49,658 nt of DNA from Methanomicrobiales archaeon HGW-Methanomicrobiales-2 (GTDB lineage Archaea; Halobacteriota; Methanomicrobia; Methanomicrobiales; Methanoculleaceae), in assembly GCA_002839645.1 (NCBI GenBank), contig PGYL01000016.1, positions 1-49,658 on the forward strand, written 5' to 3'. Positions 1 to 49,658 of this stretch are shown here, in pieces. How positions within the stretch are numbered: position 1 is the first letter of the stretch; each line of letters begins with the position of its first letter. The notes beneath the pieces were generated by a model, which made no database searches, had not been told where the DNA came from, and was given only the letters and a program-made list of their open reading frames with translations. The translations under genes were made by a program, and so were the position numbers.

Positions 1-576
1 GTGGGTGCGGTCAAGCAGGCGATGACCGAGCAGACCGCGGCCGAGCGGGAGCGGCGTGCCGCGATCCTCCGGGCAGACGGTGAGAAGCGGGCGGCGATCC
101 TCAATGCGGAGGGGAACCGGCAGAGCATCATCCTGGAGGCCGAGGGCGAGCGGCAGAGCAAGATCCTGCGGGCCGAGGGTGAACGGTTATCCAGGATCCT
201 GCAGGCACAGGGCGAGGCGCAGGGCTTGCGCATCCTCTCGGTCGGCGCCCGGCCGCTTGACCGGCGGGCGATCACGGTCCTCTCGCTCGACGCTCTGAAG
301 CGGATGGCCGACGGCCAGGCGACGAAGATCATCTTCCCGTTCGAGCTCTCGAGCATCATCAAGCAGGCCGCCGAGTACCTCGGCGCCCCGACCGAGGCCC
401 CGGAGGTACCTGAAGGCACGGAACTGCCGTCTGAGGATATCCTCGGGGAGATCCCGGGCCGGGACGTGATCCGGACCGCAGAGGAGGCGGTAAAGAGCAT
501 CGATACCGATATCGGCATGGAGATGCAGAGGAAGTCGCGGGACATGATCAGTAAGGGAGACAAGGAGGAACTGTGA
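1..576 (+). CDS. SPFH/band-7 (stomatin-like) protein, 3' part
   Basis: This is the C-terminal part of a membrane-anchored prohibitin/stomatin-type scaffold protein; the 5' end lies outside the window. The first residues run straight into a long charged helix with repeated units of the type AEGERQSxILxAEGE (about residues 12-75), the coiled-coil that follows the SPFH domain in HflK/QmcA-like proteins. A segment beginning ITVLSLDALKRMADG (about 91-120), typical of this family's end, follows. The tail is acidic. The gtg at base 1 is in frame but is probably internal, because no N-terminal membrane anchor or band-7 core is present. An NfeD-like partner often lies beside such genes but is not seen downstream. 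Family assignment is firm; the substrate or partner cannot be told. Confidence 0.8.
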   Translation: MGAVKQAMTEQTAAERERRAAILRADGEKRAAILNAEGNRQSIILEAEGERQSKILRAEGERLSRILQAQGEAQGLRILSVGARPLDRRAITVLSLDALKRMADGQATKIIFPFELSSIIKQAAEYLGAPTEAPEVPEGTELPSEDILGEIPGRDVIRTAEEAVKSIDTDIGMEMQRKSRDMISKGDKEEL

Positions 577-839
577 GGCTTCGCACCTTCGGCCAGTCGC
601 CCTCCCGGCCGGATCTCACCTATTTTTCATTGACCTGAACTGTCCCGGTTACGGTCCACGATACCGTTTGCCTCCCTGTCTGAGCAGGCTTATCGGGACG
701 CTCTTTTGGTAGAAGAGCACCTCCCGAGCTCCTGCCCTGATCAGGAGAGGCCTGATGGCGGGTTGATTCCTGCGAATCTCCTGTAACCCTCCTGATACAG
801 AAACGAAACGGTTATTCCCGTTATCGTGAAGTAAATTGT

Positions 840-2105
840 ATGAGAATGGTCTCATCAGCATTCGTGCTTATCATCCTCGCAGCGGTCGTCTTCGCTTGCG
901 GGTGCACCGGAACACAGACTTCTTCCCCACAGCAGGGCGAGGCAGTACAGGGGATCTTCGTCGGCGCCCTCCTGCCGCTCACTGGCGACTATGCAGAAGG
1001 CGGAGAGGCGAGCAAAGTCGCCCTCGAGGTGGCCGCCGGGGACATCAACGACTACTTCGCCGCAATCGACTCGGATTACCGTGTCGGGGTGATCATCGAG
1101 GATACCGAGACCGATCCCGCTGTTGCGCTTGAGAAGTTGCAGGTGCTCGACGAACAGGGGGTCAGGATCGTCATCGGACCCGGTTCCAGCGCCGAGTTGA
1201 ACGCTACCCGGACTTACGCCGACGAACACGGGATCGTCCTCATCAGCACCATGAGCACGGCGCCGTCGCTTGCTATTGCGGGCGACAACGTCTACCGGTT
1301 CGTGCCGCCGGACACCTACCAGGCCGATGCAATGGCATATTACCTGAAGGAAGACGGGATAACGGCGGTCGTGCCCGTTTCGCGCGATGACGTCTGGGGC
1401 GATGAACTGGAGAAACTCGCCACGGCGTCGTTCAAGCGGGGCAACGGCACGGTCCTCGACGGGGTCCGGTATGCACCGGGCGAGAAGGACTACGCTGGTA
1501 TTGTGGCGAACCTCGATGTGCAGGCCGGCCGTGCGATTGCAGCGCATGGGAAGGAAAACGTTGGCGTCTACCTGATCAGCCTCGATGAGGCGGCGGCGAT
1601 CATGGAGGCTGCTGCGAAGACCCAGAACCTCACGAAGGTCCGGTGGTACGGGTGCGACGGCAATGTCCTCCTTGATACCCTCGTGACGGGGGACGCCGCC
1701 CGGTTCGCGGTAGAGACGAGGTTCACGGGCCCGGAGTTCGGGCGGCAGGACCACGCTGCGTCGAATGCGGCTACCATCCAGAAGATCCGGGATATTCTCG
1801 GACGGCAGCCTGACGGCTACAGCCTCGTGTCCTACGATGCTCTCTGGACCGTCGTCATGACCCGGACGCAGACCGACACCACGGAGATCTCGAAGTTGAA
1901 GATCGCCCTTGAGGGAACTGCAGGGGAGGCTGGCGGGCCTCTGTTCGGGTCGGTGAAACTGAATGGTGCCGGTGACCGGTTGACCGCGCATTACACCTTC
2001 TGGTCGGTGGAGGCCGATGGCGAGGGTTACCGGTGGGTGCCGAATGCCCAGTACAGCATCTGGGCCGTGGGCGCCCCCCCGGAACTCGAACGGATTGACG
2101 CCTGA
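840..2105 (+). CDS. Extracellular substrate-binding lipoprotein, branched-chain amino-acid (LivK/type I) family
   Basis: A 421-residue secreted binding protein of the periplasmic-binding-protein type I fold. Residues 1-22 form a signal peptide ending in a lipobox-like FACGC, so it is probably a membrane-anchored lipoprotein. The mature start has the family signature GALLPLTGDYAEGG (about 42-55), followed by a Rossmann-like lobe (VIGPGSSAELNATRTYA) and the two-lobe body seen in LivK/AmiC-type proteins. No permease or ATPase genes sit beside it, so it is an orphan in this window and may serve as a sensor or work with a distant transporter; the ligand is unknown. The ATG at 840 is chosen because the signal peptide begins there; no strong ribosome-binding site is seen. 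A run of eight T at 2130-2137 may end the transcript. Confidence 0.85.
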   Translation: MRMVSSAFVLIILAAVVFACGCTGTQTSSPQQGEAVQGIFVGALLPLTGDYAEGGEASKVALEVAAGDINDYFAAIDSDYRVGVIIEDTETDPAVALEKLQVLDEQGVRIVIGPGSSAELNATRTYADEHGIVLISTMSTAPSLAIAGDNVYRFVPPDTYQADAMAYYLKEDGITAVVPVSRDDVWGDELEKLATASFKRGNGTVLDGVRYAPGEKDYAGIVANLDVQAGRAIAAHGKENVGVYLISLDEAAAIMEAAAKTQNLTKVRWYGCDGNVLLDTLVTGDAARFAVETRFTGPEFGRQDHAASNAATIQKIRDILGRQPDGYSLVSYDALWTVVMTRTQTDTTEISKLKIALEGTAGEAGGPLFGSVKLNGAGDRLTAHYTFWSVEADGEGYRWVPNAQYSIWAVGAPPELERIDA

Positions 2106-2648
2106 ACGCCGGGGGTACTATCCTGGCTCTTTTTTTGAAGCGTATTGGAAATTTGAAGATACTACCCTGTTGTGGATAGGTCCGTTCCCCGGTAAGGTAT
2201 GCCTCTTTGATGGAGGAATACGCTCAAGCGGGGCAGATTAATGAGTACACCTCTCGGTTCCACCTCCGCGACACGAAGGAGATTCGGGAGACCTGGAGGA
2301 TCTATTAACGCGGGTTCACTTTCACGCTCCACACGGCGCATCTTGATATTCGAAGCGGGCTGATATGGCAGCATAAGTATGGAGTGCGTCATCGAACCTG
2401 TGAACCCGCTCTCAATGCGGAGGAAACGATCCCCGGAGATCTCCGCACCGATGAGCGCGGGGTAGTTCACGGGTGGCACCCGCCTCGCCATCGTTGCGAC
2501 TACCGGGCGGAACCCCTCTGCCGGGGAGACGGCCGAAGGGCTTCCCCACCTGGGTGCCAGCCCGCACGAAGAACCCGGGGTGAAACCCGCGAGAAGAGGA
2601 CTCCGGTACAATTATTTGATAAGGGATATTAATCATAGAAGCAGAGGC
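2106..2648. other. Gene-free stretch of about 540 bases
   Basis: No convincing gene is seen between the binding-protein gene and the methylase. A T-run (2130-2137) follows the binding-protein stop and could terminate transcription. A 32-codon open frame at 2210-2308 (+), starting MEEYAQAGQINEY and ending ETWRIY, reads like protein and may be a decayed fragment, but I do not recognise it. AT-rich sequence near 2609-2632 (ttatttgataagg) is a reasonable TATA-type promoter for the methylase gene. Confidence 0.5.
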
Positions 2649-3665
2649 ATGAGTTCCAGACCGCTTCATCCGCCGGGAACGCTCCCCATCGTTGCCGAGA
2701 GATCGTTCTTTATCAATAAAACCGGGCAGGATCAGCCGCTGGAGAACCATGTGCCTGCTGAGATCCTTGAACTGGCGGAGGCAGAAGGTCAGCGTGCTAT
2801 CCCGATGATAGCCAAAAATCCCTCGCTGATGAAAGAGATTGAAGCCATATCCGGCAATCTGCCGACATACCACCGTTTCATAAACGCAGATAGCCGCAAC
2901 CTTGAGTTTCTCCCTGATGAGAGCGTTCATCTGGTCGTGACATCGCCTCCCTACTGGACCCTGAAGAGATACCCGGAGAAGGACGAACAACTCGGGCAGA
3001 TTGAGGACTATGAGGCCTTCTTAGAAGAACTCGACCGGGTCTGGAGACACATTTACCGGGTTCTCGTCCCCGGAGGCCGTCTGGTCATCGTTGTCGGCGA
3101 CGTCTGTTTACCCCGACGGGAGGTCGGGCGTCATCTCGTCATGCCTCTCCACGCCAGTATTCAGGAACACTGCCGGAAGATCGGGTTCGACAACCTGGCC
3201 CCGGTCATCTGGTACAAGATAGCCAATGCCTGCTTTGAGGCAGACTCGCCGGGATCGTTCCTGGGCAAACCCTATGAGCCCAATGGGATCGTCAAAAACG
3301 ATATAGAATATATCCTCTTCCAGAGGAAATCGGGCGGCTACCGGAAGCCCACACTTGAGGCGCGGCTGCTCTCGGTCATCTCGGAGGAGAATCAGAAGGC
3401 ATGGTTCCGTCAGGTCTGGGACCTTAAGGGAGCATCGACCCGGGAGCACCCTGCGCCCTACCCCCTGGAACTGGCCGAGAGACTTGTGCGGATGTTCTCT
3501 TTCGTGGGCGATACCGTCCTTGACCCCTTCGGTGGTACTGGGACTACCGGTCTCGCTGCTGCACGGTGGGGCCGAAACAGCATCAGCATCGAGGTAGAAG
3601 AAAAATATTTCCTCATGGAGGTTGAACGGTTTACTCATCAGGCAAAACAGTCTCGATTGTTCTGA
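2649..3665 (+). CDS. DNA methyltransferase of an R-M system (beta class, SPPY motif)
   Basis: A 338-residue site-specific DNA methyltransferase. The catalytic motif IV is S99-P-P-Y102 within VVTSPPYW. The AdoMet-binding motif I comes later, at about residue 292 (DPFGGTGTTG). This order (motif IV before I) marks the beta class. SPPY usually goes with N4-methylcytosine, as opposed to NPPY/DPPY for N6-adenine, so m4C is inferred. The ATG at 2649 is preferred over an upstream ATG at 2580: a TATA-like element lies about 30 bases upstream of it and the extra N-terminus looks non-coding. The restriction gene follows after 13 bases on the same strand, so the two form an operon. The protein presumably protects the site cut by that enzyme. 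Confidence 0.87.
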   Translation: MSSRPLHPPGTLPIVAERSFFINKTGQDQPLENHVPAEILELAEAEGQRAIPMIAKNPSLMKEIEAISGNLPTYHRFINADSRNLEFLPDESVHLVVTSPPYWTLKRYPEKDEQLGQIEDYEAFLEELDRVWRHIYRVLVPGGRLVIVVGDVCLPRREVGRHLVMPLHASIQEHCRKIGFDNLAPVIWYKIANACFEADSPGSFLGKPYEPNGIVKNDIEYILFQRKSGGYRKPTLEARLLSVISEENQKAWFRQVWDLKGASTREHPAPYPLELAERLVRMFSFVGDTVLDPFGGTGTTGLAAARWGRNSISIEVEEKYFLMEVERFTHQAKQSRLF

Positions 3666-3678
3666 TAGAGGCGGGTTC

Positions 3679-4446
3679 ATGGTGAGTGACAGGATACTCC
3701 GGGAAATTTCCCGAGAGGACTATTTTTCTTGTGCGGTGCGGTATTTCTGGGATAAGAGAGCATCGCAGGCAGAAGATCAGAACAACCGGGGTGTAAGAGA
3801 CCAGGGCTTCCGTTCGGAAGCGACGGGCGGAAAGCACATGGACCGGTTCTTCTCGCTCATCCTGGATCTGCTGGTGGATATCGGGGTGCCTGAGGGCGAT
3901 ATCTGCACGCGGAAGAGATCTCTCGACCTTCCGGGATACTTCCGTGCGGAGAAGCAGTGGGATCTTATCGTTATCAAACACTATCCCGACGAAAGGAAGG
4001 AACTGGTTGCCGTCCTTGAACTGAAGTCCCAGAAGGGGCCGTCGTTCGGGAATAACATCAATAACCGGACTGAGGAGGTTTTAGGGAGTGCGTACGATCT
4101 CTGGACTGCCTACCGGGCGGGGTCCTTCAAAACCTCTCCGTCTCCCTGGCTTGGGTATATGCTCCTGCTGGAAGACTGCGAGAAGTCTCGAAAGAGTGTG
4201 AGGAACAACGAACCACACTTTGGGGTCTTTCCCGAGTTTAAGGAGGCCTCGTATGTCGAACGCTATCACCAGACCTGTCTCAAGTTAGTCCGGGAGAGGG
4301 TCTACTCGGAGGTCTGTTACCTGCTTGCGAAGGAAGAGAACAAGATGCAGACCCGGAATTACTCTGAACCGGATGAGATATTATCAGGATACCGGTTCCT
4401 GCGATCCTTGTGTTCGCATCTGAACAATTTTTACAAGATAGTGTAA
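3679..4446 (+). CDS. Type II restriction endonuclease, XhoI/PaeR7I family
   Basis: A 255-residue protein matching the XhoI/PaeR7I restriction enzyme family throughout: an N-terminal segment with TGGKHMDRF, then LPGYFRAEKQWDL, LELKSQKGPSFGNN, NRTEEVLGSAYDLWTAYR and WLGYMLLLED. The PD-(D/E)xK active site appears to be D95 and E114-L-K116. Characterised members cut CTCGAG, so this site is inferred but not proven here. The start at 3679 gives a 13-base gap after the methylase and a purine-rich gaggcggg just upstream; an earlier ATG at 3622 would overlap the methylase. The gene looks intact. CTCGAG occurs in this window (for example at 1023, 11826 and 22013), so an active enzyme would need matching methylation. 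Confidence 0.9.
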   Translation: MVSDRILREISREDYFSCAVRYFWDKRASQAEDQNNRGVRDQGFRSEATGGKHMDRFFSLILDLLVDIGVPEGDICTRKRSLDLPGYFRAEKQWDLIVIKHYPDERKELVAVLELKSQKGPSFGNNINNRTEEVLGSAYDLWTAYRAGSFKTSPSPWLGYMLLLEDCEKSRKSVRNNEPHFGVFPEFKEASYVERYHQTCLKLVRERVYSEVCYLLAKEENKMQTRNYSEPDEILSGYRFLRSLCSHLNNFYKIV

Positions 4447-4514
4447 CTCCGGCCCTGCCCCGTCGTGAACGGCCGGTCAGTTGCAATGACATTGCCACCG
4501 GAATCCTGACGATG

Positions 4515-4552
4515 GTGGAGGCGCGCCAGAGTTTGAGTGGCCGCGCCTCCAC
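4515..4552. terminator. Inverted repeat between convergent genes
   Basis: An 11-base perfect stem (4515-4525 pairing with 4542-4552) with a 16-base loop lies between the restriction gene and the convergent protease gene. An A-run on + (a T-run on -) follows at 4555-4560. It may act as a transcription boundary for both genes. Confidence 0.5.
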
Positions 4553-4571
4553 TTGAAAAAAGGTGTCTGGT

Positions 4572-5903
4572 CTACCCCATCGTCAGCACGAACCGCACCG
4601 CCGCGACGATCATCGGCATCGTGATGAGGAGGATCAGCATCACCGTCACAAAGCCGCTGATCGAGGCGACGACCCGCTGCGCGTACCGGGACCAGCCCCG
4701 CCGCTCAAAGAACCGCTCCACCCCTTCCTTCATCATGTAGCCGCCGTCGAGCGGGACTATCGGGATGGCGTTGAACATCCCGACCAGCAGGTTGAACCAC
4801 CCGGTCCAGAAGAAGAGGTGGACCGTGCCCCAGAAGAAGGGGAACGGCTCCTCCCAGGCTATCTGCTCGGGGGTGTCGGCGAGCAGGATCGCGAGCTGCT
4901 GGGTGTTGCCCTGGATGAAGGCGTCGATCGGCGCTATCGTCAGGTAGAGCGGTGCGAGCGGCCCCAGACCCGCAATGTTCCCGATATGTTCCTTCACCGC
5001 GGGCGCGTTGTAGTAGTATACCCCCATGAACCCGGAGTCCCGGTCGTCGGCGAGGGCTTCCGGCCACTCAGAGAGGGTGAGCGTGTACGTGCTCTCGACC
5101 CCGTCTTCTGCAGCCGTCAGCGTGATCGTCTCCCCCGGCCGCGTCTTGTCCATGATCGCCGATATCTCCTCCTGGCTCGTCACCGGGACGCCGTTCACTC
5201 CCGTGATGACCGAGTAGCCGGGGATCCCGGCCTCGGCCGCGGGGAAATCCTGGTAGACCCCCTGGACGAGCGGGACGGAAAGTGGCGTCGCCATCCCCAC
5301 GAGAAGGAACATCACGACGAAGCAGAGGAGGCCGATGACGATGTTGTTCGTGATACCGGCGCCGAACATTCGAATCTTCGGCATCCCCTTTGCCGCTTCG
5401 ACGTCTTCCTCGTCAGGCTCGACGAATGCCCCTATCGGGACGACGGCGATGAGAAGGCCCATGCTCCGCACACGCATATCTTCAACCCGGGCGAGGATCG
5501 CGTGGCCGAACTCGTGGACGACGATCGTGAGCAGGAGGCCGATGATGACGGCTGCGGTGATCGGTATCGCCTGGTTGACCCCGGGTATTGCGAGTATATT
5601 CCGGGGGTCGTAGATCCCGGTCGGCTCAGGAGTATGCACCAGGTACTGAGGGACCGCGAGGATCAGGGCCAGCGTCATGAAGGCCGAGACCACCACGACC
5701 ATGATGACCCCGAGCGTCGCGTAGGCCCGGAGCACCGTCTTGAATTTCCGGAACCAGTCGAAGAAACCGACCCGCTCGGTCTTGATAGCCAGGATGGGGC
5801 CAAAAAACATGACGTGATCGCGAAACAGCCCCCGGTCGCGGATGTAAAAGGCTATCAGCGCGTAGGCCGCGACGAGAAGAAGGAGTATCTGGAGCCAGTT
5901 CAT
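4572..5903 (-). CDS. Site-2 protease family membrane metalloprotease (M50) with PDZ domain
   Basis: A 443-residue multi-spanning protease that cleaves substrates inside the membrane. The zinc motif is H130-E-F-G-H134 in VVHEFGHAILAR. The second metal-binding motif is the PLDGG segment near residue 385 (NAIPIVPLDGGYM). A PDZ domain lies between them (about 210-300, with the GIPGYSVITGVNGVPV signature). Transmembrane segments are evident at about 1-20, 63-85, 115-130, 175-195 and near the C-terminus. In archaea such proteins resemble S2P/SpoIVFB-type enzymes, though substrates are mostly unknown. It is followed on the same strand by no close partner; RNase HII lies 40 bases upstream on the same strand and could be co-transcribed with it. 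Confidence 0.88.
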   Translation of the reverse strand: MNWLQILLLLVAAYALIAFYIRDRGLFRDHVMFFGPILAIKTERVGFFDWFRKFKTVLRAYATLGVIMVVVVSAFMTLALILAVPQYLVHTPEPTGIYDPRNILAIPGVNQAIPITAAVIIGLLLTIVVHEFGHAILARVEDMRVRSMGLLIAVVPIGAFVEPDEEDVEAAKGMPKIRMFGAGITNNIVIGLLCFVVMFLLVGMATPLSVPLVQGVYQDFPAAEAGIPGYSVITGVNGVPVTSQEEISAIMDKTRPGETITLTAAEDGVESTYTLTLSEWPEALADDRDSGFMGVYYYNAPAVKEHIGNIAGLGPLAPLYLTIAPIDAFIQGNTQQLAILLADTPEQIAWEEPFPFFWGTVHLFFWTGWFNLLVGMFNAIPIVPLDGGYMMKEGVERFFERRGWSRYAQRVVASISGFVTVMLILLITMPMIVAAVRFVLTMG

Positions 5904-5943
5904 TACTCACGGTTAGGGCGCACGAAGCATAAATTCTTCCGGG

Positions 5944-6573
5944 TTACGAGAAATCCTGCATCGTTGTCTGGTAGAGGTTCGTCACCGTCTTCCAGCTCCG
6001 GCGGGCGCAGAGCGGCGGTTCTCCCTGATCCCTGATGTAACCCCGGAGGAACTCGATGGTTGTCGGGTCGGAGGGGTAACCACTCCCGATCTTCCCGTAC
6101 TGCTGACTGAGTTCCTGGATGGCCCGGTCCCGGGTGACCTTCGCGACGACGCTCGCCGCACCGACGATCTTGTGCCGGGCGTCCGCCCGGTGCTCGGCGA
6201 CGATCTCGCAAGGGAAGTCGAGGTAGGCCGCGACCGTCCGGCCGTAGCGCTCCGCGTTCACGTCACAGGCGTCCACGTAGGCATACTCCGGCCGCAGCCC
6301 CGTGAGCGCCTCGGCATGGAGCTCGGCCACGCATGTGTTCATGGTCATCCTGCTCCGCGCATCGTCGATCCCGGCGGCATCGATGGTGACGATCGCTATC
6401 GAGAAGTCACGCAAGAGGATCTGATAGAGCGCCTCGCGCTGTTTCGGCCGGAGGACCTTCGAGTCCCGGATGGGGAGCGCCGCAAGGTCCTCAGTCGCCC
6501 GGCACCCGACGGCGGCGACTACCATCGGCCCGAGAACTGAGCCCTTCCCTGCTTCATCCACCCCGCAGATCAC
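5944..6573 (-). CDS. rnhB: Ribonuclease HII
   Basis: RNase HII cleaves the RNA strand of RNA-DNA hybrids and removes misincorporated ribonucleotides. The start carries the family hallmark ICGVDEAGKGSVLGPMV with the first two acidic catalytic residues (D-E). Further conserved segments include DSKVLRPKQREALY, the YVDACDVN aspartate and HKIVGAASVVAKVTRDR. The frame opens with a TTG at 6603, but no ATG exists. I choose the GTG at 6573 because archaeal RNase HII proteins usually start right at (M)ICGVDEAG, and it leaves a 53-base divergent intergenic region to the TrkA gene. The TTG start would overlap the first possible ATG of that gene by one base. Length is about 209 residues, normal for the family. 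Confidence 0.9.
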   Translation of the reverse strand: MICGVDEAGKGSVLGPMVVAAVGCRATEDLAALPIRDSKVLRPKQREALYQILLRDFSIAIVTIDAAGIDDARSRMTMNTCVAELHAEALTGLRPEYAYVDACDVNAERYGRTVAAYLDFPCEIVAEHRADARHKIVGAASVVAKVTRDRAIQELSQQYGKIGSGYPSDPTTIEFLRGYIRDQGEPPLCARRSWKTVTNLYQTTMQDFS

Positions 6574-6626
6574 ATCTTCTGGTTTATTCGCAAGGTATTT
6601 CAATGCTGACGATTGAATCCAGATGG

Positions 6627-7292
6627 ATGTACACGATCATCGTCGGCCTGGGCGGAATCGGGCGGAATCTGACTGCAATTGCGGTGAACGCCGGTGATTC
6701 CGTGGTGGTGATCGACCAGGATGAGGAACGTGCGAGCGACATTCTGGAGCATTACGACGTTCTTGCCATCACCGGGAACGCGACCGACAAATCGGTGCTC
6801 CAGGATGCCGGGATCGACCGGGCCGACGCCCTGGTCGCTACCACGAGCGACGACGCCGTAAACCTGATGACCTGCTGGCTCGCGAAACGCTACAACGTGG
6901 GAAACGTTGTCTCGATCGTCAATCAGAAGGAGCATTCCGACCTTTTCAACGAGGTCGGGGTGAAGATCAGTGAGAACCCCGACGAGCTGGTAGCGACCCG
7001 GCTCTACTACTGGGCGAAGAGCCCGAACCTCCAGCAGGTCGCCTCGATCCCCGGCGGCACCATCTTCGAGATCGTTGCCGATGAGGGCGCGCCTATCGTC
7101 GACCATGAGATCCGGGACCTTGAGGTCCGGGACTTCGTCTTCATCGCCATCCGGCGTGCCGGGGGCGACCTGATCATCCCGAGCGGCACCGTCCGTATCC
7201 GGCCCGGTGACATCATCACGGTCTTTACAAAAAAGGAAGCGGAAGGGGAGACGATAAAGACCCTCAACAAACAGTTGATACGGTCAGGCTAG
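6627..7292 (+). CDS. trkA: TrkA-type potassium-uptake regulatory protein (RCK N and C domains)
   Basis: A 221-residue cytosolic NAD-binding regulator of a K+ channel or transporter. The N-terminal Rossmann fold is clear ([12 protein letters not shown] at 4-15; [11 protein letters not shown] at the end of strand 2; [16 protein letters not shown]). A TrkA-C/RCK-C domain (about 135-221) ends the protein. The ATG at 6627 is chosen because RCK proteins begin immediately before the first strand; an in-frame ATG at 6603 would add eight unlikely residues. No TrkH/KtrB membrane subunit is next door. The 3' end overlaps the convergent lipid reductase gene by nine bases. Confidence 0.9.
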
Positions 7293-8480
7293 GGTATCTT
7301 TGAGCGCTTTGAGCTCGAAGAGCAACTTCGGGTTTCGCTTGATCAGTTCCCTGATGAGTGCCGAGACCGAGAACTCACTGAAACTGATGCTTGCAATCGA
7401 GTCCGCAAGGGTGTTGAGTTTCTTATCGTCGAGCGTGAGGAAGTACTCTTTAACCTTGTAGTTTCGCTCGATTATCATGCCCATTCTGGATGCACGCCAC
7501 TCCGTGTCGTAGGCCATCAGGGCCTCCTTTGAGCAGTTGCCCGCCTCGATGCATTTTGAGGCCACCTCGCCGGCGAGCCTTCCGGTATACATGGCGTTCC
7601 CTATCCCGCCGCCGGTGATGGGGTCGACGACCCTCGCCGCATCGCCAGCGACGAGAAGGCCGTCGCCGACCGTACAGGGGAGCGGCCGGCAGACGGGAAC
7701 CCCACCTGCGATTGCTTCAATCGCCTTCCCATTCGGGAAGTTCTTTGCGACGAACCGGTCCAGGTAGTCCTTTGCCCGGGATCCGTCGTGGCTCTTCCTC
7801 CCGGTGATGCCGATCCCGACATTTGCCGTCCGATCGCCCTTCGGGAAGACCCAGAGATAGCCTTCGGGCGCGATGCTGTTGCCCAGGTAGAAGTCCGTCG
7901 AGCCCGCGTTGATATCGATATCCGTCATCACGTACTGGGCGCAGCTCATCATCTCCCGGAGGGGGACGGTGGTGTCGAGCCCGGCCCACCGGGCGAACTG
8001 TGCCTCCGTGCCGTCGGCGGTGATGACCACTTCGGCCCGGATATCTGCCGGGACGCCTGCAGAGAGCACCTTCGCGCCCCGGACCGCGCCGTTCTCGATG
8101 ATCGGTGCGGTCGCACGGGTCTTGACGATCACGTCCGCCCCGGCCTCGGCTGCCTGCCAGACGAGTTCCCGGTCAAAGATCTTCCGGTCGAGGACGTAAC
8201 CGACCTCGTTTCCGGCCCGGGCCTGGTCGAGGCTGATGGCGGTGCCGTTCGGGGCGATGATCCGGGCACTCTCGATGTCGGCGGATATCCAGCGAGGGTC
8301 GGGCCTGATGTATTCCTTTAAGAGCTCTTTGCCGATCCCCTCCGCGCACCGGACCGGCGTGCCGATGGCAGGACGCTTCTCGACGATACAGACCGAGTTT
8401 CCGGCTTGTGCCGCTGTTTTCGCGGCAAGAGCGCCGGCGGGCCCGCCGCCGATGACGAGAACATCATACTTATTCTTCAT
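7284..8480 (-). CDS. Digeranylgeranylglycerophospholipid reductase (geranylgeranyl reductase family)
   Basis: A 398-residue flavoprotein that saturates the isoprenoid chains of archaeal membrane lipids. The N-terminal FAD-binding motif is [12 protein letters not shown] (about 9-20). The C-terminal part of the FAD site, [18 protein letters not shown], lies at about 285-302. The family motif PVRCAEGIG, containing the cysteine near the flavin, lies at about 46-54. The ATG at 8480 is chosen because it immediately precedes the first beta strand. It overlaps the upstream ferredoxin gene by 11 bases, so the two are translationally coupled and the ferredoxin is probably the electron donor. The gene ends inside the 3' end of convergent trkA. 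Confidence 0.9.
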
Positions 8481-8655
8481 GGACGACCTCCAGTGCACCA
8501 AGCGGGCACGCCCGCGCGCAGATGCCGCAGGCGATGCACTCCCGCTCAAGGCTGAGGTAGGCGTCGATCAGCTCGAGCGCGTCCTCGGGACAGACTGCGA
8601 CGCAGGTGCCGCAGTATCCACACTTGTCTCGGTTTATCCTGAGCATTGTACTCAT
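8470..8655 (-). CDS. 2[4Fe-4S] ferredoxin
   Basis: A 61-residue ferredoxin with two complete cluster motifs, [12 protein letters not shown] and [12 protein letters not shown]. It overlaps the geranylgeranyl reductase start by 11 bases, which suggests that it feeds electrons to that enzyme. A TATA-like element (aacataaagg on the minus strand, about 8679-8688) lies about 28 bases upstream of the ATG, so the transcript is probably leaderless or nearly so. Confidence 0.92.
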
Positions 8656-8798
8656 ATTGTTGCTGGCCTCGCAAAAACCTTTATGTTCCTTGCTTCCGGA
8701 GACGTCCCGGAATCTCCGTCCTGATGGTGTATTCCCGCGCCATCATCGCGTGCCTCCCGGGTCAGGGCAGCGAAGCGGGTCACTGCGCTATTTAATAG

Positions 8799-9365
8799 AT
8801 GTTAGCACAAATTTATCTGGGAAATGAGGATGCTATGGGACTGAAGGGTGGACCCACGCAGGACGAAATCATGGCTGTCTCGCTCGCGAAACTCGGCATC
8901 CGTCCGGGCGACCGGGTAGCCGACGTCGGGTGCGGGACCGGGAAGATCGCCATCGCTGCCTCGAAGGTGGCAAAACATGTCTATGCAATCGACAGGAGGC
9001 CGGAGGCGGTCGCGTATGCCCGGGTGGAGGCGGCTGCCGCCGGCGCCGGGAACGTCGAGTTCTTCGAGGGTGACGCAGTGGAGATCCTCCAGGGTATCGA
9101 CCGGCTCGACGCTGCCTTTGTTGGTGGATCCCGTCGCCTGCCGGAGGTCCTCGACCTCCTCGCCGGGAGGGTGCAGGGGAGGATCGTCGTGAACGCGGTG
9201 ATGCTCGGGACAGCCTCCGAGGCGATAGCGAGTATGCAGCGCCTCGGGATCTTTCTGGAGGCCGTCCACCTCCAGGTCTCCCGATCTGCCGGCATCGCCG
9301 GCGGGGTGATGTTTAAACCCATCAACCCCGTCTACGTCATCGTCGGGGGTGCCGGATGCTCGTAG
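8799..9365 (+). CDS. cbiT: Cobalt-precorrin-6B (C15) methyltransferase/decarboxylase CbiT
   Basis: CbiT methylates C15 of the corrin ring and decarboxylates the acetate side chain at C12. The family start GLKGGPTQDEI is present, followed by AdoMet motif I, VADVGCGTGKIAI (about 47-59), and the DRRPEAVAYAR acidic loop. It is the first gene of an eight-gene overlapping operon. The ATG at 8799 is used, but an in-frame ATG at 8835 (giving MGLKGGPT) is a serious alternative: TATA-like ctatttaatag at 8788-8798 would place transcription start near 8820, and a gagg sequence lies upstream of 8835. CbiE is encoded separately at the end of the operon, not fused as in CobL. Confidence 0.9.
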   Translation: MLAQIYLGNEDAMGLKGGPTQDEIMAVSLAKLGIRPGDRVADVGCGTGKIAIAASKVAKHVYAIDRRPEAVAYARVEAAAAGAGNVEFFEGDAVEILQGIDRLDAAFVGGSRRLPEVLDLLAGRVQGRIVVNAVMLGTASEAIASMQRLGIFLEAVHLQVSRSAGIAGGVMFKPINPVYVIVGGAGCS

Positions 9366-9973
9366 GGGTGGGGCTCGGGCCCGGCGACCCGGAACTTCTG
9401 ACGCTCCGGGCGGTCCATCTCCTTGGCGAAGCAGCGGCGGTCTTCGTCCCCGGAAACCTCGCCTACGATCTGGTGCGGCCTTACCGGCCCGATGCCGTCG
9501 TCCTGAACTTTCCCATGACGAGCGACGAGGCCTACATCCGTGAATGCCTCCAAGAGAACGCGGACCGGATTGCACCGCTCGCGCTGGACGGTCTCGCGGT
9601 CTTCGGGATCATCGGGGACCCGAACTTCTACTCGACCTTCTCCCGGCTCTGCGAGGTGATTGCCGGGCGCTACCCGGAGATCACGTTTGCGACCACACCC
9701 GGGATCAGTTCCATCACCGCGTTCGCCTCCGTGGCAAACGTCCCGGTGGCCGGTGGATTCTCCGTCTCCGACGGGAACGGGCCTGAATCGGGGATCTTCA
9801 TGAAGGTCCGGCGCCCGGCGGCGCTCGCGGCCGACTTGAGGGGGAAGGGTTACTCGGAGTTTGTCCTCGTGGAGCGGATGTTCCTCCCGGAGCAGCGGGT
9901 CTACCGGGGGGACGATCTCCCCGAGAAGAGCGACTACTTCTCGATCCTCTTTGCGAGGCGGTCGCATGCATAA
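9356..9973 (+). CDS. cbiL: Cobalt-factor II C20-methyltransferase CbiL
   Basis: CbiL transfers a methyl group to C20 of the cobalt-containing tetrapyrrole early in anaerobic B12 synthesis. The 205-residue protein has the tetrapyrrole methylase start VGVGLGPGDPELLTLRA, a VFGIIGDPNFYSTF loop and TTPGISSITAFAS, all specific features of CbiL/CobI. It begins ten bases before the end of cbiT and overlaps cbiF by eight bases, so translation is coupled on both sides. Confidence 0.92.
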   Translation: MLVGVGLGPGDPELLTLRAVHLLGEAAAVFVPGNLAYDLVRPYRPDAVVLNFPMTSDEAYIRECLQENADRIAPLALDGLAVFGIIGDPNFYSTFSRLCEVIAGRYPEITFATTPGISSITAFASVANVPVAGGFSVSDGNGPESGIFMKVRRPAALAADLRGKGYSEFVLVERMFLPEQRVYRGDDLPEKSDYFSILFARRSHA

Positions 9974-10682
9974 AGTCTACATCGTGGGTGCGGGGCCAGG
10001 GGCGCCCGACCTCATCACTGTCCGGGGAATGGATCTCCTCCGGCGGGCGGACGTCCTCATCTACGCGGGTTCGCTCGTGAACCCGGCGCTCGTGGAAGAG
10101 TCCGGCGCGGACGTGAGACTTGACAGCTGGGGAATGACGCTTACGGAGATCGTCGATGCCATCGAGGAGCATATCCGGGCGGGAAAACTTGTCGTCCGGC
10201 TCCACTCCGGCGATCCGGCGTTGTATGGGGCGATCGTCGAACAGATGGCGGAACTTTCCCGGCGCGGGATCGAGGCCGAGATCGTCCCCGGCGTCTCGTC
10301 GCTCTTTGCGGCCGCGGCGGCGCTCCAGACCCAGTTCACGCTCCGCGACGTCTCCGAGAGCCTGATCGTCACCCGCCCGGCGGGGGCGACGCTTGCCGAG
10401 GACCGGATCGCTGAGTTCTCCCGGCTCGGGCAGACGATGGTGGTCTTCCTCGGGACCGAGCGGATGGAGGAGATCCTCGCCCGGGTGGAGTGCCCGCCCG
10501 GGACTCCGGCGGCGGTCGTCTACCACGCTTCCTGGCCGGACCAGAAGGTCGTCTTAGGGACGGTGGCCGACATCGCCGCGAAGGCCCGGGCAGCCGGGAT
10601 TGAGCGGACGGCGCTGATCATCATCGGAAAGGTGGTCGAAGGAGCAACATCGGGGTTCGGGAGGTCGGTCCTCTACTCATGA
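9966..10682 (+). CDS. cbiF: Cobalt-precorrin-4 C11-methyltransferase CbiF
   Basis: CbiF methylates C11 of the corrin precursor. The 238-residue product shows the methylase start VYIVGAGPGAPDLITVRG, the CbiF/CobM-type YAGSLVNPALVE segment, RLHSGDPALYGA and EIVPGVSSLFAAAAAL. The ATG at 9966 is used because it directly precedes the first strand; longer upstream reading is a shadow of cbiL. It overlaps cbiL by eight bases and shares an ATGA overlap with cbiG. Confidence 0.93.
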   Translation: MHKVYIVGAGPGAPDLITVRGMDLLRRADVLIYAGSLVNPALVEESGADVRLDSWGMTLTEIVDAIEEHIRAGKLVVRLHSGDPALYGAIVEQMAELSRRGIEAEIVPGVSSLFAAAAALQTQFTLRDVSESLIVTRPAGATLAEDRIAEFSRLGQTMVVFLGTERMEEILARVECPPGTPAAVVYHASWPDQKVVLGTVADIAAKARAAGIERTALIIIGKVVEGATSGFGRSVLYS

Positions 10683-11551
10683 CCAGGACGGCCGTGATAG
10701 CGCTCGAACGGTTCCTCCCCGACGCCCGGAGGATCGCCGGGGTGCTCGACGCCGAAGTCGTCCCCTACGGCCCGGAGGCCTTTCGGGCGGCGTTTGCCGG
10801 TTACAGTCGGATCGTCGCCCTGATGTCGGCCGGGATTGCTGTCCGGGGGATCGCCCCGCTCCTGACGGATAAATGGCAGGATCCGGCGGTGGTGGTGGTC
10901 GGGCCGGACCTGCGTTACGCCATCCCGGTTGTTGGCGGGCACCACGGCGCAAATGACCTTGCCCGGGCTCTTGCCGTCCTCGGGATCGAACCGGTGATCA
11001 CGACCGCGACCGAGACCCGGGGGAGGGAGTCGGTCGAGGGGATAGCCGCCCGGACGGGCTGCGATATCGTGAACCGCGACTCCACCCGGGCGGTGAACGC
11101 TGCGGTGCTGGACGCCGACGTGCCTCTCTACGCCGTCACCGGACCCGGGATCGTCGTCGCGGGACCGGGGGTCTCCCTCCTCGTCCGGAACGGGGAGTAC
11201 GTCGTCGGCATCGGGTGCCGGAAGGGCGTCGGGGCGGCCGAGGTGATCGAGGCGATCGGGCGGGCTCTCCGGGAGGCCGGGGTAGCCCCTGAGAAGGTCC
11301 TCGTCTATGCCACGACCGCAAAGAAGCGCGGGGAGGCGGGGCTCATCGAGGGCGTTGTGAACCTCGGCGGCAACCTTGTCTTCTTAGACGACGAAACAAT
11401 CAACGCACAGGAGGCCCCTACACCCTCGCGGGCCTCCCTGATCGGGCTTGTCGGGGTCGCGGAACCCTCGGCCCTCGCGGCCTCGAAGCGGAAAGAACTG
11501 GTTCTTGCCAGGCAGACGTATGGGAGTGTTACCGTTGCAATCGCACGATAG
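10679..11551 (+). CDS. cbiG: Cobalt-precorrin-5A hydrolase CbiG
   Basis: CbiG opens the delta-lactone of cobalt-precorrin-5A and releases the two-carbon fragment as acetaldehyde. The 290-residue protein has the N-terminal CbiG domain with ALMSAGIAVRGIAPLL and DPAVVVVG, the PVVGGHHGANDLAR motif, and the C-terminal domain with GIGCRKGV. Start overlaps cbiF as ATGA, and the last 32 bases overlap cbiH, which is unusually deep. Confidence 0.92.
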   Translation: MTRTAVIALERFLPDARRIAGVLDAEVVPYGPEAFRAAFAGYSRIVALMSAGIAVRGIAPLLTDKWQDPAVVVVGPDLRYAIPVVGGHHGANDLARALAVLGIEPVITTATETRGRESVEGIAARTGCDIVNRDSTRAVNAAVLDADVPLYAVTGPGIVVAGPGVSLLVRNGEYVVGIGCRKGVGAAEVIEAIGRALREAGVAPEKVLVYATTAKKRGEAGLIEGVVNLGGNLVFLDDETINAQEAPTPSRASLIGLVGVAEPSALAASKRKELVLARQTYGSVTVAIAR

Positions 11552-12314
11552 TGGAGGAAGACTGTATATCGTCGGCACCGGCCCCGGCGACCTGCTGCAG
11601 ATGACGCCCCGGGCACTAAAAGCCCTTGGCGAGGCCGACTGTGTCATCGGCAACGGGTTTTATCTCGACCTGGTGATGCCGATGCTGACGGGAAAGGAGG
11701 TTATCCGGAGCAGCATGGGCCGGGAGGTCGACCGGGCGGTAAAAGCCCTCGCCCTCGCAGAGGAACAGGTCGTCGCGATGGTGAGCGGCGGCGACGCCGG
11801 GGTCTACGGGATGGCAAGCATCGTGCTCGAGGTTGCCGAACGGTCGGCGACGAGGGTCCCCGTCGAGGTCATCCCCGGCATCACGGCCGCAGTCTCGGCG
11901 GCGGCGCTCCTCGGATCGCCGCTCTCGGGCGACTATGTCACGATGAGCCTCTCGGACCTCCTGACGCCCTGGGAGGAGATCGAGCGGAGGCTCGACCTTG
12001 CATTCCGGATGCGGGTGCCGGTCGTCCTCTACAACCCCCGGTCCCGGGGAAGACCGCACAACCTGAATACGGCGGTCGGGATCGCCCGTCGCCACCTTCC
12101 GGACGAAACGCCGGTCGGGGTGGTCAGGAACGCCTACCGGGAGGGGGAGGAGCGGCTGGTAACGACGCTCGGTGAGTTTGAAGACCACTTCGCCTTTGTG
12201 GACATGCACTCGATCGTTTTTGTCGGCGGAGAAGAGACGAGGATCTGGAGGGATAAGACTGATGCGAGAGGAATCATCACGCCCCGGGGATATCACCGGA
12301 AATACGTATACTGA
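11520..12314 (+). CDS. cbiH: Cobalt-precorrin-3B (factor III) C17-methyltransferase CbiH
   Basis: CbiH methylates C17 and drives ring contraction. The 264-residue protein carries LYIVGTGPGDLLQMTPRA, GNGFYLDLV, the MVSGGDAGVYGMA loop and VEVIPGITAAVSAAALLG, all typical of CbiH/CobJ. There is no extra C-terminal iron-sulfur extension, unlike some bacterial CbiH60 forms. The ATG at 11520 is selected by family length and position of the first strand; it lies within the last 32 bases of cbiG. Confidence 0.92.
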   Translation: MGVLPLQSHDSGGRLYIVGTGPGDLLQMTPRALKALGEADCVIGNGFYLDLVMPMLTGKEVIRSSMGREVDRAVKALALAEEQVVAMVSGGDAGVYGMASIVLEVAERSATRVPVEVIPGITAAVSAAALLGSPLSGDYVTMSLSDLLTPWEEIERRLDLAFRMRVPVVLYNPRSRGRPHNLNTAVGIARRHLPDETPVGVVRNAYREGEERLVTTLGEFEDHFAFVDMHSIVFVGGEETRIWRDKTDARGIITPRGYHRKYVY

Positions 12315-12942
12315 CCTCGCGGCGGTCACGCCGGAGGCCTACGCGATAGCGAGCACGAGCCGGAACCTGGCCCGGGAGCAGGTGGGGAACGCCACCCCCG
12401 AGGACCGGGTCCGGCAACGGTGCTCGATAGCGGTCGGTGACTTTGCGATGGCCGACCTGATGCGTTTTGCCGGCGACCCGGTCGAGGCCGGGCTCTCTGC
12501 GCTCGGGCGGCAGGCGCCGATCATCGTCGATATCAGGATGGTGCAGGCGGGCATCCTGAAACGCGGGCATGCAAGCGAGGTCCTCTGCGCCCTCGATTTC
12601 GGCGATGATATCGCCCGCGAGCGCGGGATCACCCGGACGTCCGCGGGGTTCCTTGCCCTGCGGGACCAGATAGAGGGATCGATCGTGGTCATCGGGAACG
12701 CCCCGTCGGCGCTCCTCGTCGTCTGCGATATGATCCGGGCCTCCGTTCGACCGGCGCTGGTCATCGGGACCCCGGTGGGGTTCGTGAACGCGGCGGAGTC
12801 GAAGGAGGCGCTCCGTGCCCTCGACATGCCGTCGGTATCCAACGCCGGCACCCGGGGCGGAACACCGGTTGCGGTGGCGGCGATGAATGAGATCATCACG
12901 ATCCTCGCCGAGCGTGCAGGCCATGCGGGACCCGGTTACTGA
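12262..12942 (+). CDS. cbiC: Cobalt-precorrin-8 methylmutase CbiC
   Basis: CbiC moves the methyl group from C11 to C12 and yields cobyrinate. The 226-residue protein has EDRVRQRCSIAVGDF, a VDIRMVQAGI segment and VIGTPVGFVNAAESKEAL followed by GTRGGTPVAVAAMNEI, so the family is certain. Oddly, the histidine that CobH/CbiC enzymes carry before the GDF/ADF segment appears as isoleucine here (SIAVGDF). The ATG at 12262 follows a good ggaggg ribosome-binding site and overlaps cbiH by 53 bases, the deepest overlap in the operon. Confidence 0.92.
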   Translation: MREESSRPGDITGNTYTDLAAVTPEAYAIASTSRNLAREQVGNATPEDRVRQRCSIAVGDFAMADLMRFAGDPVEAGLSALGRQAPIIVDIRMVQAGILKRGHASEVLCALDFGDDIARERGITRTSAGFLALRDQIEGSIVVIGNAPSALLVVCDMIRASVRPALVIGTPVGFVNAAESKEALRALDMPSVSNAGTRGGTPVAVAAMNEIITILAERAGHAGPGY

Positions 12943-13936
12943 CTTTGAGTATCCCGACGCGTGGGTGGCAGCCTGCCGCTCCCCCGACGTCCTTCCCGAT
13001 GTCCGGCAGGGCCTCGCAGTCCTGACGGCGTCGGGATCGGTGCTTCGCCGGGGGTTCACGACCGGGACGACAGCGGCCGCGGCCTGCAAGGCGGCGGTCC
13101 TATCGCTCGCCTTCGATACCATCGAGGGGGTGGGAGTCACCCTCCCCTGCGGTATTGCGGTCAGGATCCCGGTAGACGCCTACCGGGGACGGGCGTCGTG
13201 CTGGAAGGACGCCGGGGACTACCCCTCCGACGTGACCGCGGGGCTCGAATTCGTCGCGACCGCGGTCCCTTCCCTCTCAGGTGGGGTCCAGTTCGTCCCC
13301 GGGGAGGGTATCGGGAGTTTCGGCCGCAACACCCGTCGCCACCTGCAGGGGACGCCGGCGATCAGCGCCCCGGCACTCGACTGCATCCGGCGCTCGATCA
13401 ACGAGGCGGTGGACGAGGCGGACCTCCACGGGACAACGGTCATCCTCACGATTCCCCGGGGGGCTGAGGTGGCCCAGAAGACGCTGAACCCGAAGATCGG
13501 GGTCCTCGGCGGGCTCTCAATCCTCGGGACGACCGGGTTCGTGGAGCCCTGGGACGATCACATGGTGGAGGGGGTGCTCGACCGTATCGCCCGGGCTTCC
13601 GGAGGGATCGTGCTGACGACCGGGCGGCTCGGCCTGCGCTACTCGCGTCTCCTCTTCCCGGAGCACGAGGCGATCCTCGTCGGGAGCAAACTCACGGAGG
13701 CGCTCCGGGTGACCGACGGCGACGCGGTGATCTGCGGGCTCCCCGGCCTGCTCCTGAAGCTCATGAACCCGAACGTCCTCGAGGGGACCGGGTGTGCGAC
13801 AGTGGAGGAACTCTCGGCGACCCCGCTGTGGGAGGCAGTGGCCCGCCGGGAGCTTCGCACGTTTCAGGTCCGTTACCCCCGCGTCCGGGTCGTGATCGTC
13901 GACCGCGACGGCCGGGTCATCGGGGAGTCGCCGTGA
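12923..13936 (+). CDS. cbiD: Cobalt-precorrin-5B C1-methyltransferase CbiD
   Basis: CbiD methylates C1 in the anaerobic pathway. The 337-residue product has the diagnostic N-terminal RRGFTTGTTAAAACKAA, the PGEGIGSFGRNTR-like region, IPRGAEVAQKTLNPKIGVLGG and the GTTGFVEPW motif. The ATG at 12923 lies in the last 20 bases of cbiC. Its stop overlaps the GTG start of cbiE as GTGA. Confidence 0.93.
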   Translation: MRDPVTDFEYPDAWVAACRSPDVLPDVRQGLAVLTASGSVLRRGFTTGTTAAAACKAAVLSLAFDTIEGVGVTLPCGIAVRIPVDAYRGRASCWKDAGDYPSDVTAGLEFVATAVPSLSGGVQFVPGEGIGSFGRNTRRHLQGTPAISAPALDCIRRSINEAVDEADLHGTTVILTIPRGAEVAQKTLNPKIGVLGGLSILGTTGFVEPWDDHMVEGVLDRIARASGGIVLTTGRLGLRYSRLLFPEHEAILVGSKLTEALRVTDGDAVICGLPGLLLKLMNPNVLEGTGCATVEELSATPLWEAVARRELRTFQVRYPRVRVVIVDRDGRVIGESP

Positions 13937-14505
13937 AGGTCGTCGGTGTGGGCTGCGGCCCCGGTATGCTGACCGCGGAGGCGGCGAGCGCTATCCGGGA
14001 GGCGTCGATCATTTACGGCTCGACCCGGGCGATTGCGCTTGCGCACGATGCCATCCCACCGGGGTGCGAGGTGCATGAGATCGCGGATTACCGGAGCCTC
14101 CGCTCCCTCCCGTCTCACGCGGTCGTCCTCTCGACGGGGGACCCGATGCTTGCGGGGCTCGGCTACCTTCCGGGCGAGGTGGTCCCGGGGATATCCTCTC
14201 TCCAGGTCGCCTTCGCCCGCCTGAAGGTCCCGCTGACGAAGGTGGCGGTCGTCTCGGCCCACGGGAAGGACCATGCCCGGGCGGTCGCGGAGACCCGGGA
14301 GCAGGTCCTCGCGGGCCGGGTCGTCTTCCTCATCGCCGATCCGGCCTTCTCGGTCGGGGTGCTTGCGGCCGCCCTCCCGCCGGAGACCCGGCTTGCCGTC
14401 TGCGAGGACCTCGGCTACCCGGAAGAGCGGATCGCCTTCGGGACGGGGGCCCTGCCTCCGGCGGCCCGGGGCGACCTCTTTGTGGTGGTGGCAGGGGAGT
14501 TTTAG
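13933..14505 (+). CDS. cbiE: Cobalt-precorrin-7 C5-methyltransferase CbiE
   Basis: CbiE methylates C5 late in corrin assembly. The 190-residue protein starts VKVVGVGCGPGMLTAEA and contains YGSTRAIALA, VLSTGDPMLAGLGY, the VVPGISSLQVAFARL motif and a VFLIADPAFSVG segment, as expected for CbiE. The GTG start at 13933 overlaps the cbiD stop (GTGA) and gives the normal family length. It is the last gene of the operon; a truncated transposase begins three bases after its stop on the other strand. Confidence 0.92.
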   Translation: MKVVGVGCGPGMLTAEAASAIREASIIYGSTRAIALAHDAIPPGCEVHEIADYRSLRSLPSHAVVLSTGDPMLAGLGYLPGEVVPGISSLQVAFARLKVPLTKVAVVSAHGKDHARAVAETREQVLAGRVVFLIADPAFSVGVLAAALPPETRLAVCEDLGYPEERIAFGTGALPPAARGDLFVVVAGEF

Positions 14506-14508
14506 CGC

Positions 14509-14832
14509 CTACTGTACGGGAGCCTGAAGGTTCCCTGAGGCACACCGGCCTGCCTCCCCTTTCTTGAACTCGTAGCCGGCTCTGAGCAGATCGAGGAAGA
14601 TCGCCTGGTATGCCCCTCGCTCGCAGAGTTCGAGATGGTAGCGGTGCACCGTTGATTTTGTCCCGTACTTTGCCGGCACATCGCTCCAGGTGCATCCGGT
14701 GGAGAGGACGTACAGGACCCCGTTGAAGAGGTCCCGGGGGTCACGGCGTGGCCTCCCTATGTGCGGTTTCCGGGGTGGGAGGTGCTTTTGAACGATCTCC
14801 CAGAGGCCATCGTCGATCTCCCGGAATGCCAT
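14509..14832 (-). pseudogene. Truncated IS5-type transposase (N-terminal DUF4096 part)
   Basis: The product starts MAFREIDDGLWEIVQKHLPP and contains PRDLFNGVLYVLSTGCTW and CERGAYQAIFLDLLRAGYEFKK, the N-terminal domain of IS5/IS1031-type transposases (DUF4096). After about residue 92 the match ends and an unrelated short tail follows; the DDE catalytic half is absent. It is therefore an IS remnant. Its promoter still looks present: CTATAAAT on the minus strand near 14858-14865, about 27 bases upstream of the ATG. The truncation lies directly against the end of the cbi operon. Confidence 0.75.
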
Positions 14833-14887
14833 GTGTCCCGCATGTCTCCCGGGAGGATTTATAGTTTCACATGAAAATACGATGGAT

Positions 14888-16123
14888 TCATCCCCCTCCA
14901 TGCGGATCCGATTGTTTCAGGAAGATGTTCGCCTCAGCAAGTATCCGAAACATCTCATTTAACGTCAGGAACTTCGGTTGTTTCGCTTTCGGGATACGGA
15001 TCTCCTGTTTTCTGTTCCCCTCGGTCTCTTCATACTCCTCGTCGTTCACTACCAGATGCCAGAGGATCGTGACGATTTTGCGTGCCACCGCGACGATCGC
15101 CTTGCTAAACCCGATCACTCCCACTTTCCGGGTGAAGAACGCATGAAACCGTGATGATCGGGTTCGGACTGCTGCCTGAGCGATCTCGACCAGGATCCAT
15201 CGGGCGGTTCGGGAACCTCGCTTGGTGATTGCCCCCATTCTGAGATGATCGGCGGATTGGTTCACCGTCGGCACGAGCCCGACCCAGCTGGCAAGTTTAT
15301 CTCCGGATGAGAAGTTCGTGAAGTTCCCGATCTCAGCGATCAGGGTAACCGCAGCGATGTACCCAATTCCGGGTACCGACGTTAGGATCCGGAGGAGTCG
15401 CGTCTGCCTGGCAACACATTGGTGTACCCGCTGCATGAGAGTCTCGATCTGGTTGTCCAGCTCCTTGATGAGGTTAAGGCAGCATTGCATCCGGATGATT
15501 GCCAGTTCAGGAAGGGTTGTCTCCAGGATGCTCTGGATCTCCTCACTGCGCTTTCGGGTGCGGACAGGGAGCGTTGCAAGGATCTCCGCGATGGATTTCC
15601 CATCCGTGACACCGGTCAGGATGAGCATCCCGCTCTTGCCGAAGATATCAGAAAAGACTGTTGAAAGCCGGAACAGGCAAGAGTCGAGGATGTGGTGTAC
15701 CTGGTTCTTGAGATCCGTCCGCTTCTCAACCAGGAACTTTCGCAACCGGATCAACGAGCGCAAGTCACGGGTTTCCGGGTCGGGAATCCGGGAAGCAGGA
15801 ATGAGGTCGTGCAGTGCCAGTTTGGCGATCCAGATTGCATCGATGATGTCCGTCTTTTTATGGGATATTGCTTTGATATCCCGGGCGTTGCCGACGATCA
15901 CCGGAATCTTTCCCACAAACAGGTCATACACCTGTATCCAGTAGTCACTGGTGGATTCACAGGCCACAACCTCGCAATCGTGGAAGAGAACCCAGTCCCT
16001 CAGGGCGAAGAGATCCGTCTGTGTGCGGCTGAACCGGTGTTCGACCGTGGTTCCACCCTGATCAATGATAGCAGCAAGGATGAACTTTTTGTGGAGGTCT
16101 AATCCACAGGCTTTTTCTTTCAT
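14888..16123 (-). CDS. IS110-family transposase (DEDD recombinase)
   Basis: A 411-residue transposase. The N-terminal RuvC-like domain begins KACGLDLHKKFILAA, with the first catalytic aspartate, and continues with DCEVVACESTSDYW and the KKTDIIDAIWIAKLA segment. The C-terminal IS116/IS110/IS902 domain has LTSVPGIGYIAAVTLIAEIG, SGDKLASWVGLVP and KRGSRTARWILVEIA. Length and motifs are those of an intact gene. The ATG at 16123 is used because the family start lies there; upstream in-frame sequence is the non-coding end of the element. Codon use is less GC-rich than that of neighbouring genes, in line with recent arrival. Confidence 0.9.
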   Translation of the reverse strand: MKEKACGLDLHKKFILAAIIDQGGTTVEHRFSRTQTDLFALRDWVLFHDCEVVACESTSDYWIQVYDLFVGKIPVIVGNARDIKAISHKKTDIIDAIWIAKLALHDLIPASRIPDPETRDLRSLIRLRKFLVEKRTDLKNQVHHILDSCLFRLSTVFSDIFGKSGMLILTGVTDGKSIAEILATLPVRTRKRSEEIQSILETTLPELAIIRMQCCLNLIKELDNQIETLMQRVHQCVARQTRLLRILTSVPGIGYIAAVTLIAEIGNFTNFSSGDKLASWVGLVPTVNQSADHLRMGAITKRGSRTARWILVEIAQAAVRTRSSRFHAFFTRKVGVIGFSKAIVAVARKIVTILWHLVVNDEEYEETEGNRKQEIRIPKAKQPKFLTLNEMFRILAEANIFLKQSDPHGGG

Positions 16124-16314
16124 ACGTCTACACACTTCCGGTGTGGACAGAGGATTCGCCTCGAAGGTCAATTTCACATCCGTGTTCTCCGACACAGTAT
16201 GGCCTTCAATGGCGAACAGCGCTAGTTTTAGGAACAGGATCGAAGCCCTAAAATTATCCCAGCCTCCTCTGCCCACATCCCGTGATCGGGCTTCGACAAG
16301 AAGAGTATTTTCAT
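16124..16314 (-). ncRNA. Candidate bridge RNA region of the IS110 element
   Basis: IS110-group elements encode a structured bridge RNA in the non-coding end upstream of the transposase. Here this region holds a nine-base perfect inverted repeat (16240-16248 with 16288-16296, arms tcgaagccc/gggcttcga) enclosing a 39-base loop, and a second hairpin just before the transposase start (16126-16148, arms gtc..cacac/gtgtg..gac). No protein-like reading is seen. The RNA itself and its guide loops are inferred from position and folding only. Confidence 0.35.
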
Positions 16315-16397
16315 CAGTTGTGCCTGTGGCCGACACGGCCTCATAGGCGTTTTAGGACGGGCCAGATCCGGTTGCCAGAGATTTCTACGGCCGGAGA

Positions 16398-17336
16398 CTA
16401 TCGCCCCGAAGGACCGTGCGGAGCATAGTTCGTGACGATGATCTCGCGGATCTCTCCCCGTTTCGTCCCGTCGCAGTTGATCGCCCTCCTCGCCGGAACC
16501 CGGTCTATGTGGTATCCGGCGTAGAGATCGTCGAAAAACACGTCGTCCTGGTCGATGTTCTTCGGGTCCGAGTTGCTCAGCATCAGCCTGGCGCCCCTGG
16601 CGTCGCACCGTGTGTAGAATGCTGCCAGGCGCCTCTGTTCCTCGTCGGAAAACCTGTTCTTCGAGTACTGGGTGAACGACGATGTCCTGTTCAGGGGCCG
16701 GTACGGCGGGTCGAAGTAGACGAAGGTATCCTCTGCGATGCAGGACTCCGAGAGCGTGAAGTCGCCGAGGTGGACGGTTGTATTCCGGAGCGCAGCGGAA
16801 TCAGCCCGGAGCACACCTTCATGCAGGATCCCCGGGCTTGCGTACCTGCCGAACGGGACGTTAAACCCGCCTCGTGAGTTTACCCGGTAGAGGCCGTTAA
16901 AGCACGTCTTGTTGAGGAAGATGAGTTGAGCAGCCCTCTCGACCCACCCCTCGCCGTACTGCCTGAAATCGATGCCTTCCCTCTCGCGGTTGAACGTATC
17001 CCGCATGGCGTAGTAGTACTCCTTCCGCCCGGCGTCGTCCTTTGATAGAAATTCATCTGAAATATCGCTTAAATCGTCGATGAGGCTGGAAACATCGTTC
17101 TTCACGACGCTGTAGGCGAGGACCAGTTCCTCATTGATATCGAAGAGGTGGCATTCCCTGAACCGGAAGATGCTGTTGAAATGGAAGTAGACCGCTCCAC
17201 CGCCCATGAACGGTTCGACGAAGACCGAGAGGGTTCCCTCGTTGAGTTCTTCCGGAACTCTCAGGGTGAACGCATCGAGCAGTTGCGCCTTTCCGCCTGC
17301 CCACTTGAGGAACGGTCGTGCGGTGGGTGTTGCCAT
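16398..17336 (-). CDS. DNA adenine methylase, Dam/D12 class
   Basis: A 312-residue N6-adenine methyltransferase. Motif I is near the N-terminus (RPFLKWAGGKAQLL, 7-20, and EPFMGGGAVYF). Motif IV is D209-P-P-Y212 in VYFDPPYRPL. Other D12 features are FLNKTCFNGLYRVNSRGGFNVPFG and LSNSD. This class methylates GATC in Dam and DpnII/MboI-type systems, so GATC is the likely but unproven target. No restriction enzyme gene lies beside it, so it may be an orphan methylase, possibly a remnant of a system. A broken second methylase lies upstream on the same strand. Confidence 0.88.
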   Translation of the reverse strand: MATPTARPFLKWAGGKAQLLDAFTLRVPEELNEGTLSVFVEPFMGGGAVYFHFNSIFRFRECHLFDINEELVLAYSVVKNDVSSLIDDLSDISDEFLSKDDAGRKEYYYAMRDTFNREREGIDFRQYGEGWVERAAQLIFLNKTCFNGLYRVNSRGGFNVPFGRYASPGILHEGVLRADSAALRNTTVHLGDFTLSESCIAEDTFVYFDPPYRPLNRTSSFTQYSKNRFSDEEQRRLAAFYTRCDARGARLMLSNSDPKNIDQDDVFFDDLYAGYHIDRVPARRAINCDGTKRGEIREIIVTNYAPHGPSGR

Positions 17337-17564
17337 CGATCTCTTCCATCCGGCGTGAACGCTTCGTGGTATGAGAAAAATTTGTTTTGAAAGACGTTAG
17401 CGTTGCCTATATTCTGTGACCCTGCTCTGCGATGCCCCCTCCCCGGCCCAAACCTGCCAGGTCGGGCGCCGGCACGTTATCCAGTCTCCCCGCACTCCCG
17501 CATCCGCGGTCAGTCGGCGTGCTTGCGCCGGAGGTCTTTTTGGCAGTTCTCCGCAGGTGCAGGT

Positions 17565-18589
17565 TCACGGCCTTCTTGCGGTCGCCGCTCTCCTCTCCCT
17601 TCGGCCGGCCCGAACGCCCCGCTTCTTCAGCATCTTCTCGATAGACCACCGGCCCCGGCCAAGTTCTCTACCCACTATCCCGACGGCGTCCTTCTTCGTC
17701 TCGCCGGACTCGATAAGCCCGGTGAACCGGGGGATCAGGGTTTTCGATCGCCGTCCGTCCAGGGCTTACCCCGGTTCTCCGGCCCCGCGCTCTGCGGGAC
17801 CCTCAGCGACGGCAGTAACCATCCCTGCGCGAGATCCCGCATCTCCGCCGCCTTCAGGTCAAACACCTGCCCTGAGATCTCAAACCCGGTCGCCCGGCAG
17901 TTGAGGCCGATCGCGACCCGCACGGTCGAAAAGCCCCCAAGGAACATATCGCACACCAGGTCGCTTTCGTTGCTGCTGTACTGGAGCATCTTGACGAGCA
18001 GCTCCGTCGGCAGTTCGTTCTTGTTCTTCACCTTACCCGGCTTGTACTCGCGGTTGATGATCCAGACATCTTCACGGTCCCGGTAATTCGGCGACCCGTT
18101 GTCGGGGGCTTTCTCGGCGGCCCCGTAGCGTTATTCCAGGTTGAATGTCCTCTCACCGCCCGGTTTTTCACAAAAGAGGATGTGGTAGTGGGAGGAGACG
18201 TACTTCCGGCTGGTGTAAACCCCGAAGTTGTACTTCCAGATGATGTGGTTGACCTCGCGAAGTCCGGTCTCTGTGAGGGCGGCGAGGATGTGGTAGAGGT
18301 TTGTATACCCTGAGACGATGTAGATCGACCCGCCGGGCCGGAGGATCCGTTCGGCCTCCCGGATCCACCTCCGGCTGAATTCCCCGTACCCGGCTGCGGG
18401 GACCTCAACGTAACCGTCGACAACGAACCTCTCGTCCCGGTTGTAGTGCTGGTGCAACCGGTCGCCGTTGATGCCGTACGGGGGATCGGTGACAATCAGG
18501 TCCACGGTGTCGTCGGGGATATACGCTCTTGCCCCCGCGATGCAGCCGCCGTTGTAGAAGACGTTGCCGTTGATCTCCTTGGACCTCAT
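17565..18589 (-). pseudogene. Broken DNA methyltransferase (in-frame TAA plus frameshift)
   Basis: The N-terminal part (from ATG 18589, after ggagag) starts MRSKEINGNVFYNGGC and has the catalytic DLIVTDPPYGING motif, then GGSIYIVSGYTNLYH. A TAA at 18131-18133 stops it after TFNLE. Reading continues in the same frame with DREDVWIINREYKPG, NKNELPTELLVKMLQYSS and the AdoMet motif CDMFLGGFSTVRVAIGL, down to 17735. A frame change near 17740-17760 is then needed to reach a plausible C-terminus, LIESGETKKDAVGIVGREL and RGRWSIEKMLKKRG, ending about 17565. Two separate lesions point to a dead gene. The family is a beta-class N6-adenine/N4-cytosine methylase. No pyrrolysine or other recoding is expected at TAA. 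Confidence 0.8.
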
Positions 18590-18763
18590 GCTCTCTCCTG
18601 CAGGCTGCAACGCATTCACGTTGGTCGTGCGACCATAAGATACTCGTTATAGCCCCGCCTCCCTCCCGGTTCGTGCGGGCGTCTGCCGGGAGGTAGCATT
18701 AATACCATTCAGGCAAACGGAAAACTGACTGTCGGTAGTACAACAGCCACGGGTGCTTGGATA

Positions 18764-20386
18764 GTGGCACATTCAGAGGAGTCAGAGAGTGCGTTACGCA
18801 CCGCAACGCCGGCGCGGGGGGTTCATGAACGCATGGCATCCCTTCTGGCCGAGAACGAGGCACTCCGGCGCGAAAACGCCGCGCTGCAGTCCGTAAAGGA
18901 CGCCCTGCAGGAGAGCGGGGAGCGTTACCGGCGCCTCTTCGAGGACGATCTCACCGGCGACTTCCTCACCAGCGCGGATGGCCTGATACTCGCCTGCAAC
19001 CCGGCATTCGTCAGGATATTCGGGTTTTCTTCCGTTGAAGAGGCACTGGGTACCAATATTCGGGACCTCTATGATGATCCCCGTGACCGGGAGACGCTTC
19101 TTACGCACCTGCAGAGGGAGGGGAAGGTCGAGAACGAGGGCCGGATCCGGAGGTGTCGGGACGGGACACGCATCCACGTCGTAGAGAACGTGGTCGGACA
19201 CTTCAGCGCGGGTGGCGACCTGCTCGAGACACAGGGCTACGTCTACGACGATTCGAGGCGAAAACAGGCGGAGAATGCGCTACGCGAGAGCGAGGAGCGG
19301 TTCCGTGCGGTTCTCGAGAACTCGCTCGACGCCGCCTACCGGCGCAACCTCCAGGCCGACCGCTACGATTACATGAGTCCGATCATCGAGGATATCCTCG
19401 GCTTCGCCCCGGAGGAGATGGCCGGGATGAGCACTGAGGAGGCCATGGAGCGCATCCATCCCGACGACCGCCGGTCGGTCGAGGCGGAACTGGACGCCGC
19501 TGCCGCTTCAGGGAGAGGCCTCCTCCTATACCGGTTTCTGGCGAAGAGCGGGGAGTATCGCTGGCTTGAGGATCACCTGATAGTGATCCGCGATCCCGGC
19601 GGCCAGCCGCTCTACCTGGGCGGCATCGTCCGCGACGTCACCGCGCGCAGGGAGACGGAAGAGGCTCTCCAGTGTCACGCTGCCGAACTCGCCCGGATTA
19701 ACCGGGACCTCATCTCCGCCCACCGGGAGGCGAACCTCTACCTCGATATCCTGACCCACGATATCGGGAACACCGAGAACGTCTCGAACCTCTATGCCGA
19801 ACTGCTCGTCGATACTGCAGGAGGCGAGGCAGCCGGATACGCGGCAAATCTGAAGCGCAGCATAGCAAAGAGTATCGAGATCCTCGGTGTCGTCTCCAAG
19901 ATCCGGCGGATTCACGCCGGACCACCCGCGCTCCGGCCGACCGACCTCGATGCGGTCATCCGGACCGAGATCGATCACTTCCCGGCCGCCCCCATCAACT
20001 ACGAGGGTGCATCGTGCGAGGTCGTTGCCGACGTTCTTCTCTGCGAGGTCTTCACGAACCTGATCGGCAACGCCGTGAAACACGGGGGTCCCGGAGTCAC
20101 GATAACCATCCGGGTCGAGCCCGAGGAGGGCGGGTTCGTCCGGGTGATGGTCGCGGATACCGGCCACGGTGTCCCGGACGATCGGAAAGAAGAGATCTTC
20201 CATCGTTACGAGAGAAAGCAACGTGGCGTGGGCGAAGGGCTCGGGCTCTATCTCGTCCAGATCCTGATCGACCGTTACGGGGGCAGGATCTGGGTCGAGG
20301 ATCGCATTCCGGGCCGCCCGGAAGAAGGGGCTGCATTCTCCTTCCTCCTCCGGGAGGCGAAGGGCGGCGGTACCGGGCGGGCCTGA
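18764..20386 (+). CDS. PAS-domain sensor histidine kinase
   Basis: A 540-residue cytosolic kinase without evident membrane segments. A short coiled-coil (about 24-50) leads into two PAS domains (about 54-165 and 182-300; the second has the FAPEEMAGMS and HPDDR features of PAS_3). The phosphorylation-site helix contains DILTHDIGNTENV (about 328-340). The ATPase domain has NLIGNAVKHG, DTGHGVPDD and GEGLGLYLV boxes. It starts with GTG at 18764; a TATA-like attaatacc lies about 65 bases upstream. No response regulator is adjacent, so its output partner is elsewhere or may be the SpoIIE-type phosphatase next door; that link is only inference. The stimulus is unknown. Confidence 0.88.
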   Translation: MAHSEESESALRTATPARGVHERMASLLAENEALRRENAALQSVKDALQESGERYRRLFEDDLTGDFLTSADGLILACNPAFVRIFGFSSVEEALGTNIRDLYDDPRDRETLLTHLQREGKVENEGRIRRCRDGTRIHVVENVVGHFSAGGDLLETQGYVYDDSRRKQAENALRESEERFRAVLENSLDAAYRRNLQADRYDYMSPIIEDILGFAPEEMAGMSTEEAMERIHPDDRRSVEAELDAAAASGRGLLLYRFLAKSGEYRWLEDHLIVIRDPGGQPLYLGGIVRDVTARRETEEALQCHAAELARINRDLISAHREANLYLDILTHDIGNTENVSNLYAELLVDTAGGEAAGYAANLKRSIAKSIEILGVVSKIRRIHAGPPALRPTDLDAVIRTEIDHFPAAPINYEGASCEVVADVLLCEVFTNLIGNAVKHGGPGVTITIRVEPEEGGFVRVMVADTGHGVPDDRKEEIFHRYERKQRGVGEGLGLYLVQILIDRYGGRIWVEDRIPGRPEEGAAFSFLLREAKGGGTGRA

Positions 20387-20396
20387 GCCGGACTGC

Positions 20397-20545
20397 TCAC
20401 CTGGTCGTTGCGGCATTGCCCGTTACGTTCTCCGCTTCCGCGTACGACACCGTTAGATCACGCCGTTGGTGTCGTCGTCCACGAGCAGCAACCCGTCGTC
20501 TGCGACGGCAAGGCCGCAGAGCCCGGCAGAGATGGACGATTCAAT
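20397..20545 (-). pseudogene. C-terminal remnant, PQQ/sorbosone-dehydrogenase-like beta-propeller
   Basis: On the minus strand, a fragment reads ISAGLCGLAVADDGLLLVDD and TNGVI before a TAA at 20453-20455. Shifting frame by one base restores VSYAEAENVTGNAATTR, ending at 20397. This resembles the last blade of soluble PQQ-dependent sugar dehydrogenase-like proteins, which end GLAVxxDGxLxVSDDxxGxIYRV. No start or remaining domain is present, so it is a decayed tail lying between the kinase and the phosphatase genes. The assignment rests on a short match. Confidence 0.45.
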
Positions 20546-20584
20546 CCAGCATGCCTTATCACCTCCCCCGGAGCAATCCTAGTG

Positions 20585-22726
20585 ATGAGCGAGAGTGAGC
20601 CGGAGCGCCGCCGGATTCGGATCCCGGTCAGAACCAAGTTCCTCCTCGCATTCCTGGGCCTCTCGACGGCCGCCCTTCTTCTCGCCGGTTCTCTTGCATT
20701 CACGCAGATGGACGATGTCGGCCGCTATGCCCTTGACCGGAGCACCGATCTCGGAGCCCGCGCGATGAACGACAGCACCGCCGCGCTTGAGCGCAACGCC
20801 GAGGAGTCGCTTCTCCGGCTCGCGCAGGATCAGGCCTATATCAGCAACATCGTCTTTGAGCAGGTGAGCGGGGACCTTGAGGTCATGGAACGCTACGCGA
20901 CGACCATCCAGGAGAACCCATCCATGATCCGGCCGCGGCACTTCTACCTGCAGGACGAGGAGCCGGCAGACCGGCGTTCGACCTCGGTTCTCTTCCTTTC
21001 GCCCGGCATCGATGCCGGCCTTCTCAGCGAAGAGCGGAACGCCGCAGGGATGATGGACGATATCTTCATTCCCATCTCCGCAACGAACCGGCACCTGGCG
21101 AACGTCTACGTCGGGACGGGCTCCGGGATGGCGATGATCTACCCCTGGACGACCGGGCTTGACGCCACGTGCGATCCCCGGCTCAGGAGCTGGTTTGTGC
21201 AGGCGAACGGGGCCGGAGGAGCGGTCTGGTCCGAGCCGTACGTCGACCTCATCGGCCACGGCCTGATGGTGACCTGCTCGCGGCCGGTTTACACCTCCGA
21301 GAGGGACTGGGTCTGGGTGGTCGGTGCGGACGTCACGATCGAGACGATCAACCAGCAGATCATCGGCACCCAGGTGGGCGACCGGGGCTACGCCATGCTG
21401 ATCGACGCGCATGGAAACGTCATCAGCCGACCCGGCCTCACCTCGGGAGATCTGCGGTGGGACGAGTCGTTTGTCACCGAGAACCTGCTCGTGAGTGAGA
21501 ACCCGGATCTCGTCGCCGTCGCCGGGAAGATGACCGCAGGGGAGATCGGGGTCGCCAGGGTCGGGTTTGACGACGGCGAGCGGTTCATCGCGTATGCCCC
21601 TGTCCGGAGCGTGAACTGGAGCGTCGGCGTCGTGATGCCGGTCGATGAGGTGCTCGCGCCGATAGAGGAGACCCGGGCGAGTATCTTCCAGGCATCGGAG
21701 GATACCATCCAGCACATCAGCGGTCAACAGGAGACGATGAAGGCCGTCTTTACCGGAACCTTCCTCGGCCTGCTCGCCGTCGTCGCCCTCCTGACCCTCG
21801 TCGTCACCCGCCACATCACCCGGCCCATCGAGGAGTTGCAGAGAGGCTCGGAGGCCATAGGGCGGGGCGATCTCGATCACCGCGTGGAGGTGGCAACCGG
21901 GGACGAGTTCGAAGATCTCGCCTGCTCGTTCAATAAGATGGCGGCGGATCTGAAGGGGCATGTCGAGGATCTCCGCCGAACGACCGCGGAGAAGGAGCGG
22001 ATAGCAAAAGAGCTCGAGATCGCGAAGGAGATCCAGCAGAGCATCCTCCCGGAGTCGGCCCCGGTGCTCCCCGGGTTCGACCTCGCAGGTTTCAACCTGC
22101 CTGCCCGCGAGGTGGGTGGGGACTTCTTCGACTACATCCCGGTCGGGGAAGGCTGCTGGGGCGTTGAGATTGCCGACGTCTCGGGGAAGGGCGTTCCTGC
22201 CGCACTCTTCATGGCGCTCTCCCGCACCCTCGTCCGGGCGAGCGCGTCGGAGAACCCCGACCCCGCCAGGTCGATCCTTGAGGCGAACCGCTACATCTGC
22301 ATGGACTCAAAGACCTGCATGTTCGTCACGCTCTTCTACGGCATCCTCGATACCCTGAAGGGAACCTTCACCTACGTGAACGCAGGCCACAACCCCCCCA
22401 TCCTCTTCAGGGAAGGCTCAAGCATTGCGGAACTACTCCAGGGGAAGGGGATCGCGCTCGGGATCTTTGATGATATCGAGCTCGAACTCGTGGAGCTCCG
22501 GTTGAACCCCGGCGATACGGTGGTCTTCTACACCGACGGAGTGACCGAGGCCACGAATGAGCGCGACGAGGAGTACGGCATGGAGCGGCTTACAACGCTC
22601 ATCCCGAAACTGGTCGACCTCGGGGCACGGGAGATGATCGAGGCGATCGTGGAGGATGTCACCGCCCACGCGGGAAGTCAGCCTCAGTTCGACGACATCA
22701 CGCTCGTGGTGCTGAAGGTCGGGTAA
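20585..22726 (+). CDS. Cache-HAMP-SpoIIE (PP2C-type) serine phosphatase, membrane sensor
   Basis: A 713-residue transmembrane signalling protein. TM1 is at about 19-40 and an extracellular dCache-like sensor spans about 45-375 (YPWTTGLDATCDPRLRSWF and GDRGYAMLIDAHGNVISRP are characteristic). TM2 is at about 385-405, followed by a HAMP domain (ITRPIEELQRGSEAIGRGD). A coiled linker ends EIAKEIQQSILPE. The SpoIIE/PP2C domain (about 498-713) has REVGGDFFDY, EIADVSGKGVPAALFMA, FTYVNAGHNPP and VVFYTDGVTEA, keeping the metal-binding aspartates. It should dephosphorylate serine residues of an anti-sigma-antagonist-type or other partner in response to an external ligand. No such partner is next door. 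The ATG at 20585 is chosen by the membrane anchor. Confidence 0.9.
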   Translation: MSESEPERRRIRIPVRTKFLLAFLGLSTAALLLAGSLAFTQMDDVGRYALDRSTDLGARAMNDSTAALERNAEESLLRLAQDQAYISNIVFEQVSGDLEVMERYATTIQENPSMIRPRHFYLQDEEPADRRSTSVLFLSPGIDAGLLSEERNAAGMMDDIFIPISATNRHLANVYVGTGSGMAMIYPWTTGLDATCDPRLRSWFVQANGAGGAVWSEPYVDLIGHGLMVTCSRPVYTSERDWVWVVGADVTIETINQQIIGTQVGDRGYAMLIDAHGNVISRPGLTSGDLRWDESFVTENLLVSENPDLVAVAGKMTAGEIGVARVGFDDGERFIAYAPVRSVNWSVGVVMPVDEVLAPIEETRASIFQASEDTIQHISGQQETMKAVFTGTFLGLLAVVALLTLVVTRHITRPIEELQRGSEAIGRGDLDHRVEVATGDEFEDLACSFNKMAADLKGHVEDLRRTTAEKERIAKELEIAKEIQQSILPESAPVLPGFDLAGFNLPAREVGGDFFDYIPVGEGCWGVEIADVSGKGVPAALFMALSRTLVRASASENPDPARSILEANRYICMDSKTCMFVTLFYGILDTLKGTFTYVNAGHNPPILFREGSSIAELLQGKGIALGIFDDIELELVELRLNPGDTVVFYTDGVTEATNERDEEYGMERLTTLIPKLVDLGAREMIEAIVEDVTAHAGSQPQFDDITLVVLKVG

Positions 22727-22966
22727 CGGAGTGCTCAATGAGCGGCGCCGAGGTTCCGGCGTTTTCCGTCCTGTTCACCGGGGCGGATGCCGTATGGGGG
22801 CCGGGGGACTATGTGTTCGGAACACCGTGACGATTGCCTTTGTGACCTGTTTAACCGGGTTTGCCTCGCGACATGGTGGATTATCCACAATAACACACAT
22901 CTGCCTTCATTCGCCTTTCCGGCGCAGGTGGATGTGAGAGAAGAGAATGTTCGGGCAATCTGCCCC
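22727..22966. other. Gene-free stretch between convergent genes
   Basis: About 240 bases between the convergent phosphatase and Cache lipoprotein genes. I see no protein-like reading and no strong hairpin with a T-run. Confidence 0.4.
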
Positions 22967-23806
22967 TCAAATCTCCGTGATCACCGCCACCCGCCACTCC
23001 GTCCCGTGGAGTCCGGTCGTCGTCCAGGCGATCTTCTTCTGCACCGCCTCTCCGTCATCGGCTGCAAACCCGTAGGTTGCGGTGCCGTAGCGCTCGTCCG
23101 CGACCCGATGGGCCACATCCAGCAGGTCGGGGTAGTCCGCGTAGAGCGGGTCCTCGAATGTCAGCCTCCCAACCTGGGTCGGGTCGGTGTCGTAGAGCAC
23201 CCGCCCGTCCGTCTGGATGACCATCACCTGGCGGGAGGTGCCGGTTGTCGCCGGGCCGACGATGCCGGCGATCAGGTCGTATGGCCGGAAGACGATAGAG
23301 GAAAATCCGACAAACCGGTTTTCGTTTGTAAAGATGGGCGCGCTGATCACCGCCGCCGGGAACCCTTCCGCGACCGTGATCACCTCGCTCATGATCGGCC
23401 GCTTCGTCGCGAGGATATGCCGGACATTGGGCTGGCCCTGGATATCCGCGCCCTCGGTACCGTGGTACGCCGCCGGTTCGGCGACGACGATCGTGCCGTT
23501 CGTGTCGGAGGCCGTGCAGTCGACGATCGATGGGTGGGTGCCGGAGAGGTTCACGAGGATCCCGCGAGCGGCGTTGTCGTCGAGGTCCGTCTTCCCGAGG
23601 TCGAACGCGGCGTACGCCAGATGACTGTCCATGGCCTCAAGTGCTCTGGTGATATCGGACTGCAGGTGGATAAGGAGCGCCGCCGCTTCGGGGTCGGTCC
23701 CCGGGGCAGGCGGCGTTGTCGGCTGGCTCAGCGCCGTACAACCGGCGCCGACGACGACCAGCACCGCAAGAGCGGCGATGACCCATGGGTATAGTTGAGA
23801 ACTCAT
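22967..23806 (-). CDS. Cache-domain lipoprotein (secreted sensor-like protein)
   Basis: A 279-residue protein with a signal peptide (about 1-23, lipobox VGAGC), a short Pro/Thr-rich spacer and an extracellular domain resembling a Cache sensor: AEPAAYHGTEGADIQGQ, SAPIFTNENRFVGFSSIVF, VMVIQTDGRVLYDTDP and GTEWRVAVITEI. It has no second membrane segment and no cytoplasmic output domain, so it is a free-standing, lipid-anchored ligand-binding module. It is convergent with the Cache-SpoIIE gene, which suggests a shared sensory role, but that is inference. The ATG at 23806 is chosen for the signal peptide. Confidence 0.8.
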   Translation of the reverse strand: MSSQLYPWVIAALAVLVVVGAGCTALSQPTTPPAPGTDPEAAALLIHLQSDITRALEAMDSHLAYAAFDLGKTDLDDNAARGILVNLSGTHPSIVDCTASDTNGTIVVAEPAAYHGTEGADIQGQPNVRHILATKRPIMSEVITVAEGFPAAVISAPIFTNENRFVGFSSIVFRPYDLIAGIVGPATTGTSRQVMVIQTDGRVLYDTDPTQVGRLTFEDPLYADYPDLLDVAHRVADERYGTATYGFAADDGEAVQKKIAWTTTGLHGTEWRVAVITEI

Positions 23807-23937
23807 CACGATCACTCGGTAGGGAAAAAGGTGGAGGCCGGGAGATTTAAGACCAGCGGATCCGGCCAGCAGCACCTTTCAGGCCCGGGAAAAGGGAGCA
23901 GGCCCCGGTTTGCCTGGTGACGACGGCGGATCCGCGG

Positions 23938-24654
23938 TCACCGGGGTGTCCGGCCCCGGAGCCGCCTCTTATGCAACCGCCATCCCACCACCCCGGCCAG
24001 GATGACGACGACGATCGCAACCAGGAGACCGATGCCGAGGGTCGGGTTCTGACGGTAGACATCAAGGAGGACGTCGGCACCGAGGGCGATGACGAGGCAG
24101 GAGGCAAGCGACCCGATGCAGACACAACCAAAGACCCGAAACTTCTCCAGCCCGAGCAGCCGGCCGAGGATCGCCCCGTTCATCGCCCCGGTTCCCTGGA
24201 GGGGGAAGAAGATGAAGAGGATTAGCCCGATTGTCGAGAAACGCCGGAGCCAGGGGAGAGTCTCGGTGTAGTTCCGGCCCATCGTCATCCCGCTCTCGAG
24301 CACCCGGCCGACGAGCGGGATCTTCAGCGCCAGGTCGAAGTTCCAGACGACGAAGAGGGAGACGGCCACGTCAAGGAGGAAGAGCGTGAGCGTGATGAGC
24401 CACCAGGGGTAACCCATCAGGATGGCGATGGGGATGATCGACTCCTTCCCGGCCGGGGGGACGAAGTAGGCGACGATCAGACCGGAGATGATGAGGAATT
24501 GCTGGTAGGGCTCGGTCAGGTAGAGCGCCGCAAAGATGGCCGGGATGATGGCGAGTGGGAGGATGAATTTTATGGAGCCGGTAAGGTAGGGGTTTGCGAG
24601 GAGGGCTCGCCAGCCCTCCCGTTCGGGGATGATCGTCTTTGGGTCCGCGGTCAT
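23938..24654 (-). CDS. Small multidrug export family membrane protein
   Basis: A 238-residue protein with about six hydrophobic segments and the Sm_multidrug_ex-type signature LFIFFPLQGTGAMNGAILGRLLG (given here as FFPLQGTGAMNGAILG, about residues 163-178). The preceding PPAGKESIIPIAI segment also suits that family. The name comes from weak early evidence on one member; the true transported substrate is unknown. The ATG at 24654 is chosen since the upstream extension is not protein-like; TATTTATCC on the minus strand near 24704-24712 may be its promoter. The gene is divergent from a small unknown gene. Confidence 0.75.
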   Translation of the reverse strand: MTADPKTIIPEREGWRALLANPYLTGSIKFILPLAIIPAIFAALYLTEPYQQFLIISGLIVAYFVPPAGKESIIPIAILMGYPWWLITLTLFLLDVAVSLFVVWNFDLALKIPLVGRVLESGMTMGRNYTETLPWLRRFSTIGLILFIFFPLQGTGAMNGAILGRLLGLEKFRVFGCVCIGSLASCLVIALGADVLLDVYRQNPTLGIGLLVAIVVVILAGVVGWRLHKRRLRGRTPR

Positions 24655-24767
24655 GGGTCGATCTCTGGATGGGGAGATACTCAGTTCTGGTTTGGGGTTT
24701 CCGGATAAATACGTTCTCTGCGTGGGTTCCAGCAGGTTCAAATTCATGCAGCGCGAGGATAGGTAGC

Positions 24768-25034
24768 ATGACCCCTGTTCCCGTCACCCGGCCGCCCCGC
24801 ACCCTCCCCGCCGTCGAAAGCGGCACCCGGGAGAGCGCTCTATGCACGATCGCGAATGTCGGGACCGCGCTCGAATCCCTGCGGGAGGTGAGAAAGCACG
24901 TCCGCGGCGACCACAAGCGCCGCCTCGACGACGTCGCGGTGGTCCTCCGGGTGGTGGCGCTCGAGGCCCAGGCCACCTACGCGATCACCGACGACGAGGC
25001 CCGGGCGTTCATCCGGAACTGCCGCTCACGGTAA
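24768..25034 (+). CDS. Small unknown protein, 88 residues
   Basis: I do not recognise this protein. It begins MTPVPVTRPPRTLPAV and is mostly helical after residue 20, with a basic centre (REVRKHVRGDHKRRLDD) and an AITDDEARAFIRNC end. A purine-rich gaggatagg lies just upstream of the ATG at 24768, which favours a real gene. It has no signal peptide or membrane segment. A remnant reading on the opposite strand overlaps its last 26 bases. Confidence 0.5.
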   Translation: MTPVPVTRPPRTLPAVESGTRESALCTIANVGTALESLREVRKHVRGDHKRRLDDVAVVLRVVALEAQATYAITDDEARAFIRNCRSR

Positions 25035-25195
25035 GGTTGCCGGGCAGCACCGGCTCTGTGAGGAGACGGTAACCCTCGCTCAGGGCCACCGGGTAGGCCT
25101 GGAACTCCTCGATGAACCGGAGATCCCGGAGCCGCCCAGACGCGGCCTCATGGGGTATCCCGCCATCGAGGTGCTCCCGGCTGCTTAGCCGGCAT
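25009..25195 (-). pseudogene. Unidentified C-terminal gene remnant
   Basis: A minus-strand frame without a start codon reads REHLDGGIPHEAASGRLRDL, RFIEEFQAYPVALSEGYR and LLTEPVLPGNLTVSG before a TGA at 25009-25011. It is closed upstream by a TAA at 25225-25227 with no usable ATG, GTG or TTG between. The sequence is strongly protein-like, so it is probably the tail of a lost gene. I cannot name the family. Confidence 0.4.
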
Positions 25196-25265
25196 GATCT
25201 GCATCCCGTCCTCCCCGGATCCGCTTACAGAGGATTTAACCGGTTCCGCGCCAACCTCTGGAGTA

Positions 25266-25814
25266 ATGAACGAGTCGCTCCGGCAGGTCGTCCACCTCGT
25301 CTTCGGCCTCGGGATCGCGGGCTTTATCCTCCTCTTCGACCGCGATCTCACTCTCCCCGTCCTCGTGCTCGCTCTCTTTGTGGGCTTCATCCTCTCCGAT
25401 GCCATCTCCCGGGGTTATACCATCCCGGTCATATCGGCACTCATCGCGAGCCTTGAGCGGCGGGACGCCGCCCCGGGCCGGGGTACCCTCTTCTTCGCAC
25501 TCGGAGCCCTCTTCTGCCTCGTCTTCTTCCCAAAAGAGGTCGCCTTCATCGGGCTCGTGGTGCTCTCGCTCCTCGACAGCGTCACCACCCTCGTCGGCAT
25601 CCGCTTTGGGAGGAACCGGATCTACAACCACAAATCCTTCGAAGGCACGTTCGCCGGGGTGGTGGTGACGGCGGCTGCCCTCTGCCTCCTCGTCCCGCCG
25701 GCGACCGCCCTCGTGACGGTCGCGGTCACGGCACTCGCCGAACTGGTGAGCCCCGTGGACGACAACCTCGTCATCCCGGTCGTGGCCTGCCTCGTCCTCA
25801 CGGTGCTGCTCTGA
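25266..25814 (+). CDS. Dolichol/diacylglycerol kinase-like membrane protein (SEC59/DGK1/VTE5 family)
   Basis: A 182-residue polytopic protein with about six hydrophobic helices. It opens with the family histidine segment RQVVHLVFGLGIAGF (about 6-20) and has the LLDSVTTLVGIRFGRNRIYN and HKSFEGTFAGVVVT motifs, and later VSPVDDNLVIPV. These match CTP-dependent polyprenol/diacylglycerol kinases and phytol kinases. In archaea the substrate is not settled; a polyprenol or lipid alcohol is likely. The ATG at 25266 follows ctggag. A hairpin and T-run lie downstream (25854-25897). Confidence 0.7.
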   Translation: MNESLRQVVHLVFGLGIAGFILLFDRDLTLPVLVLALFVGFILSDAISRGYTIPVISALIASLERRDAAPGRGTLFFALGALFCLVFFPKEVAFIGLVVLSLLDSVTTLVGIRFGRNRIYNHKSFEGTFAGVVVTAAALCLLVPPATALVTVAVTALAELVSPVDDNLVIPVVACLVLTVLL

Positions 25815-25853
25815 GGTGGTTGAACCACCCGGTTGATCGATAGCGAGGTGCTA

Positions 25854-25897
25854 CCGGGGCCTCTTTTCCTGGAAGTAGAACCCCCGGAATTTTTTTA
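25854..25897 (+). terminator. Hairpin plus T-run
   Basis: Stem ccgggg (25854-25859) pairs with ccccgg (25882-25887), followed by a run of eight T (25890-25897). It lies downstream of the lipid-kinase-like gene. A separate short palindrome, ggtggttgaaccacc, lies at 25815-25829. Confidence 0.5.
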
Positions 25898-25902
25898 CCG
25901 TT

Positions 25903-26886
25903 CTATCGTCCCTGGAATGTCAACCGGTCGCACTCCGGGCAGGAGGTGAAGATCCCGCAGGCGGAGCAGTCCTCGCCGGTGCAGGGCTGGACCCGGATCG
26001 TGACACTTGTCCGGGGGAACTCCCGTTTGACGTCGGTCTCCACGTGCTTCACGACCCCGTACGCCTCTTCGAGGGTCGCAGTCCTCGGGACGACCAGGTG
26101 GAGGTCCACGAACCGGTTCGGCCCCGATCGGCGGGTCCGGAGCCGGTGGAAACCGATGACGTCCGTGCAGTGCTCGCTGAGGATCTCCCGGATCCGGGCC
26201 TCCTCCTCGGGGGGAAGACTCCGGTCGACGAGGTCCTCGAACGAGCGCCGGATGAGGTCGAAGGCTGCCCGAAGGATGATGGCGGCGACCGCGAGCGCGA
26301 CGAGCGAGTCGAGCACCACAAGGCCGGTCAGCCGGATCAGGACGAGCCCGGCCACGACGCCGGCAGAGGTGTAGACGTCTGTCCGGAGGTGCCAGGCGTC
26401 GCTCTCGAGCGCGATCGACTCGGTCTTCTTCGCCACCGTCATCAGCCGGGAAGAGACGTAGAAATTTACCCCGGCAGAGAGCAGCATGACGGCGATGCCG
26501 AGCCCGAGCCCCTCGACGTTCAGCGTCTCCTCTCCGCCGAGGAGGTTTTTGACCGCTTCATTGACGATCAGGACGGCGGCCGCGAGGATAAGGACCGCTT
26601 CGAGGAGGCCGGATATGCTCTCGTACTTCCCGTGCCCGAAGGTGTGACATTCGTCGGGAGGCTGGGCCGACCGACGAACAGAGAAGTAGGCGATGATCGC
26701 GGCTATCAGGTCGATGGCGGAGTGGATCGCCTCGGATATGATACCAACCGAGCCTATCGCGACGCCTACGGCCAGTTTTGCCACGACGAGAAGCGTATTC
26801 GATGCGACCGAGAGGCGTGCGGTCTTCTCCTTTAACACGCCGTCCTGGCCTGAAGCATCCCGTTCTCCCGGAACGACCACTCCCAT
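25903..26886 (-). CDS. Cation diffusion facilitator (CDF) metal exporter with Cys-rich tail
   Basis: A 327-residue metal/proton antiporter. Six membrane segments precede a cytosolic domain. The TM2 metal site is IISEAIHSAIDLIAA (S-x3-H-x3-D form: E, H and D visible), with the characteristic CHTFGHGKYESISGLLEA (the HxFGHGKxE motif) after TM3 and SDAWHLRTDVYTSAG in TM5. The tail is unusual: after the cytosolic ferredoxin-like domain it adds CTGEDCSACGIFTSCPECD, with five cysteines arranged to bind a metal ion. The substrate could be Zn, Fe, Co or Ni and cannot be told from sequence. It lies 59 bases downstream of pyruvate kinase on the same strand. Confidence 0.9.
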   Translation of the reverse strand: MGVVVPGERDASGQDGVLKEKTARLSVASNTLLVVAKLAVGVAIGSVGIISEAIHSAIDLIAAIIAYFSVRRSAQPPDECHTFGHGKYESISGLLEAVLILAAAVLIVNEAVKNLLGGEETLNVEGLGLGIAVMLLSAGVNFYVSSRLMTVAKKTESIALESDAWHLRTDVYTSAGVVAGLVLIRLTGLVVLDSLVALAVAAIILRAAFDLIRRSFEDLVDRSLPPEEEARIREILSEHCTDVIGFHRLRTRRSGPNRFVDLHLVVPRTATLEEAYGVVKHVETDVKREFPRTSVTIRVQPCTGEDCSACGIFTSCPECDRLTFQGR

Positions 26887-26945
26887 GATTGGTGAGTGTT
26901 CGCCCTCCACCGGGATAGGGTTTTTCGTCCCGGGGTTGTCTCCCC

Positions 26946-28448
26946 TCAATCGACCGTGAGGATGATGAGTGAGTCGGTCCCTTCGCGCCCCGGGGATACC
27001 CCCTCGGTGAGCACCACACGTTCGCCGGGCTCGATAAGCCCTGAGTCCCTGATCGAGTCGAGGATCGTCCCGTGCCAGTACTCCTGCTCGCTCCGGATCA
27101 GGTATGGGCAGACCCCGTAGGAGAACGCCAGAAACTTGAGGGTGCTCGGGTTCCGGGTGAACGCGAGGATCCAGGCCTCGGGCTTGAACCGCGAGATGTT
27201 CCGGGGGGTGCTCCCGGAACGGGTAGGTGTCAGCACGAGCCGGATGCCGAGTGCATCCAGCGCCTCGATGACGTTTAGCGAGACGACATCGTTGACGGTG
27301 ATATTCTCCCGCCCCTTTCCCTGCCGGAAGTAGGCGAGCGGGCTGCACCCTGCCCCGACGTGTGTGCGGGTCTTCTCGGTCGAGCGGGCGATCTTCGCCA
27401 TCATCGCGACCGTCTCGACGGGGTAGTTCCCGATGGATGTCTCCTCCGAGAGCATGACGGCATCCGTCCCGTCGAGGATGGCGTTCGCGACGTCGGTCAC
27501 CTCCGCCCGGGTGGGCCGGATGTTATCGGTCATCGACATCAGCATCTGGGTGGCGGTGATCACCGGCCGGCCGAGGATATTGGCCTTCTGGATGATCCGC
27601 TTCTGCGCCGAGGGAACCTCCTCGATGGGGATCTGAACCCCGAGGTCGCCCCGGGCAATCATGACCCCGTCGGTCTCCCGGAGGATCTCGTCGAGGTGTG
27701 CAAGCGCCTCCTGTCGCTCGATCTTCGCTATCACCCGGATGGTCTTCCCGGACCGGGCCGCATACTCCCGGGCCTTCAGGATATCCTCCGCCCGCTCGAT
27801 GAAGGATATACTGAAGGTGTCAAGCCCCTCACCAAGCCCGAACTCAATGCCATCGAGGTCCCGGTCGGTCACGGCGCTGACCGCGAGAATCCCCCCGCCA
27901 CCCACAAGGCTCATTCCCTTGCGCGAGAGGAGGGGGCCGCCGATGACCACCGTCGCCCGGACGTCCCGGTCCGTGACCTCGTCGACCCGGAGCTGGAGGA
28001 ACCCGTCGCTGAGGAAGATGATGCTCCCCTCCGCGACCAGTTGCGGGAACTGCTCGAAGTCGACAGGGATCCTGGACGGGTCACCCCCCGGCACCGGGGC
28101 GGTCGTGAGGGTGACGGTCTCGCCTTTGTGGAGTTCCATGGGCTCTTTCGCGAGGTCGCCGATCCGGATCTTCGGTCCCGGGAGGTCGATCAGGATCGTG
28201 ACGGGAAGCCCGGTATCGTCGGCCGCGGCCCGGATATTTCTGATATTCTCCCGGTGCTCATCAAACGATCCGTGGGAGAGGTTGAGCCGGGCGACGTTCA
28301 TGCCTGCGAGGATCATCCGGGCGAGCACCTCACGGGAGCGGGATGCGGGCCCGATCGTACAGACAATCTTTGTTTTGTGGTCCGGCAGGCTCATCCGCTT
28401 CCGTTTCACCTGCTCCGAGATCCGCTGCAGCACCTCTTCGACCATCAT
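26946..28448 (-). CDS. pyk: Pyruvate kinase
   Basis: A 500-residue glycolytic enzyme that converts phosphoenolpyruvate and ADP to pyruvate and ATP. Motifs in order: KTKIVCTIGPASRS (25-38), MNVARLNLSHGS (substrate site), DLPGPKIR, AKIERQEAL with the catalytic lysine, MIARGDLGVQIPIEEV (Mg-binding E/D and family signature), ITATQMLMSM and DAVMLSEETSIGNYPVE. The C-terminal allosteric domain is complete. The ATG at 28448 has an upstream aaggt; a second ATG at 28394 (MSLPDHK) is possible. Confidence 0.95.
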   Translation of the reverse strand: MMVEEVLQRISEQVKRKRMSLPDHKTKIVCTIGPASRSREVLARMILAGMNVARLNLSHGSFDEHRENIRNIRAAADDTGLPVTILIDLPGPKIRIGDLAKEPMELHKGETVTLTTAPVPGGDPSRIPVDFEQFPQLVAEGSIIFLSDGFLQLRVDEVTDRDVRATVVIGGPLLSRKGMSLVGGGGILAVSAVTDRDLDGIEFGLGEGLDTFSISFIERAEDILKAREYAARSGKTIRVIAKIERQEALAHLDEILRETDGVMIARGDLGVQIPIEEVPSAQKRIIQKANILGRPVITATQMLMSMTDNIRPTRAEVTDVANAILDGTDAVMLSEETSIGNYPVETVAMMAKIARSTEKTRTHVGAGCSPLAYFRQGKGRENITVNDVVSLNVIEALDALGIRLVLTPTRSGSTPRNISRFKPEAWILAFTRNPSTLKFLAFSYGVCPYLIRSEQEYWHGTILDSIRDSGLIEPGERVVLTEGVSPGREGTDSLIILTVD

Positions 28449-28561
28449 AGGTACCTTTCGGGTACTGGCACCGGATTAACCTTCGCCCGGGAGAGTCGGG
28501 CGGCCCGGGAAAAAAGGTTATGGAAGGGCCAGGCGCCTGCCGGGGGGCGGGTGCGTCTCCA

Positions 28562-29767
28562 TCACTCCGGGACGCTCCCCCGGCCGGGTCCGGGGCTCTC
28601 CGGCCCCCGCACCGGGGTCGCGGCGAGCGCCCGCCCGCTCTCGGCGCTGTACTCGCCGATACGGTGGTGGACGTGCTCGATCATGCCCCCGGTGGTGATG
28701 ATGAGCGAGTTCTCCCCGATGAGGGCTTTTAAGATGCACTTGTCGATGACGCCGTAGGTGTAGTCGAGAAGGATCCGCTCCCTGTTGGCGAACTCCTTGG
28801 CACGGGTGCCCATCGCCCCGATGTGCTCGACCACCCCCTGTCTAACGAGCGCCCGCAGCTCTTCGCCGCCGGTCCGGTCGGCGTTGCAGAGGTAGATCTT
28901 CCCGGGCTCGTCCCGGGCCGGGGCGTGGCCGTGCATCTCCCGCTCGATCCGGTCGGTGAACTCGAGCACGCTTTTAGGGGGGACGCCACGGTCGATGACG
29001 CCCCGGAGACCAAGCTCGTTGTAGAGGTCGAGGAGGGCGGGCGGTTTGAGGCGGGCGGCGGCGAGGAGGCCGTGGTCTGAGAAGACCTCTTCCGGCGGCC
29101 CCCGGGCGAGGACGCCCCCCCGTTCCATGAGGATGACGGAGTCGGCCCAGCGGTAGGCGAGTTCGACGTCGTGGGTGGATATGAGCACCGTCCTGCCGCC
29201 GGAGGCGAGCTCGTCGAGGAGTTCCATCACCTCCTCCGAGCTTGCGGGATCGAGGGTGTTCGTTGGTTCATCGAAGACGAGGACCGCCGGCTCCATCGCG
29301 AGGATGCCGGCGATAGCGACCCGCTTCTTCTCACCGCCGGAGAGGTGGTGAGGCGGCCGCTTCTCGTAGCCCCGGAGCCCGACGTAGCCGAGCGCGTCCC
29401 GGACCGCCCCCCGGACGGCGTCGGGAGAGAGGCCGAGGTTTACCGGTCCGAAGGCCACGTCCTGCTCGACAGTCGGGGCGATGATCTGGACGTCGGGGTT
29501 CTGGAAGACGAACCCGACCCGGCGGCGGAGGTCCCGGAGACTCCGGTTGTCGTAGGCGAGCGGCCGGCCGTCAAAGCGGACCTCGCCCGAAGCGGGCCGG
29601 AGCATGCCGTTGAGCATCAACAGGAGCGTCGACTTTCCGGCGCCGTTCGGGCCGACGAGGGCGGTCTTCGAACCGGCGGCTATCCGGACGCTCACCCCGG
29701 CGAGGGCGGCAGGGCCGTTCTGGTAGGTATAGGTGACGTTGTCGGTTTCAAGCAGCGGTGTTGTCAT
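28562..29767 (-). CDS. cbiO: Cobalt ECF transporter ATPase CbiO with extra C-terminal domain
   Basis: The first 270 residues or so are a standard ECF-type ABC ATPase: Walker A GPNGAGKST (39-47), Q-loop in VFQNPDVQ, signature HLSGGEKKR, Walker B VLVFDEPTNTLD, switch histidine STHD. It powers cobalt uptake together with CbiQ, CbiN and CbiM, encoded just upstream. The 401-residue protein is longer than a minimal CbiO (about 270-280): a C-terminal region (about 290-401) starts GKIYLCNADRTGGEEL and contains HIGAMGTRAKEF and ENSLIITTGGMIEHVHHR, which I cannot assign. Its start overlaps the cbiQ stop as ATGA. Confidence 0.9.
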   Translation of the reverse strand: MTTPLLETDNVTYTYQNGPAALAGVSVRIAAGSKTALVGPNGAGKSTLLLMLNGMLRPASGEVRFDGRPLAYDNRSLRDLRRRVGFVFQNPDVQIIAPTVEQDVAFGPVNLGLSPDAVRGAVRDALGYVGLRGYEKRPPHHLSGGEKKRVAIAGILAMEPAVLVFDEPTNTLDPASSEEVMELLDELASGGRTVLISTHDVELAYRWADSVILMERGGVLARGPPEEVFSDHGLLAAARLKPPALLDLYNELGLRGVIDRGVPPKSVLEFTDRIEREMHGHAPARDEPGKIYLCNADRTGGEELRALVRQGVVEHIGAMGTRAKEFANRERILLDYTYGVIDKCILKALIGENSLIITTGGMIEHVHHRIGEYSAESGRALAATPVRGPESPGPGRGSVPE

Positions 29768-30540
29768 GCGAATACCGGACCTCCGGTAGAAAGCGAGACG
29801 CAGAAGATGGTCCCGAGATAAATAAGGGTCGATACGAGCGCGATAAAGGATATGGGCCGGGTTTCTCCGGGGATACCGAGTTTGCCGTCGTAGCAGCGTG
29901 CGTCCATTGCGAGGACCAGGGCTTCGCCGCTCTCCCAGGTCCTGAGGAAGAGCGCTCCTGCAAGCATCCCGGACGACTGCACCGACTCCCGGAATCGGCC
30001 GTAGCCGAGGCGCATCACCTGGGAGCGGTAGATCTGGCCGGCCTCCTCGATGAGGATGAAGATGAACCGGTAGGTGAGCATGGCGAGATCGATGAAGACG
30101 GCGGGCACCCGGAGCCGCCGGAGGATATCGAAGACCTCGGCCATCGGTGTCGTGAGCGCGATGAAGTAGAGCGAGCACATACCCCCAAAGACCCGGGCGA
30201 GGAGGAGGAGGGCGAGGTTCGCGCCGTCCGCCGTGACCGCGAGGGGGAGGCCGGGGGCCTCGAAGAGGACCGGCCCGCTCCCGGTGACGAAGAGGACCAC
30301 GGCGATGCTCATCATCGCAAACGAGACCGGGACGAGGAGGAGCCGGCCGTAGAACCGTGCCGGGATCTTTGCGAGGATGAGGACCGCGGCGCTCATCGTG
30401 GCCGCGACGAGCAAGGGGGCGGCAGGATCGGGCGAAGAGACGCAGAGGAGGATGCTTGATAGCCCGATAAATAGTTTGAGGCCCGGGCTCGTCTCCCGCA
30501 GATCGTTAGTCTGGGCAAAGTCTTCGAGCACCTCGTACAT
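29764..30540 (-). CDS. cbiQ: Cobalt ECF transporter transmembrane protein CbiQ
   Basis: CbiQ is the energy-coupling membrane subunit that links the ATPase to the substrate-binding CbiM. The 258-residue protein has about five hydrophobic segments and the two short cytoplasmic coupling motifs of this family, TPMAEVFDILRRLRVP and RSQVMRLGYG/AMDARCYDG. Gene order cbiM-N-Q-O is the classic cobalt arrangement. It starts 39 bases after cbiN and ends overlapping cbiO. Confidence 0.92.
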   Translation of the reverse strand: MYEVLEDFAQTNDLRETSPGLKLFIGLSSILLCVSSPDPAAPLLVAATMSAAVLILAKIPARFYGRLLLVPVSFAMMSIAVVLFVTGSGPVLFEAPGLPLAVTADGANLALLLLARVFGGMCSLYFIALTTPMAEVFDILRRLRVPAVFIDLAMLTYRFIFILIEEAGQIYRSQVMRLGYGRFRESVQSSGMLAGALFLRTWESGEALVLAMDARCYDGKLGIPGETRPISFIALVSTLIYLGTIFCVSLSTGGPVFA

Positions 30541-30579
30541 GCGCGTCTTCCTATCCGGTTTGCAGGATTACCTGAAAAA

Positions 30580-30870
30580 TCAGGCGGTTTTTCTGCTGCC
30601 CTGCCAGTAGCCGAAGACGTAGCCGATGATCACGGCGCCGATGGCAGCCTGCAGGGCAAAGAGGAGCGACTCAACCTCACCGCTCGGGGGTGCCCAGAAG
30701 GGCTCGGCCCAGGGCTCGTAGCCGGAGGCTTCGATGAGGTCGGCGGCCTCACCGTCCGCCCCGCCCCAGGCCTCCTCCCCGGAGGCCCGGATCGCGGCAT
30801 CCTGGACGAGGAAGACGGCGGCAAAGACGATGATGAGCGCGGCGACGAGAAGTTCCATGCCGTATTTCAT
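30580..30870 (-). CDS. cbiN: Cobalt transporter small subunit CbiN
   Basis: A 96-residue two-helix membrane protein (TM about 5-24 and 70-90) with the CbiN extracellular loop ending YEPWAEPFWAPPSGEVESLL. CbiN stimulates cobalt uptake by CbiM. Its presence, in place of NikN, argues for cobalt over nickel. The start overlaps the cbiM stop as ATGA. Confidence 0.92.
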   Translation of the reverse strand: MKYGMELLVAALIIVFAAVFLVQDAAIRASGEEAWGGADGEAADLIEASGYEPWAEPFWAPPSGEVESLLFALQAAIGAVIIGYVFGYWQGSRKTA

Positions 30871-31559
30871 GCAGTGGCCTCCTGGAGTTTCCGAATCGTG
30901 CTCTCGGAGAGGAGGTTTAAGCGGGTCAGGATCTCGGGTTTGAGCTGGACGATGTACTTGAAGACCAGCATGATGACCGCACCCTCGACGATGGCGAGCG
31001 GGATCTGGGTGACGGCGAAGATCGCGGCGAAGGCCGTGAATGCCCCGAGGAACCCGGCGGTTCCCGGGAAGGCGAGGGCGAGCTGGACCGAGGTGACGAC
31101 GTAGGTGACGAGGTCGGCGAGGGCTGCGGCACAAAAGACCGTCGCGTAGGTGTTCGCGCCCACCCGGGTCCCGGCCCTATAGATGAAGTAGGCAACGACC
31201 GGCCCCGCGATCCCCATCGAGAAGACGTTCGCCCCGAGGGTGGTGATCCCACCGTGCGCGAGGAAGACCGCCTGGAAGACAAGGACTATCAGCCCGAGGA
31301 CGGCGGCGATGCAGGGGCCGAAGAGGACGCCGCCAAGCCCCGTCCCCGTGGGGTGGGAGCAGCTCCCGTTGAACGAGGGGAGCTTGAGCGACGAGAGGAC
31401 GAAGACGAAGGCGCCTGCGACCGCAAGGAGCGGCAGGACTTCCCGTTTTTCCTGTACGAGCCTGTTGAGTTGATACAGTCCGATGATGATGAAGGGCAGG
31501 GAGACGAGAAACCAGATTTGCCACCAGGGGCTTGGTAGGAATCCTTCCATGATGTGCAT
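30867..31559 (-). CDS. cbiM: Cobalt transporter substrate-binding membrane protein CbiM
   Basis: CbiM binds the metal through its N-terminus; the conserved MHIMEGFLP start, with the His2 and amino-terminal ligands, is intact. The 230-residue protein has about seven hydrophobic segments, and the SFNGSCSHPTGTGLGG segment with its conserved His is present. First gene of cbiMNQO. A TATA-like AT-rich stretch on the minus strand (about 31618-31630) precedes it, and the operon diverges from cbiA/cfbB. Confidence 0.93.
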   Translation of the reverse strand: MHIMEGFLPSPWWQIWFLVSLPFIIIGLYQLNRLVQEKREVLPLLAVAGAFVFVLSSLKLPSFNGSCSHPTGTGLGGVLFGPCIAAVLGLIVLVFQAVFLAHGGITTLGANVFSMGIAGPVVAYFIYRAGTRVGANTYATVFCAAALADLVTYVVTSVQLALAFPGTAGFLGAFTAFAAIFAVTQIPLAIVEGAVIMLVFKYIVQLKPEILTRLNLLSESTIRKLQEATA

Positions 31560-31691
31560 GATACTTCACCTGTAAAGCGCCGTGCCGGCGAGCAGGTCAA
31601 ACTCGCTTGCGGTAAGGCAAATTTATTTGACATGTGGTGGTTATCCCAGGTCATATTTATCTTCTGTGGTATTCAACATTACAGGAACGTT
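31560..31691. promoter_or_regulatory. Divergent promoter region, cobalt transporter and a,c-diamide synthase
   Basis: The 132 bases between cbiM (-) and the synthase gene (+) contain two TATA-like elements: TCAAATAAATTT-type sequence on the minus strand (about 31618-31630) and catatttatc on the plus strand (about 31651-31660). A near-palindrome with arms ttctgt and acaggaa (about 31662-31687) lies just past the plus-strand TATA box, where a repressor might bind. I see no cobalamin riboswitch. Confidence 0.5.
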
Positions 31692-33023
31692 ATGCGCTCG
31701 ATTCCACGAGTAATCGTCGCCGGAACCCACAGCGGCTGCGGTAAAACCACACTTGCAAGCGGCCTGATGGCGGCGCTCGCTGCCCGGGGGCTCGCCGTCC
31801 AGCCGTTCAAGGTGGGCCCGGACTTCATCGATCCCACGCACCACTCGGCCATCTGCGGCCGGAGATCGCGCAACCTGGACCCGTTCATGATGGGGGAGGC
31901 AGGCGTGCGGGAGACGTTCGTCCGGGCCTCGGCCGGGGCCGACATCGCCGTCGTCGAGGGCGTGATGGGGCTCTACGACGGTCTCGACGGGACCGATATC
32001 GCGAGCACGGCAGACGTCGCGAAGATCCTCGACGCCCCGGTTCTCCTCGCGGTAGACGCGAAAGGAGCTTCACGCAGTGTCCACGCGACGGTCCGGGGCT
32101 ACGCAGCATTCGACCCGGGGGTCCGGGTCGCCGGGGTCGTCTTCAACCGGGTCGGCAGCCCCCGCCACCGGGCGCTGATCGAAGCCACACAGAGTCTCCC
32201 GGTCTATGGGTGGGTCCCCCGGCGGGACGATCTCGTGGTCGCGAGCCGTCACCTCGGCCTCGCGATGGCGGCGGAGACCGGGGCGATGGCAGGGTTCGGT
32301 TCGGTGGTGGAGGCGTCCTGCGATCTTGGCGGTATCATGGACCTCGCACGGTCGGCCCCGCCCCTTCCGGCGCCGGTGGAGGGCCCCGACCTGCCGGCGA
32401 TGGGGGTGCGGATCGGCGTCGCCCGCGATGCGGCATTCTGCTTCTACTATTCCGATAACCTCGACCGACTCCGGCAGGCCGGGGCGGACCTGGTCTTCTT
32501 CTCGGCGATGACGGATCGGCTCCCGGACGTGGACGCCCTCTACCTCGGAGGAGGCTACCCGGAGCTCCACGCGGAGGCGCTTTCTGCCTCCCGGTGCCGG
32601 GAGGACGTTCACCGGGCGGTCGACGACGGTATGCCCGTCTATGCCGAGTGCGGCGGGCTCGCCTACCTCACGGAGCGGCTCGTGACCGGAGAAGGCGACT
32701 ACCCGATGGCGGGTGTCCTCCCGGCGACGACGGAGATGACGGACCGCATCCAGGGTCTCGGCTACGTGGAGGCCCGGGTGGTCGGGGGAGCCCCGGTCCT
32801 TGCACCGGGCTCCGCCTTCCGGGGCCACGAGTTCCACTACTCACGCCTCGACTGCGCCTCGGACGCACGGTTTGCCCTGGAACTCCTCCGGGGCCGCGGG
32901 ATCGACGGCGGCCGGGACGGGCTTATCGCGCAGAACGCGGTCGGGCAATATACCCATGCCTACTTTCCGGAAGGGTTTAGCGGGACACTGGTCCGGGCCG
33001 CCGCGGCATACCGGCAAACGTAA
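31692..33023 (+). CDS. Cobyrinate / Ni-sirohydrochlorin a,c-diamide synthase (CbiA/CfbB family)
   Basis: A 443-residue glutamine-dependent amidase that converts the a- and c-acetate side chains of a tetrapyrrole to amides. The N-terminal ATP-binding domain has GTHSGCGKTTLASGL (10-24), KVGPDFIDPTHH and VEGVMGLYDG. The C-terminal glutamine amidotransferase domain has GGGYPELHAEAL and the catalytic cysteine in VYAECGGLAYL. In methanogens two close paralogues exist: CbiA for B12 and CfbB for coenzyme F430. Sequence alone does not separate them here. The neighbouring cobalt transporter favours CbiA. The ATG at 31692 immediately precedes the first strand. Confidence 0.87.
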   Translation: MRSIPRVIVAGTHSGCGKTTLASGLMAALAARGLAVQPFKVGPDFIDPTHHSAICGRRSRNLDPFMMGEAGVRETFVRASAGADIAVVEGVMGLYDGLDGTDIASTADVAKILDAPVLLAVDAKGASRSVHATVRGYAAFDPGVRVAGVVFNRVGSPRHRALIEATQSLPVYGWVPRRDDLVVASRHLGLAMAAETGAMAGFGSVVEASCDLGGIMDLARSAPPLPAPVEGPDLPAMGVRIGVARDAAFCFYYSDNLDRLRQAGADLVFFSAMTDRLPDVDALYLGGGYPELHAEALSASRCREDVHRAVDDGMPVYAECGGLAYLTERLVTGEGDYPMAGVLPATTEMTDRIQGLGYVEARVVGGAPVLAPGSAFRGHEFHYSRLDCASDARFALELLRGRGIDGGRDGLIAQNAVGQYTHAYFPEGFSGTLVRAAAAYRQT

Positions 33024-33057
33024 GGGAGTTTCGCAGGCTCCCTTACAGGCGCCTGCG
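33020..33057. terminator. Nested inverted repeats between convergent genes
   Basis: A nine-base stem gtaagggag/ctcccttac (33020-33028 with 33038-33046) begins in the stop codon of the diamide synthase gene. An alternative stem cgcagg/cctgcg (33032-33037 with 33052-33057) overlaps it, and a run of A (T on the minus strand) follows at 33059-33065. Likely a boundary between convergent transcripts. Confidence 0.55.
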
Positions 33058-33070
33058 CAAAAAAAGAGGG

Positions 33071-33658
33071 TCAGGGGGTGACGAAGATTTCACCCTCAAA
33101 TCCGCCGATCATCGATTGGTAGGTGTAGTTGCCCACGCCGTTGAAGGTGTAACTGTACGTATCGCCCGGCGCGAGTAGCCCGGAGTCGAAGAATCCAGCC
33201 TCTCCATTGGCCGATACGGTCTGGTTCGTCGAAGCGTCGTTGGTCCATCCCACCGTGGTGCCCGTGGGGACGGTGAGCGTGTTCGGCACGAACCCGCTAT
33301 CGGTGATGGAGATGGTCTCGTCAGCGACGACTGCCGCCGGTGGTCCCGGCGGGGTCTCCGTCGTGCCCGCGGCGAGGGTCGTTGTTGTGGCCCCGGGCGT
33401 TACGGTGGTCCCGGTCTCCATGGTCGTCATCGTCGCCATCGGCGTCTCGGTCTCCATCGGTGTCGTTGCCGTTGTCATGGGGGTCTCTGTTGCCATCGGT
33501 GTCCCGGTCGTCATGGGGGTCCCTGTTGCCATCGGGGTCTCGGTGAGTCCCGGTGTCGTACCGGGGGTCACCGTCTCGTTACCCGCCGGCTGCACACACC
33601 CTGCGATCATGATGCTCGCGATCACCATGAGGGCAAGGATACCAAACATGCTCTTCAT
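33071..33658 (-). CDS. Cupredoxin-fold lipoprotein lacking copper ligands
   Basis: A 195-residue secreted protein. A signal peptide ends in the lipobox MIAGC (about residues 16-20). A long Thr/Pro/Met linker (about 28-95) consists of imperfect repeats such as TPMATGTPMTTGTPMATET. The C-terminal domain (about 108-195) has the plastocyanin-like frame ISITDSGFVPNTLTVPTGT, VGWTND and YSYTFNGVGNYTY ... GEIFV. The usual copper ligands are missing: the His after the WTN segment is Gln (NQTVS), and the C-x2-3-H-x-M loop reads YQSMIGGFEG. It should therefore not bind copper in the normal way; its role is unknown. GTTTATTTACG on the minus strand (about 33683-33693) is a good TATA box. Confidence 0.8.
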   Translation of the reverse strand: MKSMFGILALMVIASIMIAGCVQPAGNETVTPGTTPGLTETPMATGTPMTTGTPMATETPMTTATTPMETETPMATMTTMETGTTVTPGATTTTLAAGTTETPPGPPAAVVADETISITDSGFVPNTLTVPTGTTVGWTNDASTNQTVSANGEAGFFDSGLLAPGDTYSYTFNGVGNYTYQSMIGGFEGEIFVTP

Positions 33659-33979
33659 GTGGTGGACGATGCTTCTTGGCGTAAATAAACTTTTCTCCCT
33701 GCCGGAAAACTGAAATCCTGGGTGTAAAACCTTCATAGCAGCATTATGTCCGGCCGTCCTGAGATCCGGATGGTCCCGGGAGCTCATCCGGCGTAAAGAT
33801 GCCTCTCTGGAAGTGCTTTTCCGGATAGCGGACGATCCCTCCAGATCGGAGAGCCCGGCGGACTGCCGGGATCCCGCCGGGGTCGGCGGCGGAGCAGGAT
33901 GGTCTTCCCGTCTCCGGGCCTTTTGCGGTGTCCGGGTAGAGGGTGCCGCACCGACGGCAGTCGTCCTGTGGTTGATCGA
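33659..33979. other. Stretch with no clear gene
   Basis: About 320 bases between the cupredoxin gene and the VOC gene. It carries the cupredoxin promoter near 33683-33693. A minus-strand frame reading RYPEKHFQRGIFTPDELPG (about 33780-33835) is mildly protein-like, but there is no supported gene. Confidence 0.4.
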
Positions 33980-34339
33980 TCAACCTGCCGAGGGGTCCTC
34001 CTTCCAGAGGCCGAGCCGGTTCTGCTCGATATCCTCGCAGATGGCGAAGTAACCCCTCCCGGGCACCGCCATCTTCGGGACCACGATCCTTCCCCCGGCC
34101 TGCTCCACCCGGGCCGCGTACTCCTCGATGGAGGGGACACCGACGAAGACCGTTATCGGTTCGTCGGGGTAGGCCCGTGGGAGAATCTCGCCGCCTATCC
34201 CACCCGTCGCTATCTCGAAGGCACCTTCCATTCCTGCAAAAGGCTCCGTCGTCCAGGCGAAGACCTTCTCGTAGAACGCCCGCACCCGCCCGGGTTCGGT
34301 AGCCGGGACGTTGAACCAGACTATCGTCGGCATATGCAT
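33980..34339 (-). CDS. VOC-family (glyoxalase/bleomycin-resistance fold) protein
   Basis: A 119-residue single VOC domain of the type often found in small glyoxalase-like proteins: PTIVWFNVPATEPGRVRAFY, EKVFAWTTEPF, GGIGGEILPRA, ITVFVGVPSIEEYAARVEQAGG and VPGRGYFAICEDIEQNRLGLW. The classical metal-binding histidines are not all evident, so an enzymatic function cannot be claimed. The ATG at 34339 (MHMPTIVW) is used; the one two codons on is also possible. It diverges from the aldo/keto reductase and may share its AT-rich promoter region. Confidence 0.8.
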   Translation of the reverse strand: MHMPTIVWFNVPATEPGRVRAFYEKVFAWTTEPFAGMEGAFEIATGGIGGEILPRAYPDEPITVFVGVPSIEEYAARVEQAGGRIVVPKMAVPGRGYFAICEDIEQNRLGLWKEDPSAG

Positions 34340-34393
34340 ATCTCCGGCCCCCGGTGGGTGCCACGGCGGATAACTGTTTCCGTGCCCGGCTAA

Positions 34394-34406
34394 AAGATAT
34401 TTATAG
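34394..34406. promoter_or_regulatory. TATA box between divergent VOC and aldo/keto reductase genes
   Basis: The sequence aagatatttatag on the plus strand lies about 25-30 bases before the ATG at 34429, so the reductase mRNA is probably leaderless. The complement, TATAAATA, faces the VOC gene about 60 bases from its start. Confidence 0.5.
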
Positions 34407-34428
34407 CCGGGCACGGATAGGGGGGCCC

Positions 34429-35277
34429 ATGGCGGCACTGGGCAGGCGCAGGTTCGGAAAGACGGGAGACGAGGTCACCCCCGTGGGGCTCGGGGGAGAG
34501 GGGGTCCTCAGGACATACGGGCGGCATGCGGAGGCGCAGGCCGTCATCATGGAAGCCCTCAAGGCGGGGATCGCCTACTTTGACTCGGCGAAGGCCTACG
34601 CGGGGAGCGAGGACTACTACGGCGAGGTCTGGGTGAGTCATCCCGACCTCCGGGCACCCGTATTCCAGGCCAGCAAGTCGGCGAGCCGGCACCACGCGGA
34701 TGCTGAGATGGACCTCCAGGAGACCCTCCGGAGGATGGGCATCGAGACCCTCGATCTGTGGCAGATCCACGACGTCCGGACCTTCCGCGACATCAGGGAG
34801 ATCGAGGGGCCTGACGGTGCCCTCGCGGCGTTCGTCGAGGCGAAGGAGATGGGCGTCGTCCGGCAGATCGGGGTGACGGGACACCACGACCCTGACGTCC
34901 TCTCGCATGCGGTGGAGAACTGGCCGGTCGACGCCGTGATGATGCCCGTCAACCCGGTGGAGGGGGTAATCGGGGGGTTCCTCTCCTCAACGCTCCCCGT
35001 GGCGAGGGAGCAGGGGCTCGCGGTCATCGGGATGAAGGTGCTCGGCGGGTCGAACTATCTTGTCCCCGACGCGGGGGTGACGCCGGAGGCCCTTGTCCGC
35101 TACGCCCTTGCACAGGATATCTCCGTCGCGATCGTCGGCTGCTCGACGCCCGCGGAGGTGCAGGCGCTTGCCGCCGCCGGACGGAGTGGTCCCATGCCCG
35201 ACGACGAAGCGGCGGCGCTTGTCGAAGCGTTCCGCCCCTATGCCAGGGAGCTCGCGTACTACCGGGGACCCCGGTGA
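34429..35277 (+). CDS. Aldo/keto reductase
   Basis: A 282-residue NAD(P)H-dependent oxidoreductase with the TIM-barrel AKR fold. The catalytic tetrad is visible: Asp and Tyr in FDSAKAYAGSEDYYG (D52, Y57), Lys in QASKSASRHH and His in LWQIHDV. The start RRRFGKTGDEVTPVGLGG is typical. This resembles the AKRs of archaea sometimes found near iron-sulfur domains, but it has no C-terminal ferredoxin part. The substrate is unknown. The ATG at 34429 fits the promoter spacing. Confidence 0.9.
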   Translation: MAALGRRRFGKTGDEVTPVGLGGEGVLRTYGRHAEAQAVIMEALKAGIAYFDSAKAYAGSEDYYGEVWVSHPDLRAPVFQASKSASRHHADAEMDLQETLRRMGIETLDLWQIHDVRTFRDIREIEGPDGALAAFVEAKEMGVVRQIGVTGHHDPDVLSHAVENWPVDAVMMPVNPVEGVIGGFLSSTLPVAREQGLAVIGMKVLGGSNYLVPDAGVTPEALVRYALAQDISVAIVGCSTPAEVQALAAAGRSGPMPDDEAAALVEAFRPYARELAYYRGPR

Positions 35278-35389
35278 AGCGGCCGCTGGCAGAACCACTC
35301 TCCTGTAACCGATATATGCTGACGGCGCCAACCTACGGGAGAGAGCGGTGCCACGGGGACGTTGGCGTGCCGCAGGGAGATGAATCACC

Positions 35390-36601
35390 ATGACAACCAG
35401 GGAGCCGCATCGGTTCCATACGTTCCGGGATCGCATCGCCGCATCGCCGGACGCGCTCCTCGTGCTGGTCGTGCTCGTCATCTTCATGGACATGATGATC
35501 TACGGCCTTCTCATTCCGGTCTTCCCGCAGTATGCACCCCGGCTCGGGGTGGACGAATCGGTCATCGGGGTCGTCTTCGGGATCTACGCCGCCATGCTCC
35601 TCATCTTCTCCATCCCGATGGGCCTCCTCTCCGACCGGGTGGGTCGCCGTCCCCTCATCGTCGTCGGGATGCTCCTCCTTGCCCTGGCGACGGTCTTTTT
35701 TGGCTTCTCGACAACGGTCACACACCTGATCGTCGCCCGGACGGTTCAGGGGATATCGGCCGCGGCTACCTGGTCCGCGGGGCTTGCCCTCCTCGCCGAC
35801 ACCTGCGATCCCTCGCGGCTCGGGGAGAAGATGGGCGTCGCGCTCTCGGCGGTCGGGCTCGGGACCGTCCTCGGGCCGGTTGTTGGGGGGCTGCTCTTTG
35901 AGTACGTGGGCTACACCGCGACCTTCCTCGTCCCGTCGGTGCTGGTGGCCTCCGTCGGCTTGGTCGTCCTCGCCGTCCCGGTGCGTACCTGCAGGCAGGA
36001 GGGCCGCCAGGAGCGGTCAGCGATGCTGCCCCGCGGAACCCTCCTCCCGCTCGCTGCCTGTGCGGCCGCGATCGTTATGGTCTCCGGGACCTATGGCGTC
36101 GTGGACCCCTACCTCCCGGTATACCTGCACGCCGTCTTCTCGGCGTCTCCGGCATTGATCGGCCTCGTCTTTGCGGTGCTGGCGGTCGCCGCCGCCATCG
36201 CGCAGCCGGCCGCAGGGAGGATCTACGACCGGCACGGGGGCAGCCGTTACCTCATCGGCGGCGGGCTCCTCCTCTCGGGGGTCGCGATCGTCGCCGCCAT
36301 GCAGGCACCGAGCCTCGTGCTCCTCATCGCCGCCGTCTTTGCGCTGGGAGTCACGCTGAGCTGCGCCCTGGTGCCGGCGATGCCGATCCTCGCCGGCATC
36401 TACCGGGGCCAGGGTTCGCAGGGCGCCGCCTACGGCATGTACAACACCTTCTTCTCCGTAGGACTCTCGGCCGGGCCGTTCGCGGGAGCCATCCTTGCCG
36501 GCCGGTGGCCGCTACCGGCGATGTTCCTGCTGCAGGCGGCGGTCCTCGCGGTTATGGGGGCTCTGGGCTGGCTTGTCATCGGGAGGCTCGGGTGGCGGTG
36601 A
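35390..36601 (+). CDS. MFS transporter (drug-efflux-like)
   Basis: A 403-residue, 12-helix major facilitator. The loop 2-3 motif is LLSDRVGRRPLIVVG and helix 5 carries the antiporter motif C-like GLGTVLGPVVGGLL, which points to an H+-coupled drug efflux pump of the DHA1 type. The substrate is unknown. A TATA-like gatatatgc lies at about 35309-35317 and a purine-rich cagggagatga precedes the ATG at 35390. Confidence 0.88.
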   Translation: MTTREPHRFHTFRDRIAASPDALLVLVVLVIFMDMMIYGLLIPVFPQYAPRLGVDESVIGVVFGIYAAMLLIFSIPMGLLSDRVGRRPLIVVGMLLLALATVFFGFSTTVTHLIVARTVQGISAAATWSAGLALLADTCDPSRLGEKMGVALSAVGLGTVLGPVVGGLLFEYVGYTATFLVPSVLVASVGLVVLAVPVRTCRQEGRQERSAMLPRGTLLPLAACAAAIVMVSGTYGVVDPYLPVYLHAVFSASPALIGLVFAVLAVAAAIAQPAAGRIYDRHGGSRYLIGGGLLLSGVAIVAAMQAPSLVLLIAAVFALGVTLSCALVPAMPILAGIYRGQGSQGAAYGMYNTFFSVGLSAGPFAGAILAGRWPLPAMFLLQAAVLAVMGALGWLVIGRLGWR

Positions 36602-36646
36602 GCGTGCGCTACGTTCATCGTGCCGCCGGGCCAACACTGTGACACC

Positions 36647-37795
36647 ATGCCGCTGGAATTCTGCCGCCGCCACGCCCCCGAACTGCTGATCGCCTTCTTC
36701 GGCCTCATCTTCCTGATCGTGATCTCCGGGGCCGTCGGCGGGGAAGTGGGGGCGTTCCTCACCTCCGCGCTCGATGTGGCGTTCTTCGTCATTCTTGCGA
36801 TGCTCGTCTACCTTGCCGGAAACCGGCACCCTGCGTTCCGGTGGGCTGCCGGCGCCTGGCTCCTCGTCATCGTCGGGGGGCTCGCGTTCACCGCGGCCGG
36901 GATGGGAATTATAGCCATCATGCCGGCGGAGGTGCTCGAGGGCGGGGAGTTTGATCCGGAGACATTCGACCTTGCGCTGGCGGCAGAAGTGGCCCTTCTC
37001 TTCCTCGGCGCCTCTGCAGCAGGACTCGTAAGCCTCATCGGGCTCTCCCGCCGGTTCAGGGGATGGCTCGCCCGGTATCTCCCGTTCGACCCGGACTCGC
37101 TCCTCCATACGGTTGCGCTCGTGGTCATCCTCGCCATGATCCTCATCCCCCCGGTGCCGCTCCTGGTGATCGGGGGTCCGCCCTTCCTCGCGCCGCAGTT
37201 CCTCGACCTCCTGCTGGAGTCCGGGGACCTCCTCGCGGATACGGTCACGCTGAACGCCTACACCCTCTTCTGGACGCTCATAGGCTCGTTCTTCATTGCA
37301 GGGGCATGCATCCGGCGGACGCCCCGCCAGGCCCTGGAGCGGCTCGGACTCGTCCGGCCGACGGGGAAGCAGGTCGCTCTCGCCGTTGCCGCGGCTCTCG
37401 CGCTCGTCCTGGTGTTCTCCTTCATCGACCCGGTGCTCTCCGCGCTTGTGGACTGGCTCGGCCTCCCTGTCACCGACGAGGATGCCGTCAACCTGCTCTT
37501 TGCAGGATCGCTCACCCTGCCCGGGATCATCGTGGCGTCCATCGCGGCGGGTTTCGGCGAGGAGGTGGGCATCCGCGGCCTGCTCCAGCCCCGGTTCGGC
37601 ATCCTCCTTCCCGCGCTCCTCTTCGCATCGCTCCACGCGTTCCAGTACAGCTGGGACGGCCTCATCTCGGTCTTTCTTGCGGGGCTTGTCTTTGCCTACA
37701 TCCGCAGGTACTCGAATACTACGACGTCGGCGATCACGCACACCGTCTACGACCTGGTGCTCTTCTCGATGCTTATGGTCGGGATGTCGATCTGA
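36647..37795 (+). CDS. CPBP-family intramembrane metalloprotease
   Basis: A 382-residue polytopic protein of the CAAX-protease/bacteriocin-processing (CPBP, Abi) family. The catalytic motifs are in the C-terminal third: GFGEEVGIRGLLQPRFG (EE-x3-R), LFASLHAFQY (histidine of motif 2) and SAITHTVYDLVLF (motif 3, H-x3-D form). About eight or nine hydrophobic segments are present. The N-terminal half is unique to this protein or its close relatives. The ATG at 36647 is preferred to a GTG at 36620. It follows the MFS gene by 45 bases and is probably co-transcribed; no shared function is known. Confidence 0.87.
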   Translation: MPLEFCRRHAPELLIAFFGLIFLIVISGAVGGEVGAFLTSALDVAFFVILAMLVYLAGNRHPAFRWAAGAWLLVIVGGLAFTAAGMGIIAIMPAEVLEGGEFDPETFDLALAAEVALLFLGASAAGLVSLIGLSRRFRGWLARYLPFDPDSLLHTVALVVILAMILIPPVPLLVIGGPPFLAPQFLDLLLESGDLLADTVTLNAYTLFWTLIGSFFIAGACIRRTPRQALERLGLVRPTGKQVALAVAAALALVLVFSFIDPVLSALVDWLGLPVTDEDAVNLLFAGSLTLPGIIVASIAAGFGEEVGIRGLLQPRFGILLPALLFASLHAFQYSWDGLISVFLAGLVFAYIRRYSNTTTSAITHTVYDLVLFSMLMVGMSI

Positions 37796-37814
37796 GGGGA
37801 AGAGACCCCTTTTT
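37795..37814 (+). terminator. Short hairpin plus T-run
   Basis: Stem agggg/cccct (37795-37799 with 37806-37810) with a six-base loop, followed by ttttt, directly after the protease stop codon. Confidence 0.45.
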
Positions 37815-37883
37815 CCGAAAAAGTCAGTGCTTGCGGTCTATGCGACGCTATCTCTTGCGCCGTAAAGACGAGGATTGGATCAT

Positions 37884-38540
37884 TTACCCCCCAACATGGC
37901 TCCCGTCGCAGAACGGTTTGTTCCGCGATATCCCGCACCGGCAGAGGGTAACCCGGTTCCTGATCGTGTAGGGTCTTTCATCAGCGGACTCGACAGGGAT
38001 CCCGCCACGGACCCAGAGCGGCCCATGTTCGCCCCTGACAGGATTCTCGACCACGACAATGGATCTTTCAAGAACGGGCTCGACCGTCTCGCCGGTCTTC
38101 CGATCACGGAGAACGAGCCGGCCGGAAGGGCAGTTACACGCTTCATCGATTGCCGTGTTCCGGGCGCCCGGTATATTAGACTGTTTCGTGAGGTTCCAGA
38201 TGCCCCCGGCCCGCATGCAGAACCGTGCGTGGACACAGAGCCCTTCATAATCGGCCAGTTCCAGTTCGGGCCCTCTGATGATGGTTGGGTTCTTAAGATA
38301 CGGTTCACCCCCGGCGGTTTCGGTACCGTTAAAGTGAATCTTCGCATGCGTCCCGTCGCAAAAGGGTTTGTTCTTCGAATGCCCGCAGCGGCATAAGGCA
38401 TACTGGTCCTGCAGAGGATACTCCTGTACCTTCTGCCATGAACGGCAGTTGCCCTCGTCGTCGTGGGCGATCTCCATCACCATGAGCGGGACACTCCCGG
38501 TCACGATGTATGGGCCATTTCTGCTCACCCGGATCTTCAT
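37884..38540 (-). CDS. Tandem CDGSH iron-sulfur protein with Fer4_19-like middle domain
   Basis: A 218-residue protein with two complete CDGSH 2Fe-2S motifs, CRCGHSKNKPFCDGTH (about 50-65) and CRCGISRNKPFCDGSH at the very end. Between them lies a segment with CVHARFC and later CNCPSGRL, which matches the divergent single-cluster domain (DUF1271/Fer4_19) often linked to CDGSH motifs. It probably handles electrons in the cytosol; its partner is unknown. The start at ATG 38540 has the good ribosome-binding site aggagaaggc. Confidence 0.9.
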   Translation of the reverse strand: MKIRVSRNGPYIVTGSVPLMVMEIAHDDEGNCRSWQKVQEYPLQDQYALCRCGHSKNKPFCDGTHAKIHFNGTETAGGEPYLKNPTIIRGPELELADYEGLCVHARFCMRAGGIWNLTKQSNIPGARNTAIDEACNCPSGRLVLRDRKTGETVEPVLERSIVVVENPVRGEHGPLWVRGGIPVESADERPYTIRNRVTLCRCGISRNKPFCDGSHVGG

Positions 38541-38787
38541 GGTGCCTTCTCCTGCGCGTTTCCGGCAATTCGTCACAGTTATTCTCTCTTTATGGTGGGG
38601 GTGGTAGACGTACCGGGAACTATCATGAAGGTTTCGGCAAGGGCACGGTCGATGGAGCGGGTGCATGGACCTACCTGGCAGGATGGAAATAACCGTCTTC
38701 CCGGATTGGTGCGGGAGTTGAATCCACGGAGGGGTCAGAAAGGCGAGATTGAACTGTCTGGTAAAAGAATCGAACTTGTTTTCAAAA

Positions 38788-38874
38788 CGCTGAGGGGGAG
38801 ATTTGAACTCCCGAGGGGCTCAACGCCCCACGGGCTTTCCAGGCCCGCGCCTTACCGGTCTAGACTACCTCAGC
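38788..38874 (-). tRNA. tRNA-Ser (anticodon GGA)
   Basis: On the minus strand, acceptor arm GCTGAGG pairs with CCTCAGC plus discriminator G. The anticodon loop is CTGGAAA (anticodon GGA, reading TCC and TCT), between GGGC and GCCC stems. A long variable arm (GGGGC..GCCCC) marks it as serine. The T arm GTTCAAATC is intact. CCA is not encoded. TATA-like TATTATTAATAG on the minus strand (about 38910-38922) is about 40 bases upstream. No intron is seen. Confidence 0.95.
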
Positions 38875-38954
38875 ACAGAACGTGCATCATTAGTTGGCGG
38901 CGTAGTCTATTAATAATATCTCCCGGCGGGGAACCTGAACCCCGCCGAAAATGC

Positions 38955-39896
38955 TTACTTCCCGGATTCTCTGGCGTGCGCCTTCCAGCCCCGGGGGTAG
39001 GTGCCGGGCTGCATCATGACGGCAGTGGGGGCGATGACGAGCCCGGGTTCCCCCGGTTTTAACGCCGATGAATTGATGAGGCCTTTCCCGAGCGCGACAA
39101 GCTCCCCACGCTCTGTCATGATCGCGACCGTCTCGCCTTTCGCGAACCCCCCCTGCTTTGCCGTGACCCCCACTCCGGCGAGCACCGCGCCGTGGCAGAT
39201 GGCGTCGACCGCGGTGTTGCGGATGACGACCCTCGGGAGGTCGCCGATGGCGGTGTCAGGGGAGAGGAGCATCCGCTGAAGCGGGCCCGGCTCGCCGTCC
39301 CGGGCCGCTGCGGCGGCATCGGCGAGCTCGTGGAGCGAGACGGCGGCGGCCTCGGTGAACGTTCCCGAGCGTGTCCTTCGGAGCTCCTGCATGCTGGCGC
39401 AGACCCCGATTGCATAGCCCATGTGGACGCAGAGCGTCCGGATGTAGGTCCCGGCATCGCACCGGACCCGGAAGAGGACAAGCCTGCCTTCCATATCCAG
39501 GATCTCGATCTCCTGGATCTTCCGGATCCGGAGGCTCCGTTTGACCGCGCTCTTTTTGGGCGGCCGCTGGTAGATCCGGCCGGTGAACTCTTCCGCCACC
39601 CGGTCCACGGTCTCCCGGGATGCGTCGCCGTGGAGCCTCATTAAGCAGACATACTCCTTGTTGTGCGAGAGGAGGACGGGGGCGAGCCGGACGGCGCCGC
39701 CGAACATGACGATGAGCACCCCTGAGACCTGCGGGTCGAGTGTCCCGGCGTGGCCCACCCGCCGCCCGAGGATGTCCCCGACCCAGGAGGCTACCTGGTG
39801 GCTGCTCGGCCCCCGGGGCTTATCGATGATAACGATGCCCGAAGCGGGGACACAGCCGCCACAGGCTTCCTGGAGATCGTTAGAATTCTCTGTCAT
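38955..39896 (-). CDS. RNA pseudouridine synthase, Cbf5/TruB family
   Basis: A 313-residue archaeal pseudouridine synthase that acts as the catalytic subunit of H/ACA guide RNPs and can also make tRNA pseudouridine-55. The catalytic aspartate lies in RVGHAGTLDPQVSGVL (about 46-61), with GIVIIDKPRGPSSHQV before it and RVRCDAGTYIRTL later. A C-terminal PUA domain (about 225-300: IRNTAVDAICHGAVLAGVG) completes the protein. It lies four bases downstream of hemD on the same strand and is probably co-transcribed. Confidence 0.92.
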   Translation of the reverse strand: MTENSNDLQEACGGCVPASGIVIIDKPRGPSSHQVASWVGDILGRRVGHAGTLDPQVSGVLIVMFGGAVRLAPVLLSHNKEYVCLMRLHGDASRETVDRVAEEFTGRIYQRPPKKSAVKRSLRIRKIQEIEILDMEGRLVLFRVRCDAGTYIRTLCVHMGYAIGVCASMQELRRTRSGTFTEAAAVSLHELADAAAAARDGEPGPLQRMLLSPDTAIGDLPRVVIRNTAVDAICHGAVLAGVGVTAKQGGFAKGETVAIMTERGELVALGKGLINSSALKPGEPGLVIAPTAVMMQPGTYPRGWKAHARESGK

Positions 39897-39900
39897 CGTC

Positions 39901-40581
39901 TCACCGGCTCTCCATGTGGCGGTTCAGCGCCTCGAGGGTTCCTGCAAGCGACCCGTCCCCGACGACCGCAGGGGGATGTCCACCGGCTCGCATCGCATCA
40001 GCGGTGATATCGCCGATGGCGACGAGGATGAGGTCTTCACGGGGCTGCCACCGGGCTTCCCGGTAGGACATGGCACTCGTGAAGAGGACGGCGTCGGCGG
40101 TATCGAGCGCGAGTTCGGTTCCCGTGGGGATGAGCGCGTAGACCCGCTCCTCCCGGACCGTCCCTCCGGAAGCGGCGATCGCGTCGAGGAGGCCCGGGTT
40201 CGGGACGTCGGCCCGCGGGATCCCGACCGTCCGCCCCCGGAGCCAGTCCCCGAGGTAGGGGACAAAGTCCCGGGAGTAGAACGAGGGGAGAACCTCCGCC
40301 TCGATCCCCGACTCGCGGAGCGTCGCGGCGGTCGTCGGTCCGATGGCGATCACCCGGGGCCACCGCTCAAGCTTCGGCCCGACGATCGCGGCAGGGAGGG
40401 CGCTTGAGAAGAAGAGGCAGTCGAACTCGCCGCGGTGGACGGCTTCGACGAACAGAGCGACCCTGTCCATCCGCAGCTCCGCCCGGAGCGGCGAGACCGT
40501 GTAACAATCGTGGCCGTAGGAGGCGCAGAGGGCATGGTCGCCTGCCGCCTTCTTCTCGAGCCGGGTGATGGCAATCTTCAT
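39901..40581 (-). CDS. hemD: Uroporphyrinogen-III synthase HemD
   Basis: HemD closes hydroxymethylbilane to uroporphyrinogen III, the common precursor of corrin, F430 and haem. The 226-residue protein has the fold's scattered motifs: KIAITRLEKKAA, the FDCLFFSSALPA segment, IGPTTAATLRESG, VGIPRADVPN, LFTSAMSYREA and VAIGDITADAMRAGG. It is recognised with fair certainty in spite of the weak conservation of the family. The ATG at 40581 starts the first strand. It supplies precursor for the cbi genes elsewhere in the window. Confidence 0.85.
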   Translation of the reverse strand: MKIAITRLEKKAAGDHALCASYGHDCYTVSPLRAELRMDRVALFVEAVHRGEFDCLFFSSALPAAIVGPKLERWPRVIAIGPTTAATLRESGIEAEVLPSFYSRDFVPYLGDWLRGRTVGIPRADVPNPGLLDAIAASGGTVREERVYALIPTGTELALDTADAVLFTSAMSYREARWQPREDLILVAIGDITADAMRAGGHPPAVVGDGSLAGTLEALNRHMESR

Positions 40582-40686
40582 TGCCACAACGTTCGCCCCG
40601 GTGGAATATGACTGTATCTGTCGGGATGCCCTTCGCTGCCTCTGCCGGGCGCGATTCGGTTGGTTTATCCCCACCGGCTCCGACCG

Positions 40687-41907
40687 ATGATCTGCGTGCT
40701 CTTCGGTATCGTGCTCGGGGCCGCCATCGGCACCGGCTGCGGCGCCGTGAGCGGCCTTGTCCCCGGCATCCATGCCAACACCATAGCGGGAGTCCTCCTC
40801 TCGCTTCAGGCACTCCTGCTTGCCTGGTTCGACCCGGTGGTCATCGCCTCGGCCATGTTCGCCACCCTCGTTACGCACACGTTTATCGACTGCGTCCCGA
40901 GCACCTTCCTCGGTATCCCCGATGCCGATACGTCGCTTGCGGTCCTCCCGGCGCACTCCCTCTGTCTCGAAGGGCGGGGGGAGGAGGCTGTCCGGATATC
41001 GGCACTCGGGAGCGCCGTCGGTGTCGCCCTCTCTCTCCCGCTCGCCCTGGCTTTCGTCCTGGTCCTCCCCGCACTCCAGCCGGGGATCGACTGGGGCATC
41101 GGTCTCGTCATCCTCGCGGCGGCAGGCTACCTCATCGTCGTCTCCGAGTCGCCGGGTTGGGCGCTGGCGGTCTTTTCGGTATCGGGGGCGCTCGGGCTCT
41201 TCTCCCTTGGCTACTCCTTCCTCGCCTGGCCGGCGGGCGGCGAGTCCGGGGTGCTGATGCCCCTCCTCTCAGGGCTCTTTGGGATCGCGGTCCTCCTCCG
41301 GGCGTCGCACGGGGTCATGCCCGCACAGCAATTCTCGGGCATCGACCTCCCGGTGGGTGCGATCCGGCGTGGCTCCGTCCTCGGCTCCGTTGCCGGCGCC
41401 CTGGTCGGCTGGCTCCCCGGTCTCTCGAACGCCACGGCAAACGCTCTCCTGACCTCGGTCGTCGGCTACGACTCCAACCCGCGGGAATATATTCTTGCGA
41501 CCAGCGCCGCGAACACCGTGAACGCCTTCCTTGGGCTTGCGGCGTTCTACGCCATATCCCGGACTCGGAGCGGGGTGATGGCGGCGATCGGGGCGCTCGC
41601 TGAGGTCCCGTCGGCGACCGCCATCCTCCTTGCGGGTGCAATAGCCGCGGTCGGCGCCTACCTCCTCACCATTCTCCTCTCGTCGACGGCGAGGTGGTTT
41701 GCGGACGTCAACATCACGAAGCTCAACTACGGCGTCATTGCCTTCGTCGTCCTCCTCTCCCTCTTTCTCTGCGGCCCGTTCGGGGGACTCATCCTCCTCC
41801 TGGCAACGGCGGTCGGCTATGTGCCGACTCTGGTCAACATCCGCCGGGTCTACTGCATGGGCGCGATCATGGTCCCCGTGATGGTCTACTCGTTCGGCCT
41901 CGCCTAG
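40687..41907 (+). CDS. TctA-like membrane permease (archaeal tripartite tricarboxylate transporter type)
   Basis: A 406-residue polytopic protein with about ten hydrophobic segments. It has the TctA-type duplicated glycine-rich signatures SGLVPGIHANTIAGVLLS (early) and GWLPGLSNATANALLTS (middle), the second preceded by the repeat boundary near residue 240. The bacterial three-part system needs TctB and TctC; neither is visible here, as is usual for the archaeal branch, so the substrate is unknown. The ATG at 40687 lies about 25 bases after TATA-like tggtttatc (40658-40666). The stop overlaps a decayed gene tail on the other strand. Confidence 0.8.
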   Translation: MICVLFGIVLGAAIGTGCGAVSGLVPGIHANTIAGVLLSLQALLLAWFDPVVIASAMFATLVTHTFIDCVPSTFLGIPDADTSLAVLPAHSLCLEGRGEEAVRISALGSAVGVALSLPLALAFVLVLPALQPGIDWGIGLVILAAAGYLIVVSESPGWALAVFSVSGALGLFSLGYSFLAWPAGGESGVLMPLLSGLFGIAVLLRASHGVMPAQQFSGIDLPVGAIRRGSVLGSVAGALVGWLPGLSNATANALLTSVVGYDSNPREYILATSAANTVNAFLGLAAFYAISRTRSGVMAAIGALAEVPSATAILLAGAIAAVGAYLLTILLSSTARWFADVNITKLNYGVIAFVVLLSLFLCGPFGGLILLLATAVGYVPTLVNIRRVYCMGAIMVPVMVYSFGLA

Positions 41908-42054
41908 ACAGGCCCGAAGAGCAGGCCGATATATCCGGCATATGCGAGGAGCATCACGAGCCCCCACCCCCGCCGCACCTGCACCCGGGAGGAGAAGGAT
42001 GCCGACGACGAACCCCGGGAGGGAGGCGGCTACCTGCGAGAGCCCGGATACCAG
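41904..42054 (-). pseudogene. Membrane-protein remnant, probably a cation/Ca2+ exchanger C-terminus
   Basis: Two minus-strand pieces in different frames read LVSGLSQVAASLPGFVVGI and then RRGWGLVMLLAYAGYIGLLF ending at a TAG (41904-41906). The second piece resembles the last helix of Na+/Ca2+ exchanger-type transporters. A frame change near 42000 and the absence of a start show that it is a decayed tail. The family guess is tentative. Confidence 0.35.
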
Positions 42055-42101
42055 TTGCCGTCCGGTTCACCCTTATATTTGTCAAGCCCCAATACCGTAC
42101 C

Positions 42102-42962
42102 ATGCTACAGCGTTACTGGTTCGGAGATGTCGATGAGCAGGAGTGCCGGGCTGCCGGCACCGATCCGGCCGCGCTCGCAGAGCGGGCGGCTACGCTCCGC
42201 ACCGGTATGGAGTCTTATGCTCCCATTGACTGGGAGGTTGCCCGGGACTGCGGGGTCGTCCGGACACGGGAGGAGTACGTCAACCTGCTTCGGACGGTCT
42301 GCACCACCCTTGCCCGGGAAAAGATCGCCCTCTCCTACCAGGGCCGGGACGTCGAGCTCCTTCAGATGGTCCGGATGCTCGATGAACTTGACAACGTCAT
42401 CAACCTCCTCCAGGAACGTGCCGCAGAATGGTACCAGGTCACGACCCCGTCGTTCTCCCGGAAGTACCGGTCGCTCCCGGCCAGAAAGATGCTCGACCTC
42501 ATCCGGAGGGGGGCCCGGGGTGGTCTGGCGGACGCAGCCGACGAGATCGAACGGCTCGCCGGGACGAGGACCCGCCTGATGCGGGAGGTCTCGGCCCGGG
42601 CCGACGAGGTGCTGCCGAATGTGAGCGCCCTCATCGGCGGGCTGGTCGCGGCCCGGCTCCTCTCCCGGGCAGGGGGGCTCTCTGCACTTGCAAGGATGCC
42701 GGGCAGCACCATCCAGGTCCTCGGCTCGGAGAGGGCGCTCTTCTCCCACCTCCGGGGCGGGACGCCGCCGCCGAAGCACGGGATCATCTTCCAGCACCGG
42801 CGGGTCCACAACGCCCCTAAAGACGTGCGCGGACGGGTGGCCCGGGTGCTCGCGGCGAAACTCGCTATCGCCGCCCGGCTCGACTACTACCGGGGAGAGG
42901 CGGTGCCGGAGTTCATCCAGAATGCCCAGGCGCGGATCGACGGCGCGGGGGTCGCGGCATGA
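42102..42962 (+). CDS. C/D-box RNP scaffold protein Nop5 (Nop56/58-like)
   Basis: A 286-residue core protein of the box C/D guide RNP that directs 2'-O-methylation; it bridges fibrillarin and the guide RNA. An N-terminal half is followed by the coiled-coil and the Nop domain, with DELDNVINLLQERAAEW, FSRKYRS, the PNVSALIGGLVAARLLSRAGGL core (about 178-199) and PPPKHGIIFQHRRVHNAP. The lysine-rich tail of many homologues is absent. TATA-like cttatatttg (42072-42081) lies about 25 bases before the ATG, so the mRNA is probably leaderless. It overlaps the fibrillarin gene by ATGA. Confidence 0.92.
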   Translation: MLQRYWFGDVDEQECRAAGTDPAALAERAATLRTGMESYAPIDWEVARDCGVVRTREEYVNLLRTVCTTLAREKIALSYQGRDVELLQMVRMLDELDNVINLLQERAAEWYQVTTPSFSRKYRSLPARKMLDLIRRGARGGLADAADEIERLAGTRTRLMREVSARADEVLPNVSALIGGLVAARLLSRAGGLSALARMPGSTIQVLGSERALFSHLRGGTPPPKHGIIFQHRRVHNAPKDVRGRVARVLAAKLAIAARLDYYRGEAVPEFIQNAQARIDGAGVAA

Positions 42963-43558
42963 TCTGGCTGCAGAACGTGCTCGTCTCCCGCGGCGAAGGT
43001 GGGGTCTATGGCGAGCGGACGCTGGACGGTTACCGGGTCTGGGACCCCTACCGGAGCAAGCTTGCGGCGCTCTATGTGCTCGGCGGCGGCATGGAGCTCA
43101 TCCCCGAGATAAGGGTGCTCTACCTCGGTGCGGCGAACGGGACCACGGTCTCGCACGTCGCCGACTACACCGGAACCGTCTATGCGGTGGAGTTTGCTCC
43201 CCGGCCGATGCAGGATCTCCTCGAGGTGGCCCGCCGGAGGAAGAACATCGTCCCGATCATGGCCGACGCGAACCGGCCGGACGAGTATGCACCGTTCATG
43301 GAGGCGGTCGACCTGATCTATCAGGACGTAGCACAGCCCAACCAGGTCGAGATCGCGGTGCGGAACCTCGTTTTCCTCAAACCCGGTGGACACCTCATCC
43401 TGATGCTCAAGACCCGGAGCGTGGACGTCCGGCGGGACCCGGCCGAGGTGCTCTCGGAGGCGCGGGCCGGGCTCGAACGCCGCCTCGACGTGGTGGACGT
43501 CCGGTGGCTTGAGCCCTACCACCACGACCATGCCGCGATCGTCTGCTCATCCCGGTGA
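42959..43558 (+). CDS. flpA: Fibrillarin-like rRNA/tRNA 2'-O-methyltransferase
   Basis: A 199-residue AdoMet-dependent methyltransferase and catalytic subunit of box C/D RNPs. It has WDPYRSKLAALYVLGGG at the N-terminus, the AdoMet motif VLYLGAANGTTVSHVAD, then YAVEFAPRPMQDLL, DLIYQDVAQPNQ and LMLKTRSVDV. All are fibrillarin hallmarks. It is translationally coupled to nop5 upstream, as is normal in archaea. Confidence 0.95.
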   Translation: MIWLQNVLVSRGEGGVYGERTLDGYRVWDPYRSKLAALYVLGGGMELIPEIRVLYLGAANGTTVSHVADYTGTVYAVEFAPRPMQDLLEVARRRKNIVPIMADANRPDEYAPFMEAVDLIYQDVAQPNQVEIAVRNLVFLKPGGHLILMLKTRSVDVRRDPAEVLSEARAGLERRLDVVDVRWLEPYHHDHAAIVCSSR

Positions 43559-43594
43559 GAACATACTAATATAGATAGGGGGACACCTTCCGAC

Positions 43595-44329
43595 ATGGAC
43601 CGAGTCGTCTTCAACCCGTTCTCCCCCCTGGCACTCCTCCTCTTCTTCGGGCTGCTCATCCTGGTCGGGCTCGCCGTCATCGTCTTCCCGGTCCTCTTCC
43701 TGACGGTGATCGGGGCGACGTTCGCGAAGCTCGGGTTCTCCTGGTGGCAGGCGCTCCTCATCCTCCTCCTGACGCTTATCGGGAGTTTCATCAACATCCC
43801 CGTCAGGACGCTCGCGAGCCGGCCGGCCACACCGGCGTATGATCGCTATGTCGCGATGTACGGGCGGCTTTACCGTATCCCGCAACAGGTGCCGCGGACG
43901 GTCCTCGCGATCAACGTCGGCGGCGCCCTGATCCCGCTCGCGATATCGCTCTACCTGCTCTATGACTCGGTCGTGATCAGCGGCGGCTACCAGGTCCTGG
44001 GGCTCGCACTCCTCGGGGTCGCGCTCGTGACCGTCATCACGAAGCTCGTCGCCCGCCCGGTGCCGGGCCTCGGGATAGCGACGCCGTTCTTCATCCCGCC
44101 GCTTGCCGCACTCTTTGCGGCGCTCATCCTCTCGCTCTTTGCGGGCGGGGTCCCGGCTGCGGCGGTGATCATCGCCTACGTGAGCGGGACGCTCGGCACC
44201 CTGATCGGGGCGGACCTCTTGAACCTCCACCATATCGCGGAGCTGGGAGCGCCGATGGCGAGCATCGGGGGGGCGGGGACGTTCGACGGCATATTCCTGA
44301 CCGGGATCATCGCGGCGCTTCTCGCGTAG
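43595..44329 (+). CDS. DUF1614 family membrane protein
   Basis: A 244-residue protein with about seven hydrophobic segments. Sequence features of the DUF1614 family include IGSFINIPVRTL, VPRTVLAINVGGALIPLAIS and a C-terminal GTLIGADLLNLHHI followed by GAGTFDGIFLTGIIAA. The function is unknown. A TATA-like ctaatatagata (43564-43575) precedes the ATG at 43595, giving a very short leader. Confidence 0.82.
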   Translation: MDRVVFNPFSPLALLLFFGLLILVGLAVIVFPVLFLTVIGATFAKLGFSWWQALLILLLTLIGSFINIPVRTLASRPATPAYDRYVAMYGRLYRIPQQVPRTVLAINVGGALIPLAISLYLLYDSVVISGGYQVLGLALLGVALVTVITKLVARPVPGLGIATPFFIPPLAALFAALILSLFAGGVPAAAVIIAYVSGTLGTLIGADLLNLHHIAELGAPMASIGGAGTFDGIFLTGIIAALLA

Positions 44330-44338
44330 GGTATAGCG

Positions 44339-45196
44339 TCAGGGGGTTTTGGGCCCCGGAGGCGGTCGAAGGCTGCCGGAGGATCGCCAGAGGGCAGCAA
44401 AGACCCGCACCTGTTGGGCATAGGCCCCCGGGGAGTCCTGCTTGTACTCGAGCGTCGCCGGGATGGCGGGATGCCGCCGGAGCCGGGAAAAGACCGCTGC
44501 GAGGTCGAGGCCGCCCTCGGGGTGGTCGAGTTCGAGGTGCTCGTCGGTGATCGAGCCGCGCCGTATATTTGAGAGGTGGTGGAGGGCCACGTGGAGTGTC
44601 TCGAACCGCTCCAGTTCCTCTGCGAACGAGAGGTGCCGGTAATTTGCAGTGCAGGCGAGGTGAGGGAAGTCAAGGCAGAACCGGGTAATCGCGCTGCCTG
44701 CAAGGGCCGCGAGTTCTCCGGCGGTGTTCCCGAGGAGAGGGTAGCCGGCGTAGACTGCGGGGAGGTTTTCGAGGGTGAACCGGGGGTCGGCGTGGCGGTC
44801 GAGGAACCTGGAGAACTCTTCAACGGCGCTGGAGCGCCCTCCTGGTTCGTACCGCCCTGCGTGGAGAACGATCGTCTCCGCGCCGAGGATGTCGGCCGCT
44901 TCAAGGGTCTGGTTCATGGCGAGATCGATGTATGCCTCGATCTCGGGAAGCGGACGGTCGTCGTAGGCAGCGGGGGCGCAGGGGTTGACGCCGTGGCCGT
45001 GGTGGGGGGCGTGGATGACGGCGGGGATGCCGGCCGCGGCGACTGCCGCCAGGTGTTGTTGGAAGAGCGGACGGGACAAAGGGACGGCCTGCACCTGGAT
45101 GTGATGGATTGTGCCGTCGTGATAGAACTCCGTGAGCAGGGCGAGCGTTCTTTCATCGTCGAGCCGCATGGTGCAGCCGAGGTTGTAATCAGCCAT
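44339..45196 (-). CDS. Xylose-isomerase-like TIM-barrel protein (sugar isomerase/endonuclease IV fold)
   Basis: A 285-residue protein of the AP-endonuclease-2/sugar epimerase superfamily. Typical metal-ligand segments are visible: PAVIHAPHHGHGVNP, ETIVLHAGRYEPGG, RFTLENLPAVYAG, FCLDFPHLACTA and the final PATLEYKQDSP. The combination of His, Glu and Asp in these strand ends suggests a metal-dependent isomerase or hydrolase. It is not a clear endonuclease IV, and the substrate is unknown. It is convergent with the DUF1614 gene, nine bases away. Confidence 0.78.
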   Translation of the reverse strand: MADYNLGCTMRLDDERTLALLTEFYHDGTIHHIQVQAVPLSRPLFQQHLAAVAAAGIPAVIHAPHHGHGVNPCAPAAYDDRPLPEIEAYIDLAMNQTLEAADILGAETIVLHAGRYEPGGRSSAVEEFSRFLDRHADPRFTLENLPAVYAGYPLLGNTAGELAALAGSAITRFCLDFPHLACTANYRHLSFAEELERFETLHVALHHLSNIRRGSITDEHLELDHPEGGLDLAAVFSRLRRHPAIPATLEYKQDSPGAYAQQVRVFAALWRSSGSLRPPPGPKTP

Positions 45197-45258
45197 ATAT
45201 CACCCTCCGGTGTATGCCGTTGCAATCGCCATCAGGATGTCGGAGAAAAAGGTTTGAG

Positions 45259-45331
45259 TAGCCCGGAGCAGATTCGAACTGCTGTCGCAAGATCCAGAGT
45301 CTCACATGATTGACCGCTACACTACCGGGCT
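45259..45331 (-). tRNA. tRNA-Gln (anticodon CTG)
   Basis: On the minus strand, acceptor AGCCCGG pairs with CCGGGCT plus discriminator A. The anticodon loop is CTCTGGA (anticodon CTG), and the T arm AGCAGTTCGAATCTGCT is perfect. The anticodon stem has G-U pairs. Length is 73 bases without encoded CCA. A T-run (cctttttctcc on the minus strand) follows directly at about 45243-45253 and should end the transcript. Confidence 0.93.
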
Positions 45332-45383
45332 ATTGGGCTCTAAAATGTTGTTTGTGAATCCTAATTAACCTGACGGCTGCGGG

Positions 45384-46130
45384 TCATACTCCGGACGAGC
45401 GCGGGCACTTCCTGCAGGCCCGGCAGACCTCGGCAACGGGGCGGATCTCGGTGCCGGACTTACAGAACAACTGAATATCGTTGAGATCGCGCCGATAGTA
45501 AACGTGGGGGACGAGCGCGATATGCGTGTAGCGCCCACAGGGCACACCGATCCGATCCGCGATCGCCTTCTGGAGGTGGACAAGCGCGTACATGTTCGCT
45601 CCGGCGGCGGAGAGGATGTCGTTGCTCCGGAAGACGACCTTCATCTGGAGTTTCCCGTCCCGCAGCAGGCACTGGACGAGTTGCAGGCAGGGGCAGTCGT
45701 CGAGGTTCTCGTCGACGACCGGGTTCCAGGTGACGGCGACCGCCCGCCGCGAGTTCGCGGCTTGCTCGAGTTTCCGGGCGATATAGGCGATCTGATCGAT
45801 GTGGACGTCCCCTTCCTCCGCGCCGGGTCCCTCCGGCCCGACACGGAGCCGCTCGCCCCAGTCGAAGAGCCGCCGGTGGTAGTCGTACTCGAACTTCGCG
45901 TCGGAACCGTGCAGGAGGTTGTTGGCGTAGGCGTCCAGGAACCGCTTCTGGAACCGGGAGGCAGGGCTCGCCATCGGCTCGCTCTCCGGTGACTCCACGT
46001 CGAGCGCAAGTTCCTCGCACTCGATCGTCGCCTCGTCGTTCTCGGTCTCCAGCACCCATCCCTTCTCGAGGACGGTCCTGACCGCCAGTTCGTGTGCCCG
46101 TGCGAGCGTGGGGGCCCGAATGATCCGCAT
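45384..46130 (-). CDS. Thymidylate synthase, methanogen/archaeal type
   Basis: A 248-residue protein that matches the archaeal thymidylate synthase family, which methylates dUMP to dTMP with a folate or tetrahydromethanopterin donor. The catalytic cysteine lies in LDDCPCLQLVQCLLRDG and the nucleotide-binding region is VVFRSNDILSAAGANMYAL, with YTHIALVPHVYYRRD near the end. The protein is longer than the usual 200-220 residues: it adds a C-terminal stretch with CKSGTEIRPVAEVCRACRKC, four cysteines possibly binding metal. The ATG at 46130 is clear. Confidence 0.8.
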   Translation of the reverse strand: MRIIRAPTLARAHELAVRTVLEKGWVLETENDEATIECEELALDVESPESEPMASPASRFQKRFLDAYANNLLHGSDAKFEYDYHRRLFDWGERLRVGPEGPGAEEGDVHIDQIAYIARKLEQAANSRRAVAVTWNPVVDENLDDCPCLQLVQCLLRDGKLQMKVVFRSNDILSAAGANMYALVHLQKAIADRIGVPCGRYTHIALVPHVYYRRDLNDIQLFCKSGTEIRPVAEVCRACRKCPRSSGV

Positions 46131-46629
46131 GGAGAGTAGTTGGCGGGCCGGGGTAGAAAAGGCTCCCCACTAGGGGGGATCCCCTATATAGATGCTCCGC
46201 AGATGACGGTGGGTGCACCCGCCGCCGGTCTCCGGCAGAGAACGGGCACTCCCCCTGCTGCATGCCGGGGAGGTGCCGGCCGGGTGCGGCGCCGGGGAGG
46301 AAAGCCACGCGGTTACGGGCAGAGGAAGCGCCGGCAGGGCCGGGCGCTCTCCGGTTTGACTGGAGTAAGATTTTTATCCCCGCATAACAATGAATCCCGG
46401 TGATCCGGGAAAGAAGCGGAATCCTGGCGTATTCGGGGCGTTTTCCCGTGTTGTGGTGCCTTTCAGGGACGCCAGATCCCCGGTCGACCACAAAGGATAT
46501 ATTAAGTGTTCCACAAATATTGTGACATATTCCGTGATTCGGAGTATAGAGCGTGGTGAACCCGTATTCGACGTCTGTCGAGTACCTCGCGTTCACATTC
46601 CCTCATGTCATCACAAATGGAGGTATAGT
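46131..46629. promoter_or_regulatory. Long upstream region and structured leader of the S-layer gene
   Basis: No protein-coding gene is seen in these 499 bases. An S-layer promoter is likely at 46496-46504 (gatatatta, preceded by a purine-rich caaag), which would give a leader of about 105 bases. A palindrome CACAA-ATA-TTGTG (46512-46524) lies just before the expected transcription start, where a regulator could bind. A nine-pair hairpin with GTCT loop lies in the leader (46564-46585). A strong ggaggt ribosome-binding site (46619-46624) precedes the ATG at 46630. A second TATA-like tttttatcc is at about 46371-46379. Confidence 0.55.
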
Positions 46630-48945
46630 ATGAAGAGTATTACAAAAATGATGGTTATTGCCATGGTCCTCGTGGCTGCGCTGGTCGTTGCACCGGCTGC
46701 GGCACGTGAGATTGCGGCTAGTGGCAACACCGTCTATGTAGGTGAAGAGGACATCAGCTTCAACGCCGTAGCCTTTGGCGCAGGTCCTGTCACCCAGATT
46801 GTCCACTATAGCGACCCCACTGCGGGAGCTATCGACAAGACCATCCAGGCAGACGTGGCCGGCAACATCACCGAGCTGACCAAGACTGCCATTGGCACGA
46901 CGACCGGCCCTTACTACGTGTTTGACGCCGCTGGCGACCCGACCAACCGGACTACCGCTCTGGGATACATCAACATCCAGAACCCCCAGGCAACGCTCGG
47001 TGTCGTGCTGAGCAACTCCCCGCAGGAGTCTGTCGATGGAAAGTCGGTCACCCGGACGAGTGACGTGGCCTTCAAGCTGACAAACAACCTCAACGGCCTT
47101 GCGACTTCTGGCGCTGCCATGAACATCGAGGTTACCCTGCCCGGTGGCGGTGTGACGACCCAGTTCGGCGGCCAGACTCTGAGCGGTATTGCCGTTAACG
47201 GCACGACTGCCCTCGTTAACCCCGTCAACCTGTCGACCGCCGCAGCCGGTACCTACACCGCTGTGGCAAAGTGGCCCAGCGGCAGCGACTTCTACGGTAA
47301 GGGCTTTGACTCCAACGCCGTGACCTTCGAGGTTCTCACCAAGTCGCTCGCCATTACGTCCAACAAGGACAGCGTCATCCGCGGCAACAGTTTCACCGTG
47401 ACGGTCACCGGCGAATCGGTCCAGACCTACCGCCTGTTCATCAAGCCGGACACAACCCTTGCAAACATTGAGTATCCGTTTATTGTAGCAGGCCAGTCCG
47501 GCGTGACCGATGGTGCCGCTGACCCGTCCCGGAACGTGACTGTCAGGACCAACGCCGCCGGCACGCGGTCTGTGCAGTTCAACACCAACACATCTACCAA
47601 CGACCAGCAGTACACTATCCGTGTCGAGTCCCTTACCAACCCGACCGGCACCTATGACGAGGTCAAGGTGAGAGTTGAGGCAGGCGACGTTACTATCACG
47701 GCGTCCGGCACCGGTGTCTACTACATTGGTGAGGAGGTCACTCTCTCCGGAACCAACAGCGACAACGCGACAACGGTCCACCTCTTCATGACCGGTCCGA
47801 ACCTCAACAGCAACGGTGTCAATCTGGAGACCATCGCCCCAGTGGTGAACAACAATACCGGTTCGTTCTCGACAGCAGATGTTGAGGCTGACGACACCTG
47901 GTCGTTCAAGTGGGCCACCGGCGACATCCCGGTATCTCTTGATGCGGGCGGCTACACGGTCTACGCTGTCTCGAAGCCTCTGGACAAGAGCAAACTCTCT
48001 GACGCCAAGTACGCCACGACCTCCATCCAGCTCCGGTCCGGATTCATTACCGCGACCTCGAGCGGTGCAGTCGTCGCCAAGGGTGACGACCTGACGCTCA
48101 CCGGAACCGCCCAGGGCGACCCCGCCAGCGTCCGTGTCTGGATCTTCGGCAAGAACAAGCAGTTGATAGATTCCGCCACTGTTGAGGATGACGGCAACTT
48201 CGAGTTCGAACTCGATAACACCGACACCTTCACCTCAGGGCAGTACTTCGTCGTCATCCAGCACCCGATGATGAACAAACAGTTCGACATCTTCTCCGGT
48301 GCCCAGGGCTGGATCAACGGCACGCCTGCCTCTGGATTTACTCCGGTGCAGATCGGCAGGCTCCAGGCCTCCGATGCAGCGACCGCGCTGATCAACGCCC
48401 TTGACTCCCCCAACATCGACGACACCTACGTGAAGCTCACCTTCGTCGTCGAAGAGGCTAACATCTTCATCGACGCGATCGGCGACAAGGCTGCGGGCAG
48501 CAAGTTCACGATCACCGGCACCACCAACCTCGCTGTCGGCGACACGCTGAACATTGAGGTAACCTCCGCTGCGTTCCAGCCGACCACCAAGACCGAGGCC
48601 TCCGGCTTCGGCTCTGTTGCTGGCGTTGCAACCGTCCAGCAGGGTGACGGCGCCAACACGTGGTCCTTCGAGGTCGATGGGGCCAGCTTCAAGCCCGACC
48701 AGTACATCGTCAACGTCGAGTCCATCGAGACCGACACGACCGCTACTGCGACCTTCAATGTGATCCAGGCCTCCGCGACCACGCAGCCCGCGGGCAACGT
48801 GACCACGACCCCGACCGGCACTGAGACCACCCCCACCGGCACCGCGACCACCGCGGCAACCCCGACCCAGTCCCCCGGATTCGGAGCACTCGTTGCTCTG
48901 GCCGGCCTTGGTGCGGTTGCCTTCCTGGTCCTGCGCCGGAACTAA
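46630..48945 (+). CDS. S-layer protein with DUF3821-like start and PGF-type C-terminal anchor
   Basis: A 771-residue secreted surface protein. Residues 1-27 form a signal peptide cut near APAAA-REI. The mature start ASGNTVYVGEEDISFNAV is typical of DUF3821-containing S-layer proteins of Methanomicrobiales. The body is built of repeated beta-rich segments with many N-glycosylation sites (for example GNITEL, NGTTAL). A Thr/Pro stretch (about 715-740) leads to the anchor SPGFGALVALAGLGAVAFLV and RRN, the PGF-type signal processed by an archaeosortase. Codon use is strongly biased to a narrow set (gac, aac, acc, ctc) and overall GC is lower than in flanking genes, both signs of very high expression. 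It is probably the main surface-layer protein. Confidence 0.9.
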   Translation: MKSITKMMVIAMVLVAALVVAPAAAREIAASGNTVYVGEEDISFNAVAFGAGPVTQIVHYSDPTAGAIDKTIQADVAGNITELTKTAIGTTTGPYYVFDAAGDPTNRTTALGYINIQNPQATLGVVLSNSPQESVDGKSVTRTSDVAFKLTNNLNGLATSGAAMNIEVTLPGGGVTTQFGGQTLSGIAVNGTTALVNPVNLSTAAAGTYTAVAKWPSGSDFYGKGFDSNAVTFEVLTKSLAITSNKDSVIRGNSFTVTVTGESVQTYRLFIKPDTTLANIEYPFIVAGQSGVTDGAADPSRNVTVRTNAAGTRSVQFNTNTSTNDQQYTIRVESLTNPTGTYDEVKVRVEAGDVTITASGTGVYYIGEEVTLSGTNSDNATTVHLFMTGPNLNSNGVNLETIAPVVNNNTGSFSTADVEADDTWSFKWATGDIPVSLDAGGYTVYAVSKPLDKSKLSDAKYATTSIQLRSGFITATSSGAVVAKGDDLTLTGTAQGDPASVRVWIFGKNKQLIDSATVEDDGNFEFELDNTDTFTSGQYFVVIQHPMMNKQFDIFSGAQGWINGTPASGFTPVQIGRLQASDAATALINALDSPNIDDTYVKLTFVVEEANIFIDAIGDKAAGSKFTITGTTNLAVGDTLNIEVTSAAFQPTTKTEASGFGSVAGVATVQQGDGANTWSFEVDGASFKPDQYIVNVESIETDTTATATFNVIQASATTQPAGNVTTTPTGTETTPTGTATTAATPTQSPGFGALVALAGLGAVAFLVLRRN

Positions 48946-49337
48946 ACCCTAACTAACCCTATTTTTTGTTTTGCGCTGTTTTGTTGAGATTTTTGGGTAC
49001 GGGGCGGGATCCCGGTTTCCGCTCCCTGGTGCTGTGGTCTCTCCAGGTCTAGCATACAACGTCGATGAGGTTTTGCGGCCATGGGTTCAACTGTTGTTTC
49101 TTTGTGCCCCGCCACGAATTTGCGAGAGACGGCGCGTCCGCCCGAAGGGCAGAAACCCTGAAAGCCGCATTCTCGTCCCGGCCTGAGCCCGTACTGCGAA
49201 GGGGGCTTAAGGACAGCATCAACCGACCCGTTGGAGCCGACGGCAGAGAATAGGGAACGAATTGATTGTGTGGGCTCTGTAGAAATGCTTCCCACAACCC
49301 TGGAGACTTCGCGGTTTCACGCTCTTACTCCGAGACG
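48946..49337. other. Gene-free stretch after the S-layer gene
   Basis: Immediately after the stop lie several T-runs (ttttttgtttt at about 48962-48972, and again near 48988) that fit archaeal U-tract termination. The remaining 350 bases show no convincing reading frame or recognised RNA. Open readings on either strand are short and compositionally unlike the neighbouring genes. Confidence 0.4.
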
Positions 49338-49541
49338 TTAACTCACGGCGAAGAGGAGGTATGGGTCATCCCGGTGTGATGTCATTGTCACCGTGCCCGT
49401 ACATACCAGGAGGACACTTGCGTCAAAGACACTTAGGAAAATTCGTTTCAACCCCGGATTTCGCTCGAAGAATCCCTGGATCTCCTGTATGCGGGTCTCC
49501 GCTTTTTTCTATAGTGAGTTCTCTGTCGAGCTCTTCATCAT
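49338..49541 (-). pseudogene. Small gene with an internal TAG, unidentified
   Basis: On the minus strand an ATG at 49541 starts MMKSSTENSL followed by TAG, after which the same frame reads KKAETRIQEIQGFFERNP, GLKRIFLSVFDASVLLVC and TGTVTMTSHRDDPYLLFAVS to a TAA at 49338-49340. The reading is protein-like and less GC-rich than most of the window. It overlaps the stop of a gene entering from the right edge as ATGATGA, as in an operon. The in-frame TAG suggests a dead gene; a later GTG or TTG start is another option. The family is unknown. Confidence 0.3.
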
Positions 49542-49658
49542 GCGGTCCGGAATCCGTCACTCCCCTCCGCAGATTGCAGGAAACGTTCAATCTCCTGTCT
49601 AAATAGAGAAAAATCATCGATATGCTTCTTTAGTATCGAAAAGGCAAGTGTATCGTCA
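49538..49658 (-). CDS. Partial gene at the right edge, unidentified C-terminus
   Basis: The minus strand reads LAFSILKKHIDDFSLFRQEI and ERFLQSAEGSDGFRTA before a TGA at 49538-49540. The 5' end lies beyond the window. It is helical and charged, with less GC-rich codons than neighbouring genes. The stop overlaps the ATG of the next small frame, suggesting translational coupling. I cannot assign a family from 39 residues. Confidence 0.4.
   Translation of the reverse strand, partial: DDTLAFSILKKHIDDFSLFRQEIERFLQSAEGSDGFRTA

Follow-up and report, generated by a model that had tools for sequence, protein, structure and literature searches.

The window, by which we mean the whole 49,658-nt stretch of DNA that was analysed, carries on its minus strand an intact 1.49-kb IS110-family element, present as one full copy in the genome of its Methanoculleus-type archaeal host. 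The intact IS110 transposase gene recognized in the earlier note is confirmed by domain matches:

14888..16123, minus strand: intact DEDD transposase gene, 411 aa (PF01548 and PF02371; NF033542).

The protein scores 263 bits against NF033542 ('IS110 family RNA-guided transposase') and belongs to this broad IS110 family, with DEDD_Tnp_IS110 and Transposase_20 domains, the D/E/D/D residues and the Tnp serine. The candidate catalytic residues are D9, E56, D92, D95 and S290, the last of which aligns with a serine of ISCro4. In a tree of 24 transposases, the window protein clusters among archaeal elements and a few bacterial ones and is separate from both ISEc11/IS4321 and IS621; the deep branching order is unsure because several branches are long. 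The same tree does not support the archaeal set as a single clade, as a few bacterial transposases fall inside it. Genes for an adenine-specific (D12 class) and an N6/N4 DNA methyltransferase neighbor the element (window 16398-17336 and 18131-18619).

The element ends were established by comparison with relatives and with uninterrupted target sites. BLAST against sibling elements in other Methanoculleus-type genomes (81% and 76% protein identity) revealed DNA homology that spans 16353 to 14865 and then stops. These limits define a left non-coding end of ~230 nt and a right end of ~20 nt; the non-coding stretch before the gene, put at about 190 bases in the earlier note, is thus present but longer, since the element extends to ~16352. 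The ends are built alike, with a run of A followed by C at the left and TTTNCAT followed by three bases and AA at the right, in multi-copy relatives, namely a 43%-identical one with four identical copies (G002) as well as G201 (five copies), G418 (eight), G502 (six) and G500 (six). The following features delimit the element and its site:

14866..16352, minus strand: whole IS110-family element, from the limits of sibling homology, the ends of multi-copy relatives and 14 uninterrupted target sites.
16351..16352 and 14866..14867, minus strand: left and right copies of the AA core dinucleotide, one per end.
16353..16360, minus strand: left target flank (..CGTCCTA), which is GTCCCAAAACTATAA or a near match in the 14 homologous uninterrupted sites.
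14856..14865, minus strand: right target flank ACTATAAATC, upstream of a DUF4096/IS5-type gene (domain match, uninterrupted sites).
16305..16314, minus strand: left subterminal inverted repeat ATGAAAATAC, a perfect 10-bp inverted match to 14871-14880.
14871..14880, minus strand: right subterminal inverted repeat GTATTTTCAT, then the LD bases GTG and core AA (sequence, sibling comparison).
16322..16348, minus strand: terminal LE hairpin GCCTATGAGGCCGTGTCGGCCACAGGC (alignment A1 columns 22-42), with compensatory changes and kept in MITEs.

A search with the two joined flanks recovered the uninterrupted site in 14 related genomes, in most of them as GTCC-CAAAA-CTATAAG immediately before a DUF4096 (IS5-type) gene. 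Comparison of these sites with the window junctions (left, GTCCTAAAA; right, AAACTATAA) indicates insertion inside the run of A, with an AA core and no further duplication; core and ends are placed to within one base (+/-1) because of this run. A CT core fits the window flanks alone and was rejected, since sibling flanks and multi-copy families show AA. A motif resembling the subterminal repeat is present in nearly all aligned relatives.

Several insertions involve other mobile elements. A fragment of a DUF4096/IS5-type transposase (130 aa) lies at window 14509-14901, with the IS110 insertion in its upstream region, and uninterrupted homologues of this site are common across the genus. The 81%-identical sibling (L003 ~3762) has inserted precisely at the left core of a second IS110-type element, forming a tandem pair, and the G127 and G210 elements likewise follow right-end-like motifs. 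Insertion into sequences of other mobile elements is known for the IS1111 group. One element family (L187, L188; G500:C1 near 2747278 and 2749534) has the target ATTG-AA-AC, and two of its copies have GTTCCACGAAAACAAGGATTGAAAC as a flank, a sequence similar to the end of a CRISPR repeat.

The left end folds, as the earlier note had proposed, and is more stable than shuffled sequences (z -3.65, 0/200). Alignment of 28 left ends brings out a strongly conserved block, which was modeled by covariance:

16143..16275, minus strand: predicted bridge RNA, 133-nt conserved core (covariance model R1, conserved pairing).
16270..16274 (5' strand) and 16145..16149 (3' strand), minus strand: closing stem P1, with 89% of cells paired in 26 relatives and C-G/U-A/G-C exchanges.
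16221..16263, minus strand: target-binding loop, closed by P2 (16260-16263/16221-16224) and containing the inner hairpin P3 (16246-16249/16236-16239).
16181..16196, minus strand: inner hairpin P4 of the donor-binding loop (16192-16196/16181-16185), with 100% of cells paired and two-sided changes in 3/5 pairs.

R1, built from 26 relatives, scores 112.4 bits (E 3.9e-25) on the window copy, itself a training sequence, with no second match within the window. Within the class, it matches 57 of 232 genomes; in a draw of 393 genomes from the phylum, it matches 49. No Rfam family matches at the RNA locus. Across the 26 relatives, P1-P4 are paired in 94% of cells, versus 33-44% when the partners are slid, and show 76 two-sided compensatory changes, so that the structure is indeed conserved among siblings; RNAalifold recovered the same helices. 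P2 and P3 are paired in 92% and 94% of cells, respectively, both with two-sided changes. Both loops sit within one closing stem, and the window RNA is full-length with no modeled helix disrupted.

These helices differ from those proposed earlier. The nine-base stem at 16240-16248/16288-16296 does exist in the sequence, and is rejected as the main RNA stem because it is not conserved across relatives (52% of cells paired versus 46% shuffled, 28 relatives); of its two arms, one is external to the conserved RNA, and the second coincides with a small hairpin, also conserved, and the loop of that hairpin. The other hairpin suggested, at 16126-16148, shares bases with the 3' strand of the actual closing stem (16145-16149).

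On bacterial elements, R1 yields no more than weak matches, which are correctly placed in those of Citrobacter (17.6 bits), Paenibacillus (13.5 bits) and Enterococcus (11.8 bits). In the Paenibacillus and Citrobacter relatives (L204 611-754 with its downstream end, and L206 601-733), they lie directly upstream of the transposase gene, and in Paenibacillus CAGGGTAG occurs in the putative donor loop and again at a right-end-like motif. Such comparable upstream layouts, albeit from weak matches, suggest that the lineage is not exclusively archaeal.

The loops contain strands that match the DNA at the element's ends and insertion site:

16250..16258, minus strand: right-target guide (RTG) GAUAAUUUU, on the target loop 5' strand; reverse complement of core and right flank.
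16225..16234, minus strand: left-target guide (LTG) UUCCUA, followed by core AA and handshake bases AC, on the target loop 3' strand.
16173..16179, minus strand: left-donor guide (LDG) AUGUGAA, on the donor loop 3' strand; identical to the element right end ATGTG-AA.

The LTG strand corresponds, in the same sense, to the left flank, the core and one to five of the first element bases. Junctions and guide strings were read by hand from alignments, the core of single-copy elements being placed by analogy. Over 24-28 families, matching reaches z 5.0 for the RTG, 6.8 for the LTG, 11.3 for the LDG and 5.3 for the handshake bases, with 0/20,000 composition-preserving permutations as high. Using one row per distinct guide (22 RTG, 26 LTG and 17 LDG), the values are 5.1, 7.1, 9.3 and 4.7, respectively (0/50,000 permutations), although shared descent of the elements inflates z somewhat and collapsing identical guides removes this only partly. 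The LDG is exact in 14 of the 17 distinct guides. Control tests with the wrong strand, the wrong loop or swapped loops were null. An LDG on the donor loop 5' strand, as in IS621, was rejected on the donor stem seen in both fold and alignment.

Target matching in multi-copy families escapes the objection of relatedness: in G418, eight right flanks (ATAAG) agree with the RTG ACUUAU-UU at positions 1-4 in 8, 6, 7 and 6 copies. The core also varies with the guides, since relative G054b has AG instead of AA and its LTG and LDG are altered correspondingly. In the window, the LTG UUCCUA-AA-AC and the left junction GTCCTA-AA-AC have nine bases in common (shared string TCCTAAAAC), and the RTG matches its own right junction at 4/5 positions. 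When the window site was compared with the guides of all families, its own LTG was the best fit and its own RTG the joint best.

The remaining donor-loop strand matches a different part of the element:

16197..16204, minus strand: donor loop 5' strand GGCCAUAC, a same-sense match to the LE segment beside the subterminal repeat.
16315..16324, minus strand: LE segment GGCACAACTG, partner of the donor-loop 5' strand (family-wide matching; kept in MITEs without the RNA).

This strand matches the LE segment that adjoins the left inverted repeat on its outer side with z 8.4 over 32 families (0/2000 permutations), and the rest of the left end gave no comparable signal. A right-donor guide reverse-complementary to the first LE bases gave no signal at any LE offset tested. 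A same-sense match means that the donor-loop strand would pair with the bottom strand, at a distance of 30-40 nt from the core and on the far side of the conserved hairpin. MITEs of ~134 bp, which have lost the gene and the RNA, retain the LE segment, the hairpin and both repeats, as expected for a cis-acting donor part. We counted 7-8 such MITEs in G002, ~6 in G034 and single ones in other Methanoculleus genomes (L259 61-194, G000:C33:51145-51278; L244-L261); their donor end is mostly of the window type (ATGTG-AA), and window-type elements could mobilize them in trans.

RNA loops that match both the element's own ends and its insertion-site DNA, across families and in the window copy, underlie the RNA-guided reading. 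With element ends that include the RNA region, the comparisons support the bridge RNA placed by the earlier note in the 5' non-coding end, with other helices and guides. We are therefore highly confident that a bridge RNA is encoded at 16143-16275, between the left end and the transposase gene, and the element is very probably an RNA-guided DNA recombination system. By analogy with IS621 and IS1111, the RNA would be bound by the transposase, and its target loop would recognize the insertion site by base pairing: the LTG on the bottom strand (left flank and core), the RTG on the top strand (core and right flank). The donor loop would pair with the element right end through the LDG and ATGTG-AA. 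Strand exchange at the AA core would then insert a circular element, whose abutted ends are predicted to read TTTTCATGTG-AA-ACGCC. Transcription, circle formation, RNP formation and catalysis are here inferred from work on IS621 and IS1111.

The conserved RNA could instead be a structured leader that controls transposase translation or transcription and guides nothing. Its position directly upstream of the start codon fits such a role, as the start could be masked by the closing stem and by the hairpin found at 16126-16148, yet a leader has no need to match target flanks and a distant right end, which the loops do family by family. We consider a leader in place of a guide very improbable; the RNA may serve as a leader in addition to guiding. 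The matches themselves might reflect shared ancestry or A-rich composition and not pairing, given that core and flanks are A-rich and that close relatives have guide and end in common. This explanation is harder still to credit, since the permutations preserve composition and, when each distinct guide is counted once, none of 50,000 reached the observed values, the wrong-strand and wrong-loop controls gave no signal, eight unrelated insertion sites of one family fit the guide, and the core co-varies with both guides (AG in G054b).

Even if the RNAs of the lineage are bridge RNAs, the window copy could have decayed and its RNA could be non-working, as its being the single full copy in the genome and one RTG mismatch at its own site might suggest. 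The open reading frame with its catalytic residues, the full-length RNA and an LDG identical to the right end make this unlikely.

The bridge RNA experiments that we found in the literature concern bacterial elements only, and our literature search found no paper describing an archaeal bridge RNA. Predictions of bridge RNAs exist for most IS110 elements in ISfinder, from work whose databases included archaeal genomes (PMC11208160), and an archaeal bridge RNA per se may therefore be already known. The present element resembles IS621 in its DEDD transposase with a Tnp-domain serine and in an RNA that precedes the transposase gene within the left end (PMC11208160, PMC11208158), as well as in its target and donor loops, a core dinucleotide within the guides, handshake bases adjoining the core and a left end longer than the right (here ~230 nt versus ~20 nt). 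In IS621, the LTG (A50-U58) comes before the RTG (G77-G80), as does the LDG before the RDG (PMC11208158), whereas here the order is reversed, with RTG before LTG and the LDG on the donor loop 3' strand. The core also differs (AA, or AG in one relative, versus CT), as do the subterminal repeats (10 bp versus 2-3 bp), one closing stem encloses both loops here, and the transposase lies on another branch.

The guide order is instead that of the IS1111 elements ISEc11, ISPa11 and ISKpn4 (PMC11187229), in which a top-strand complement precedes a bottom-strand match; according to Siddiquee et al., the top-strand complement comes first in IS1111 and second in the IS110 type, and the RNA is downstream in IS1111 and upstream in IS110 (PMC11187229). 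Long subterminal inverted repeats are a further likeness, the perfect 10 bp found here falling inside the 7-17 bp given for IS1111 by Durrant et al. (PMC11208160), as is the 3-bp right extension. Unlike in IS1111, the RNA lies upstream of the transposase gene, the left extension measures ~38 bp (versus 6-7 bp) and contains a hairpin, and the transposase falls outside the ISEc11/IS4321 branch. The seekRNA of ISEc21, an IS110-family element (PMC11187229), likewise occupies an upstream non-coding region and has two target-matching segments, with the bottom-strand match first in ISEc21 and second here.

As read from sequence, what is new in this lineage is an IS1111 guide order joined to an IS110 RNA position, together with the AA core, the 10-bp subterminal inverted repeat and a donor-loop strand matching an inner left-end segment. 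That the lineage is a third kind of bridge-RNA element is a tentative idea about which we are more doubtful than persuaded. Combining IS110 and IS1111 traits as it does, the lineage is relevant to the divergence of these two groups, and it offers an archaeal set, from Methanomicrobia and other Halobacteriota, with guides, cores and targets read from sequence. An AA core and a different reading of the donor end would widen the rules of programmable recombinases.
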